DNA of 64,000 bases from Gonapodya prolifera JEL478 (taxonomy: Eukaryota > Monoblepharomycota > Monoblepharidomycetes > Monoblepharidales > Gonapodyaceae): contig KQ965842.1 of the NCBI GenBank assembly GCA_001574975.1, forward strand, positions 92,503 through 156,502, written 5' to 3'. Numbering within the stretch: position 1 is the first letter of the stretch; every line of letters starts with the position of its first letter. Below the pieces are notes generated by a model. The model saw only the letters and a list, made by a program, of their open reading frames with translations, was not told the origin of the DNA and did not search any database. This document shows, piece by piece, positions 1 to 64,000 of the stretch. The position numbers and the translations under genes are program-made.

Positions 1-3000
1 ATAAATTTACTTTACTCACCCAGGATCCGCCAGCGTACTCAAATCTCCGAGCTCTTTGATTTGTTCCTCGGACTTCACCTCACCACCACCCACTTTTCGG
101 AGGATTCGTCGCATGATCTTTCCAGATCGAGTTTTCGGTAGATCCTAAGATGGCAGGCAGGCACATTATCAGATGAAGATGCAAGAATATTTTCTTGGGG
201 ACTGCCAACTCACTGGGACAAGGAACAACATTTTTGGTGCCGCGAACGGACCGACCGCTTGCCGAATATGCTGAATCATGCTTTTCTTCACATCGTCGAC
301 TTTAATGTGGTGGTGGTGTGTCGCCTCGGGAGAAGGTGCGAGCGGAACATCAAACTCCGGTTTCAGTACAACGAAGACCGCCAGAGCTTGCCCTGTCACG
401 TCGTCTGGGATGCCAACAACTGCAGACTATTGGACTCAATCAGCCTCATTTCCGAGCGAATTCGCACGAAGTTGAAAGCAACGACAACACACCTCTGCGA
501 CTGCTGGGTGGCCAATCATCGCCGATTCCACTTCGGATGTAGAAATACGATGCCCAGATACGTTGATGACGTCATCCACCCGACCGCGGACCCCTGATGA
601 GCACAAAGGTCCAGTCAGTTATGCGACGGCAAACAGCATCGTACTTATCACTCACAGTAGTACCCGTCCTTATCCCGGTGTGCACCATCTCCGGTGAAGT
701 AGTAGCCCTTGTACACGTTGAAGTATGTGTCCAAGAACCTTTTGTGGTCACCCAAGATGGTCCGCGCCATGGAAGGCCACCCTCCCGGGTGCATACGCAA
801 GGCAAGCACGCCGGTGACATCGTTTCCCTTGATCTCCGCTCCCGTTGTGGCGTCGATGATAACGGGCTCGATTCCGAAGAATGGTACCGTGCATGAACCC
901 GGCTTTGTGGCGATGGCTCCGGGAAGTGGGGTCTGTGAATTGATTTAGTTCTCGTCTGATAAAATCGCTTCCTCAACTCACCATGATGATAGATCCTGTT
1001 TCAGTCTGCCAGTACGTCTGATATTTCCAATTTTATGAGATGGGAATGTCGATTTTGACAATAAATCCCCACTACTCACGTCCACAATAGCGCATTGCGA
1101 CCTTCCCGGGACCTGGTGGTACCACTGCCACGCCTCCGGATTGATGGGCTCTCCGACACTGCCCAAGACTCTCAGCGATGACAGGTCGTGCTTTGTCACA
1201 AACTCGTCGCCAAACTTCTTGAGGGTGCGAATAGCTGTAGGCGCTGTGTAAAGCTGCGTGATCTTGTGTGTCTGCACGCAGTCCCAGAACCGCCCAGCGT
1301 CGGGATATGTGGGAATCGACTCGAATACCACAGTTGTGGCGCCCATCGTCAGCGGACCGTAGCAGATGTACGAGTGCCCAGTAATCCAGCCGACGTCCGC
1401 TGTGTGCCGTGAAGCAACGTTCGTCAACACAACGAAACAGAACGCTCGGTGTTGAGAGACTTACCCATACATCCGTAAATATCAGACGGATGGTAGTCAA
1501 AAATGTACTTAAACGACGACGCTGTCTGCAACATGTAGCCTCCTGTGGAGTGAATCAGACCCTTGGGCTTGCCTGTAGACCCAGACGTGTACAAAATGAA
1601 CAGTGGCTGGAGAGCATAGGAAAACGTCAGTTTTCAACCACAGATGACAGACAGATTCGACCTACGTCCTCAGGATGCATCGGTTCCGGGGGGCATACTG
1701 GGCGGGCCTTTTCCACCTCTTCATGATACCACAGGTCACGGCCCTTATGGAATGGAATGTTAAACTCGCCCGTCCTTCTGAATACGAGGCACTGGCAGAT
1801 TGTGGTCACACCCGCAATGAGTTACTGTACAAAGTACGCCGAAGCACGTCATTGCAAATCCTCACCTTCTCAATGGTCGGCGTCTCCAAAAGCGCTTGGT
1901 CCACAGTTCGCTTGAGGTTGATCACCTTGCCACCACGCTTTCCTTGGTCTGCGGTGATGACGAGCTTGGCACCGCAGTCGTTTATCCGGTCGCGAACGGC
2001 GTCGGCGGAGAAACCGGCGAAAACAACGCTACAAAGGTTCCAGAAGATTGTGTAAGTGGTGAGGTGCCAAAGTGTGTCAGAGACTAACGCGGTGCGAAAC
2101 TCACCAGTGAACTAGACCGAGCCTCGCGCACGCGAGCATGGCGTAGAGTGCTTCGGGGACCATTGGCTATGGACCAAGATGTTTTCAGAAAGACACCTTT
2201 TGGTTGTGGTGTCTCATATTCAAACGCACCATGTAGATTGCGACGTGATCCCCCTTCCGAAGTCCGTGAGACTTGAACACGTTGGCAAGCTTGGACACTT
2301 CGATAAGAAGCCGACGGTACGAGATGTGCTCGTGCTCGCCTGGTTCGTCGGATTCCCTGTGTGTTGCAAAGCACGTATTTCGATTCGGGGAACGTCACAA
2401 ACCGACAACCACGAAACGTCCTGTATCCAAACCAACGCACCAGATGATGGCCGTCTTGTCGGGGGTCGCTGCGGCGTGCCGGTCCACGGCGTTGACGCAC
2501 GCGTTGATGAGTCCTCCATCGAACCACGAAAAGTCCCCGTCCTCGTATCCACCCTGCGCGGCGAATTTCGGTGGGCGCTCCCATTCAAGAAGCTCCGAAG
2601 CCATCTGATTGTGGCCGTGGGGCACCAAGTCAAGAACGCTTCGGGGGCACGAAGAGGGAAGAACGCTCACCTTTGACCAAAATACGCTCGGGGCTTTGAT
2701 GCTCTCCTGGTACAACTTCACGTACTCCTCGCGCGACTTGATGTGCGGGACAGGCACGTCGCCTGCGAAGAGGCGCTCGGGGGGTTTGAAGACAGGGTCC
2801 AGGTCGTGATGAACGGGCTCCAGAAAGTCCGAGTCCAACTCCGCTGCCTGTGCGGCTTGGGCCTGGCTAGCCGGAATCGAAGCGGAGGGGTTCAGGCGGT
2901 GCGTCTGAATGTGGAAGGGGCGTGAGGCGGTGGTCTAGAGGGGGAGGGTGACGCGGTGCGGTTGGGGAAAATGGTGAGACAAGGCTCAAAACGGGTGATA

Positions 3001-3141
3001 AACCCACGCAAAACGTACAGCAAGTTTGGTCTGGGCAGAAACGGAGAGGGCGAGCGCGCCTCGTCTGAGATGGTGAGGGAGGGATGCGCTTGACGCGACG
3101 AGCGCGCGGAGGGCGGTATTTGCAGTGAAGGAAGGGTTCAT
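1..3141 (-). CDS. Acetyl-CoA synthetase, mitochondrial-type leader (3' end off window)
   Basis: Converts acetate, ATP and CoA to acetyl-CoA (ANL adenylating superfamily). Exon 1 (3141-3019) encodes 41 residues starting [14 protein letters not shown], rich in Arg/Ser/Ala with no acidic residues, as in a mitochondrial presequence. A phase-0 intron (GTACGT...CAG) joins it to exon 2 at 2904. Later exons carry family signatures in order: the N-terminal [12 protein letters not shown] block; [13 protein letters not shown]; the ATP-binding loop [11 protein letters not shown] near 1590; [23 protein letters not shown]; the YWQTETG region near 1000; [30 protein letters not shown]; and the C-terminal [13 protein letters not shown] with the acylatable Lys near 120. 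The last visible exon ends in GTGAGT near position 30, so only the final short exon is missing. About nine introns are visible. Family assignment is secure; mitochondrial location is inferred from the leader. Confidence 0.93.
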
Positions 3142-4427
3142 TTTGGCAGATATGACTTGAATCGTGGACTTTGAGTCTAGTATGACTGACGCTGGTTGGG
3201 TTTACGGAGACAAGTCGTGAGTGGTGTGATGAATCATGACCCCCCGGCAATTCTCGCCGACGCCCTGCACTCTGCTTTCGCCGTTCCAGCGGTTTTTTCC
3301 TGAGCGGCTCACCTCAGTTGAGTTCACGAGCGATGAAAAAAGGCGATCGTACGACAGCAGCAGTGGATGCAGGTTGGTGATGATACAGAAGTAACGCCGG
3401 GCAGAAAACGAGGAACAGGGGAGAAAGAAACCAGACGGGTTGCGCAACAGGCCGAGTTTCTAAAATGTTTCCGTGTGGGACCAAGTAAGGCGTGAGAGGG
3501 GTCGAAAGGTTTGTGGGTGGGGGATTGGCTTTTAAAAGAGACGTGAAGTCATCACATGGCACCAAGTCATGACCACAGGGGGAGACGGGGAGACACCGGA
3601 GGGGTAATTTTTGAAGGGCACTTTCCTGACTCATAAATTCTATTGAATGAGCTGCAGCCAACATGATACTGTATTAAATCTGTTATGGCTCAACTGGCCT
3701 GGGAACGAGCACCGAGTTGAGATGAGCACCATAAGTACATTGAAGATACAAAGACTACAGTTCAACGAAGACAGCGGAACGGGGTTGGAAAGATTAGAGT
3801 GGGAAAAAGAGGTGTTCGAGTTATTCGATCCAGGTGTTGACGAAGAAACTAAGACCCTCCAGAAAATAACGGAAACCGCCACCGTCCTAACATTCTTTGA
3901 CACCCTCCGTCCGCCTAGTTCTCGTTGCTGTGTATGGTAGCATAGCATGACTACCCCAGTTGCGTCGCCGGGGGAGGTTGTGCGGGTCAGCAACACCTCC
4001 CAGAGGACTTTCCCGGGGAACGATACGTTGAAGGATTGAAATATATCACCACACCCGCACAACCTCTGTTTTCCGTGCCTTGTCTTCTTCTGAGTCTCCA
4101 TTTTGGTGAATTGAAATGATGCAACTCCAAAGTCCGATTTGTGTACATAATGCTGAGAGATCTGTCCCGCTTCCAAGCTTTATCTCGTTTTGTGATGATC
4201 AGTGAACTTCACAAGCAGCTAAACTGCTTTTGATTTGTATCTGTCATTCTCTTATAATCGATTCCTGGTTTATTCGTGGATTTCTCTGTCCGACTTCTCA
4301 CTTTCGATATTCTGCAAGTCTCACAACTGTCCCTTCCCAAACGTGAAACAACCCGTCCTTTAAGTCTCAATGCGGAGGGGTATGCGTTGTATTGCAACGT
4401 GCAGATGCGAATACATGTGCAATGAGG
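3142..4427. other. Intergenic, no gene I can defend
   Basis: This 1.3-kb stretch separates the start of the acetyl-CoA synthetase gene from the 3' end of the SDR gene. Two overlapping open frames exist: 3640-4176 minus (178 codons) and 3647-3940 plus (97 codons). Neither has a recognisable domain, a good start context or splice partners, and each is the shadow of the other. The part next to 3141 must hold the synthetase promoter. The rest could be UTR or decayed sequence. Confidence 0.4.
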
Positions 4428-5742
4428 TTAATTCTGCTTTTTCGTTTCGGGGGTGCGGTTGCCCTTTCCACCACTCCCACCACCCCCGCCGAAGTCCACT
4501 CCAGCCCCATTCTTCCCCTTAGTTGCCCTATACGCCTCGACAGTCCTCTTGACGCCCTCCGCCACAGACACGTTCGGCGTCCACCCAAACACGATCCTTG
4601 CCCTCTCGCTGGCGAAATTCCGGTCGTGGCGGAGATAATTCACTTGCTGCGCCGTCAACCACGGGCGGCCTGGGACGCCAAACCAGTTGAGCACGGACAA
4701 TAGGGACTCGAGGAGCCACGCCACGAGTACGGCGAGCCATACGGACAGGTCACGGGACACACGCGGGGCGTCAAGCGCGTCGGCAGTCAGGTCGTACAGC
4801 TCGCGCCACGTGCACGGTTCGCGGGCCCACATGTTGTACACGCGCCCCGAGGCCGCGGGCTCGGCGCACGCGAGGAGGACGCCCTCGGCGAGGTTGTCCG
4901 CGTAAACCAAACCGGGGTCCGCCAGTCCCCCGCCGACGGTCGTTGCGGTCCCGCGCTCGATGGAGGCGCACAGAGCGGTCGAAGATGCGCAGCCGGGGCC
5001 GTACACGAACGGCACGCGAAACACCGTGAGGGGGACCCCGCGATCGATGCCGTGGTGGGCGAGGAGGTCGCCGTAGCATGCGGTGGTTTGTGCGGGCGTG
5101 TTGGCGTCACGCGGGTCGGTGGTTTCGTCTGTCACGGCCGCGGAGGGGGTGGCGGTGTACCCGTATACGTCCGTCGTGGAGATGTGCGCGACGCGTTTGA
5201 GTGACCCCGCTGTGCGGTAGTGCTCGGCGAGTCGGAGGACGCGGCGGGGTAGATCCAGGTTGTAGGTTGTGTAGCTTTGATGCGAGGACGATACTTAGAG
5301 GTTGTGGTAGCCGTTGCAGGCAGGTGTGTGCGAGGACCCACGTTTGCAGGTGCTCCCAGTCCGTCATGCGGATTGCCGCGTTGAGCACGTACTCGACCTT
5401 TGCATCCGCCAGCTCTTTTAAGCCTGCGATATCGTCCGGGGTCTTCCATCGATGCAATCGCACTCGTTCACTGCGTCTAATGTCGTCGGGCACCTCCGCG
5501 TCCACGTGCTCGACGACGTGCAGTTCCGCCGGTCCCAGCGCGATCAGGCGGCGTGTGAGTGCGGTCCCAGAGTCGGAGGAAGCACAGAAGAGCGCGACGG
5601 ATGCGCCGTTGAAGACCGACAGCGAGGGCGTGGAGCGGATCGGGGTGCGCTGCAGGTGAGCAAGCGCGGCCAGACGGGACTCGTCCTGCGAGGTGGCTTC
5701 GGATGTGTCGTTGGCATCGGGGATGGGTGGTGGGAGAAACAT
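4428..5742 (-). CDS. 3beta-hydroxysteroid dehydrogenase-like extended SDR, active site eroded
   Basis: Two exons. Exon 1 runs from the ATG at 5742 to about 5342. A 67-nt intron (5341-5275, GTGGGT...AAAG) follows, then the main exon to the stop at 4428. The order is that of extended SDRs: beta-strand/helix N-terminus; NAAIR after the third strand; HISTTDVYGYT (Ser/Thr region); FRVPFVYGPG; GLVYADNLAEGVLLAC; GRVYNMW. A hydrophobic helix before the tail and the FGWTPNVSVAEGVKRT ending are typical of sterol C4-carboxylate 3-dehydrogenase and 3beta-HSD relatives. Two things are odd. The Rossmann glycine loop reads CASSDSG instead of TGxxGxxG. The catalytic YxxxK position reads YGDLL, so the Lys is absent. 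The tail is low-complexity Gly. The protein may have lost dehydrogenase activity or may only bind a ligand. The membrane-associated location is inferred. Confidence 0.8.
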
Positions 5743-6179
5743 TGCTAGGTGGACGGTGGGAGCCACCGACTGGTTCCGCGGACGGGACGGGTGATTTTAG
5801 AAGAGATGAGATGACAAAAACCAAATGATTCGCTGTAGATATCCCCCCTGACAGGATGTGAAGCTGCTCAACACTATCAGCATCGCCCATGTGTACACTC
5901 TCCCTGCACGTGCACTTGTGGATAGTTTCATGTACCAGAACACTGACAGAAAAATTTCATTGTCCTCGCCCAAATCTCCTCCGCAAAAACTAATGAAAGC
6001 CACTATTGAAGAGGTACAAAGGGTATGATGGCCAAATATATCGGTGGAATGTCTAATTGCTACTTCATCAAGCAGTCGTGCATGTTACGCACACAAAGCA
6101 TCCGACCTTTGAAATTCGCAAAATCCCCAAATCACGCTTTCTTGCCATGTCCCACAATCACTGGTGATCTCTTTGTTCC
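5743..6179. other. Intergenic upstream of the SDR gene
   Basis: I see no gene here. The stretch must contain the promoter of the minus-strand SDR gene. Short frames on both strands have no recognisable content. Confidence 0.4.
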
Positions 6180-6813
6180 TTGATCCATGCCGCTGGCCGT
6201 TATGTCACTTCATCTGGCCGCCGTTTCCCACTAACCCAGCAACAGTATCACCCTTGCTGCAACCATCCTCTGCTTCATTGTTGCTCGCTTTTCCAGCTTC
6301 GCCAAAGCAGACGATTTCGTGATCAGGAACTGCAAGGACTCGGGCGGGCGCACGCGCACACGCGCGAGTACAGCGAAGCAGCCGTCTTCCTCGCCGGGAA
6401 GGGATTCAACGACTACCCCACGTGGGAGGAGTGGAAGCGGTCCCGACTCCGGGCATTCCGCCGGCGAAATCAAAAGGCGGGAATTGCGGCTTCGGTGACA
6501 TGAACAACGCCGTGTATCCTGGCACCATCATGGTTCAGTTCCTGGCCAACTACTCAAGCGTCCCGGCATGGCACCCGGTGGGCACAGCGGAGATCTAGCA
6601 CTTGGTAGACCTTGCGAATAGGGACGCGCCTTGCTACAAGTGAGTAGAAAGGGGCAATATTTCATTTATTATCATTGGTGCCTCGTCACTGCTATTCAAC
6701 TGACTTGGTCTGTATCCTTATCCAGAGGCGACACATCTCTGATGTTTGATGCGGGCCAGACCAAAAACGGCGTCACCAATAATTGCTGGGTGATGGCATT
6801 TTGCTTCGCGTGA
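6180..6813 (+). pseudogene. Broken gene for a secreted Cys-containing protein
   Basis: The frame starting near 6242 gives a classic signal peptide (ITLAATILCFIVARFSS, then AKA before DDFVIRNCKDSG). The only in-frame ATG (6200) is separated from it by a TAA. Coding character then moves between frames: EYSEAAVFLAGKGF, then GGNCGFGDMNNAVYPGTIM, VQFLANYSSVPAWHPVGTAEI. A TAG at 6596-6598 interrupts before HLVDLANRDAPCYK. A plausible GTGAGT...CAG intron then leads to GDTSLMFDAGQTKNG and a tail ending NNCWVMAFCFA with a TGA at 6813. One nonsense codon plus at least two frame changes suggest a pseudogene. Some shifts could be unrecognised introns. I do not recognise the family. Confidence 0.4.
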
Positions 6814-6822
6814 TGTCACTGA

Positions 6823-7446
6823 TCACCTAGGATGCCGCACGTCAGAGGTTGGTTGAGAGACGGGCGTGGATTCATTGCAGCGACTATCTTGTGGAGTAGA
6901 TAGTGAATGCAGAAGAAGTGATCTGGACAAAAGGCAACGATTGCACAAAGAAATGCTGAGCGAGTGTTGTTTCTCATCTAAAACCGGGAGGCGTCGGTCT
7001 TCTTGGGAGGCCCAAATGACCGGGAGGTGGTGCTGGCCCAAAAATGAGGCTATGGAAGCTGTACACGAGCACTTGACCATTTGAAGAAAGTCTGTGAAGA
7101 GATGTGCGGAGTCGTCAACGTGTGACAAGACAGAACACAGACGAAACACAAAGTGAATAAGCGGCCTCCCCAGGAACGGTGTGAGACGAACCATTAAAGC
7201 GGTGAAGACTGGTGTCAGTTCCATGTAGCAGAAACCCGAATGCTGGAAAGAGATTAGACTCACCGAATGCTCGGGATACAACACGAAGACCTGCACGGGA
7301 GTCCTCCTCACCTGCGTCGTCCCGTTATTTCTCCAAAATGGCGAATGCAATGAAAGATAGCAAAGCTTGTGTAAAAAGTCGGAGGACAGCTGTCTTAGCC
7401 GACGATCCCTTTGCAATTGGCACTTGGCGGATGCAAGATAAAGCAC
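6823..7446 (-). other. Unresolved coding-like stretch
   Basis: A 207-codon minus-strand frame is open here, but its translation has no recognisable domain and its first codon is not ATG. A second minus-strand frame (about 6980-6820) reads as a short hydrophobic segment beginning MRNNTRSAFLCAIVAF. Donor-like GTGAGG and GTGAGT sites occur near 7310 and 7262 but no reading joins them cleanly. It may be the 3' part of a small multi-exon gene or a remnant like its neighbours. Confidence 0.15.
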
Positions 7447-7590
7447 GCGGCCAGGTATTTTACAATGTTTTTGTCAGCAGTTAGATACTTTTTGCAAGAG
7501 CTGGTTGGATGTAGCTCGAATAGCGGTCGTCGCGGGAACCACAATTCACATGCCACACGTCACTCCAAACTCCAAAAGAAATTTATCACA

Positions 7591-7973
7591 TTAGCGTTCC
7601 ACTACATCACCGGTAGATTGAGTTAGTGTTGTGACCAAAGGAACAATTCGACGGTCCCCATACATTCTATAAGTTGACAAGAGGTATAATTGAATTAGTC
7701 CGGTATGTAATTGCTTCACCGCGTTCTGTATTCCCGGTCCGTTCAAAATATTTAGGATCTGCTGATGGGAAACAAAACCGGCCATATTATTAATCAGACG
7801 CGCAGGTGAACTCACAAGAAATGTGAAGGATCGTTTACAAAGGTCCACTGGGGCAAAAGAATCCGGAGTGTTTATGTCAGATGCCAAGCCGATCTGGTGC
7901 ACAACGTTGAATTCTCACCGGGTCTGTAGAGCTTTGGCTCCAATAGCTTCCTCAAAGCCGACATAGTCTCCAT
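7591..7973 (-). CDS. Hypothetical small protein, three exons (tentative)
   Basis: From the ATG at 7973 a consistent splice model exists. Exon 1 is 7973-7919 (METMSALRKLLEPKLYRP), then a GTGAGA...CCCCAG intron. Exon 2 is 7847-7816 (VDLCKRSFTFL), then a GTGAGT...CATCAG intron that is a multiple of three. Exon 3 is about 7761-7591 (ILNILNGPGIQNAVKQLH...) to the stop. The product is about 86 residues with no known domain. Another frame across the same exons also reads in a protein-like way (FPWGDGDYVGFEEAIGAKAL; FERTGNTERGEAITYRTNS) but hits stops, so this could instead be a decayed gene. Confidence 0.25.
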
Positions 7974-8981
7974 CCCCCCATGGAAAGCGTCGTCGCGATG
8001 CTAGGCTCTTACCAGGACAGCATGTCCCAACCTTACGGAGTGCCAAAATGACCCCTTCTCAGCAGGACAATGCCCATCCCCAGCAATGCACGACACCGAA
8101 TACAAGATCCGGGTGAAAGTCGCGCACGCTGTTGGCAGAGGGGCCCGCTCAGCTGTACGGGGTTCCGTCAACCTTCAAATAAACAACACACAGGGAGCGA
8201 GTGAGCGTCATCGAGTTTGGAAGTTTGGGCGTTCGATAATCTCACGATGCAGTACAGAGCGTCACACACAATATTTCTCTCCGCAAAATATGCCGCCAAT
8301 CATCCGCAGTACGGCAGTCAGTACTCTTCCCGTAATGAAAGACGTCTCCGATGCAAAATGTGGGCTGCGATGTCCTGGAAAGAAGGAAGAAGGTGAATCT
8401 AGTTCATCACTCCACTTCCTCACCACTCCGAGAGTCAAAACTAAATTGTTCCTTGAAATATAGGCATCATGAGATTCCTGGGGGCTTGGGCAATTTCAAC
8501 GCGGTGGGAAACGGGTGGTTTATGGGCGTCCAGTGAAAGAAGGGGGAACATTGGGCAGTAGCGACAATGGTGGCGAGGAGCGTCTTTCTCGGCATGAATG
8601 ATATTGTCGTGAAGATCTTCGCGCGCGGGAATGTTGGATAGATCTGTTGGGTTTGTGGAATCAGAAATGCATATTCTTTCTTTTCGTTTTACATTCAAAA
8701 ATCTTGAAGCCGCGAGTGAAATCTGTATCTTCAAAGACTTTCAATATGTAAAAGGGGTGTTGGCTTATCTCCATCTTTGTCGAAGTGACCACTGGGGGAT
8801 GTGCAAGTATACCGCGAACCTCCAAAGAACAGACTTTGCGACTCAAGTCAACCTGCAAAAATTAAATGCTTGTAAAGAAGGTTACGGGTGGGTGAGATGG
8901 AGCGTGCATAACGTCGCGTGAGACCGCAGCCCACTCTCCCGACAGCGCATTACTTACCGCAAATCTGCGTACACCTGCAGC
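7974..8981. other. Gene-poor stretch with possible gene remnants on the minus strand
   Basis: Minus-strand fragments look coding but do not join. An ATG at 8595 opens a 42-codon frame with a hydrophobic leader (MPRKTLLATIVATAQCSPFF). Near 8350 there is TFCIGDVFHYGKSTDC. Near 8180-8060 there is VDGTPYS, an in-frame stop, then SVRDFHPDLVFGVVHCW. Together they suggest a decayed secreted-type gene. The right end must hold the promoter of the plus-strand gene starting at 8982. Confidence 0.25.
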
Positions 8982-11900
8982 ATGCCGCCGCCGCTCGAGC
9001 GAGCATCGCCTGCGCCGCGCATCAGCAGCCACATCGCGCGCATCGGACAGCGAATCGGAGGGACGCGCCAACAGACGCACACCCACGCACAGCAGACGCA
9101 GACGCAGGCGACACACACGAAACTCGAAGCGGCGCAGAAAAACGAGGAGTCGCGTGCGAAATCGGCGCAGACTATAAATCTGACAAAGAAATCGACTCCC
9201 GCCCGACCCGCCCCCTCGTCACCCGCAATCACCCGTACGCCACTCGCCACCGCCAGGTCGCGCGTGCTGCAGGAGTCCCGCGCGCAGATCGCCTTGTGGA
9301 CGCCGGATGGAGATGTGGACGGCGACGATGTGGACTGTGGAGGTCGAGGGGGGTGGGACGGGAGGAGGTCCGCGTCGCCGCCCTCTCCAACGCAAACGCT
9401 CGTGGAGGAGAGGAGGGTGAGGCAGAGCGCGCAGACGCCGAGGGACAAGGTCGCGGGAGTAGGAGTAGGAGTAGGAGTAGCCGGAGGCGCGAAGAGGGCC
9501 ATGACGCCAAAGACTCGGCCGACGACCGACACTCGGACTAGGACTTTGACCGACACGCAGACTCGGCCTGTGGCGGATACTCGGACTCGGACTCTGACAG
9601 ACTCTCAGACCCGGCCTGTGACGGACACGCAGACTGAGACTCGACCTGTTGCAGACGCGCAGACTCGGACTCTGGCGGAATCTCAGACTCGGACTCTGAT
9701 AGACACTCAAACTCGGACTCTGACGGATACTCAGACTCGTCCTCTCACTACCACTCAGTTGGACACGAAGAAAGATTCTGACGGTGCGTTGAGTCGTTCA
9801 CCCTGCCATACTCCCACCCCACTACCTCTCACAACTTTACTCTCCCACCCACCCCTCTAGCCCCACTCCCACTCCCCCACCCACCCCAACACCGCCCCAC
9901 AACTCCACCCCCACCCTCCTCACCCTTCCACACCTCATCCGCGTACTACACCGCACCTTCAACTCCCACGTCTATGCGCACGAACAAGGCACAGCAGAAG
10001 CAGTACGGAACGCCGGCGAGGAAGTTGGATTTGTTTGCTGGCGGTCCAGGGGATGGGGACCGTTCTGCCACGACTGGGGGCGATGGCCCGACGGCGACGG
10101 CGACGGCGACGGGGGTGGAGAGAGCACACGCGCATAGGACCAAGACTGCACACGCACAGACACCGAAAAAACCAAACTCGAGTAGAGGTACTGCTACACC
10201 GCGCCTCCACCTCCCGCCCTCCAAGACATCCTACGAGGCATTCTCGGCGGGGTTGTTCCCCGCTTACGAGTCTCCGCTCAGGACCGGACCGGCGAGGATC
10301 GAGCCTATTCGGTGGGCGGATGTGGCGGATGAGCCGAGAGTCGGAGGCGGTGATGGGAAGGAGAAGGAGGAGGAGAAGGAGGATGTGCAAGCGCAGGGGC
10401 GAGGAAAGGGGCAGGTGCAGAAGAAGGAGATGAAGAAGTATGACGCGCTCTCGGCCAGTCTCTTTCCAGCGTATGAGTCCCCGTTGAGGAGTGGACCTGC
10501 TGCGAGGGTGGAGCCGATTCGGTGGCCCGATGTGGTGGGGGGTGAGGCGGGAGTGGGTGATGGTGTGGAGGAGAAGGCGGAGGAGAAGGAGGAGGGGCAG
10601 GTGGAGGAGCAGAAGCAGGGAAAGGGCCAGGTGCAGAGGCAGGAGATGAAGAAATACGACGCGTTCTCGGCGGGCCTTTTTCCAGCGTACGAGTCTCCGC
10701 TTAGGAACGGACCCTCTAGGGTAGAGCCGATTAGGTGGGCCAATGTGGCGGTTGTGGATGACGCCCGAGTAGAGGAGAATGGGAAGGAGAAGGTGCGCGA
10801 GCACCAGCAGGAGTATGAGCAGGACGAGGAGGAGTACGACAACGAGCAAGAGCAAGACGAGGACAAGGAGAACGTCGTGCCATCCGTCACGCCCGTCAAA
10901 CCACCTCGCCCTGCTGCTGTACGGTCGCCCGTCACACCTGTCACGGCGGGCACACCCACATCCCCATTCGCTGGCGGGACAATCACATACCCCCTCGCCC
11001 GCCCCACACCCGCACCCACACCCGCACCCACACCCGCACCCTCGATCGCACCGTCCCCGCGGTACCGCCTCCCCGCAACCCCGCGCACGCCGTCGCGCCT
11101 TAGGTTCGAGCTAAGACCGTCGTTGAGTCCGTCTAGCTCTGGTGAGGGGAGTCCCGCGGGAAGAGCCAGTTTGGGGTCCGCAAAGGAGCGTAGCCCCAGT
11201 GGCACGCCCGCGCGGGGAGGGACGGGGAGGCAGGCACAGGCCGTACAGGCGTCACCCCTAGGGAGGGATTTCGGCGCGGACGATTTTCCTGTCCGCACGG
11301 TACCGAGAGAGGTGTCGGTGCTGGATGAGATGAGTCTGTGGAGCGAGGCGGGGTCGCCGGGGAGGAAAGGTGCGTTTGCGTTGGGCTTGGTGCAAAGGTT
11401 TACGGCAGGTTCTCACTCACACCCCACACCCCACCTACTCCCGCAAACACCACTCGCACAGTCCGGTTCCGCTCGCACGTCTCCGAACGTACCGTGTCAT
11501 ACGTATCTTCGCGCAGTCTCGATGACACCTCGATGGGCCTTTCGCCCCACCTTCTCGTGCCGATGCCCCCCACCGAGGTGATGGACGGCGACTCGTTCAC
11601 GGAGTGGCTTGACGCCCGCGACGGTACGGACGAGGTGTGGACGAGATTGGATGAGGTCGTGCAGAATTGGGAGGGTGGTGAGTTTGCTTGTTTGTGTGGC
11701 GGGGTGCGGTGGGTGAGTGGAGTAAACTGACACGACTTTTGGGACGGTTGTAGGCGATGTTCCCCCCGCGCTCGCGCTCGCGAGACGCGCAGACAGAGAT
11801 CCAGACGCCGACATGTGGGACCGACCAGTGCCTGAGGCCGAGTTGCCGAGCGGTGTTGTGCCAGGGGCGAGTGTGGTTGAGGGCCAAGTGGTGGAGGGCG

Positions 11901-14900
11901 GAGAGGATGAGGGTGGGTTGTATGAGGGGCTCAGTAGTGAGTGCAGTGGTATCTTTTGTTTACACCTGGTCCGGTGACTAACAGCAAACATTCCCCCACC
12001 CCTAATAAGTGTCGGAACTCCACATTATCGAAGAAGACGCGTCCTTTGCAGACTTCGCGGCCGTCGTCACACCGGAGGGGTTCTTCACGGCCCAAGACGA
12101 TTTCGGGATCGCGGCAGACCAGGCGCAGCTGGAACAGGAGGTTCGAGCGACTCTCCAGTCGCCACGGGTGCCACTACAGCCACCGCCCGTGCCAATCCCC
12201 GTACCAGAATCACCCCGCGCTTCGCCCGCCCGCGGGATCTTGCGGTCCCCGAGGAGTTATGGAACGCGTTCGTGGAAACCCGTGCGGTTTGGACTTGGTG
12301 GCGACAGCGGGTACGGAGGGTACGGGGTGTCCGGGTCCAGCGTGCCCGATGCGGACGACCTGCAGGACGAATTATCCGCCTTCGACATGCGCGTTCCGGC
12401 CTCTGTTGGGGTTCCTCGTGCGGCGAGCCCCCTTGTCGTGCCGCCGACGACCCGTGCTGCGACGCCAGGGTCGGTGGGAGGCGATACGACCGAGCTGGAT
12501 TTCGATCCGCGCGCCGTGTACGAGCAGGCGCTGCAGGGGTCGTCTGCCGAGGAGAGGGAGACGGGGGAGGGGGACGTGTGGGGGAATGGGTTTGTGGATT
12601 TCCAGGGGCAGGAGGAGGAGCAAGGGCATGCTACGATTGTGGGGGATATGCTTGATGGGTTGGATTTCGATAAGCCTGGTAAGAGGAGTTCGCTGTGTTT
12701 GCAAAAAGAAAATTCACGACTGACGTGGTTTCGCCGCCGCAGTGGACTTGTCCTTTCTCTCGGACGCGGCGCGCGACGACGCCCGTGACGACTTGTCCCA
12801 GTTGTCATCGGTGCACTCGGATGCTTCGTTGTTGGGCGATATGGCGATTCCCCAGGTAGCTGACAGTGTTGCCCCGACGCCCGTCGTGGGTGGCGAAAGT
12901 GCAATTGGGCCGGCCGAGACTGTGACGGGGAAGAAAACGGGGGCAAGCGCGGCGAATCCCTCCCCGGCAGATTTGTACAAGACGCCCGAACTTGGCATCA
13001 TCACAGCTCCGAAGCTGCCGCTTCCCACGCCGGGAACGTTTTTTGGAGCGAAGAGTGGAAAGCTTGGTGCCCTAGAGGGCGACGAGGGGGGTTTGACGCC
13101 GAGTTCGAGAGTGAGTTTTGTGATCACGAGCAAGGAAGAGGTGGGGCAAAGGAAGCTCATTGTTTTGGTTTCCGAAGCCCCAATTCTACACGCCTCGAAC
13201 ACCTGGGGGCCGCGTGGTGGCACATACCGCCACCGCGGCTGCCACCGCTGTCATGGCGTCTGAGCCAAGACCTGTTATTCATCTTCCCGCGCCGGAAACC
13301 CCAATCATGGGCGTCATCACGAGAGTGGAGGCTGTGGTGGCTAAGGCTGCGGAAGTCAACACAAGTCGTGCTTCAGTGGAACCAGGGGTGAGTTCGGAAA
13401 GCACAGTTTTGTTCATATCAGTTGAAGCGTGACCGATACCCTTGTTCTGCACAGTTGTTCACCCCGCAGAAGGCACTTGCGACCTCGCAGCAGTTTTCAT
13501 TGGCTTCGCCGCCGTCGTTGCCACCAGGACCACACGATATCAAGCGTCGGGTGGCTGAGTGGACGCCGGAGTCTGTGGGCGCGTGGAACGGGCTTGAAGG
13601 ACGTTCACCAAAGTCAGACATGTCGATAGACCAGGAGCACGAGGCGCCATCACTGCGCGTTGAAGATACCGATGCCCATGACGAAGCGGGGTCGAATTCT
13701 GGAAGTGGAAGTAGTCCACAAAGGAATGCTGAAGAAGAGGATGGTCGTCGAGTTTCGAGGCACACCATGGAGAGCGACCCTGTTGTTCGAGCACCCGTCG
13801 GATCGCCGCCCACGGCAGCTGCCATCTGTCGTTCTCCACAGCAGCAGCCGCGTCCTGCCTCTAGAGGTTCAGGTGGACGGAACTCTTCCGCCGCCAGGTC
13901 CCGTAGCTCGAGCGAAGTCGACGAGTCAAAGCGCTCTCCCAGCCCTCCGCACATGGTTCCGCACGATGGGGATCACCACCCTACCCACAGGCGAGTTCGG
14001 TCAAATCAACGCAAAGCGACCCACGTCATACGCCTTCCGAGTACTTCCAAGAATGCCCCCAGCTTGGCAAGAGCAAGCGGAGCAAATGGGGACGCTCAAC
14101 TCGCTTTGGCCATTGCCATTGAGTTTCCCCCGACGCCTGTTGGCAAATCCTCCAGAGTGCGGTGTGTCTTTGAGAACGATAGCAAAAGCAATGCTGCGTG
14201 GAAGATCGACAAATGCGGTGGTGTGAGGGTTTATGGGGCCACTGCGTCAGATCCAATGATTCCCATTCTTCCGGATACGGATGCTTTCCGTTGGACTGAG
14301 GAGAAAGGGGTGGTGCCCGGTGTGAGCACAGACTTCTTTGGGAACGCAAAAACGGAGATCACGATCTCCTTTTGGCCGACCTTTGGCGGAACATATCAAC
14401 AAACGTTTAATGTCCGATGTCGTGGAAGAGTCATCGTCCTGGACGCAAAAGGTGATGGTGTCGGGAAGGTCAACTTTGAAGGATCGAAGAGCGTGGCGAG
14501 GAAACGCGTCAGTAACAGCCGAGAGAGACTACCTCAAGGAACTGGAATAGCTCGTGCCATTCCAATGCCGACTCCCCAACCGGTGCAGCGACGGCCCATA
14601 ATCACTCCCGCCAACATCAGAAACCGACCAAGGCTCTTTTCAGAAGCATCACAGCTCCCGAGTGCCGCAGAGGAGCACGACGACTGGGTTGGTCGAACAG
14701 AGAGTGATCTTCGCCGACCACCATCTTTGATTTCCAGAAGCACTCGGCGAAGACCGCCACTTTCCGAGACACGTCGAAACTTGTCGGGGAAAAATGATAT
14801 TGCGAAGGATGAAAGGATAAACGAAACACACAACGGTGAAGACGACCTGAGGACGGTCACTGACACACCTGTCGAGGACTGCTCGGAAGCTCAGCCTCAT

Positions 14901-15299
14901 ATTGTTGACTTTGGTACAATCCGTCTGGGCGCCTTAGGCAGGGTCGAATTACGAGCTTGCAATGCAAGCGACCGACCCATACTTGTGAGAGCTCTGCGCT
15001 CTGAGCCTGTACGCCCATCAGGTTCCACACCTGTCGTTCCAGCCTACTCGATGACAACCTGCTTTGCATTACCATTCAAGGCACTTAGCATTCCGCCAAA
15101 GTCGTTTGTGCCCTTCCCAGTTGTGTTCAGGCCAGATAGAACAGGATCCGTCAAGGAAACAATAGCCCTGATATCTGCGTCTGGGGCAACTGTCGGCGTG
15201 ACTGGGAAGAATGGAGAATACCTTGGCAACGGTAAAGTGGGAATCAGCGGGACGTCCCGGGTGGAGCTTACGTTGATCGGTAATTGCAGCACTCGCTGA
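8982..15299 (+). CDS. SPD-2/CEP192-like protein with C-terminal ASH (PapD-like) domains
   Basis: About 1,940 residues in eight or more exons. Placed introns include 9784-9860 (phase 1), 11370-11461 (phase 1), ones near 11,680, 11,940 and 12,680, one near 13,140 (phase 0) and one near 13,390 (phase 0). The N-terminal ~900 residues are disordered, Ser/Pro/Thr-rich and repetitive: a TDTQTR-type repeat at 9,517-9,760, and three copies of a 32-residue block centred on LFPAYESPLR at 10,229-10,749. The C-terminus has two immunoglobulin-like modules. One lies at about 14,020-14,480 (LALAIAIEFPPTPVGKSS... TEITISFWPTFGGTYQQTF). The other lies at about 14,880-15,290 (HIVDFGTIRLGALGRVELRA... FPVVFRPDRTGSVKETIAL). 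This FG.I..G......L.N pattern is that of ASH domains in SPD-2/CEP192, which build centrosome scaffolds. Assignment to that family is by pattern only. Other ASH proteins are the alternative. Confidence 0.55.
9517..9760 (+). repeat. In-frame TDTQTR / TRTLTD minisatellite
   Basis: Within the SPD-2-like gene, units of about 30-36 bp encode variants of TRTLTDTQTRPVAD, repeated seven or eight times with small drift. The result is a Thr/Arg-rich disordered segment. Unit identity is high enough to suggest slippage or unequal exchange. Confidence 0.85.
10229..10749 (+). repeat. Three-copy LFPAYESPLR block (~32 residues, 210-220 bp apart)
   Basis: Copies start near 10,229, 10,438 and 10,657. Each reads Y-(E/D)-A-x-S-A-x-LFPAYESPLR-x-GP-x-R-(I/V)-EPIRW-x-x-V. 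Charged Lys/Glu linkers of variable sequence separate them (KEKEEEKED, EEKAEEKEE and so on). The blocks are far better conserved than the linkers, so they behave like repeated docking sites. Each contains an SP phospho-site. Confidence 0.9.
11007..11041 (+). repeat. Short APTP tandem repeat
   Basis: Three tandem copies of a 12-bp unit (CCCGCACCCACA) encode Ala-Pro-Thr-Pro in the disordered part of the SPD-2-like protein. Confidence 0.8.
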
Positions 15300-15562
15300 A
15301 TTTTGTATGATTGAATGTATTTGGGAAAAGTAGTCTGCTTGGGTGATTTGTTTTTCGATTAGTCGCGTGGCGTCCGGTGGCCTCCATTGGCCCTTTTCTC
15401 CAACGCTCATATACCCATCCCCGCTTTGACTGATCGTCGAGCGGGACCAGCGAAAGCTACTTTTCGTTCCTTAATCTCATCGAGAATTTCCAACACGGGC
15501 TTCTGGTGTAGAGGGGAACGAAACTAGACCAGGCGCTTGGAAGCCAGAGGACAACAACATCA

Positions 15563-18500
15563 ATGGCGCAAGTCAAGGAAGATTTAGCTGAAACCGACGA
15601 CCATAATCAGACTGTGGAGATACAACCTGATGCAGCGGACTCTCAGCTGACGCTTCAGGACCCAGAAGGCGAGACTTCCGCTGAGCACCAACAGCCGTCA
15701 CATACGATCAAGGACGACTTACCCGCCCATGATGAGCATATAACGACAGATGCAGTGCTTTCGTCCACTGTTGCGCCCGAGGGTATGGAACAGCAGGCTT
15801 CTCCGGACGCCGAGGGTGAAGACGTGAAGACCGTTGACAAACAACAGGACGATACTTCAGTTTCCGAAGTGATCGCGCCGGTAGAAGAGCCCGCTACACA
15901 CGCAATCTCCTCCGGAGTGGAAGAGGAAATCGTAGAGGGTGCAGGAAACCCATCGATGTCAGACGAACCGGAAGCTCAAGGTGCCACTGAGTCCAATTTA
16001 CGAATCCCCACCCTGACAATCGAGGATGCGGATGCAGAAAACACCGAGCCAATTGCCCAGGTAAGTGCTCGACATATGATGTCCCATGGTTTCATTCTGC
16101 AGAACGTTTCATCAACACGCTGGTTCCCCACCCCGCCAGATTGGCGATGAACAAGCTGCTGAGATAAATATTGACCAACACGCCTCAGGTCGCTCGGTAA
16201 CTGAAGAGGAGACCGGAGATGATTCCCCCGAAGCGATTCAACACCCTTCCCCCGAATTGAGCAAAGAAGGCAACGGTGAGCTGTCTTTCGCGATCGTCTT
16301 GAATTTCGATGTTAAAAGCCTATTTGGTTCTCTCTGCGTCATTTTTTGCTTTTAATCAGACACACACGATGAAGCCACCCCAACCAATCCGGACGAACTG
16401 TCACCGCCAGCACCAGAAGCCCTTACAGACCTCCCAGAAAATAGCTCCGGAGAAGAAAAGGAATCGAGCCAACCCGAACCGGCAGACAATACAGTTGAGC
16501 AAGATGGGATTGCCGAGTTGGACGATGGCACCAAGGCCCTTGACATTGACAACGAAGCCGTGGCGTCACTTGAGCACTCTGGGGAGGATTTGGATGACGT
16601 TGCAGTGATCAAAAATGTGGATAACGCCGCTGATGCACCTGACAGCAATGGCGTGGTCCCACTTGGCCATTCTGAGGAGGATTTGGCAGCTGAGGAGAAC
16701 ATTCCTGGAGAACGTGGAATTGAGTTCGACAACGACGAAATACCTGATGAACAAGCGGCATTGGAAGATAAAATTGCTGAGCTGGACTTGGAAGATGAAA
16801 ACGAGGAAGACGATCTGGATGAGGGCCTGGAAGTGGAGTCGCTTGAATCTTTTGATGAGGATGCTGCAACACCTGCTCCCAACGCTCCAGCCTGGAGAGT
16901 TGATCCGCTACATGACTCTCCGGAGACATGGTTTTTAGACGAGGTGCGGGAGCAAGAGCAACGGGGACAGCTCTTGGACCACTTGCGCGAACTTCGGGAG
17001 TTGTCCGAAGTTGTGCGCAGAACGAAGGAACGCGAGGATCGTCTGTCCGAATTAGAGGAGCTTCTACTGGATAAAACCCTCCAAACTGGGCAGCTTGTCG
17101 AGGAAGTTGCAGGTTTGGGTAGTCAACTTGCCAATTACAAGGTGCTGTTGAGAGACGCCGAACGGAAAGCGGAGGAAGCAGTGGAAAGGGAAGTTGCGAT
17201 GCAGAAGAAGGTTTCACGACTGGAAGAGGACATGGAAGGTACGGGAAGCTTTTTTTTGCTTCTTAAATTCACATTTTTTTAAAACAAAAGTTCTATTTCG
17301 CCGCTAGCCGCTGAAAGTCGTGCAACTGCTCTTCGCGAGTCTGAAGTGGCGAAGCACACTGCTCGCATCACTTCACTGGAAGCCGATGTTCGTGATCTTG
17401 AGAGACGTGCGTCGCGTGAGGAGGAGGACCGAAAAGTTGCTGAGCAAAAGAACGAGACGCTTTCGAAGCAACTAGATGAGGAGCGGAAACGAAGGGAAGG
17501 GCTCGTGCGGCGGCTAAATGTTCTTGGAACGCAGCTGGACAGCAATGTACCGACGAGTGGTGGTGCCCCACCTCCAACAAATTTCGACCATCCTCGTGTT
17601 GTCCCACTTCGCCGTGTTCCACGCCAAAGCGCACCTAATGCGTCACAAGCCGCGGATGTACCAGGAGATTCTGCACCCACTCGATCGATCCCTCGACGAT
17701 CTGAGCCTCCAAAAGTGGAAGCGAAACCAGCATCTCCAGCACCGAAAATGGCACGTCGTCGGATGGATCCGGAGGTTCCTGCTCTTCGTGAGGAATTGGA
17801 GCGCACACAAAGCCTCCACCTCGATGAAGTGGCAAAAGTTACAGATCTGACTTCGCAGTTGGAGGTTCTTATGCACGAGGCGGAGGATCTTAAAGAAAAG
17901 CTTCTGGAAATGCAAGCTGACCACATTCGGGAAATGGAGTCGCTGCAAAGCCTGCACAAACTTGACCTTGAGGCCGTTCTGGAAGTGCGAGATTCGCTGC
18001 GAGACGCCCTTACACTCGAATTCAATCGCCGACACGCAGACGAGATTGACGTAATGCGCCAACAGCACTCTGAAGAAGTGGCGCGCCTCAGTGAGGAGCT
18101 TGCAAACCTTCAACAAGAGTTGGATGAAGTCAACGCTAGAATTGTGAATGAATCCAAAGAGTGAGTGTTGAAAGCAGGAGCATTTGCGACGGGGCCGCTG
18201 AACCAGGCCTTTCCCCAACAGCGCTGCGGCCAAGTATGCAGAATTGGAAAACCGGAGTCTCCAGGATCGATTGCGTTATGAGGTGGCCATACGGAAAGCG
18301 GAAGAAGAGTCCGCCAATTTGCGTTCAGAACTCGCGGTATTGGGCGAACGCCTGCGGAGAGACCGTGAAGAGTAAGTTCGCCCTTTTGATTCAGTTTTCT
18401 TTGCAATATGAAGCAAATTCCACTTTCTTTTGCAGGGCGGAAGCGAAGGCACCAGCTCGAGACAATCTAAGTGCACAGGAGCGCGCTCAATACGAATATA

Positions 18501-21500
18501 TCATTCGGAAAGCCGAGGCTGAAACTTCTGATTTGAGGTCGCAGTTAAGCCTTCTCGCGGAGCGGATTCGAACTGGCAGTGAAGAGTGCGTTGCTCTGGT
18601 ATTATGATGGCATGGATTTTTCTCACGTTGTACTTTCTGACAGCGCAACGGCGTGGAGCATTCCTCATGTTGCTGCTTCTCTTCGATCCGACGTGCAAGT
18701 GCCGTACTTAAAAACACCAGCAGGTGATGTTGCATCACTTCAAGCTGAGGTTGTCAGACTTTCTGCTCTGCTGGAGACGAATCAATTGCAGTAAGTTCTC
18801 ACTTCTATGGCTTGTAATTTGCAATACCATATCTGATCCACAACCTGAAGAACGACTACAAGAGATGCAGATCTCAAGGCTCGTGATCTTCAGAATGGCA
18901 TTTTGCAAGGGCGATCAGGATCGTCGGAAGAAGACGCCCAAGCGTTACGGTCGGAGATCGCAGCACTTGCCGAGCGCCTTCGTGCAGGAGAAGAGTATGT
19001 TGTTTTCCCAGGCAGAAGCGATAATATTCTTCTGACCCTGAATCTTTTTGACTGGGAAGGCCCAACTCCCAAGATTTGCTGACAGAACGGTATGTTCATA
19101 TTCGCCGTGAAACACAAAAAATGGAAGCAGACACTGAAATCATTCACTAATAGGATGCGAATGGGCGATAGTGAAGCAAGATCCCTCTTAACTTCTGACC
19201 TTCCTCCTGAAATGGTAGTTGCAGCCATATCCGAGAAGGACAACAAAATCACTCGGCTTCAACTTGAGCTCGCAACATTGGCAGCGGAGAAGGATAGCAA
19301 AATTGCACGACTGGAAAATCAACTTGGTGCGGTAGTAGCTGAAGCCGATGCCAAAGTGTCGCAGATTCGAAATGACAGGGAGCTGAAAGTCTCGGAACTT
19401 GATAAAAAGTTGCAAATGCTTCTTACCGAGATGGACGGAGTTCAACACAGGTTTGTTCCATGTTGTGGAATCCTTTTGCCATTTTGTTTTTCACCGAATA
19501 TTGAAAAACAGTCACCAACAACACGTCCACAAGCTGCAAGAAAACATCACGAAGTTAATCAAGCAAATAGAAGACTTGGAAGCAGCGTAAGTGTTTTGCA
19601 CAAAGGCGGAACAAGTATTCTTGTTAAACCTGCCCTTCCAGATCTTCGGCCCAGTTCGAGACAACTGCCCGTGAGAAGGCGCATCTCGAGAATCGGTTGC
19701 ACGAAGATGCTGACAAGTATGTGAACACGACGTACCTTCTCTTGGACGAGTAATGAACGATTGTTTCACCTTTAGGTACCGGGAATTGCAATCATTCGCG
19801 GCCAAGTCTCGACTGCAGTTGGAGACGCGAATTGTGCACCTCGAAGCAGAACTTTCCCGACTGTCCCAATTCTCGGAAGACTCGGCCCTCGCAGTGCACG
19901 TTGAGACGGCTTTACTCGACTCGCAGCTGAGGGCAACGTCTGACACTCTTTCCGACTTGTCCACTAGCCTGAGTACACTCTTTGAACAGATTTGTACAGT
20001 GTATGAGGAAGGTGGAAACGCCGCTGGTGCCGGACGCTACCGGGGAGTACCGTCTGAGCAAACTGCAACTCTCCTTCTAGCGCCTGTTCAAGCCGCGCTT
20101 CTGGACTCTCAATTGGACGCGACATCAGATATGCTTGCAGGTGTCATGGGAAGTTTGCAGGCACTTCTTGGGAACATAAGTGCCACTGGAGGTGTCGTTT
20201 CGCAAGATTACGACATAGGTGTGGAATCTCCAATTGTCCCAGATGCGGCGTCAGTAATGGCACCGGTGCACACCGCATTATTGGACTCTCAATTAGCTAT
20301 GACCGCAAAGATGCTGGAAGATGCAGCAGCAAAGCTCGAAGTTGTTTTTGAGAGTGTTATTTCGGAGCGAACCGACTCTCGTACCGATACTGATGGCCAA
20401 AGAGCTGTTCCAGCAGTCTCGGCTCATCATCCCTTAGCGGTAATGGCTCCGGTTGAGACTGCTCTATTGGATACCCAACTTGATGCAACATCGAGTATGC
20501 TTGAAGATGTATCAGAGACTCTTCAGGGCTTGTTCAGCCGTATTGCAACGCTTCACAAGGAGCTGCAGAACCGCGAAGCAGCGCCCAATCACAGTGGAAC
20601 GGAAATTGCCTTGACTTCGCCTGTTGAGACAGCGCTGATAGATTCACAGCTTGAGGCAACATCAGAACTGCTATCAGAAGTGGTCGCCAGTTTCCGAGCG
20701 TTAGTAGAGGCCAGGCAGTCTAACAGCACTCCAGTCCAGCCTCAACACCTTGATGTCGAATTAAATCGAGAGCAAACACCTATTATGTTCTCTATCCCCG
20801 TAGACACGGCGCTTCTGGATTCGCAGCTGGAGTCGACATCCGAAATGCTCGACGAATTTTCAAGGACACTCCATACTTATGTGGAGAATGTGGCTACCAT
20901 CCGAGCTGCTGAGGCTGCCATGATTGCTGACGCCGCACGAGAAATGGCCGCCACTCAGTTGGACGAACAACACATTCTGGAACAACAAGACGCGATGCTT
21001 TCAGCAACTATAGAGACTGCATTACTGGACTCCCAACTCGAAGCAACAGGGGATATGCTGACAGCTGCATTGACGGGTGTCCATGGAGTTTTCACGCAAC
21101 TTTTGGCTGAGCGGGACAATCTCGCCCGAGATGTCTCGTCTATGTCAGGGTTGCTCGAATCAGTTCAGTCTCAGCTAGCAGCTTCTGAAAACCGTACTGC
21201 CCAGCTGGTAAATCAAATATCGCAACTGGAGTTACAACAGGGTGGCGCCCTTCCTGCCGACACAGATCGCGCAGAGGTAGATGACTTACGGTCGATGCTG
21301 TCAGTTGCGGAAACCCGCTCCGTTGACCTTGAAGCGACACATCGCCGTGTCGTGGACCAACAAGTTGCGGAACACGATGCAAGAGTGCAAGCGATCGAGA
21401 TGGAGCTCAGCAGAGTCCAAGCCCGTGTCGTAGAATTGGAGTTGTTGTTGGACAGTAAACACAATGACCAGACGGGGTCAGAAAACAAGGAGCTCGAGAA

Positions 21501-24500
21501 CGCCATAATTCGTGTTCAGGAACTTGAATCTGAAATCGAGCACCAAAAATTATCTCAAAGCAAGATTTTGGCCGATATGACAGAGGCTCACACCACGCAA
21601 CTTGCTGGCCTTGAAGCGGAATTGGCTGGAGTTCGGTCTCAGTTAGCGGAGTCCAAATCAGTATTGACTTCGACGAGAGATCTTCCTTCGAGTGCCAGCC
21701 ACACGGGCTCTGTGGCATCCAACTCGAGTGTCTCGGAACTGCAAGTCGAGCACGAGCGAGCGCTCGATCAGATTGAGGAAGATCACAGAGGACAGGTTCG
21801 ATCCCTCGAAGCCAAGATTAACCAATTAGTCTTGCAACTTGAGCATCAAGGGGAAGAGCACTCGCGGTTGCGCGAAGAGCGCGATCAGGAGTACGCAGAT
21901 AAAATTTCAACTCTCGAATCCGACTTAGCAGCTGCGAGAGACAAAATTGTGGATCTGGAGGCCGAGAGTAAGAAGACTGAAGTGTCTCCACCTGCTGATT
22001 TCGAATCCAAATTTGACGAACTCCAAAATCAATTATCTGATGCGAAATCTGACCTCGCCGAAGTTGAAGGGCAGTTGCGTGCGAAGTTGGAGGAGCAGGC
22101 TAACATCCATGGAGAGACCGTTCGGGTCACGCAAAGTACTGAAGATGAATTGAAGAATCGAATCAGCGAATTGGAACAACGACTTCAAGACCTCGACAGC
22201 AAATATCGGGCACTGCTTGAAGGAAAAGCCGATGACGTGGAGCCGTCGGAAACACAAACCAAGGAGCTGACAGATGATCTCACTTCCCACATGAAAGTTC
22301 TTGAAGAGCAATTGAACCTCTCTCTTCAGAGAGAATCAGATCTCAACGCCGAGCTTTCCACTTCAAAGGAAATCTTAGGAACGAACAACGCTGAGATCCC
22401 GATGCTCCAACAACAATTGTCTGAAGCACAGTCGAAAATCGTGGAGCTTGAAAACAAGCTCATTGCGGTATCAGCCGATCAAAGCGAAGAAGCAGCCCGG
22501 TGAGTCTTATTTGGTTCGTGTTGCAATCAACGTCCTTAGTCTTACCCTGGTCCTCAGGTTGAACGAGGTGCTTAGTGCCCTGCGCACAGAACATAAGACC
22601 CTCGAGGAGTCGTCTGAAAAGGCGATCGCGGACCTTAGAGCGAAGATCATGATTTTGAGAGCAGAAGGGCAACAGTGAGTGTTGGTCCTGTGAATTGTCG
22701 GTCGGACACAAACTCCACTCTTGACGAGCAGGCGCGATGAAGAGGCGATATCTGAGAAATCCCAGGTCGAGAGACTGAATATCGAGCTTTTAAAGTGTCA
22801 GAACACTATCGCTTCATTACTTCCTTCTATTCCAAAGTCCGAAGAGGATGTATCAAGCGATATGCCCCCTTCGTACGATTCAACGTATGTGTGCCATTTT
22901 GTTTTGTGAGAACCGATCTAACGAGCAAATTATCAGTCGATCTATCGAACGTTCATCGGTGCAAAATGAAACCATCCAGCAGTTGACAAAGCAGCTTTCT
23001 GAGAAAGAGGCCGAACTCGAAACTTTGAGAAAGGAACACGAACTCGAACGGGAGCAGTGAGTGGATCAGTGGGGAAACTCAAATTTATCTGGGTTCACCC
23101 AGCGTAATTATTTGTGACAGATCTGAGGCCAAACTGGCTACCGTGAAAAATCAACGTGCCGCTGATGCAAAGAAGGTGAAGACTGCCATCACTAGCTTAC
23201 AGCAACAAATCGAAAAGTACAAGGCGCAACTGGAAGAAACCGCCCGGGAGTGAGTCAGAAGCCGACTTTGCAATGTTTCTCGTAGCCCTAATGTTATTTG
23301 TTTTCAGTGCTGAGTCGAGAGTTGCAGATGTAAAGGCGCTGATGGAGACTAAAATCTCTGAGCTAACGGTGGAGCGTGATCGGGACTCCCAGTTGGCAGC
23401 GGAAAAGATCATAAATCTTCAGATACAACTACAGGAGGAAGAGGCCCGATTGTTGCAACTCCAGAATCAGCTTAAGGCTGCGCAGACAGAGCTTAGCAAA
23501 GCGACAGCTAGAGCGGTTGGCTTAGAATACGAAATTCGGGATCTTGAGCGAGAGAACACACGCGAGAAAGAAACGTATGTGTAACCCGTCTTTTGAGGCG
23601 TCTGCTACGAGTTTAATCGTTTATCGTGCCCAGGTTTAAGACCATTGTTGCGGATTTGAGTCAACATCTCGAAAATGCGGTTGCACGGGAATCGGAGCTG
23701 AAAAACACAGCGTCGGATCTCGAGCAGCGGTTGAACGCATCCGAGACAACAATTGCACCTATCCGCCAACAACTGGAGCTTGCTGAAGTTTCCCTGTCTG
23801 ACCTGCGCCTGCAGCTGGAGAACGCGGCCGCACGAGAAGATAAGGTTACCCAGATAACCCATGAGCTGGAAAGAGAAATTAGGGTAGCAGAAGGAGTTGC
23901 GGATGAACTTCGCGAGCAGTTGGAGCAAGCACACCTTCGTGATCAAGCAGCTTCTAGAACGATACAGGAGCTCACTAGCAAACTCAACGACGGAACAGAT
24001 ATGGTTGAGTCTTCCGTAGAAAGTGCATCGGAAGCAGACACTATCATAGCTCAACTGCGGAGCCAGTTGACTCTTGCAAGTGCCAAAGAGGAACAGCTTA
24101 CCAAGGCAACCCAAGACCTCCAGGAGCGGCTAAAAGCTGCCCAAGAAAGCCTTTCTGAGGTTCGACGTGCCACCAGTGCACGTTCAGACGACCACTCGGC
24201 GGACGGAAACGTAGAAAAGAACATTAATGCAGAACTTGCAACGCGGGAAGCAGCCGCAAAGGATGCCGACTTAGAAATAGAACGTCTTACTAGCGAACTC
24301 GCTCGTGTTTCCGATCTTTATCAGGAAGCAAGGTCTGAAATCGAAAGGCTGGCTCCTTTGCAAAAAGACCTTATCCTGGAACGCAGTGCGCCACCAGCCG
24401 AGGAGTACGTTACCGATTGATTGCGAAGTCTATAGACATGCTGATACTATTCTTATTTTGTTGTTAAGGGTAAATGCAAGTGATGACCAAGCCACGCAAC

Positions 24501-27500
24501 TAGCCCAGAGAGTATTTCTACTGGAGAAAGATGTGCTTTCCAAGGCAGATGAATATTCGAAAGTTGTCTCTGAGTAAGTGGACATCTATGGAAACGTTCT
24601 CCCATTCCCACATACTAACTTTCACCAAAATGCTAGGCATGCACAGCACATAAATTCCATATCGGCTCAACACAAGGTCGAATTAGATGGACTTCGACAG
24701 CAGCTTGCAATTCGAGAGAATGAGGTTCATTTGGCGAAGACGAACCTCGCAAAATTGCAGGAACAAGTGGACGATATGGAGGAGAGGCTTCGATCACAAT
24801 CGCAAATGTGAGAATCGCGTGCTTCCATAGGATGCTCGATTCAAAAGAGGTGATTGTTTTGACCAACTGGTTTCTAACAGTGCAACCGCCCATGATGAAG
24901 CTCGAGCTCTTGTAAAAGCGCGAGATGAGAAAATTTCACAACTCCGGGAAGAGCTTGAGGTGCGACAAGCGAATATGAATCAACTTCTCCAGAAGTATGC
25001 AGATCTCGAAGAAGAGTACAAGGAGTATGTACAAGACAAGAAACAAGAGACCTCCAGGTATGTTTCTGTGTTCATGTTTATTGAATCCCCATTCTAATAT
25101 TGCGTGTGCCGTCAGCTTCAATTCGCAACTGGCTGCTCTTAGCGAATTTATTGAAGAACGGGATGCGAGAATCGCAGACCTCGTTGCCGAAAAAGACGAC
25201 GCGAAGAAAAATCTTGAAGAGGAGCAGCGAAGGTAGCTTCTGTAATTCGTCTTTTCGTTGGCCATTGAAAAGCGTTACCAATTTTGTTCTGCCTGGCAGC
25301 GGGCTCGCGAGGCTCCAGGAAATGCAGAACCAACACAACACAAAAATAGGAGTGCTCCAGGCACGGATCGACGGTCAAGATGGGGAATATCAATCTTTAA
25401 TGACTGAAGTGGCCCGAGACATGGACGAAAAAGAGAAAGAAAAGAACCTGTATGTGTTTCACTCTTTCTAAGACGTGGTATTTTGTGTTCTTACTGTTTC
25501 TCGGTTGTTCGGTCTGCTACCGGTAAGTCTCCGCGAAAAGCTGGATGCGCTTGAGAAACGATCCGAAGTAGAGTCGAAATCACTCCAGGAGCAGCTTTTC
25601 AACCTTGACTCAAAGATTGCGATGTCTTCCGATCTCGTACAAAATATTCTTCCATCCGTGAAAGCCCTACTAGGTGGCGGCGATGTTTCTATTGAAGAGC
25701 TCGAGGAGGCCGCATTTACAGGCTCGGTGCCAGACAACACCCGAGACGCGTCCAAAGGCCCTACCGGCGCAGAAGTTCAACGACTCAGCCATGCGATCGA
25801 GAAATTGAAGAAAGACCACGAACTTGAGATCAGTGCCCTCAAGGAAGATCACCGACGAGAATTGCAACGTGTTTCACATGAGACCGCAATTCAAGCTGCT
25901 GACGCTGAATTGGAGACCATTCGCAACAGTGAAGTTCCACCACCTCCATACACAACTGATCCGAATGCATCTTCGGCTGAACTCCTTCAGCAGTTGGAGC
26001 AAGCTCGACAACAACTCCAAGATGTGCAGAGAACTCACACGCAAAAGCTCTCACATATGCGCACTGTGCTTGAGCAAACCAATCATTGTAAGTGCAAAGA
26101 TTTTGTTTGATCGATGGCAATCTTATCCACGAAAATTCTCAGTGTTCCCCGAGAACAACCAGTTGCGACAAACCATTACTCTCCAGGCACGAGAATTAGA
26201 TGATCTCGAGGAGCAGCTCCGGGAGCTCGAAGATACAAGAGCTGAACTCGAAGAACAAAACCAAGAACTCGCAGACCGCGTTGCAGAGCTTGAGAGTGGT
26301 GAAGGCATAATCGACCAAGAGCTGCACGATTCCCGAATAGCTGAATATGAGGAGGAGATCAAGAATCTTCGGATAGATGCACAGGAACTGGAGGAGGAAT
26401 ACCAAAAGCGACTTGCAAAGGTTCAAATGATGACAAACATTGCTCACACTTCTGTCACTCTGATGGAGGATCACCTTAGTCGGATTGAGGACCGTCTCAA
26501 ATCTCAGGAGCAAAGGCATGCTCAAGAGGTTCTTGAGTACACGGAAAGGCTCAGGATACTCGAAGCGAACCACGAGGAACGTCTTTTAGCACTGGAGGCT
26601 GATTATGAAGCCAAGCTAGAAGCACTTGAGGGAGAAATTACCTCACTCCAAGAAGCTCTGGCTTCCGAGGGCGATAAGAACGCTGAACGGGCGCAATCAC
26701 TCATTGACGAGGTCCGTTCCGGAACTGCCATGGTTCATGACTATGAATACCGCTTGGGGCTCCTTGAAGTGGAAGGTGTGAAACTTGTCAACGGCGTCAA
26801 AAAGGCACACGAAGAAACAAGCGGCCTGGAAGCTGAGGTTGCGAGCTATGATGACGATGTGCGGACTCTAGTTGAAGAGGCTGAGAAGCTTGGGAAGGCC
26901 GCTGAAGTGTGGAAGAGAACGACGGAGAACTTGAGGACTGAGAACGAGAAGCTGAGGCAGCAATTAAATCAGTTTGAAAGGTTGGTGATCTGTCTAAAAG
27001 TTGAATGTTGGGCGAAAAGTAAATTGCGCCTTGGACAGCAAATCTGTCTCAGCGGCGGTAAGCGCGGAGGCTGTGTCAAATGACGTTGCTGCCAGTAGTG
27101 GGTCTCCTCGGACGGTTTACAATGAGCCTTCCGAAGTCGAAAACCTCAAATTGAATGGCGACACCAAGGATCTGCAGGCGGAACTAGAAAGGTGCGTTTT
27201 GGTGATGAGATTAATATCCGACCATTTCTCATTCATGTTTGATCACAGGTCGCTCGCACAGGTTGCTGAACTGCAAAATGCACAGTCGTCAGCTGCTGCA
27301 GAAGTCACTTCGCTGACTGTACAACTTGCCACCGTCACAAATACCATAACCACACTTCGATCGGAGAAGGAGCAATTACAGTCCGATCTTACTCTTCTCC
27401 GCACGGAGCACAATGAAGAGCATGACTCACTGATGGCCAAGGTCTCCTCGCTCGAAACACAGATTGGGTCTTTGTCGGCGGAGAAGACTTCTTTAGAAAA

Positions 27501-27645
27501 TCAGCTCAAAGAGCAAGGCCTCAAGAGCGCCTTGCTGCAGCAGCAGACTCCTAAGCTAAAGCAGACGATCAAAGAGCTGCGAGCTGAGGTCAGCGCCCAG
27601 AAGGAGAGGATTTCGGAACTTCAGGCTCGGGTTGGGGAGGCTTGA
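15563..27645 (+). CDS. Giant coiled-coil protein with seven ALLDSQL repeats
   Basis: About 3,400 residues in some 29 exons. The start at 15,563 (MAQVKEDLAETDD) opens an acidic, disordered N-terminus to about 16,900. From there nearly every exon is long heptad-type coiled coil (for example LRELRELSEVVRRTKEREDR), ending RISELQARVGEA at 27,645. Between 19,899 and 21,048 a helix of type P-V-E-T-ALLDSQL-E-A-T-S-E-M-L occurs seven times, about 60 residues apart. Of 28 introns I could place, about 24 are phase 2 and fall after two bases of a codon, usually in a Glu/Gln/Arg codon. Exceptions are the first three and one near 26,093. One exon (19,060-19,089) is only 30 nt. I see no motor, kinase or PACT-type signature. 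It starts 264 bp after the SPD-2-like gene on the same strand, which fits a centrosomal or spindle-pole scaffold, but golgin, rootletin and myosin-tail-like roles are equally open. Confidence 0.85.
19899..21048 (+). repeat. Seven-copy ALLDSQL helix repeat
   Basis: Copies lie near 19,899, 20,086, 20,266, 20,452, 20,622, 20,800 and 21,010, spaced 170-210 bp (about 60 residues). Core: (V/I)-(E/D/H/Q)-(T/A)-A-L-(L/I)-D-(S/T)-Q-L-x-x-T-(S/G/A)-x-(M/L)-L. Synonymous codons differ between copies while the protein motif stays nearly fixed, so the copies are old and held by selection. Spacers between them vary in length and sequence. Confidence 0.95.
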
Positions 27646-28083
27646 TGAGTGGGAGAGATGGATGTTTTACTGGACCGCTTAAGATGGACGATGTTGTACT
27701 GTTTTACTTATTTGACTTGCCCACCATATTTTAGACCCTGAAAATTTATTAATCTCTTTGCAACCCGTCTTTCTATGTAAATGTTATTTATTTGCCAATA
27801 GACCTGGGCAGCACAATGTGGTGTTTGATTTATTGGATTGGGCGGTGACCACTGGTTTACTCGGTTTCGGAGTGAGATGTCTGTGGGTATTTCGAGACGG
27901 TCTCCTTTTCTGCCAACATAACTTGAGCAAAAGCACTCGGGCTGTTTATGTATTCTGTCATAACCCTTTCAATCAAATACACTTCCTGTTTCTCAAGCGG
28001 TTGCTTGCCACGCAGCGTAAAGTTGCGCTGCTGATGCAACAGAGCCCAGTAGGCCAATCTAACGTGGGAGGAAGAAAAGTGGT
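27646..28083. other. Convergent intergenic region
   Basis: This 438-bp stretch lies between the stop of the coiled-coil gene and the stop of the Pex11 gene. A short open frame crosses it with no recognisable content. It should hold both 3' UTRs and polyadenylation sites. Confidence 0.5.
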
Positions 28084-29671
28084 TTAAATAACCATGAAGC
28101 CGAGAAAGACGTTCACCAGAGCGACGGTTCTCTACAGTCCTCGAGCTACACAACGTTTGTTTTCTCTCCGCATTTGTGCACACCCAGATAGCACTCGGAG
28201 GCTGCCACTGCTCAGGGCCCTTCCTCAATTAATTAGCTTACTCACGTGCATATCATTCAGGAACGGAGAGACCAATCCACCCATCTGGCTCATGATAGGG
28301 AAGAAGCATAGGTTGTTGACAACTCGAATCGCCCAGGAGGCACGATCAGTTGCGAGCTTCGCCTACAAAAGGCATGTAAATGGATCAAACATCACATAAC
28401 ACGTGTGGAAAAACAAATCTCGTACCGCCTGCCTAGCTTTCTCCTTCTGGTCAAGCTCTGCACCTTGACGTGCCAGTTGCTTTTCTCTCGCAGTGAGTGC
28501 AATGTGCTCCTCGTACAAACCATAGAATCCAAGACCGAGGGCAAGAGCCATGCAGCGGACGGAGAGGACTGAAGCACGAGAAGAAAGGGCCTGTCATGAA
28601 AATTAAAGCGAACAGGTTATACATCCATCAGATGGGTTCTCAGAAAAGCGAGAGGCTCGGTAGTATGGAATATAACTTGTCCATCGGACCCCAACATCCC
28701 CCAATACAGGAACTTCTTTTAGATTGGCAACTCACAGGGTCGACTTTGATGGCACCTTTTCCCGCAAGCCAAGCGTAGTGCTCAAGTGGGAAGTATGCAA
28801 ACATGAGCCAGAGCTGGGCCCGCCGCACGAAGAGGGACAGGGTCGACTGTGGCGGGTGGTTTTCCATCCGAGTAATCCCTTGAATGACTGGGAGCTCGCC
28901 GAGACCGGCAAGTCTGGTTTATCGATGAGGCGGATGATTTCGAGGACGATGTGGAGAAACAAAATGAGAAGTTTAAAAATAAAACAATAAAACGGAGGCG
29001 ACACCCGCGTGTTCCGTTCCATCGTCGGGTAGGCAACATCATCGTCCCAAAAAAACGTCAGCTTCTTGGGACCTCACCTCAGGATAAACCGCGCATCGTT
29101 GAACGCTGGCACGAGACTGACTATCCTCTTGATTGTTTCGCCGTGCTCGGGGCCGGCACGCTGCAAGAAATGGACCAGAAGTCGCTGCGCAAAAATGTAC
29201 GTCTGCAGAACGTAGGGTTAGACAGCACATTCAGCTCATCAACAATCCGCATCAGACACGAGTAGCTCCACGAAACTCCAGAAATTAGAGGAACTACCAT
29301 GACATCCACGCTTCTGTTGGTTGCAAATGTAATGATCCCGGAACGTGGGCAAAACCCTCGCGCATAGACCCATTTGGGCAATCACTTTGGATTGGTGGTC
29401 ATGACATGATTTACAGGGGAGATATGATATGATTTTTCGGAATTGTTCCAGTGGCGCGAGGAAAATGTCAGGACCGGAAGCTGGTGAACCCGATCAAGGC
29501 ATATCTCCAAGACGGTTCCCGTATTGTTTCATTAATACTTGCCATCAGAACTTTGTCGACTCCATTGACGGTCTGGAGCATCCTGACAAGACGCTCAAGG
29601 GCTATTCGGAAGTTGCTTGTCAGAAACGTTCGATGGAGTCCTTTGACACCGAGCATGCAGAAAACTGACAT
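28084..29671 (-). CDS. Pex11 family peroxisomal membrane protein
   Basis: Pex11 proteins elongate and divide peroxisomes from the peroxisomal membrane. Exon 1 starts at the ATG at 29,671 (MSVFCMLGVKG) and contains LERLVRMLQTVNGVDKVLM, the amphipathic N-terminal helix region typical of the family. Later exons give QRLLVHFLQRAGPEHGETIK (near 29,180), then ENHPPQSTLSLFVRRAQLWL and FAYFPLEHYAWLAGKGAI (near 28,850-28,740), matching the Pex11 YyPLEH block. ALALGLGFYGLYEEHI (28,540) follows, then WAIRVVNNLCFFPIM (near 28,330). The final exon encodes RTVALVNVFLGFMVI with TAA at 28,084-28,086, a C-terminal membrane helix. Introns after FLNDMH and before RTV are phase 0. The exon-1 donor may be GC-type (GCAAGT), but I could not fix the second exon near 29,380 with certainty. 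Confidence 0.75.
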
Positions 29672-29857
29672 TGATTAGGACGCAGAATCCGGGCGAGCGC
29701 TGTCGGTGCCATCGTTCGTTACTGTAAATTGGGTGAAGGTTTGAGGACTATGTGTTCATCCGGGATGGTGCCGACAAGTCAACACAACGATAGGTACATT
29801 CAACACTTCTAAACCAAAGATCTTGTAGGGGACTCTCCCAAAGATCTAATCCAGATC
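29672..29857. promoter_or_regulatory. Short divergent promoter region (Pex11 / exportin-6)
   Basis: Only 186 bp separate the divergent starts of the Pex11 gene (minus) and the exportin-6 gene (plus). Both promoters must overlap or sit inside the first exons. I see no clear TATA box. This is deduced from the layout alone. Confidence 0.35.
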
Positions 29858-32800
29858 ATGGAGTCCATTATTGAAGAGTTCTTCGCAGCATCAACTCCTA
29901 TTCCCAGGAAGAGAGAGTTAGGTGGGTTAGAATTCCACATTCCTCCTCCCACTTTGGTTGTAGGATTCGTACTGGAAACCTCTCGATTCCAGTGTTGGAG
30001 GGAAAGGGGACTCTTGGCGGTATTATAGAGACCAGGGAGTGCTCAAGAACAAAATGGATGATTGCGAAGCTTGGAACGGTTTGTTGGTGGTTTGCCCGGC
30101 GGGAGGTGAAGTGGAGCCATGAAACTCTCTTCTTCGCACTTATCTGACTGGGGCTTGATGCAGTGTTAAATGGTGATGGAGCAGCGTGTAGTGGTGAATG
30201 AGATTTCAACCACCTCTCTTTTCATCCGGCATATTTCGACCAGGAACCACACAGTACGGCAATATGTTACTGACTCATTCTGCTTATCTTCAGACTCTAT
30301 TCTCAGCACCTTCAAATCTTCAAATTCTTCCCTCCCCGACTCGGCTCTGCTTCTTCACTCAACACGTTCTGACTATGTTCGTTTTTTCTGCCTTGGCATC
30401 TTGGAGGATCTTCTCTCTTCGTCAACTTCCGCCCGAGTCGCCCACTCCCGAGTCGCATCTGGTCCCACATTCTCGAACCGCACCACCGCTGATCCGTGGG
30501 AATCGTTGGAACCAGACGCCCGAATCCAAATACGACAGCTCCTCATGACGCTTTTGGTGTCCTTTTCGGATGCCTCAGCTGCTACATTGCCCTCACCGTT
30601 TGTGTTCAACAAACTGGTTCGCGTCGTTGCTCTCTGCGTTGGTCGCGAGTGGTATCCAGACCGCTCATGGCCTGATGCTTTTGAAAATACGCTAGCCCCA
30701 ATGTTTATGGAGGGAGTATCGCGGGCGCTTGGGCAACCCTCTTCACCTCCCTCACCACCACGGAATCCTGGAGACTACACTTTGCTCCACTCCTCCCTTG
30801 CACTGTTCCGTTCTCTGTGTGAGGAGGCACTCTCCTCAACACCTTCAAATGGCAGGGACCCTTCTCGCCGTCAAATGCTGACAGAGCAGGTCCTCTCTCG
30901 TGCCTCCTGGATTCTCGAGTCCTGTTGCAAATCTCTAGATGCAATTCTAGAATCGAGTGGCGTTGTATTGGACCCCTCTGCGCACTCGCAAACTCCATAC
31001 CCCTCGCCGGCAAACTCCGACAAAGCCCCCCCTTCACCTCTCTCGTCTTGGACGGGAGCAACTTCCACGACCCCTACACCTACAACGACGATTACTCGCT
31101 GGGAACATCCGTCTTCGCATTCCGCCACACAATGTGCACAAATCTCTTTGTCGATTACAGCTATTCTACTCGCCTACCCCGTTCCTTGGCATTTGGTGCG
31201 CCCAGAGTATGTTGCAACAATTGGACGGTTCGCCCAGCTGATGGACGGAGAACTGGCCGGTGGAGCTCTTGCCTGCCTTGAAGAGTTGGTCGCACGTGTG
31301 CGCTTGCTCGCGGGCACTTCAGAAGAGGTCAACTTCTTAAAAGAAGTGGGACAAGCGGTTGTGGGGACTGTCGAATGTGCAATAATTGCGAGAGAGGGAG
31401 GAACGCAGGATGTGGAAGATGGGAACTGCGGGAAGATTGAAAGATCGGCACGCGTTGCTTCTGTACTGCGAGCGTTCGTCGGGCAACACTGGCATCGCGC
31501 AGAGACGTCTTCAATTTCCGCGCCAGTCACATCTCCACTTTTGCCTAATTCTTCCGATTCCTATTCATTCCAATTCCCAATTGAACATTTCTTGGATCTC
31601 TTGCTGCGCTTCACTGCCCAGCAGCCACCGGTGGAGCCACTCGCTCACTCCATGGATGTATGGATTGCTCTGACAGACTGGCTCACTGGAACGGCTTGTG
31701 GAAGTGGTGGAAGTGCTGCAGGGACTCCTGTTTCTTTGCGTCGTTCGAACCCCTCATCACCTGCATCGACTATTCGGTCTCCTACGTCACCGTTGCTTCC
31801 CTCCCCAACAGTTGCTCCTCCCTCACCCTTTTCACCTCGTGGAGAACTTGTTTATAGGCCACGCCTTGTCTCGCTGTTTGATATCTTGTTGCAGCGAGTT
31901 CTGGCATCAGCATCATCCGATCCTGGCGCTCTTGACCGTATTGATGATGCTCATCCCGATACTGAGGATGGGCTCACTGAGTGGGATGAGCTCATTTCTG
32001 CCTGGGCTACTGTTATTGGGAAGATTGCAGAATTGTATCCAGGCGACGCACTATCTCGACTCGCGAGTGCGTTTGCAGCTGTTGCTGGAGAGTGGGAGAG
32101 GTGCTCAACCACTGGTGCTGTCTGGGATAGACGCTCCAAGAGATTGGCAAAAGATTTACGAACATTGGCGACTGGGTTCGGAAGGGTCTCGCATTTGTTC
32201 GTCGCTGACTTCGAGGCGAACTTTGCGGCAACAGGTCAGCTGATCGAGAAGTTTTTAAGCTTGCTGGCTGGTGTGGCTGGGGGATGGAAACGTCCTGCAG
32301 AGGCAGGCAAGCTGTGAGTTGGGAATATGGTGCTTGATTTCTCGATAGATTCATTGATTTATGTCCCACATCGAAGCTATTCAACTCTGTTCTCGACACT
32401 TCAGCTTTTCACACATTGGATTGAATTGTGGCAGCAAAGGCTCAGCATAATGGAATCAACGCAGACGGCGTTTTCGACAATCGTGGTCAACAGCGTCTCA
32501 CTTTCTGCTGGTGCCCTTTCGCTAGAAGCTCCCGACAATGTCCTCCTATCTGCTGCACGCCTTCTGTCATCGGTTGTGTGCTCCATCAGACCCGCATCTG
32601 TTGATGTCGTGTTCATTCCCGAGATGCAAACACTTGCAGTGGCTCTCCCTGAACTAACACGTCGATGGCACCCGGATGTTGCAAAGACTGTGTTCAAAGC
32701 GATGGCAGGAGTATATTCTTTGGGGCCGGCGGGTAAACGAGTGACTGAGAAGGAGTGGCATGCAAGGCAGGCCGCATTCATTGTTTTCATTGAGCGATTC

Positions 32801-33939
32801 GATAAGCCACTGCGCGAGATTTCCAATGGAAGGCAGCTCTCGTCCACAGACGATCCACATGGCCGTCTCGCCTTGATGAACTGTTTACTCATTCTTGCAT
32901 CTGTTGCGGAAAGTGTGGCTTCGGAGCAGACAGCCTCCCGTGAAGTCGTATATGCCGGTGTCTCTCCCTCCATTCCACCGATGGTGCAACTCTTACAAAG
33001 GCTGGGGTCCGGGGACAACGAGCTCTTCCAGAAAGCGTTGGATACGTTGTTGCTCCTTTGCGAAGTCTTTCGAAGACAAATTGGGGCCGACGGCATTCGC
33101 ACGGTCATGGATGTTTACATGGGACTTTTAAATGACGGCAAATTAACGGATATGGCAGAACGGGACAAGGCTGGTGGTCAAATTCTCGCCAAGTTCTTTC
33201 GATTATTGACGGTTGTGATGGAGGACGGAGGGAAGCAGTTTGCCCAGTTTGTTCCCCACGTGGTCACGTTTTGCATCCGTGACGCTTGGCCAAAGCTATC
33301 AGCGGGAACACCAGGAGTAGATGTGGCAGGCCCCGCGTTTTACGACCTGATAAATCGGATTTTGTACAACCAGTGGAGGTGGTTTTACCCCAGCTCCGTC
33401 TTGGCGCGAACGAGTTCCGTTCCTCCACCGGAATCCAATCCTCACGACATGGAATTTGTCACTTTCCTAAAGATCCTCGTTTCTGGATTTCAGAGCGCGG
33501 ACCCGGAGGTGTTCTTGAGTTCACTTCGAACTCTCGAACAACTGAGCGACACGCACAAGCTGTTCCAGAGGGAAACGGTACGGCGATCGGGCATGTTGGA
33601 CGAATTATGGGGCACGCTCCTTTGGGTGCTTGTGGCGGACGAAAAGGGCTTTTTGAAGGAAGATATCCTGAACTTGTTGTACAAGTCAATGAGCGTGAAC
33701 AAGGAGGCGTTCGATACCCAAGTGAGTGCCTTTGGTTGCGATAACCGACTCGAGACATTAGCCTCTGACATGTTTAAACCACATCACAGTTTATACCAAC
33801 ATTTGTAACTTCTAGAATTCCTCAATTTCCAAAGGCGCAGAGCGTACAGATCTCGCAACACCTCCTCTCAATCAACGACATGGGACGTTGGGTAGAAACC
33901 ATGAGCATTATAATTACTGAATTCGCAAAATGGATTTAA
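29858..33939 (+). CDS. XPO6: Exportin-6 (importin-beta family nuclear export receptor)
   Basis: Exportin-6 carries actin-profilin complexes out of the nucleus. Exon 1 (29,858-29,921) encodes MESIIEEFFAASTPIPRKREL, matching the family start with a helix followed by KREL/I. A 372-nt phase-1 intron (29,922-30,293) leads to DSILSTFKSSNSSLPDSALL and STRSDYVRFFCLGILEDLL, the importin-beta N-terminal helices. The main exon continues to 32,315 (AEAGKL). A short intron with acceptor near 32,370 leads to LFTHWIELWQQR. The next exon ends at DTQ (33,720), and the last encodes FIPTFVTSRIPQF... ending ITEFAKWI with TAA at 33,937-33,939. Overall it is an all-helical, HEAT-like protein of about 1,230 residues, near the usual 1,100-1,125. 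Low-complexity Ser/Pro loops enlarge it. Exportin-6 is patchy in fungi and linked to lineages keeping nuclear actin control. Confidence 0.85.
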
Positions 33940-34099
33940 AGTACATTGTAAAAAGAGCACGTATTGTTGCATAGTTACATTTCCATCCAATCGTTGCATA
34001 ATTCTATTTCGTACGATCGTTGTCTTCGCCGCTGTGGACATTGCGAAGTTCGTTTGCTTGAACCACTCATCTCAACCATCCAAGCCCCTGTACGAAGCA

Positions 34100-34672
34100 A
34101 TGAGCGGCAGGACACCTAGCCCCGCAAAGACCGGAGCACCGACCTCCAAAGTCGCAGAAGTCCAGGCGCAAGTTGGTAGGTACTCATCGAATCAACGATG
34201 ATCGAGGACGTCGTTCAACCGCATGTCCAAATCCAGACGATGTCGTGAACGTTATGCAGCAAAATATTCAAAAAGTTGTGGAGCGCGGGGAGAGGCTCGA
34301 GACTCTCCAGACCAAAACCGATGACCTGGCAATGGGCGCCATGCAGTTCAAGAAGGGGGCAAGCGGAGTTCGTCGCCAGGTGAGCCCTCGGCCTCCAGTC
34401 AAACTGGGTCAATTGCGATATTCATAATCTTGCGCGCTTCCAGATGTGGCTGAAAAATGTATGGATTCTTTCGGGTGGATCGTGGATCTTACCGAGCACC
34501 GTTGATTGACATTGCACACATTGCAGATGAAATTGAAAATTCTGATTGCGGTCATTGTCATCGTAATTCTGCTGATAATCATCGTTCCAATAGTGAAGTA
34601 AGTGCAGTGCGTGAGTGATTGAGACAGACAGTAATGGATTTCGGTCTTCCCAGCTCGCTCAAAGGAAGATGA
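34100..34672 (+). CDS. Synaptobrevin/VAMP-type R-SNARE
   Basis: R-SNARE of secretory or endocytic vesicles, 107 residues, in five exons: 34,100-34,175; 34,237-34,379; 34,444-34,458; 34,527-34,597; 34,654-34,672. Residues 1-20 are a short disordered head. The SNARE helix runs KVAEVQAQVDDVVNVMQQNI then QKVVERGERLETLQTKTDDL, with the zero-layer Arg in VVERGERL. The juxtamembrane block MWLKNMK precedes a C-terminal membrane anchor (KILIAVIVIVILLIIIVPIV) and a tiny luminal tail NSLKGR. Exon 3 is a 15-nt micro-exon encoding exactly MWLKN. Length and layout match yeast Snc1/Snc2 and animal VAMP2. Confidence 0.95.
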
Positions 34673-34830
34673 AGAGCTTCAGCAGTTCCCAGCTGGATTT
34701 CGAGCCACACACTCTCATCAGCGCGAGATATTTATTCTATCCCCCTTCATGTATAAACGTCCAACCCTCAATCCATTTGGTGCAACTGTGGTCACGATCG
34801 GCAACGAAGGGCCGAAAATCATTCGCAACG

Positions 34831-37215
34831 ATGGCTGCAATTCACAAAATCCGAAAGCTTTTGATTGTAAATGTAAGTCTTGAGAGCGATTGCGCATCCC
34901 CACGGCGCACTCGAACCCGCCCTTCTCCAACAGCGGGGAGAAATTGCCATACGGCTGATTCAGACCGCGACGGAGCTTGGAATCCCAACAGTGGCAGTTT
35001 TCACATCGGGAGATGATTCTCATGCGGAATTTGCAACGGAGGCAGTGGAACTGGTGCCCCAAGACCTCTCACGAGTTGCAGAGGCGTACATGGATGTGGG
35101 CAACATAATATCGATTGCAAAAAGGTAGGAGTTCTGATTCCCAAAGGCGTTTACCCTTCCTCGAAAATGCAATTTTGATTCGCAGAGTTGGGGCCGACGC
35201 AATACATCCAGGATATGGATTCCTATCTGAGCAGCCAGCGCTCCCAGCAGCGTGCAGAGAGCACGGAATTCTCTTTGTTGGACCTCAGGAAGAGCACATC
35301 ATCAAGTTCGGTGACAAGCTGGCTTCGAAAGAGGCTGCGAGAGCTGCGGGAGTACCGGTCGTCGAAGGGTCTCTCGGTCCCGTACGGGGTGTTTCCGATG
35401 TGCGCGAAATGTCCGCGAAGATCGGTTACCCTGTTATGCTCAAGAACGCATCTGGTGGTGGTGGTAGGGGTATTCGCATTGTCTACAAGGACAGCGAAAT
35501 CGAGGAAGCTTATCGTCGATGTGTCGGAGAGGTTGTGGGTGGAGCTGTTTTTCTGGAGAAGGCCATAGTTGGGGGACGGCACATCGAAGTTCAAATCATC
35601 GGAGATGGATCTGGAAATGCGGTGCACGCTTTTGAACGAGACTGCAGTGTTCAAAGAAGGTGCGTTCAGGACTATTCACTTCTGGCCCCGGCGTATTTTG
35701 GGGGTAACTCAGAGATCCCCTCCATTCCAAGATTTCAAAAAATTGTCGAAATTGCGCCAAGTCCCAAGTTGGAGGACAAGATTCGTCAGCGTATCTTGAG
35801 CGACGCAGTCAAAATCGCCAAAAGCGTCAACTACCTGAACCTGGGCACAGTCGAATTCCTCGTTGACCCTAAAACCGGCTCTCATTACTTCTTGGAGATT
35901 AACCCACGTATGAATTTCGCTCCATATTAACTCGTTACACATGCAAGAACCCTCTTCCTTTGCAGGAATCCAGGTGGAGCACACAATTACCGAAGTCGTT
36001 ACTGGTCTTGACCTTGTTCGAATCCAACTGCAAATCGCCCAAGGCCAGAGCTTTTCGTCTATTGGGATCACACAATCCTCAATTGCAGCGCGAGGATTCG
36101 CGATACAGCTTCGTGTCGTGTCCGAGGACGCGGAAAAGAACTTTGATCTTCAGACAGGAAATATCTCGGCCGTGCAGTTCGCTGGAGGACACGGAGTACG
36201 GGTCGACACTCATTTGAATTTGGTTCGCATAAAGTCCAACACAATCAAACCTGTGGCAGTCGGTTAGTACGTTCAGGTTATTCCTTGGTTAAGATGCCAA
36301 CCCGATTGATCGTGGACAAACAGGACCTTTCTTTGATTCTCTGCTGGCAAAGGTCATCGCACACGCCTCGACTTTTGAGTTTGCTCGCAGGAAGGCACTT
36401 CGATGCGTCCGCGAAACCGTCATCTCTGGGGTCTCCTCCAACCTGCCATTCCTGGAAAATCTGCTCCAACACACTGCGTTTGTGGAGTACAACATCGACA
36501 CAAAGTTTGTCGAGAACACACCAGAGCTCCTCAAGCCCAACGATCTCTCGAAACGCTCAATCTCTGGGTCCCAAATGTCCGACGAAGATGGAGTGAGCAG
36601 CGTACCGCTGAGGGGTCAGACAGCATATCCCATAGAAGTGAGAATGTGTCTTAGTTGGGGCTTCTTGACTCTCGATCATGTTTGCATATCCCACCTCTCA
36701 AGCTACGTTGGGATACTTCAGTCTCGGAGAATTCGACTCCGGACTATGAGCCGCACCAGATTGCGATAAAGACTCTTGAGCCAGACCAAATCGATCCAAG
36801 GTGAGCTCCTATACAGCACTTGAAATTGATCCTTGAAATGACATGCCCGCTTCCCAGCTTGCTCCGTGCAACATTGGACATCGACGGAGCCGACGCCGAG
36901 ATTCGAATCCATCCCACGGTCGTTCTGGCAGGTGCAGACGAGAGCTCTGCCGACGGACTGCTCAAAATCGCGGCCCCTCACGACGGACTGCTGCTGTCCT
37001 TCACTGTGAAAGAGGGCGATGTGGTTACGGCAGGGCAAGAAGTCGCCGTGCTTTCACGAATGAAGATGGAAACGAGCGTGAGGAGCGACAAGACGGGTGT
37101 GGTGCGCAAGGTCGGGAGTGGACTCGTGAAGGCTGGGCGGGTGATAAGGGAAGGCATGGGCGTTGTGTGGGTGGAGCCGACCAAGGATGTGGTCGAAATT
37201 CAAGCGAGATTGTAA
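34831..37215 (+). CDS. Biotin carboxylase-BCCP fusion (carboxylase alpha subunit-like)
   Basis: Carboxylates biotin with ATP and bicarbonate. Starts MAAIHKIRKLLIVN, then an intron to RGEIAIRLIQTATELGI, the biotin carboxylase N-terminal domain. GADAIHPGYGFLSEQ follows, then the ATP-grasp glycine loop NASGGGGRGIRIV, IEVQIIGDGSG, HAFERDCSVQRR, FLEINPR and IQVEHTITEVVTGLD with the catalytic Glu/Arg region. The C-terminal domain follows (SGVSSNLPFLENLL). A linker rich in Ser/Glu leads to a biotinyl domain with the lysine in SRMKMETSV (near 37,060), ending EIQARL. No carboxyltransferase domain is present, so it should pair with a separate beta subunit, as do methylcrotonyl-, propionyl- or geranyl-CoA carboxylase alphas. 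At about 690 residues it is far shorter than pyruvate carboxylase. There are eight or nine exons. The substrate cannot be told from sequence. Confidence 0.85.
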
Positions 37216-37447
37216 ATCGACGTGATGGCTGAGCTGCGTTCACATAATTATGTCCATTCCCTCCTCGTCTCCGACCTTCGCTGCCGCCAAGTCAGAGCGG
37301 CTTGGTAGATTTAAAAAACTATCTATTGAACTGTCCTCACACAAGTTTTCAAGCCACTTTCGTTTCCATTCTTCCAGCCATGGGTCTCCCAAGTAAAAAT
37401 TACGTCATCACAAACCCTCAAAACATAACCCCAAAAATTCCCACGCT

Positions 37448-39371
37448 TCAGGTACTCGGTGCTACCGTTGCCGAGTCTTCTACTGCACGTGAGCCCTCCA
37501 ATTTCGCCTTGAACGCCCACGGCCCCACAAGGGGCCTGCCTCCGTTCAAGCGAATGGCCTCTTTAAGCACCTCTTCACGGCCAGAAATCTCCATTCCCTT
37601 TGGTCCCTACAAAACGAGGCATAACATCGACGACCGTTTGGTACAGTAGTGCGATCTGACGAAGGCTCAAGAGCTCACCATCTCTTCCAGACGGAATCCG
37701 GCGAGGTTCCCAACTTTGCTGCGGAACCGCGAGTTCTGCCACCGAGCGGCGCCGAGCCGGTCTTCGGGCTTGACGAAGAGCTTCTCGTAGAACCATGTCG
37801 GGGATAGGGGTGTCGCGGGGATCGAGTACCATGGGTCGTTCTGTTACACGAAAGGAAGAAAAAATTTGAGTTTATCGCCCGGAAGTGACACTACCAAACA
37901 CAAAAAGCTCAACATACCTCAACCCAACCCGGCTCCATCCTCGGCAACTCCTCAATCACATCATACTCGCGCAAGCTGGGATCCGTATCGGACGCATTTC
38001 GCTTGGCCGACACTGGGCAGGACTTCCCCTTTTCGGCTGCATCCTCGGCGCTCAATCTCACAGCGGGACACACTTGCCCGCGTACGCCGTCGAGGACAAA
38101 CCGCGCCTGCGCGTCGGTGGGGCAGAACGCCTTTGGTGTGTACCGCGGGGGCAGGAAGTACTTGATGAAGGCAGCTCGCGCCTTCAGCAAGGCGGGCACG
38201 AGAGCGCACAGCCAGCGTGGGGACGGGTCGTAGTTGAAGGCGAGGCGGAGGCGGTCTTCCAGGAGGGCGACGATGACTTTTGTGAGTGCCGGGTGCAGGG
38301 CCTTGGGCGCCATTTGGAGCAGGAGGCTGATGGTGTATTGAGCGACGACCCGGTTTGACTCGGCGTAGACCATGTGTTTGGATTCGTAGTCTTCGACCCA
38401 TTTGGTGAGGTCGGGGATTGTGCGGGGGATGTCGGCGATGCCCACTATGTGATGACGGAATAGATTTTAGGTGAGGAGATTTTTGCTTTAATCACCAAAA
38501 TTGAAGAATGCATTTATGCATCAACTCACTGCAACGTCCAATGTGGTACCAGACCGTAAACAGCGCCTCCTTTTCAAGATCCGTTGTTTGTCTCCACTCG
38601 AACTGATCGACCCATTTCGGCACCTCGACCATGAACAGGCTAAGGGTGTACAGCAAGTCGTCGCGGCTGATCTTTCCCTTCCAGCGACCGTGGAGGTAGT
38701 TCATGCGACTGACGGCGATTGCAGCACGGGGGTCAGCGTCGGCGCCACCTTTGGAGAAGAGGTCGTCGTCGGGCTCGGGCGTGTCCTCGCCCTCCAAGTC
38801 GAGTCGTGGAGCGGGGAACATCATTTGGGCGGAGATCAGCGCGGAGGTGTCCACGAAGCGCCGAGAGGCGTTCTCGGGCTTGCCGAGCTGGCCCGTGTGC
38901 GAGAGTAGAGAGCTGATGGTGGGAATGCCGTAAGTCTTGAACAGAGCGAACTCTGAAGTACAAATGAATTGTGTATGAAAAACCAATCCATAACAGCTCA
39001 TGAATCAAGAGTCAGCAACTAAGCGTACCTAGAGCAGTAAATGAAATGAAGGGAGCTTCAAGAGCAACGAGGTGGTTGGTAATTCGTTGGGCATCCCTGA
39101 CACCCGTGTACCCCGCATTGATCATTCGCCGCCGTTCTGGCGTTTCCTCCTTCTCTGAGACAGCATAGCGTGGCCCATATCGGCGCTGGATCTCGTTTCG
39201 GCGCTTGTAGCGGACCGACAGGTTTCTTGCAACCCACAGAATGACAAGGCTGGGTGCCAACGACAGGATCAATTTGCGCGAGAGCGAGAGCCGCTGCATG
39301 GCAATTGCATTCTGGACGACCGACCTTACGGCTGCGAGGGGGGCAACCAACTTCGGAACCCAATCGCTCAT
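37448..39371 (-). CDS. ER-bound oxygenase MpaB/DUF2236 family protein
   Basis: Members are membrane-anchored haem oxygenases related to latex-clearing protein and to MpaB, which cleaves a farnesyl side chain. Exon 1 (39,371 to about 39,030) has a membrane helix (LILSLAPSLVILWVARNLSV) followed by the basic KRRNEIQRRYG. Exon 2 (about 38,950-38,530) carries FKTYGIPTISSLLSHTGQL, AVSRMNYLHGRW (the conserved R-x-x-x-x-H-G core), ISRDDLLYTLSLFMVEVPKW and FTVWYHIGRC. Exon 3 (about 38,440-37,920) gives IADIPRTIPDLTKWVEDYES. A short exon encodes DPWYSIPATPLSPTWFYEKL. After a GTGAGC...TAG intron, the last exon runs from GPKGMEISGREEVLKEAI to the stop at 37,448. The active-site histidines and arginine of the family fall in the RMNYLHG, WYHIGR and later helices. 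The substrate is unknown. Confidence 0.85.
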
Positions 39372-39842
39372 GGCGGGAGACTTGTCGGTTCCTGCGTGTG
39401 GGGGACTCCGCCGTCAGCCGAATGCCGCGGAGGCAGCGCAGACTTCCGATGATTGATGATGCGATTCACCTTTTCTGTCAGAACGCTTCGGCGAACGGAT
39501 TGCGATTGATTCTTTCGCGCGGTATCTATTGTAGAGGGCTTGAGAACTGCTACCTCATTTGTGCCTCCTCTAGTCACCATCCCATAGGTTTTTGTTGCTC
39601 CTCCCCAAAAAGGTCGCACGGAGAGTTTCATCAGATGTAGCATAACACTCTTGTGTTATGATTTTAATTTAATTGTTTGCACGTGTGACACCGGCGAGCA
39701 TACTCTCAACCTGCGGTCAAGAATGTTACGAAAAAAATGCGGAGGCAAGTGTTTGTTTTTCGTAATCCCCTCCACAGCCGTCGGAGCGGAGGGGACGAAA
39801 TCTATTGACAAAACTAGTCAAGAAAATAATTTCCATGCCCCC

Positions 39843-39845
39843 NNN
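39843..39845. other. Assembly gap (NNN)
   Basis: Three undetermined bases sit within a C-rich run just downstream of the stop at 39,862 of the minus-strand gene. They do not interrupt a coding region that I can see. Confidence 1.
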
Positions 39846-39861
39846 CCCCCCCTCCCCACCC

Positions 39862-42700
39862 TTATCTATCAAAAGCGTTTGATTCTCCACCCGACGATAT
39901 AATATACGACGTCCTCGAAGAGTGCGAGCTGTCCATACGACTACGGCGTGATGGCGTGTGCGAGGGTGTTGCCGAGGAAGACGATCGTGGTGTGAGCTGT
40001 CCAGATCTTGTTCTTTCACTGCTCCCAGAACGAGACCAAGACCGCGCAGATCGATTTTCATTGTTTGAATTTGATGCCCGCACTGAGCGGCTTTCATTGA
40101 GTGAACGTGTGCCCCCACGAGAAGATGGCCGCACAGAGTGGCTTTCAGTGAGTGAACTTGTACTCCCAAGAGAAGAACCTGTCTCAAAAGTATTGGACTT
40201 GGGCTTGTGTTCGACTGGCCCGTAATGTCCAGACCATGGTTTACATTCAGTCCGGTCTTGAGGTGACATCAAGTCTTTTGCGAGTGGCTCGCAATGTCCA
40301 GATCCTGGTCGACATTCGGTCCAGTCTCGAGGCACCAGAAAGTCTTTCGCACCACTTGCTCTTCTTTTGGGCACCCGATCAGCAGACGCCACTCGTACAT
40401 CTGCGCTGCTTTTTCGTTCCGTTCGTTTGGGCACTCGACCAGCCGACGGTACTCGTCCATCTCTCTCCATCCGAAGCGGCCGACCGGCCTGACACCCAAC
40501 CGACCGTTCCTGAAGCACGCTCGCCAAGTCCGGCTGCTGCTCCTCCTCATCCTCATCCGTGAGTGCGAGGACATTCTCACCACGGCGGCCCAACCCCTCG
40601 TGTTTCATTGTCGGTAGAGGTGCAAGTCTCCTCGCCCACGCCGGAACCATCGCCCCCAACTCGGCCGCCACGCTCGGCCGTCTTCCCGCAACCTCCAAAA
40701 GGTGCTTCATTCGCGTCGAAACCTCTTCAAGTTGGTGTCCCAGCACACGGAAGCGGCAGCGCAGGTTCGTTCGCATCGCGGCGGGAGGGGAACTCTCCAA
40801 TTGAACGCGCATGATGAGCGTCCATTGCGTGCATGGGAGGAGCGGGGGTGACGTCACGGTGAGAGTGGCGGCGTACGTTGCGCCCGTCACGGTATGCACC
40901 GCGTGTACTTTCAACGACGCAACGTGCCTGCCTTGCGCGACTCCCATCAGTGCCTCCTCGACGATCCGCTCTCCCCAGAACCGTTCGCCCTTCTCAACCG
41001 CGGTGCGGGACAAGACGAGATGGTCAAACACGACCTTGGTGACGTGGCCCTCGAAGGAAAAGAACGGGTCCTGTGGGTCCAGAACCCGGAGTAAGGGGGC
41101 CGAGGCGTGCGCTCCACGCGCCTGTGAGGAGTGCAGGGACACGGTGCATGGCACCACGCGAGAAGTGCGGTCGTTGGGCGCATCTCGGACTTGAACCGTA
41201 ACAGTTCGGGACATCAGTGGAGGCTCAGTGAACGTGTGGACATGCAGGGAGGTGGCGTCTTCATGGGAGCCGCCACTGGAGCGGCCATTGCTGCCCATCT
41301 CAGTGGACCGCTCTCTCCCATCCCGCCTCACCAACGCCTCCAGCACCATCGACGCCCCACCGGCTCGCCTACACTGCTCCATAGCGTCCGACAAGTCATT
41401 CCCCCTCATCCGAACCTCCCTCTCGAGGTCCTTCACCTCCCGCCGCACCACCGCGCGCAGCTCCTCCTGCGTCGCCGGGCGCAGGGGTACTGTCAGCGTG
41501 ACCTGGTCCGCCACAGCGGTCTTGTGCGAGAACACGAGGACCGACGGCGTGAATGACGTTTCGGCCCATACGGAGGCCGTCCGGGAGGGCGGGAGGGGTT
41601 CGACGAACGCCATTGTGGCCGTCGCGGTCCCCTTCCCTGTGGATTGGAGGGCGGCGCGGAGAGCGTTGGAGAGTTCGGAAAGGCTCGACCAGCCGGGAGG
41701 GAGCGTGAGAGGGGTGAATACCGTACGGTGGTGGAACAGTGGGTCGAAGCCGGGACTGGAGATGTGGAGGAGTACGTGGGGGAGCGAGAGCGGTCTGGCA
41801 ATTTCGCGAAAAAGAGTGGTAGAGGTCACACATGTCACTAATCATCAGGATGTGAGGACTCAGACTCACCTCCCTTCAACCACCCGAGACGGCACATCTT
41901 TCGCTCCCACCTCCTCCATCCGCAAAATCGCCACGACTTCGTTGACACGGCCGCTTCCCAGATGTCGTCGGAGCAGCGCCGCGCGGACGTGCGGGGTGGC
42001 CGGATCCAACAATTCGTCGTCGTAGTTGCTGTCCCTCCCCTTCGGGGTGTCGAGGCGAGACTGTACAGAGGGGAGAAGAAAGGCGTCGGAGGGGAAAGAC
42101 GATGACGGGTTGAGAACCGTGAGACGTATGGTGGAGAGCTGCTTTTTGGCTGCGAAAGTCGTGGGTTTCGGATCGACAGAAAACGAAACCTGCCAACTGC
42201 CACATTCACTCACCTCCCCACGCTCCCACCCGCTTCACCGTCGCAGATCCCTCGTCGAGAACACCCTCTAGATCCAGCTCGTCCCCTTCTCGCCCCTCAA
42301 AACCCGCCTCATTGTCTGCAGGGGTATCCCCATTCCTACAGGCCCTGCACAACAGCGTATGGTCCCTTTTCCCTCCAATTCCACTCCTCCCCATTCCGTC
42401 CGCCATTCCGTATATGGGATCATCCCTCGGGATGATGTCCCCCTCTGCAAACAGAGAGTCCACATTGGGAACCCTCCTGTCGCACCCGGGACACCGCGCA
42501 AAGAGCGCAAGCCGTCGCGAAAACGCCGGTATAGATGTCCCAAGGGGTGCGCGCCCGCCGCGGGGCACGTTGGACTCGTACTCGTCGAGGATCGTGTTCG
42601 CGTCGGCGACGTGCGAGTGAACGCGAGCCCGCGCAACGTGCTTGGACCGGGACGTGGAGGGGGCGGCGCGTTGTGTGTTGGAGAGTTTCAAGATGACCAT
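39862..42700 (-). CDS. Large protein of unknown function with a CxxC-type zinc site
   Basis: About 880 residues in three exons. Exon 1 starts at the ATG at 42,700 (MVILKLSNTQRAAP) and contains RCPGCDRRV followed about 50 residues later by LLCRACRNG, two CxxC pairs that could bind one zinc. A phase-0 donor after DEGSAT leads to exon 2 (VSFSVDPKPTTFAAKKQLST... IRMEEVGAKDVPSRVVEG). A phase-2 intron then leads to the main exon (PLSLPHVLLHISSPGFDP...). The middle has beta-strand-rich stretches (TVQVRDAPNDRTSRVV, LKVHAVHTVTGATYAATLTV) that could form sandwich domains. The C-terminal third is disordered Ser/Arg-rich and contains two small internal repeats (GRVPK / DRVPK, and WTECRPGSGH / RTECKPWSGH). 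I do not recognise the family. The zinc-pair plus beta-domain layout is only loosely reminiscent of dynactin p62. Confidence 0.7.
40224..40462. repeat. Two ~60-bp imperfect repeat pairs in a coding tail
   Basis: One pair begins near 40,224 and 40,292 (68-bp period; both contain AATGTCCAGA...GGT...ACATTC). A second pair begins near 40,372 and 40,429 (GGGCAC(C/T)CGA(T/C)CAGC). Both lie in the disordered C-terminal part of the minus-strand unknown protein. Confidence 0.7.
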
Positions 42701-43550
42701 CGTAGGGGAGCTGGGTGCGAAGGATGGCGAATTATTTGGGAGATTCGCAAAGGATATCTGTCGAACTTTATCTGGCAGTCACTGCTGCCGCAACTCCCTC
42801 CAAACAACCCCCCACGTTCTTTGGAAAGTAGCAAATTTGCTACCGAACCGTGACGACGCGTGCGTTATGGAAAGTACGTATTTTACATACTGTTCCCGTT
42901 ACTGGAGTGGCTTCACTAAGCTCGAAATCACAAAGTTGAACGACGCTCACCGTCGAAAGACAAACCAGCTCAAGTTAGCGACTCAGGTACTAAAGCTACA
43001 AAGTTACGGAGTGCACGGTCCCCCGTGTTCAAGGTTTCGGGCTTCGCAAATTCCTTCCCCAAGACCCATTGATTCTCGTCCCGTTCTCCATCAGCGGCCG
43101 GGGGAGTCTTCCTTACCTTTGCATTATGCGGGACGGCCCTGACCGGAGGCGGACCAACGAGGTCGGAGTTGTTGCGATGCGCCCGCCCCGCGCGGGTCAG
43201 TGACTGGCGGAAGGGGTCCTCGCTTGCGAACGTTGATTTCCAACGAGGATGACAGCGCATGGGTCACGGCAATGGAACGACGTCACGAATCGAGGCGAAA
43301 GATGAGTTTAAAGCGTGTGGTTCCGTGCCGCGAAAGCCGACTGAGCGGGGGGAGCGGGTGTGATACTGCCCACTCCGTCTTCGGCCTCGTTCTCTGAGAG
43401 AGGGCCAAGGAGCTACGAATGGTGCAGAAGAGAGAGGTGAGTGAATGTGTTGAGTTGGCGTCCATTAGACTCACTCAACCCTGGTATCAAGGAAAATGCA
43501 CAACCTGATATGCTTTAAGTGATTTCTGTGCGCCGACTGCAAGTGGCATG
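42701..43550. other. Intergenic, nothing supported
   Basis: I see no convincing gene. Frames on both strands are short or lack start and splice context. The left end should contain the promoter of the minus-strand gene starting at 42,700. Confidence 0.4.
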
Positions 43551-43801
43551 CCTCCATATGGTTCTGCCAGGGTGTGCATCTTCTCGACAGAGCTTCGGAG
43601 AGAAGACACCATTAGCGTGCGAGTCGCAACTACGCCGAAACAACAGATTCGCAGGTTTCACAACCGCGCTCGCAGTTGAATGAGCTTCCCGCGAGTGGTC
43701 ACAACTATGAATGTGAGTAATCCCTCTATTTATTTTTTTGGCGTTTCGTTCCAGTGACGAGCTTTCCAGCAGAAGCTTTATTCGACGCCCCTCCTTACTA
43801 G
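43551..43801 (+). CDS. Possible small three-exon gene (about 55 residues)
   Basis: A consistent splice model exists. Exon 1 from the ATG near 43,551 encodes MPPYGSAR, followed by a ~45-nt intron (GTGTGC...TTAG). Exon 2 is RASRNYAETTDSQVSQPRSQ, LNELPASGHNYE, followed by a GTGAGT...TTCCAG intron. Exon 3 is LTSFPAEALFDAPPY with a TAG near 43,801. Both splice sites restore one frame, which is unlikely by chance but not proof. There is no known domain. An upstream exon may exist. Confidence 0.3.
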
Positions 43802-44817
43802 ATTACGTGTGTCGTAGGAGCGATAACTGGGTGGTGATGTTCGATGGATGTGGGAGAGGATTCGAAGGATTCGTATCAGCATCACGGATTATTTCTGTAG
43901 TTTACATAGCGAACCTTAAAAGAGAATACGGAAACAATCCATTGCATTTGCATTCTTTCCACGCCCCTGCTGGATGCAATGTAAGAATACCCTATTGGAT
44001 CCACTCCAACTCGCAACTCCAGTAGACCCGCCAAAACAGCAAAAGAGAGCCGCACCGAGGATAGCAAAAGAGGTGGAAGAAGGAACGATGAACGGGAAAC
44101 GCTCATCGAACACGCTGGCGCTGGCATACGCGGTGCATTCTGAAAAATGTCGCGGACCCCAACCCGCAGATCTAAAACTACGAGCGCAAGAATGGCCGTC
44201 AGCTCTTCTGGTGCGAAAGAAAAGATATATGAAATAAAATTTTTGAATTTTTGGACCGAAAAAAATGTTCATACCAGTCGAGACTGGAACTGGAACTTGG
44301 GCCTCATTGGCGCAGCCGAAGCTTACCAGTATGACCACCCGCTCCCCGAATGAACCTTTGGATGAAGCGGGACAATGTTTTATATATACTCTACATTTAC
44401 AAAAGTTGAGGATATATTTTTGTTTTATCTATGGTACATTTACAAAAATCAATAATTTCACCAACCAATCCACCATCTCCTTTTTATCACTCAAGCATCG
44501 CACTTCTCCCGATCATCTCAATCGCATCCCATCTGCAAATCTCTGGCGCAGTTGGCAGTACATCAACGCCCATCCGATCTTTTGACATTGCTGACCGTCG
44601 GTGTCTCCGCGAAACGACGAGTTCTGAGGGAGCTTTATCCGATGGTACACGATATATTCCTAAACGGTTCGCTGATCGCTCTCTTACTATGAGTCTCCAC
44701 GAGCGATGCCCCAAGACAAAGCACAAAGGCAGGCTCTGCTCAAATCATTTCCTCTTGCGAATTACATTCACGATCAGCATAAAACGGTACGCATTAAATA
44801 CCGTGAAAAAGGGTGCA
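43802..44817. other. Intergenic, ambiguous open frames only
   Basis: A plus-strand frame at 43,974-44,237 (87 codons, Lys/Arg-rich) overlaps a minus-strand frame at 43,916-44,338. Neither has supporting signals. AT-rich sequence around 44,220-44,460 looks non-coding. The right part should contain the 3' UTR of the minus-strand gene ending at 44,818. Confidence 0.35.
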
Positions 44818-47415
44818 CTACAACAACGTCACTCCAGCGATCACAGTCGCAACCGCAACCACCAGCCCCCACACTCCATCCCTCGTGCTCTGCGCCCCTC
44901 CGCCCTTCGACCCCGTCCCCCCAACCGTAGCGTTTGTCCCCGCTGACCCACCCGCCGCAGCATCTCTCAAATTAATCCTCCACCCCAACTTCTGATGCAC
45001 CCAGCACTGATAAAACAGCGACGCGGGCGTCGTGGCATTGGGCGTCCATGTGAGCACGAACGGTTTCCCCGGTGTGCCCCACGCGGCCTCCCCGCCTGCG
45101 TAGACGGTATCGGTCGCGGACATGTTTGCAGCCCCGGACTCCCCGAACCCGCCCAGGATCGAGTTGGTGAGCACGAACGGGTGCTGCGAAGACGCGGCGA
45201 TCCGGAAGGTGTACGTTGTTGTGCGGGTGAGGTTCAGAACGGGCGATTCGGCCCCGTTGATGTGGAAGGAGATGCCCCTGTGATGGGTTGCGGGGGTTGG
45301 TGGGTAACGTAGATGGGCGCATCAACGCCTGCCCTTTCATGAGCGCCACAAACACGCAGCACGACTCACCACGCCGGCGGATTCGGGTAATTCGCATTGG
45401 GCCCAACAGTGACATTAAACACGGGCCCGTCGGCGTCCGTGAGGGTCTTGACCACACGAGCCGTGGTGTTAGTGTTGCCCCCCGTGGTGTTGGCGGGTGC
45501 CATGGCCATGAGGGGCGTGCATGTGCGAGATGCAGGCAGGAACTGCAGCGAGAATGTGGGCGGGGCATGGTTGTTAGGGCCGTGGTACAGCACGACGGGG
45601 CGCGTTGGGTCTTCGGTGATGGGACCGTAGGCCCAGACTGGAGATCGCGGAGTGCCGAGTGGCGTGGGGGTGTGGGTGGTGGTGGTGATGGGAAGGGTGA
45701 GAACTCGACCCAAACGGGCGGGTGTGTGAAAAGAAACGGGGCCACAACTTACCAAACGGCCTCGCCTCATTCAGCACAATCTCCGCATCACTTGCAGCCT
45801 TCGCCGCGACCGGCTTGATCGGTCTGGTGTACTCGAAGAAGTATACCCCGGCCTGCTCGGTCACCCCCGTGTAGGTCACGTCGTTAAAGGCAGGGTCACC
45901 ACCGTTGTCGGGGCACACGCCGACGGAGCGGGTGGCTTGGTACTGGAGGGGGAGAGGGGGGGTGAATGCGGTGCGTGGAAGGGGCAAGGGGCACGGGGGA
46001 AGGGGCAAGAGGGACTCACGTCGCACTGGGACCGCTCGGTGATGTAGTAATCGAGCGCGTATCCGGCGCCCTTTCGGTCGATTCCGACGACAGCTACGTC
46101 CGCGCCTACCATGGAGACCTGTTGGGGGCGGGGGCGGAGAGAGAGGAGAGGTATTGTCAGGTTGATGAGTATATGAGCATGAGCGAACCAAAACCTTGTG
46201 GCGCTTAGGCCTCGGTGCACGCTCCGCGTGATGGCCTCGGTCTTCCGTGCTCCGCACTACAGTCCTCGGTGAGCGCTCACGCGCTTAGACCTCGCACATA
46301 CGCACACTGGTGGTATTCGGCACACCAAACGCGGCCCAAAAAGCCGGCGACGTGCCACTTCCACCCTGGAGTGACACTGACGTCGGCGGCGCGATTTCGA
46401 CGCCGAGCGAGATGAGGTTGTTTGGCTGGTCGACGGACCAGTAGAGGTTGTAGGTGCCCTGCTGGAGGGTGGCGCAGCCGTCGTATTTGGCGGTCGGAGA
46501 GGGGGAGGAGCCCGGTGGGGATGTGGGAGGTGGTACGGCTGGTGTGGAAGAGGGAGAGGGAGAGGCAGGCGTGGGAGAGGCAGGTGTGCCGGTTGAGGGC
46601 GTGGGAGGCGGGATGGCGGCGCCTTGGCCGATGACGATGTGGTCAAAGTCTGCTTTGAAGTCCTGTGCGGTGGAGTAGATGTCAGTAAAATGTTGGGCCG
46701 CCGACTCTTCCGCCTCCACCGCCTTTGCGGGTAATTCGCCTCCGGCGAACTCCTTGGTCAGCGCCTAGCAGCGCTTAGGCCTCTGATTCGCTCCCCGAGT
46801 AATATTCCGCTTCGTAGTGCATTCGCCTCCGTTGGACTCCTCGGTCAGCGCCTCGCGGCGTTTAAGCCTCGGTGTCCGAGCGCAGCGACCGGACCGCTCG
46901 GTCTTCCGTGCTTCTTACTCCAAAGCTCGCGTCTCGCTCCTCCGTCCTGCCCGCTGGGCTCGCTGGCCTCCGTCACTCGCCCCCATCCCCACACTTGAGC
47001 GTACCATGCACCAGACCGACACAAGGCCAACGTCGGACCACGTCAACGACGGCACCAACTGCACCATCCACGTCACGCCACGGACCTCTCCCACAATCTG
47101 GGTCGGGTTAATCGGCGTTCCCGCAACGAGATCTGCCCTGGATTCTCCCTTTGCCGCCCAGAACACAACCGCGGGCCCCGGCGGGGTGACGGAAAAGTCG
47201 GCGACGGTGAACGTGCAGTCGTCCACGACGGTCAGCGTGCCCATGACGACGTGTCCCGCCGTGTTTGAGCCGCTGAATTGGGCGGAGAAGCCGACGGCCG
47301 GGTGGGATTTGGGGCATGTCCGGCCGAGCGAGAAGGACGGCGACTGCTGTGCGAGTGAGGATGGGAGGAGGGCGAGCAGGAGAGAGAGAGCAGGGAGGGC
47401 GATTGGGAGGTGCAT
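44818..47415 (-). CDS. Secreted DM13-DOMON-cupredoxin-like protein, probably GPI-anchored
   Basis: Predicted extracellular redox protein. The ATG at 47,415 opens a signal peptide (MHLPIALPALSLLLALL, cut near SLAQQ). Exon 1 holds a DM13 domain (FSGSNTAGHVVMGTLTVVDD; TFTVADFSVTPPGPAVVFWA; a Cys pair). After a ~290-nt intron a Pro/Ser-rich linker leads to a DOMON domain: CATLQQGTYNLYWSVDQPNN, FWAAFGV, VSMVGADVAVVGIDRKGAGY, ALDYYI. DOMON binds haem or sugar, and a Met suited as haem ligand is in VSMVGAD. The C-terminal exons form a cupredoxin-like beta-sandwich with SQHPFVL (first His) and YQCWVHQKLGW (Cys and His). The usual axial Met position is Leu. The end is Gly/Ser/Thr-rich followed by a hydrophobic tail (VWGLVVAVATVIAGVTLL), a GPI-anchor signal pattern. 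Five or six exons. I infer electron transfer or metal handling at the cell surface. Confidence 0.82.
46196..46918. repeat. Intronic GCGCTTAGGCCTC / GGTCTTCCGTGCT repeat, three copies
   Basis: Copies lie near 46,203, 46,769 and 46,857, in two different introns of the DM13-DOMON gene. Two of them also share GCTCGGTCTTCCGTGCT-type sequence about 50 bp further on (46,245 and 46,898). The middle copy contains an inverted GCCTA...TAGGC that can fold. It is possibly a small dispersed element. No ORF is present. Confidence 0.6.
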
Positions 47416-47862
47416 TGTGGGGAGGAGGAGGTGCGGGGCGGCAGACGCTCTTATGTGCAGTTTCGAAAGTGTTATGAAATTATGAACCGCCACATCCAAT
47501 GAGACGGCCGCAGGCACTCAGGGACCCACATTGGGCCACCAGGGGCGGCCTTTCCTGAGAAGACAATGAAGCTTGGTCATGTCCGAAATTTCTCTCTGTC
47601 TTTCTTTCTCCCTAGATCATTTCCCCATCATTCCCTCCACGCTGTTCTGGCATGCCATCTCTTTCTTGAAGTACATATACAACGCAATTGGGAGACCAAT
47701 ATCGAGACAACGGGCGTTTGAGTGACTAAATAAATGACATCAATGTGAGGACTGATTGGAACTGAAAAGGGCCCGCGGGGCTTTCACCTTTGCCGTGGCC
47801 TTGGGGTTCTTCCGACTTCTTCTCTCGCTCTTTCTTCGTTGGTGTCCCTCCGCATACCACAA
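47416..47862. promoter_or_regulatory. Divergent intergenic region
   Basis: This 447-bp gap lies between the divergent starts of the DM13-DOMON gene (minus) and the small two-TM gene (plus). It should carry both promoters. No specific element was identified. Confidence 0.35.
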
Positions 47863-48348
47863 ATGTTGTGCTGTTGTGCAAAAGATGAGGTAAGTGAAGA
47901 ATCGCACCAATTCTTGAAGGATCGGCTCAGGTGCAATTGCATTCCTCGGCCAAACTTGCAGAGCGGTCCCCTGCCCTCCGAGGATATCGAAGCCAGGCTA
48001 GCCTCTCGCCATGCGCAAACACTCTCCTTGGAGCAGTATCCTACGACAACCCAGGCCAAAGTTTTCGCGAAACTGCCACAAGATGTGAGGAAAGGCACTC
48101 AGGACCGATTCTTAGGGTGGATGTGGGTCCCCAAGACCCAGATTGCCATTCGGATCGTCTACCTCTTCGGCGCGATTGCGAGCTTCGTTCTTGCGATCCT
48201 GCAGTTTCACGAAGCGCGGTCGAGTAAAGAAAGTGCGAGCGTGACGGACTGGTTTGCGTTGGTAGTGGGAGGGACCATCTTCGTGAGCTCACTTGAGGCT
48301 CTTACGAGATCTGAAGAGTATATACCGAAAGGCTTCAATTCAGTGTGA
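47863..48348 (+). CDS. Small membrane protein with two TM helices, unknown function
   Basis: A single open exon from the ATG at 47,863 encodes 161 residues, beginning MLCCCAKDEVSEES. The three adjacent Cys near the N-terminus could be palmitoylated. A soluble segment is followed by two hydrophobic helices (IAIRIVYLFGAIASFVLAIL; WFALVVGGTIFVSSLEAL) and a short tail PKGFNSV. A GTAAGT near 47,890 could be a donor, but removing the 41-nt candidate intron breaks the good frame, so I keep the unspliced reading. No family recognised. Confidence 0.6.
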   Translation: MLCCCAKDEVSEESHQFLKDRLRCNCIPRPNLQSGPLPSEDIEARLASRHAQTLSLEQYPTTTQAKVFAKLPQDVRKGTQDRFLGWMWVPKTQIAIRIVYLFGAIASFVLAILQFHEARSSKESASVTDWFALVVGGTIFVSSLEALTRSEEYIPKGFNSV

Positions 48349-48475
48349 TATAAATCAAAAGAATATCTCATTTGTTTCTGTGGCCACTGCTTCGGTCGCC
48401 CACTCGCCCTTCCTTCAAAAGACCTTTCCTCTGTCTCCCTCTTACCCCTTGCCTCTCCTCTCACGCTCCTCTGCC

Positions 48476-51326
48476 ATGTCCCGCGACACATCCGCCGCCG
48501 TCGCCCACGACACAGAACTCTCCTTCCGCTCGCTGCTGACCGAACACCCAGTCCTCGCTGACAACGTGCACGCGACAAAGTACTACAACGCTACACCGCC
48601 ACGCGTTCCCCTGCTCGACGCAGACCGAAAGCGGCCGCCTATTCGAGTGGAGGTTATTAGGGGCGACACGCTCGACGTCGCAAGACAAGTTATTAACGAG
48701 GGCGTGGAGGGGAACGACCCTGTACGACCGCTTATCCTCAACAGTGAGTCTTTTTCCAGGCCTCTCTCTCCTTTTCCCCGCGTCTGTGTCCGCTAACCGT
48801 GCCCACACCCATCTCCATCCCCACCTCTCGCCGCCTACAGTGGCCAGCCACAAACGCCCCGGCGGCGGGTGGCGCACAGGCGCACGCGCTCAAGAAGAGC
48901 AGCTCTTCTACCGCTCCACGTACGCCATGTCACTCGAGGACACGCTGCATCTCGACACCGGGCGGGCGTGGAGGTACCCCTTGCCCCCGACCGCGGGAGT
49001 GTACAGCCCGGGCGTGTTGGTGTTTAGAGAGGGGGAGGGAAGAAGACATGCGTATTTGAGGCCGGAGGAGAGGTGGTGGGCGGATTTTGTTGCGGTAGGT
49101 ATGGGTCGGTCGGGTTCTAGTGCCGTACGCCTGGGAAAGGGAGAGATCTGTCGTCGTGACGCGGAAGGCCTTTTGCTTCAATCGAATCGCATTTCATGAA
49201 GTCATGTTTACTCTTCTATCGAAACAATTACGTGGAGATAACCTTCCGTTCGAGGAGATGAAACATACCACGAGGTCTTTTGTCGTTGAAAGGAGGCCAG
49301 TCCATGTGCTGGCCACTCTCGACGAAGAGCCATTTGAGTAAAAGTTTTACCTCTCACTGAACCCCATTTTTGGAGATTGCTTTCCACTCGAAACCGTTTT
49401 GTGGAGATTGTTGCGTTCGATGAGAGTTAGTTCATCAAGTACCCTTTCATGGGAGATTGCTTTCGACTCGAGGAGATTTTTTTGTCGTTGATTGGATGTC
49501 AGTCGGTACGCCGACCACCCTCAAGGAAGGCTTTGGTTGTTTCGTTTGAGAGGTTTTACCTTTCACTGAACCCATGTTATGGAGACTCCTTTCACGCGCG
49601 GAGAATTTTCTTCGAGACCATTTTGCGGAGATTGCCGCATTCGAGGAGATTGTCGTCGAACCCCTTTCGTGTGACATTGGGAGATTCCTTTGTCGTTGAA
49701 AGAAGGCCAGTTCGGTACGATGGCCATCCACAACGAAACTCCTTTGCTGCGTTGTTGAGACGAAAGCTTTCTCTCATCGAACCCACTTCATTGGATTCTT
49801 TTCCACTTGGGGAGATTTTTATCGAAACTATTTTGTGGAACTTGCTGCGTTCGATTAGGTTTTCATCGAAACCCTTTGGTGGAGAGTGCTTTCGATTTGA
49901 GGAGATGCTTTTGTCGCTGACAAGTCGCCAGTCGGTGCGATGGCCATCCTCAAAGAATGCGTCCGCTTTTCCTGGGAAAGTTTTACCTCTCACGGAACCC
50001 ATTTATTGGATTGCTCACCAATTGGGGAGATTTTGATCGAAACCCCCATTTCACTTGTTTTCCACTGTATAAGTTTTGTCGTTGAAAGGAGGGCAGTCAT
50101 TGTGCGCTGCCAATCCTTCACGAAGAGCCGTCGGTGGCAGGATCTTTGTTTGATTGGGACTCGTCTGTATTTCACAACGGGGATTTTGCTCCTCAAACTG
50201 AGACGTTTGTCGTCACATGGCCTCATCGTTTATCGAGCCCATTTCACGAAGATTGTTTTCATTGGAGGAGTTTTTTGTCGTTGAAAGGAGGACAGTCGGT
50301 GTGGTGGTCATCCTCGACGAAATGCGGGTGGAACGTCGAGCGATCTTTGCTTGAAATTGAATTTTTGGCAGCTCAAGATGAATATTTTTCGGTAATGTTT
50401 CGTAATGGGTGTGACGTCAGTCATCATGGAAAGGAATCTCATCGAACCATTTCGTGAGGATTGTTTTCCAGTCGAGGAGACTTTCCTTGAAGCTATTTCG
50501 TGGTGATTGCTTTCGCTTCAGCTCGAGGATGCTTTTTGTCGTTGACGGGAGATGGCGTCTGATTGCCGACCATACCTCAACGAAAGCTGTTTCTTTGCAT
50601 GATACATCTCACGGAACCCTTTTCATGGGGTGCTTTTTCACTGGAGGGATTTTCATTCAATTCATTCCACGGGGAATGTTTCTCACTTGATGTGAATTCT
50701 GTTATTGCCGGGAGGCCGATCAATGCACCGGCCATCTTCAACGAACCGTTCAGATGTCCTGAAACTTACTCCCGTTGAGCCACGTCGTTTTCGTTGCCCT
50801 GTTTCATCAGTCCACGTCACAGCCTAACCTTTTCGTCATCTTCCGCTCCTCCCAAACCCATTACCTCCACCCCACAACCCGATCCTCCCTTCCCCCCCCT
50901 TTTCGTCCACACCCGCCACCCTACTACAGGTCGCCGCCATGGTCCGCCCACCCACACTCTCAGACGCCGACCGGTCATACCCGCCCCGCGAACGCGCCCT
51001 CACACTCGCCAAGATCCATACCATCCTACGAATAGCTTTGGATAACCCCGAGAACGACGCGCTCGTGCTGGGAGCGTTCGGATGCGGGTGAGGATTAGCA
51101 ATCTGAGTCCGTTAAGTGCCTCATATTTAACCACCATTTGGACGCTCGTTGCCTCCGCAGCGCCTTCCACAACCCTCCCGTCGCGATGGCTAAACTGTTC
51201 AAAGAGGCCCTGCAGGATGCCGAGTTCTCGGGCCGGTGGAAGCGCGTCGTGTTTGCTGTGTACGACCGAAAGGCGCCTGGTAACTATGAGGTGTTTCGGG
51301 ACGTGTTGCATGGGGTGGAGATATGA
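48476..51326 (+). CDS. Microbial-type poly(ADP-ribose) glycohydrolase (TIGR02452/DUF2263)
   Basis: Macrodomain enzyme that removes poly(ADP-ribose). Exon 1 from the ATG at 48,476 ends at PLILN near 48,740. After a ~96-nt intron, exon 2 has the catalytic loop GGG-x6-8-QEE (HKRPGGGWRTGARAQEEQLF) followed by YRSTYAMSLED and GVYSPGVLVFRE. Exon 2 ends WWADFVA at 49,094. The next exon resumes at 50,930 (VAAMVRPPTLSDADRSYPPR, ERALTLAKIHTILRIALDNP, LVLGAFGCG), giving a 1,835-nt intron (49,095-50,929). A last intron leads to AFHNPPVAMAKLFKEAL and WKRVVFAVYDRKAPGNYEVF, ending HGVEI. The joined protein has the complete microbial-type PARG order, with Gly triad, QEE catalytic glutamates and GCGAFHNPP, so it is probably active. 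Length is about 330 residues. Confidence 0.88.
49278..50760. repeat. Degenerate ~200-bp tandem repeat array inside the PARG intron
   Basis: Eight units are recognisable by a core close to TTTGTCGTTGAAAGGAGGCC followed by AGTCGGTGCGATGGCCATCC. They begin near 49,281, 49,485, 49,688, 49,910, 50,075, 50,273, 50,533 and 50,698 (spacings 165-260 bp). Between cores, subrepeats of the type GGAGATTGCTTTCGACTCGA and CGAAACC(A/C)TTTTGTGGAGATT recur. Open frames across it are short and not conserved as protein. The array accounts for most of an intron more than 20 times longer than the others in the window. Confidence 0.9.
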
Positions 51327-51465
51327 GGGTGTTGTTCGTGGGTGACGAAAGCCTCCGTTTAATTTGTGGCCATTGATATGCTTCGGGAGACTAAATTGCG
51401 GCACGGATGTACATATAAATGCACATGATTTGTTTTGATTGTTTTTCTTTTTGGGGACGTTGGCG

Positions 51466-51900
51466 TCATTGAGTGGCCCGACAACAGACTCCAAATATCT
51501 TGGAAGCACTGACAAAAACAGATATTATGGCATCGGAGGTAACAGCAAAAAATGCTTGGTTGCATTGCAGATCTACGACCACTTCAGCCGAACAACTTCG
51601 CATAAAACTCAGTAAACCCTGCTTATCGTCAGGCTTGTAAACCGTTTCAAAGTACTTCCCCTCGCTGTTCACTGATGAACAGGTGTGAGATAACTTAGAA
51701 CAGCGGGGTGGGGCATTTTGTCAATCTGAACACATACCTTTGTGAGTTGCGGAGACCGTTCCAGTGTATCTTTCGCCATTCTTCGCAACAAGCCCCACCC
51801 TCAGTTTTTGATACACGTGGCTGCTACTCATATCGTGACTCTCTGGATGGACCTCCGCCGACTTGATAGAGAACCTGATGTCGGAGCGAACCAGAGAACT
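51466..51900 (-). CDS. Hypothetical protein, at least two exons (tentative)
   Basis: The upstream exon (about 51,900-51,740) reads DIRFSIKSAEVHPESHDMSS, SHVYQKLRVGLVAKNGERYT, GTVSATHK. A GTATGT...CATCAG intron keeps frame into VNSEGKYFETVYKPDDKQGL, LSFMRSCSAEVVVDLQCNQA, ending IFGVCCRATQ with a stop at 51,466. The first exon lacks a clear ATG upstream (an internal one is at MSSSHVY), so the 5' part may be missing or start in another exon. No domain recognised. Confidence 0.4.
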
Positions 51901-51918
51901 GTTGCATATGTCAACCAC

Positions 51919-52440
51919 CCACTTTCAATGCACCTGTTTCTAAAGCTTCTTGTGACAATCCCAGAAGCTGGTGAAATCAGTTTCGTTGGCAGCGAGCCTT
52001 TGAGATCGCGAAGTCAACGGGCATCAGCTATGAGCTAATGGTGCCTGCATGTCCCGACATACTCTGGAGTATTGATGCTGTGCACGACTCGCATTCCAGG
52101 AGCAATTGCTGTCGCCATTGTGGATGTTGAACGTTCCTCTCTGTCCTTTTGATGCGGGCCCGGATACAGAGCCCTCAAAATCCGATGTGCATTTTCTCGG
52201 AGAATGATCTATCCAAGTACAGGTATATCTGGTATAAGTGCGTATTCTGTGTATTCAGCGTATCCAGTGAGTATCCGGCGTGTATCGGGATCTGCGTCAT
52301 TTCACCATTGTCCCAATAAGGTCCGTGGGGTCAACCATCCCCAACCACAATCTAGCCAGGACTGAAGTGAGCCGACTCCCGACGGCAAAGTTGGCGCCTA
52401 TCATTTTGATGCTGATGCTTGCCTTCGCTCAGCTGCGATA
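51919..52440. other. Intergenic, nothing supported
   Basis: There are no defensible genes. A short direct repeat of GTATTC/GTATCC-type pentamers occurs around 52,240-52,290. Confidence 0.4.
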
Positions 52441-53660
52441 ATGGGTGCAACGTGCTCCGTCCACAACAACACCAAAGATACAATGATCATCAAGTATAAG
52501 GCCAATGAATTCGGCACTGAAGTCGGCATTGGGTTGGCTGTTTTCCTTGCAGCTGTAGCTTTTGCCGCTGGTTCTATCGTCGTATTTGGATTTATCCTCC
52601 CAGCTATGGCTGTTGCTGTTGTTGCTGCTGAGGCTGGCGTCGAGATGGGAGTCCTTGGAGTAGCTGCCGCAGAAGGGGCTGAAGGTGGAGCGGTGGTTGA
52701 AGAAGGGGCCAAGGCCTCGTTTCAAGGGCGGTCATCTTTGTGGCTAACGACGGGAAGAAAGTTCTCAAGGCGATTCCTTCCACCATGGGATTTACGTACG
52801 ATTTCATCAGGTATACATATATTTCTTGGCTCTCGATTAAACACTAACGTCATTTATTTCCAGTAAGGTGATTGGAAATGCGGTTGTCAAGCCCGGCGAA
52901 GCCTACGTTTCTGAGAAATCGATTCTATCGCTTGTGATGACGGCAGACATTACACTTGTTGGGAAAGCGACTGACGGTAGAGGCCGAGTGAGGGCAGGCA
53001 AGCTCACCGTTTGGACAGGACCAACAAACAACTCAAACAATGGATATAATGCGACGGATTGCTCCTTTGAAGAGACGATAGGCGATCGTGTGGTCGCTCC
53101 TGAACCGGTAAGTTGGTCTTCTCTGGGAAAAGTTCCAAACCTAATTTTACTTTATGGGGCAGGCTACCAGAAAAGCGTCCGAGATCATGGGTCAGAATGT
53201 CGGGTTTTACACATGGCGCGGCACCTTCTTGAGTGCAAACTCGAATTGATCTGTTGACCAGACCAACGTGCTCAAACAATGGGAGATGTTCACTATCAAG
53301 GCAGATTCTGGATCTAGCAAAGTTCTCATCCAGAACGCTTATAGCAAGAATCTCCTCACTGCATCGCCTCCATCTGACGGGCGAATGAGGCAAGTGGGTA
53401 ATAACCCAGGCATTTGGGAGTTGTTGAAGGTTTGAAACCCGATAAAACCCTCAAGCTCATTTTTCTTTTTTTCGAAGTCATGGAGGCAAATGATCCCGTT
53501 TTTCCAGTTGCGTTCATGACCACTCATGGAACGTACGTTGGTGCTGGGGACAACGACTCCGCGGTCCTGACAGTCGCACAGCAAGTCGGACTTTGGTGAG
53601 CTGACTTATACACGCAAATTTTATCACTGTTACGTAACGGCCCTAAACTTGTTCAAAAGG
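52441..53660 (+). pseudogene. Broken gene: TM head plus beta-trefoil (fascin-like) domain
   Basis: The ATG at 52,441 opens MGATCSVHNNTKDTMIIKYK, then two hydrophobic stretches (IGLAVFLAAVAFAAGSIVVF; FILPAMAVAVVAAEAGVEMG). The frame then has to shift near 52,720 to continue as VANDGKKVLKAIPSTMGFTY. A GTATAC...CAG intron leads to SKVIGNAVVKPGEAYVSEKS. After another intron comes a beta-trefoil-like segment (GFYTWRGTFLSANSN). It is broken by TGA at 53,247-53,249, then resumes in frame as QWEMFTIKADSGSSKVLIQN and IWELLK. A further shift gives FEVMEANDPVFPVAFMTTHG, TYVGAGDNDSA and a GTGAGC donor near 53,596. One stop and two shifts point to a recent pseudogene. Unrecognised introns could explain one shift but not the TGA. 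The family is not named with certainty. Confidence 0.5.
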
Positions 53661-54148
53661 GAAAAGTCGAATCGAGTGCTGTGCAACAAAACAATCCAGC
53701 ACGTCCACCACTCCTCTCCTCGCCGCACATTGCGCAGCGCCAGGTCTTTGTTGCGTACATCGCACATGGATTCGGAGTCGTCGGAACCGCTGAATGGGTC
53801 CGCGTCCTTTGTGGTTGCTGCATCAACCACGGTGCAATCAATCCACCTCACCCATTGCCTGAGATGGATCCGCAGGTTTCCATTTGGGCCGGCACAAGCA
53901 TCAAGGTGCTCATTCGACCGTGAATGTGTTGCCACTCGTACACCTGAACAAGTTTCCAGCCGCTCTGCGCCAGTTTGTGACATCTCAACGGTGCAGCTGC
54001 CTGGGTCGATTGCATCCATTCCATCCACATCATAACTTGAAAGTCCGATCCTTGAATGGCACGACTCCGAGTTCTCGCAGGGCTCCAACTGAACCTTCAC
54101 CGAACATGACACACTTGTCGGCACTTCCCCGCTTCCTTTATGTGGCAC
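53630..54148 (-). other. Open frame of uncertain reality (172 codons)
   Basis: This minus-strand frame has balanced, Cys-containing composition (DGMDAIDPGSCTVEMSQTGA...) and no stop for 172 codons, but no ATG at its 5' end. The opposite strand is also open for 128 codons and could be the tail of the broken gene at 52,441. I cannot tell which, if either, is coding. Confidence 0.2.
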
Positions 54149-54386
54149 GTGCTCAGTCTTTTGAAATGAGGAAGAGCCCAGTTGGTAGCCGTGGATTTAG
54201 AGCGCAGGTGGAGATCAAGGAACGATCGAGAGGTTGGGGTGATGTTCTTCGGTGACCGCATGAGGCCACAATCCACAGTTCTTTGGCTCGGCAGAAAGAG
54301 TACAGATTTATGTGTTTGTACACCACCAGATAAGTTTACAGGTTTTCTTATAGCAGGACAAGTGACGAAAGAGATTTGCTGAAAAT

Positions 54387-57300
54387 TCATTTTCCTCTGG
54401 TAGTTGTCGTAGAACGAGTTGCGGTACTTGTAGGCGTTCTTGTGTTGGTCGTAGTGCTTGTACGCGTGTTCGTGCTTGTGCTTGTACGCGTATTCGTCGT
54501 GCGTGTCTTTGTAGTTGTGGTAGTCGGTGTGCTGGTGATTGTGGTAGTTGGAGTATTTGTGGACGTGCTAGTCGTATTCGTGGTGGTGACGCTCGTGGTT
54601 GTGCTTGTGTGCGTTTTTGTCGCGGTACTCGTCTTAGTAAAAGTACTTGTGATTGTACGTGTCCTTGTAGTCGAGCTTGTCCGGGTTTTTGACGTGGTGC
54701 TCGTGCGAGTTCTAGAAGATGTTGACGTCCGTGTTTTTGTCGTGCGGGTTGTTTTAGTAACGGTCGTAGTCCTCGTAAGATATTGAACGGAACTCGAGCG
54801 AAACATTCACAAATTCTGAAAATTCTGGTCAACTCACGTGGCAGTCGTTTCCGTTTCCCTAAAGCTGGGACAACATATCAAAACACCATGACCAGAACGC
54901 CCCTACTTTTCTTCACTCACGTTGTTGCGCTTGTAGTTGTCGGAGTGACCCTGAAGTTTCAAGGAGACAGTTTAAGTCCGCCAAACTCCGAAACTGCAAA
55001 GGACATGCAACGACATTACGTTTCTGTCTCCGTTTCAGTGGAGGTCTCGCTGTCGACGGTACCATCCCTTAACGAACCGAAATAGAGAAAGATGAGCAGC
55101 AGAAGTCACTCACGTCGTTGTGGGGGTAATGCTGAACGTCGCGATTGAAGAGAAAAAGCAGGTTTTACGACAGCTCTACAATTTTTTCACTGGAATACTC
55201 ACGTCGTAGTCTCAGTTTCGGTGGTTGTAAGAGTCTCCCTTTGAACGGCAACCAAATTCCATAAAAACCCAACGGGCTCGAAGGAAGCAAAAGCAGAGCT
55301 TGAGAAATACTCACGACGAAGTCTCTGTGGTCGTAGGAGTTCCACTATAATACACAACCAAGAAGCAAATGACGTCAGAACAGGCGGTTCAAATGGCGTT
55401 AAAACGACAGCGGGTGCATACGCTGTGCTGTCAGTGGTTGTGAGAGTCTCCCTGTGATGGAGAACGGAGTTGACGTTTCATGTACAGTACATTAGTACCA
55501 ACCACACCTAAAGTACTCACGTCGTAATTTCTGTACTCGTAAGTGTCTGCGTGCTCGTCGTTGTTTCTGACGTAGTTGTAGGTGTCTCCGAAGCTGTTTC
55601 CGTGCTCAACGGTGTCTCCGAAGTTGACTCCGTTGTGGTCACTGTCTTTGACGTGGTTTCTGTCGTCGTCGGGATTTCTGTGGTCGTAGGAATTTTCCTT
55701 GAGCCAGAAAGGTCAGGTGTGCCAGTTCTGTTAGTGTCCCGATGTAAACTCGTGGACATTGGCAAACAAAACTCACGACGCCGTTTGGGCGGAAGAAGTA
55801 GACTCTCTGCAAAGAAGATGTAGGCGATCAGAGATTCTTGCGATTAAAAAAACACTGCAGTGGCTACTCGCCTGGTTGTTTCGGTTGATGTTTTTTGCGT
55901 CGCGCTTTGCATGGAAAGTAGAAGCAAAGCGTGAGTCGCATAAAAAACCAAGCGGGCGAAGAATTGCGCAGCTATAAGGTGTACTTACGTCTGCGTTTCC
56001 GTGTTCGTAAAGGTTTCACTTTGAAGGAGGGAGGGGAGGTGTTGATGGGAGGGATACAGACCGTTGCGTTAAAATATGTGAATTGCGGCAGGGCAAGTGT
56101 TGATGCTGTTCTCACGTTTGAGTCGCAGTCGGCGTTTCAGTTTCCCTTGAGGTCTCGGAGGTCGTTGCAATTTCGATGGAGGTCTCCGTCGTCGTTGGGG
56201 TTTCCGTGGAGCTCTCCTTGGTAATGGTCGACTCGCTACAACAAGATATTGAAGGTCAGAGATTTCTTGCGATTAAAAGACATTAGAGCGGGCACTTGCC
56301 TGGTTGTTTCGGTTGATGTTGTTTGCGTGGCACTTCACGGACAGGGAAGCAAAGAGTGAGTCGCATTAAGTCAAGGGGTGGAAAAACTGCGCTGCGTTAA
56401 GTAGCACTTACGTTTGCGTCACCGTCGTGGTGCGGGTGTTTGTTATCGATTCCGTGGAGGTTTCTGTCGTCGATGGACTCTCCGTTGACGTCTCTGTGGT
56501 CGAGGGAGTCTCAGTCGAGGCCAATTTGATCGTGGAAGCCTCCGTTAAGGTCAATGTGGTCGTGGAACCCTCCGTAGAGGTCCCCGTGGTCGAGGGAGTC
56601 TCCGATGAGGTCTCCGTGGAGCTTTCTATTGTCGAGGGTGTCTCGCTGGAGCTCTCCGTTGCTGCGGCAGTTCTCGTGGTCTCCGTGGTCGTCCGCGTGC
56701 TCGTGGGATTTTTTGTAGAGGTCTCAGCCGTCGTGCGAGTTTCCGTCGCGGACGCGGTAGTGGTAGAACTCTCTCTGGAAAAGTGTAAAGCAGAGAAAGA
56801 TCGGGCTTCGCGCACTGCGATTGCGCTATTACGTCAAAGAAACACCCACGTTGAGCTTTCCGTCAATGTCAATATTGGGGTTTCACTAAGGAGAGAGAGG
56901 GTCCGTCGAGAAAGCGCCAATACTATAATTAAAGAATGATAAGAATGATATGCAGACTCACGTTTCAGTCGCAGTGGTTGTGACGGATTCACTTGCAAAG
57001 GTGAGAGAAGAAAGAGCGCAAGGCATTTTGGTGTCAGGCAAGAACGCACGAACGAGGAATTCAACAGTGGCTTACGTTTGCGATTCTGTAGATGTGGAGC
57101 TTTCGCTTTGTCAGTTGAGGAATCGACGGGGGGTGTCAGCAGGGTGAAGTGTCTCGGACAACATCAAAATTTGGCAGATACTCACGTCGTAGTTTCGGTG
57201 ACCGTAGAGGAGCTCTCCGTGGTAGTAGGTACCTCTGTGGTGGATTCGGTGGTTGTGGAGGAGCTCTCCGTGGTTGTAGGTACTTCCGTCGTGGACTCGG

Positions 57301-60300
57301 TGGCCGTGGAGGAGCTCTCCGTGGTAGCAGGCACCTCTGTGGTGGATTTGATGGTTGTGGAGGAGCTCTCCGTCGCGGTGGCGGTGGAGGTGAGTGTTGT
57401 CGTGGTGAGACTGACAATGGTTTACGTGAGCAGAGGGTCTTCCAGAGATCACAGCGGGAAGTACTCACCTGGTTTCGGTGGCGGTTGCACTTGCTCTGGA
57501 AGAGTGGCAAGCAGAAAAAGGTCAGACTCCTCCCTCTTGTGATAAGGCGGACATGCCGTAGAAACACTCACGTCATACTTTCGGTAGTGGTTGCACTTTC
57601 ACTACAAGAGCGACGGAAAAGAGAGGTAGGAGTCTACGCTTTGTTGTTTCGCGTACATGCCCGAGAAACACTTACGTCGTACTTTCGGACGTTGTTGATG
57701 TTGCAGTTTCGCTTTCTGACGTAGTTATCAATGTCGAGGGTGTTTCCGACGTCGGTTTCGTGGTAATGGTGGTCTCGCTAGAAAGAAGATATGGGTCAGA
57801 AATTTCCTGCGACTGAAAACCATCACACCAGGTGCCCGCCTGGTTGTTTTCGTGGTTGATGTTTGCGTGGCGCTTCATATTGAAAAGGATGCAAAGAGTG
57901 AGTCGAATAAAGTCACAGGGGGCAAAGAAATGCACAACGACAGACTATACTTACGTCTGCGTCTCCGCTGTCGTGAGGGTTTCACTTTGAAGGAGAAGGA
58001 TGGAGGCGGGATACGGACCGTTGTGACAAAAGGCGTGGGCTGCGGTGTCGCGGGACTTTTCTTACATTTGAGATTCCGTCGTCGAAGGTGTTTCGCTTAT
58101 GGACAAACACGGTGCAAATGACGTCAGCCCTGGTGTGAAGGATAGTGTTGTTGAAGGGCGAGCATGTTAGAACGTACATCGTGGTTTCAGTGCTTGTAAG
58201 ACTCTCCCTAGATGTAAAAGGTAGCACCGATCGCGTAAGCAGTGGTGCAAACGAGTTCGCAGAGATCTGAACTCACCTCATAGTCTCGGTGCTTGTGAAA
58301 CTTTCGCTGAAGTTGAAAGAAGGAGAATCGCTTGTGTGATTGCTTCAACATATCGTCACAGCGCGGAGAGCTTACATTGCACTTGCGGTTGTAGTTGACG
58401 TTTGGGTTTCGCTTTGGAGAGAGAGGGTCAATCAAGTGATCTCTAACAGCAATCTCCAATGAAAGAATGATATGGAGACTCACGTTTCAGTCGCAGTGGT
58501 TGTGGCGGATTCACTTGCAAAGGTGAGAGGAAGATAAGACCGCAAGGCATTTTGGTGTCAGGCCAGAACCCACAAGGGGGGAATGCAACAGATGTTCACC
58601 TTTGCGATTCTGTCGACGTAGCGGTCGCGCTTTGTCAGTGGTGGAATGGATGTAGTTGTCAGCAGGGAAAAGTGTGTCGATCAACCATAAACCTTAGCGG
58701 ATACCCACGTCGACGTCTCCATGGATTTGGGGGTTTCCATGGAGGTGACCGCGGTCGTACCAGTTTCGGTGGAGGTCACCAGGGTCGTGGAGGTTTCAGT
58801 AAAGGTCACCAAGGTGGTGTCGGTGGTGGAGGGAGTCACCGAGGTGGTGTCCGTGGTCGAGATAGTCTCCGTTGAGGTCTCCGCGGTGGTGGAAGTTTCC
58901 GTCGTGGACGCGGTGGTGGTTGTACTCTCTCTGGGAGCGTGGTGAAGCAGAGAAATATTGGGCTCCACGCTCTGTGATTGCGCAATTACACCCCAAAAAA
59001 CACTTACGTGGAGCTTTCCGCAGTGCTAGATGTTGCGATAACATATTAAAGGGAGAGGTTCAGTCAAGGAAGCCCCAACACTGTTTCGAAAAGACAGATC
59101 AACAGGTGCAGAGACTTACGTCTGAGTTTGTGTTGATGTAACGGATTCACTTGCGAAGGCGGAAAGAAGGAAGACGGTGAGGCATTTTAGTGTCCGTACG
59201 CATAGAGAAGGAATTCAACAGTGGTTTACGTTTGTGTCTCTGTCGATGTGGCGGTTGCGCTTTGCCAGTGGAGGAATCGACGTGGATTTTATCACTGGGG
59301 TAAAGTAGATGGAACAACTGCAAATTTGGAAGATACCCACGTAATTGTTTCTGTGCTTGTGAGAGTCTCCGTCGAGGTCTCTGTGGTCGAGGGAGTCGCG
59401 GTCGAGGTGTCCGTCGTCGCGGGTGTCGCCGTGGAGGTGTCAGTGGTTATGAGAGTCTCCATGGAGGTCACCGTGGTCATGCTAGGTTCGGGGGAGGCTT
59501 CCGTGGTCGTGGTTGATTCTGCGGAGGTCACCGTGGTCATGCTAGGTTCGGCGGAGGCTTCCGTGGTCGCGGGGTATTCTATTGAGGTCACCGTGGTCGT
59601 GCCACTTTCGGTGGAGGTTTCCTTAGTCGTGGGAGTTTCCGTGATCTCCGTGCTCGTGCGTGTTTCCATGGTGGTCTCCGTCGTGGTAGTGGTGGTGACT
59701 TCTGCGGAAGTCTCCGTGGTCGTTCGAGTTTCGGTGGAGGTCTCCGTGGACGTGAGAGTTTTTCTTGAGTCAAGAAGTTCAGGCGTACCACTTCTGTTAG
59801 TCTCCTTATTTCTGAGCGGGTGGGTAGATACTCGCAAACGAACTCACGACGTCGTTTGAGTAGCCGTGGTGGAGTCGCTGCATGGCGAACAGACAAGGAA
59901 GAGAAATTTCAGGGAGTGCTTGTTTTCGAAAGCAATTCTAACGGGTATTCACTTGGTTGTTTCGGTTGCTGATGTTTGCGTCGCGCTTTTACGTGGCAAA
60001 AGGGAAGGAAAACGTAAGTCGCATAAAGCCAAAAGGGGGGGGGGGGGGGGCGGGAGAGGAAGAAGAATGGCACAGGGGTAGACAGCACTTACGTCTGCGT
60101 CTGAGTCTCCGTTGTCGTGATGGTGTCACTTTTGAACAAGGGGAAGCGGAAGGGGAAGGAATGAAACCGTTATAGTTATCAATGCTGCAAACGATCATAT
60201 CAGGGGTGAACGTGGCTCACGAAGTGGTTTCAGAGGTGGTCTGGGTCTGGGTCTCGCTGCAGGTGTGTAAACGGAAGGTGAGATCAAGATGTGAATCCCT

Positions 60301-61419
60301 GGATCGACCTGAAACAACAAATAACGTACGTTGTGCTTTCAGTCGTCATTTGTGTCTCCCTGTGTGAATGTACGATAAGAATTATTATAACAGAAAGCGG
60401 GACTTTGGGCGAAAGGTCGCCACAGTCACGTACGTGGTACTTTTAAGACGTCGGTATATTCAGTGCGGGTGAGTCGCTTTTTGAGTCGAACGAGAAGAGA
60501 AGAAAGAATCGACATCAAAAAGTGTCCTCACGTCACAGTCTCAGTTTCGGTTGTCGTTGGTGTTGGTGTCTCCCTACAATCGGGATCGCAAATCGCGTGG
60601 GGAAATAACACGTCACTGACGTCAGCACGATGGCATCAAAAGGTGCCAGCAAATGCAAGTGCGCTCACGTCGTTGTTTCAGTTGTAGTGGGAGTAGCAGT
60701 CGGAGTCGCAGTCGTGGTGGACACAGTCGTGGTTGTGCGGGTATTCCTACAACGCGGAAAGGGTCGCCCCAATGACACATTTTCGAACGGGTTTCATCTC
60801 ATCCCGCAGAGATGTAGAGTGGCTTACGTTGTGAGTGAAGTGGTTGTTTTCGTTGACCTGGTAACAGAATTGGAGAGTTTGTTGGGTGCCTGAGACCCCG
60901 CGAGCGTGCGTTGGACAGTGGACACGACACCCACGTTGTTCCGGTTGTTGTGCTGACTGGACAGCGTCGCGACGGAGTAAGCTCGGACCAGAACGTGTTT
61001 CCGGGCAGTGAACCACAACCCTTTCGAAACTCAATGACGTTGTTGACACATCGGAGGTCTGATGTTTCATTTCGACAGGGGAAGAACGCGGAATGGTGGG
61101 TGTGGGCAGGATCACAGTAACAGCGTCTCGACTTACTTGTGCCCCACGTCCAGTTTCCTGGCGTTGCGCAGAAGCATGCGCTGATGGTGTCACCAGGTAC
61201 CGGTGCACCTAACGATGTGACACAAGGCGATCCACGATGACGACATCACAAAGCTTCGGATCGATCGCGTCACTCACAAAGACGCGGAGCATTGATGCCC
61301 AGTCTGCAGTCGCTGTCCGACGTGCAGATGTCACCGGCCTTCGCGTCTGCAACGCGCACAAGGAGTGCAAGGAGACCGCAGAGCGCAAGCGCCACGGAGA
61401 GAAGGGAGGAGTTGCGCAT
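54387..61419 (-). CDS. Secreted Ser/Thr-rich mucin-like protein built from ~35 micro-exons
   Basis: The ATG at 61,419 opens a signal peptide (MRNSSLLSVALALCGLLALL, cut near VADAKA) and a Cys-rich head: CTSDSDCRLGINAPRLC, a 69-nt intron (61,277-61,209), then ISACFCATPGNWTWG, RRCYCDP, RNETSDLRCVNNVIEFRKGC and PSRRCPVSTTTGTT, at least 11 Cys. From 60,934 down to 54,786 the gene is a chain of small exons, each bounded by GT(G/A)AGT-like donors and AG acceptors. They encode S/T/E/P-rich text such as TSTETSTETRTTTETSAEV. Exons measured directly include 60,857-60,828 (30 nt). Longer ones lie at about 59,768-59,341, 58,930-58,710, 57,408-57,181, 56,775-56,410 and 55,697-55,520. Introns I checked are phase 2 and mostly split an AC|N Thr codon. 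The last exon (about 54,785-54,387) encodes KTRTSTSSRTRTSTTSKTRT-type text ending TTTTRGK. Total about 1,100 residues. Likely a heavily O-glycosylated cell-surface or matrix protein; no GPI or TM tail is seen. Confidence 0.75.
56958..59290. repeat. Multi-exon block present three times inside the mucin-like gene
   Basis: Similar stretches begin near 56,958, 58,478 and 59,116. Each contains two exons and the intron between them in the same order: an exon read on the plus strand as GTTTCAGTCGCAGTGGTTGT, then intron text AGGCATTTTGGTGTC(A), then an exon GATTCTGTxGAxGTxGxGxT with TCGCTTTGTCAG. Introns are conserved along with exons, so whole genomic segments were copied. Confidence 0.75.
60035..60050 (+). 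repeat. G16 homopolymer in an intron
   Basis: A run of 16 G lies in an intron of the minus-strand mucin-like gene, so it is C16 in the transcript. It may be real or a sequencing artefact. Confidence 0.9.
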
Positions 61420-61794
61420 TTCGAACCGTGCGCGCGGATTGCAGATTGCAGATCCCTGTGCAGCGAGGCAGCCAACGCGGTGCGGCTGAATTCACGAGCT
61501 GCGGACGATCATCTTCATTTGCACAGGGACACCATCAAAGAATCACATGTGACACAACCTCGAATGGTACAAATTAATTACGGATTAAGCGAGTAAAAAC
61601 AGCAATACAGTATGATACGTCTATGAAAGTACTACTTGTGCTAATGTCTGCGAAGGAAGGCGGCAAATGAAAAATGTGTTACAATTAATGCACACGATGC
61701 ATGCAATGATGACGCGCAAGAAGGCTGGCTGCAAAATGAAAAAGTCTGTACGTAGAGGTCAGGTCAGGGCACGTCGATGCTCAAAATTCGTCCA
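61420..61794. promoter_or_regulatory. Gap between tandem mucin-like genes
   Basis: These 375 bp lie between the stop of the right gene and the ATG of the left gene, both on the minus strand. The region should hold the terminator of one and the promoter of the other. No specific element recognised. Confidence 0.35.
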
Positions 61795-64000
61795 TCAGTT
61801 ATGGCCGCTGTTGAAAGGCTGGTTCCAAGGCCTATAAAATACACGTGTAGCCGTTACCGTTGACGAAAAGAACCTTGAAGAAACTAATATAGCTCGGCTC
61901 ACCTCGCACGCGGACGGTACTCTGGACTGGGTGGGTTCTCAGGTCCGAGGTTTGGGGCGACAGGCATTGTTGCCGTGGCACTCGTAGTTCTAGCAATTAT
62001 TTGGATTTCGAAGAGGTTTTTTTTTTCGAGGACATATGTTCGGAGCGTTAGAATCAGGGCATTGAGCATGGTTCGCAACACCAGAAGAATTTCATCAACT
62101 TACGCAGGGTCAATTTCTTTAACGAATGCGGCTTGGAGTTTGATGCCGACTGTCATTGTTGTTGTGGCGGTCGAGGTTGGAGTTTTGCTGCAAGCAGGGT
62201 GGGGTGGGTCATCAGTCATCACGCACACCGCTCAAAGTCAAGATCGCACGCCAAACTTACCTAGTCGTTTTAGATGTCGTGGTCGAACTGATCAATCGGT
62301 CCAAAATTAGAATGCAACATATGGAGTTGAAATGGAAATCTGGACCTACGTTGTGGTGGTGGTCGTAGTCGAGGTCGTTCGCCTAATGTTTGCAAAGTGT
62401 CATCAATTATCCAAGTGTGCCCATAGCATTCGATCGAGTCTTACCTGCACGTCTTCGTCCTGTACCGTACGCAAAAAGAGGAAAAAAATACATCCAAATT
62501 CGTTACTTTGATATGTCCACCCCACCAACAGTCAAACTCCACTCACTTCCGCCTTGTGTGCCTTCGCGCCTTTGAATATACCGTACCATTTGAGGACGCC
62601 GTCGAGGTGCTGGAGGTGCTGGAAGTACCGGTGACGGTCATGGAACTCGTCGTGGCGAAGGTTGACCTGCACACACGTGAAACCAGAGTCCATTGAACGA
62701 CTGCGTTCAAAATAACGCTTACGTCGTGGTTGTTTCGTTCTCTTCATCCTCGTCGCACACATCTAATGCAGTGGTCGCCACGGCGGCGACAGTTGTGGTT
62801 TCATCAATCCCTGCGGCTTGAGGCCCAGCACCTAGAGCCATCGCAGTCGTGGGCGCGGCTTGGTTCGCTCCTGCTGCTTTGGCTACAAAGCCATTGTTTA
62901 GCGGAGCGAGAGTTTTCGTTGTCGTCATTGTACGAGTCGCAGTCGTCGAGGACGTCCGGGTATTCGTGGCAGTACTGGTGCGAGTTTTGGTGCTGGTCGT
63001 GGTGGTAGCAGTGCGAGTCTTTGTCGACGTGCTTGTACGTGTCTTTGTGGCGGTACTTGTCGGCGTATTCGTGGTTGTTGCGGTTGTGGTGATGGTGCTG
63101 GTCCGCGTCGCTGTCGTTGTGAGCGTGCGCGTCCGTGACGTTGTCTTGGTACGTGTCCGTGACGTTGTGGTTGTGCGTGTCTTGGTGGTTGTGGAAGTTT
63201 TCGTTTTTGTTCTCCGTGTTGTTGGAGATGTCACGGACGTGGTAGGACTACTGATTGGGCTCAAAAAAAAGAAGTCGCGAAATATGTAAAAAAAAATTGC
63301 CAACTCACGTAAAAGACGTTTCAGTGGTTTCAAGGCTGCAACCAGAGAGGTGCGGGTAAGCATGACGATTGGGAGAATAAATATGGAGCAGACATTACGT
63401 TGTTGTTTCCCTGACAGACACAATAGGAATGATAAGCTCTCAAAGAACAAGACGAAATCTCCAAAACGCTACTCACGTGGGGGTCTCTGTGGTTTCAGTT
63501 TCGGTGGAGGTGGGAGTTTCACTTAAAAGGAGTGCAAGTGACAAAGGCGGAACACGGTCTGTTGTGTCAAAAGGCGTGGGCTCCCGCGCTGCAAGACGCT
63601 TTCTTACGTTTCGCTTTCCGTCGTCGTCTCGGTTTCCCTAGAAGAGAAAAAGGCAAAGGAAGAATATCAACCTTATTGTCCAACGGTACACAAGCGCACG
63701 ACAATGCTTTCACTCACATCTGCGTTTCTGTCGTTGTGGTTGGTTCATTTGTGGTTTCCGTCGCCGTCGATATCACAGTCTCCGAGGACATTGCTGTCGA
63801 TGTCAGAGTCTCCGTGGATGAGAGACTCTCGCTGAAAAGGGGATGCAGAATAGACTGCGTAAGCGGTGCATCTACATGAAGTCGAGGCGGCAGGAACTCA
63901 CGTAGTCTCGGTGGTTGTGAGACTCTCGCTGAAAAGGGGATGCAGAATAGACTGCGTAAGCGGTGCATCTACATGAAGTCGAGGCGGCAGGAACTCACGT
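61795..64000 (-). CDS. Second Ser/Thr-rich micro-exon gene (5' part off window)
   Basis: A tandem neighbour of the gene at 54,387-61,419, with the same design. Working 5' to 3', visible exons include 63,928-63,902 (27 nt: ESLTTTET), several S/T exons to 63,480, and a long exon at about 63,240-62,720 (PTTRRTKTKTSTTTKTRTTT... ending CDEDEENETTTT). Then follow STFATTSSMTVTGTSSTSST, a 15-nt micro-exon near 62,455 (TKTC), RTTSTTTTTT, STTTSKTT, KTPTSTATTTMTVGIKLQAA FVKEIDPA, and ATTSATATMPVAPNLGPENP. The last exon (61,831-61,795) encodes PWNQPFNSGHN and a TGA. Introns checked are phase 2. Unlike its neighbour it carries an Ala/Gly-rich, acid-ending segment (AMALGAGPQAAGIDE) and a non-repetitive C-terminus. 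The start and any Cys-rich head lie beyond 64,000. Probably a paralogue. Confidence 0.65.
63824..64000. repeat. Exact 97-bp tandem duplication of one exon plus one intron
   Basis: Positions 63,824-63,903 are identical to 63,921-64,000 (80 of 80 bases, limited by the window edge), period 97 bp. The unit equals a 27-nt micro-exon (63,902-63,928) plus a 70-nt intron (63,929-63,998). Both copies keep splice sites, and the exon is phase 2-2, so the frame is kept. Confidence 0.95.

Follow-up and report, generated by a model that had tools for sequence, protein, structure and literature searches.

Schistosome micro-exon genes (MEGs) encode products with a signal peptide that are secreted or anchored. 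Their chains of very short, symmetrical exons can lose a member with the frame intact, and splicing has been proposed as a means of varying the product; small exons make up most of the coding length, up to 75% in Schistosoma mansoni (excerpts of PMC4350168 and PMC4015677). Tandemly repeated exons encoding 81-base repeats were described in S. mansoni in a 1988 study (cited in an excerpt of PMC4015677). The polymorphic mucins of the same species (SmPoMuc) form a clustered multigene family in which a 27-bp exon and its introns stand in tandem; the units agree at more than 94% in their intronic sequence, a likeness that prevented assembly (excerpt of PMC2576457).

The gene described here lies on the minus strand of the window, which is the whole stretch of 64,000 nucleotides analysed. 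It runs from an ATG at 61419 to a stop at 54387, with exactly the end coordinates given by an earlier reading made from the letters alone (hereafter the sequence-only reading), and the gene model encodes 1,158 amino acids plus stop in 47 exons (54387..61419). Three of these form a head and 44 a Ser/Thr (S/T) part, in place of the roughly 35 exons first estimated. The observation of a mucin-like gene with a chain of phase-2 micro-exons is confirmed, and the pattern proves stronger than first described. Many exons are tiny, as had been claimed: 35 of the 44 S/T exons measure 45 nt or less, 34 measure 36 nt or less and 20 are exactly 30 nt long. S/T exons of up to 51 nt total 1,044 of the 3,139 nt of S/T coding sequence, with nine longer exons making up the remainder, and amount to about 30% of the whole coding length (1,044 of 3,477 nt). 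All 43 internal S/T exons are multiples of three in phase 2-2.

In order of transcription on the minus strand, exon 1 (61278..61419, 142 nt, ending in phase 1) carries a signal-peptide-like segment, with a hydropathy peak at residues 3-25, and the first head Cys. Exon 2 (61137..61208, 72 nt, ending in phase 1) continues the head with a SACFC motif common to two tandem relatives, and exon 3 (60935..61058, 124 nt, ending in phase 2) leads from the end of the Cys-rich head into the Thr-rich start. Exons 4-12 (59848..60857), with phase-2 introns, are located at 60828-60857 (30 nt), 60669-60746 (78), 60532-60573 (42), 60434-60439 (6), 60330-60359 (30), 60221-60256 (36), 60093-60128 (36), 59953-59985 (33) and 59848-59877 (30); the 6-nt exon is doubtful, and frame and phase are the same without it. 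The long exon 13 (59341..59763, 423 nt) has an internal decapeptide period. Exons 14-16 (59008..59259), at 59230-59259 (30), 59120-59149 (30) and 59008-59025 (18), belong to the first copy of a block termed A (introns 13-16) and are followed by the long exon 17 (58709..58930, 222 nt), again with an internal decapeptide period. Exons 18-25 (57840..58629) begin with the second copy of block A (introns 17-19) and end with a block termed B (introns 23-25); they lie at 58600-58629 (30), 58484-58513 (30), 58376-58411 (36), 58277-58306 (30), 58178-58207 (30), 58066-58095 (30), 57955-57984 (30) and 57840-57872 (33, GC donor).

Downstream follow exon 26 (57676..57777, 102 nt), exons 27 and 28 (57469..57601) at 57572-57601 (30) and 57469-57495 (27), and the long exon 29 (57186..57410, 225 nt) with an internal 51-nt (17-residue) repeat. 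The third copy of block A (introns 29-32) spans exons 30-32 (56850..57105) at 57076-57105 (30), 56962-56991 (30) and 56850-56885 (36), and precedes the long exon 33 (56412..56774, 363 nt). Further copies of block B (introns 33-34 and 35-38) accompany exons 34-38 (55777..56332) at 56300-56332 (33, GC donor), 56116-56235 (120), 55989-56018 (30), 55872-55904 (33, GC donor) and 55777-55806 (30). Exon 39 (55521..55697) measures 177 nt. Exons 40-46 (54838..55451) lie at 55422-55451 (30), 55315-55344 (30), 55203-55238 (36), 55114-55131 (18), 55020-55049 (30), 54921-54950 (30) and 54838-54858 (21), and exon 47 (54387..54771, 385 nt with the stop) encodes a basic Thr-rich tail.

The introns that the sequence-only reading had checked were said to be in phase 2 and mostly to split a Thr codon, and both points extend to the full set. 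All 44 introns from exon 3 on are in phase 2, a count that depends on allowing GC donors and on head exons set by hand reading, and the two head introns are in phase 1. Of the 44 S/T introns, 29 split a Thr codon and eight a Ser codon. Three introns are of the GC-AG type, with donors at 57839, 56299 and 55871, each after AACAACCAG. A model limited to GT donors, with the head not fixed, was rejected; it gave six phase-0 introns, three of them in a misread head (after exons 1-3). The other three, which follow exons 27, 36 and 39 among the S/T exons, are explained by the GC-AG introns.

The structure was set against chance with a local splice model that uses hand-set splice weights, a hand-set S/T-rich composition and uniform codons, and that was unfitted and chosen after the gene had been seen. 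The target scored 1019.2, with 45 of 45 introns in phase 2 from exon 3, against a top score of 22.5 in 200 dinucleotide shuffles (phase 2 in 97 of 230 introns) and 9.8 on the plus strand. When the introns were shuffled and the exons kept (50 versions), the mean score was 483 and 360 of 1386 introns were in phase 2, showing that the preference for Thr-rich exons built into the model gives by itself 26% phase 2. A run over the whole of 50-64 kb, which also crosses the head and an intergenic gap, placed 59 of 64 introns in phase 2.

A secreted, mucin-like, Thr-rich protein is supported as the product, with secretion and glycosylation being suggested by the hydrophobic N-terminus and the composition, respectively. 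The N-terminal hydrophobic segment, seen by plain hydropathy, has a mean of 2.47 from residue 6, and Thr makes up 47.2%, Ser 15.5% and Pro only 3.5% of 1,048 residues. The tandem repeats are Ser/Thr-rich, as in mucins, and have a period of 10 residues (identity at lag 10 of 0.438 versus 0.262 +/- 0.011 in 1,000 shuffles), which is also found inside most long exons. The head contains nine Cys, one of them inside the signal peptide, rather than the 11 reported before, and follows the pattern C-x5-C ... SACFC ... WxWG. The tail has 20 Lys/Arg and no acidic residues. The earlier description as a surface protein is not supported: no hydrophobic C-terminus or anchor is visible, as the 19-residue hydropathy mean reaches at most -0.52 over the last 60 positions of the sliding average, and by hydropathy neither a transmembrane segment nor a GPI signal is seen in the tail. 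The target head matched no Pfam family and the heads of two relatives none above cut-off; against PDB the best head match (E 0.82) was below cut-off. A C-terminal module of a relative likewise had no match above cut-off in Pfam or PDB, and neither head nor module was found in the viral contigs scanned.

The commonest exon, that of 30 nt (20 of 44), corresponds to one decapeptide repeat, x-E-[TS]-x-T-[TS]-T-E-[TS]-[QT], with Glu at position 2 in 14 and at position 8 in 12 of the 20, and is flanked by phase-2 introns of about 77 nt. Among 1,035 intron pairs, 28 score above the maximum of 600 null alignments, the weakest of them sitting near that maximum. Nine similarity families take in 29 of the 46 introns, with 17 belonging to none, and the collinear multi-exon blocks (introns 13-16/17-19/29-32 and 23-25/33-34/35-38) hold 20 of these 29. 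Paired small exons show identities of 0.81/0.85/0.62 by codon position; over 113 codons, 38 differences alter the residue and 21 do not, so that the constraint on residues is loose.

The same architecture extends to relatives. The 3' part of a neighbouring gene, here gene 0, lies approximately at 62151..64000 on the minus strand, with 12 of 12 introns in phase 2 in the local model, and its head is found on contig C46 (741-1222). Three tandem genes span the break between contigs C112 and C46, whose ends share 28 exact bases, and a probable fourth family member is located on contig C4. In the stretches covered, S/T introns were in phase 2 in 12/12 and 6/6 cases in gene 0, 11/11 and 6/6 in a further relative on C46 (gene -1) and 5/5 in the C4 relative, or 40 of 40 together; the tally for gene -1 excludes the surroundings of an N at C46:5645, for which a run over the whole locus had given an artefactual phase-0 intron. 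Another run over the C46 locus, which crosses other sequence too, was mixed, with phase 2 in 36 of 51 introns. At the contig end, gene 0 holds two tandem 97-bp units (63807..64000, minus strand) that are alike in 94 of 97 bases, with identical 70-nt introns and three differences in 27 exon bases. In the C4 relative a 30-nt exon recurs without change at a distance of 95 bp, and three neighbouring introns are 84-86% alike. Frame-neutral copying of exons, as the sequence-only reading had envisaged, is borne out by collinear blocks in the gene and by tandem exon+intron units in two relatives; its interpretation as a whole is partly supported.

A search for further loci with a strict donor-to-donor pattern for 30-nt exons proved too strict (two matches genome-wide, one in the window). 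A looser Thr-rich donor pattern gave 67 matches in the genome against 50 in a reversed control, so that only clusters are informative; 34 of the 67 fall in C112 (13), C46 (14) and C4 at 67.8-69.8 kb (7), and the remaining 33 are singles or pairs at background level, with pairs within about 2 kb at C3, C35, C58 and C93. At other loci with the C-terminal module, all introns were in phase 2 on C4 (5/5), C82 (4/4) and C94 (3/3), and the share was lower on C27 (3/4), C103 (4/6), C63 (3/5), C31 (13/32, a long run) and C67 (0/1). The premise that Ser/Thr proteins come from one long exon holds for some genes of this genome: those on C31, C202 and C118 resemble the target family in a Thr-rich region near the module shared with gene -1, but differ in that their best S/T chain is essentially one exon, of 593, 354 and 192 nt, respectively. 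The genome also encodes a fungal-type chitin synthase and a member of the flagellar RIB43A family, which makes a zoosporic fungus likely.

We consider it probable, judging from the sequence, that the repeat array of a secreted mucin-like protein has grown as repeat units bounded by introns were duplicated in the DNA without disturbing the frame. The array of this Thr/Ser-rich protein would be composed of such units, and it would lengthen and shorten in the DNA itself, as units of exon plus intron undergo unequal exchange or replication slippage. As each unit would hold whole codons and its own splice sites, every gain or loss would keep the frame and alter only the length, and with it probably the glycosylation load, of the product, which may be a stalk, coat or slime protein. 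A founding intron-bounded repeat would have passed on its phase to all later copies, and the uniformity would persist because a copy in another phase would disrupt the protein. Against this explanation stand the age of the copies in the target gene, the 17 introns outside any family, the loose constraint on residues and the small share, a third, of the S/T coding length that lies in small exons.

The strongest competing explanation, to which we give somewhat less than an even chance, is a non-adaptive by-product: a repeat with a phase-2 intron acquired by chance was duplicated, and the chain does nothing but encode a long repetitive protein, or its introns stabilise the DNA repeat by breaking it up. 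Descent alone, through the collinear blocks, explains the shared phase, and the copies in the target gene itself, which are old, are mostly diverged (paired introns are 0.74 alike, in pairs picked for high similarity), a divergence that would damp exchange. The near-identity of the 97-bp units of gene 0 speaks against this explanation, since exchange seems to be ongoing in at least one relative.

Variation may instead arise at the splice level, with variable exon skipping yielding many lengths from one gene, as in schistosome MEGs. The frame-neutrality of 43 of 43 internal S/T exons would permit this, and none of 946 possible skips creates a stop at the joint; the joint residue is Thr in 635 and Ser in 148, so that a Thr nearly always at the joint was too strong a claim. 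Skipped exons also tend to be short across eukaryotes, but skipping goes with longer flanking introns and weak splice sites (excerpt of PMC6335736), and here the median intron is 77 nt and 23 of 46 donors read GTRAGT. In fungi exon skipping is comparatively low, with intron retention exceeding skipping in all but one species surveyed (excerpt of PMC6142364), and retention of a single intron would lead to a stop or frameshift for 45 of the 46 introns of this gene. Variation at the DNA level is therefore better supported than variation by splicing, and we regard diversity by splicing as unlikely.

An introner-like origin, in which a Thr-rich repeat that lacked introns received them independently at AC|G sites, seems more doubtful still. 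The cut falls at one and the same position of the decapeptide in many units, introner-like elements have been reported in fungi (a study cited in an excerpt of PMC6142364), and in only 12 of the 28 similar intron pairs does a flanking exon exceed the 95th percentile of all S/T exon pairs. The exons flanking these pairs nevertheless exceed the average in similarity (0.71 versus 0.63 upstream, 0.76 versus 0.64 downstream) and, together with the collinear blocks, point to duplication of units. That the locus is no working gene at all, being a decayed or untranscribed array with surviving splice-like sites, would accord with the loose residue constraint but is very improbable given 1,158 codons open over 47 exons (weak evidence alone, as the model was required to be open), GT/GC-AG introns throughout, the codon-position bias between copies and the same structure in relatives.

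The repeat length of secreted fungal proteins is usually put down to slippage within one long exon. Under the duplication of intron-bounded units favoured in this case, what is gained or lost appears to be an exon together with the introns belonging to it, so that the number of repeats can change with no harm to the frame. We tentatively posit, at rather less than even confidence, that a zoosporic fungus has independently evolved a design of the schistosome type, a family of secreted mucin-like proteins in which peptide repeat, exon and recombination unit coincide and length would be hypervariable between individuals through ongoing unit exchange; adhesion, slime or the coat of a cyst or zoospore are possible roles. 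If true, this would be a case of convergence in a fungus on the micro-exon genes and mucins of schistosomes, and would allow a test of whether symmetrical exon chains serve varying proteins or are a by-product of duplication. Such genes are easily missed or broken in annotation and assembly, and one relative already lies across a contig break.

No fungal gene of this kind is named among the matches listed from the open-licence literature on fungi and symmetrical exon chains, and the excerpted text of the chytrid genome paper PMC5364385 holds nothing on such genes. In modular spider silk genes, as in the target, the repeats of the protein match genomic tandem repeats of exon plus intron (excerpt of PMC2576457). 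They differ in encoding an animal silk. Fibrillar collagen, elastin and the titin PEVK region are repetitive animal proteins whose genes likewise string together short frame-neutral exons, but their repeats are other than those of the target, and collagen exons begin with whole codons.

The closest known kinds are the schistosome micro-exon genes and polymorphic mucins. With MEGs the target shares a signal-peptide-like start and a chain of very short symmetrical exons, whereas its small exons provide about 30% of the coding length and not most of it, as described in the MEG excerpts. It also belongs to a fungus and not a flatworm, encodes a Thr-rich protein of 1,158 aa and has a peptide repeat as its exon unit. 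With SmPoMuc the family shares a clustered arrangement, with three tandem genes over the contig break and a probable fourth on C4, and tandem units in gene 0 and the C4 relative; the target itself has only diverged blocks. The 97-bp units of gene 0, with identical introns and 3/27 exon differences at a contig end, parallel the mucin pattern. SmPoMuc units measure about 1 kb, and a single type of small exon recurs up to 20 times per gene (excerpt of PMC2576457), whereas the fungal unit measures about 95-110 bp and most of the 44 S/T exons have diverged.

The genome of G. prolifera JEL478 (47.56 Mb, 207 contigs) contains matches to both a fungal-type chitin synthase and the flagellar RIB43A family, each of which occurred in 0 of 14 control genomes, in keeping with a flagellated fungus. 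The right end of the window (C112:92503-156502) is also the end of contig C112. The target gene lies on the minus strand and starts with an ATG at 61419, opening with a hydrophobic, signal-peptide-like segment; the Cys-rich head covers three exons, which were read by hand, and from exon 3 to the stop at 54387 the protein is rich in Thr and Ser (1,048 residues; T 47.2%, S 15.5%, E 11.9%). A Viterbi model allowing GT and GC donors, with the head exons corrected, comprises 47 exons, separated by 46 introns whose lengths span 58-107 nt with a median of 77. Both introns of the head are in phase 1, and all 44 that follow are in phase 2. The short S/T exons are mostly of 30 nt (20 exons), followed by 36 (five) and 33 nt (four), one each of 42, 27 and 21 nt and two of 18 nt; a 6-nt exon in the model is doubtful. 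The nine remaining, longer exons (78-423 nt) account for two thirds of the coding length of the S/T region. Three GC-AG introns (window 57839, 56299 and 55871), each after AACAACCAG, probably share one origin because they fall into the same intron family. A model restricted to GT donors was rejected; unlike the model with GC donors, it left three introns of the S/T region in phase 0. Among the acceptors (window 54837-61277), 19 of 46 are AAG, not CAG or TAG, a share that looks unusual. On the plus strand, window 60035-60050 within intron 10 consists of 16 consecutive G (C on the coding strand), a run that could be hypermutable.

Chance was assessed with hand-set composition and splice weights, without fitting. 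This model returned 46 exons with a score of 1019.2 and, from exon 3 on, 45/45 phase-2 introns, while 200 dinucleotide shuffles reached at most 22.5 (phase-2 introns 97/230) and the plus strand 9.8. When exons were kept and introns shuffled (50 versions), the mean score was 483, with 360 of 1386 introns in phase 2. For 45 of the 46 introns, retention of that intron alone would introduce a stop or a frameshift. The chain of phase-2 exons in a Ser/Thr-rich gene, as put forward by the sequence-only reading, is confirmed, with 47 exons in the model in place of about 35; its 11 Cys in the head are corrected to 9, and Thr stands at the joint in 635 of 946 possible skips, not at nearly every one.

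All 20 of the 30-nt exons can be aligned as one decapeptide, x-E-[TS]-x-T-[TS]-T-E-[TS]-[QT]. Residue identity at lag 10 (920 residues) was 0.438, compared with 0.262 +/- 0.011 in 1,000 shuffles (maximum 0.299). Lag 10 also ranked first in four of the seven long exons tested (13, 17, 26 and 33), was slightly exceeded by lag 20 in exon 35 and by lag 6 in exon 39, and was replaced by a 17-residue repeat in exon 29. In exons 17 and 35 the repeats clearly keep the register set by the intron-bounded start, in exon 26 they barely do, and in the remaining four the best register is shifted. The commonest exon is therefore one repeat, usually cut inside the residue preceding a Glu.

Comparison of the introns suggests how the array has grown. 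Out of 1,035 intron pairs, 28 exceeded the best of 600 null alignments, placing 29 of the 46 introns in nine families. Introns 13-14-15-16, 17-18-19 and 29-30-31-32 correspond in order, as do 23-24-25, 33-34 and 35-36-37-38, the two sets accounting for 20 of the 29 family introns. Because of this ordered correspondence, multi-exon blocks appear to have been copied whole. Exons flanking the 28 pairs agreed at 0.71 and 0.76, against 0.63 and 0.64 for the average S/T exon pair, and a flanking side lay above the 95th percentile in only 12 of the 28. In 12 small-exon pairs of equal length (125 sites per codon position), agreement is 0.81 at position 1, 0.85 at position 2 and 0.62 at position 3, as expected of coding sequence; paired introns, picked for similarity, agree at 0.74. 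Constraint on the residues is loose, since 38 differences in 113 codons change the residue and 21 are silent. The proposal of a modular gene varying by splicing or unequal exchange is supported in part, as modularity by descent. Splice variation is possible and, as exon skipping is reported to be comparatively low in fungi (PMC6142364), less likely than change in the DNA itself. We posit that exchange of units at the DNA level, which best fits the modular array, would have changed it.

A search with the head found two more copies, both on contig C46. The same 28 bases end C112 (window 63973-64000) and start C46 (L010:1-28, L010 being C46), inside tandem exon-plus-intron units, and for this reason the contigs very probably adjoin, so that gene 0, a tandem relative, would span the break (head C46:741-1222; 3' part window ~62151-64000). 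Two 97-bp units at the break have identical 70-nt introns and three differences in 27 exon bases. Gene -1, the second relative (C46:7800 to ~3500, minus strand), has the same head as the target, and its S/T exons include ones of 24, 33 and 60 nt. A probable fourth relative lies on contig C4, where the head match is weak (E 3.5e-4) and the aligned query includes Thr-rich residues; seven donor-pattern matches cluster there, and two identical 30-nt exons stand at a distance of 95 bp, neighbouring introns are 84-86% alike, and the stretch runs out next to them in at least 71 N. In the stretches covered, S/T introns were in phase 2 in gene 0 (12/12 and 6/6), gene -1 (11/11 and 6/6, leaving out the N at C46:5645, around which a whole-locus run gave one phase-0 intron) and C4 (5/5). 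Genome-wide, clusters of at least three donor-pattern matches occurred only on C112, C46 and C4 (34 of 67 matches; reversed control 50), and the extreme form of the exon chain may therefore be confined to this small family, within reach of the pattern.

As its exons are read here, gene -1 closes with a Trp/Cys-rich module that stands there three times (L010:3500-4270) and measures about 42 residues (CDTIYAAY...MT..DY.DW..W.C..W..GIG). In tblastn the module gave 109 matches with E<=1, spread over 27 contigs, and as judged from these it represents a large family within this genome; no Pfam family scored above cut-off and no PDB sequence matched at E<=10. A scan of 34 stretches, mostly around this module and in some cases with no more than 1.5 kb of flanking sequence, found short phase-2 S/T chains on C82 and C94 and mixed phases on C27, C103 and C63; on C31, C202 and C118 the chain came down to essentially a single long exon. 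Long open frames at window 9524-11052 carry tandem repeats of 24-48 bp and ~216 bp.

The stalk of the target protein is acidic (23 basic and 132 acidic residues in 918), and its Thr-rich tail is basic (20 Lys/Arg, 0 acidic in 128; last exon window 54387-54771). No membrane anchor is visible in the protein sequence. These features support a predicted secreted protein with a Thr-rich acidic stalk, probably O-glycosylated, and a basic Thr-rich tail, and the protein may serve adhesion or contribute to a coat or slime. Gene 0 and gene -1, too, have stretches rich in Thr, Arg and Lys close to the ends of their S/T regions.

Among the matches listed from open-licence literature on fungi or symmetrical exon chains, no title named a fungal gene of this kind. 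Schistosome micro-exon genes (MEGs) are described as chains of very small symmetrical exons with signal peptides, varying by exon skipping (PMC4350168, PMC4015677), and the Schistosoma mansoni polymorphic mucins (SmPoMuc) as clustered genes in which a 27-bp exon recurs in ~1-kb tandem units that blocked assembly (PMC2576457). In MEGs micro-exons hold most of the coding length; in the target gene they do not. We claim membership in neither group; the likeness is one of design, in that the target gene would work like both.
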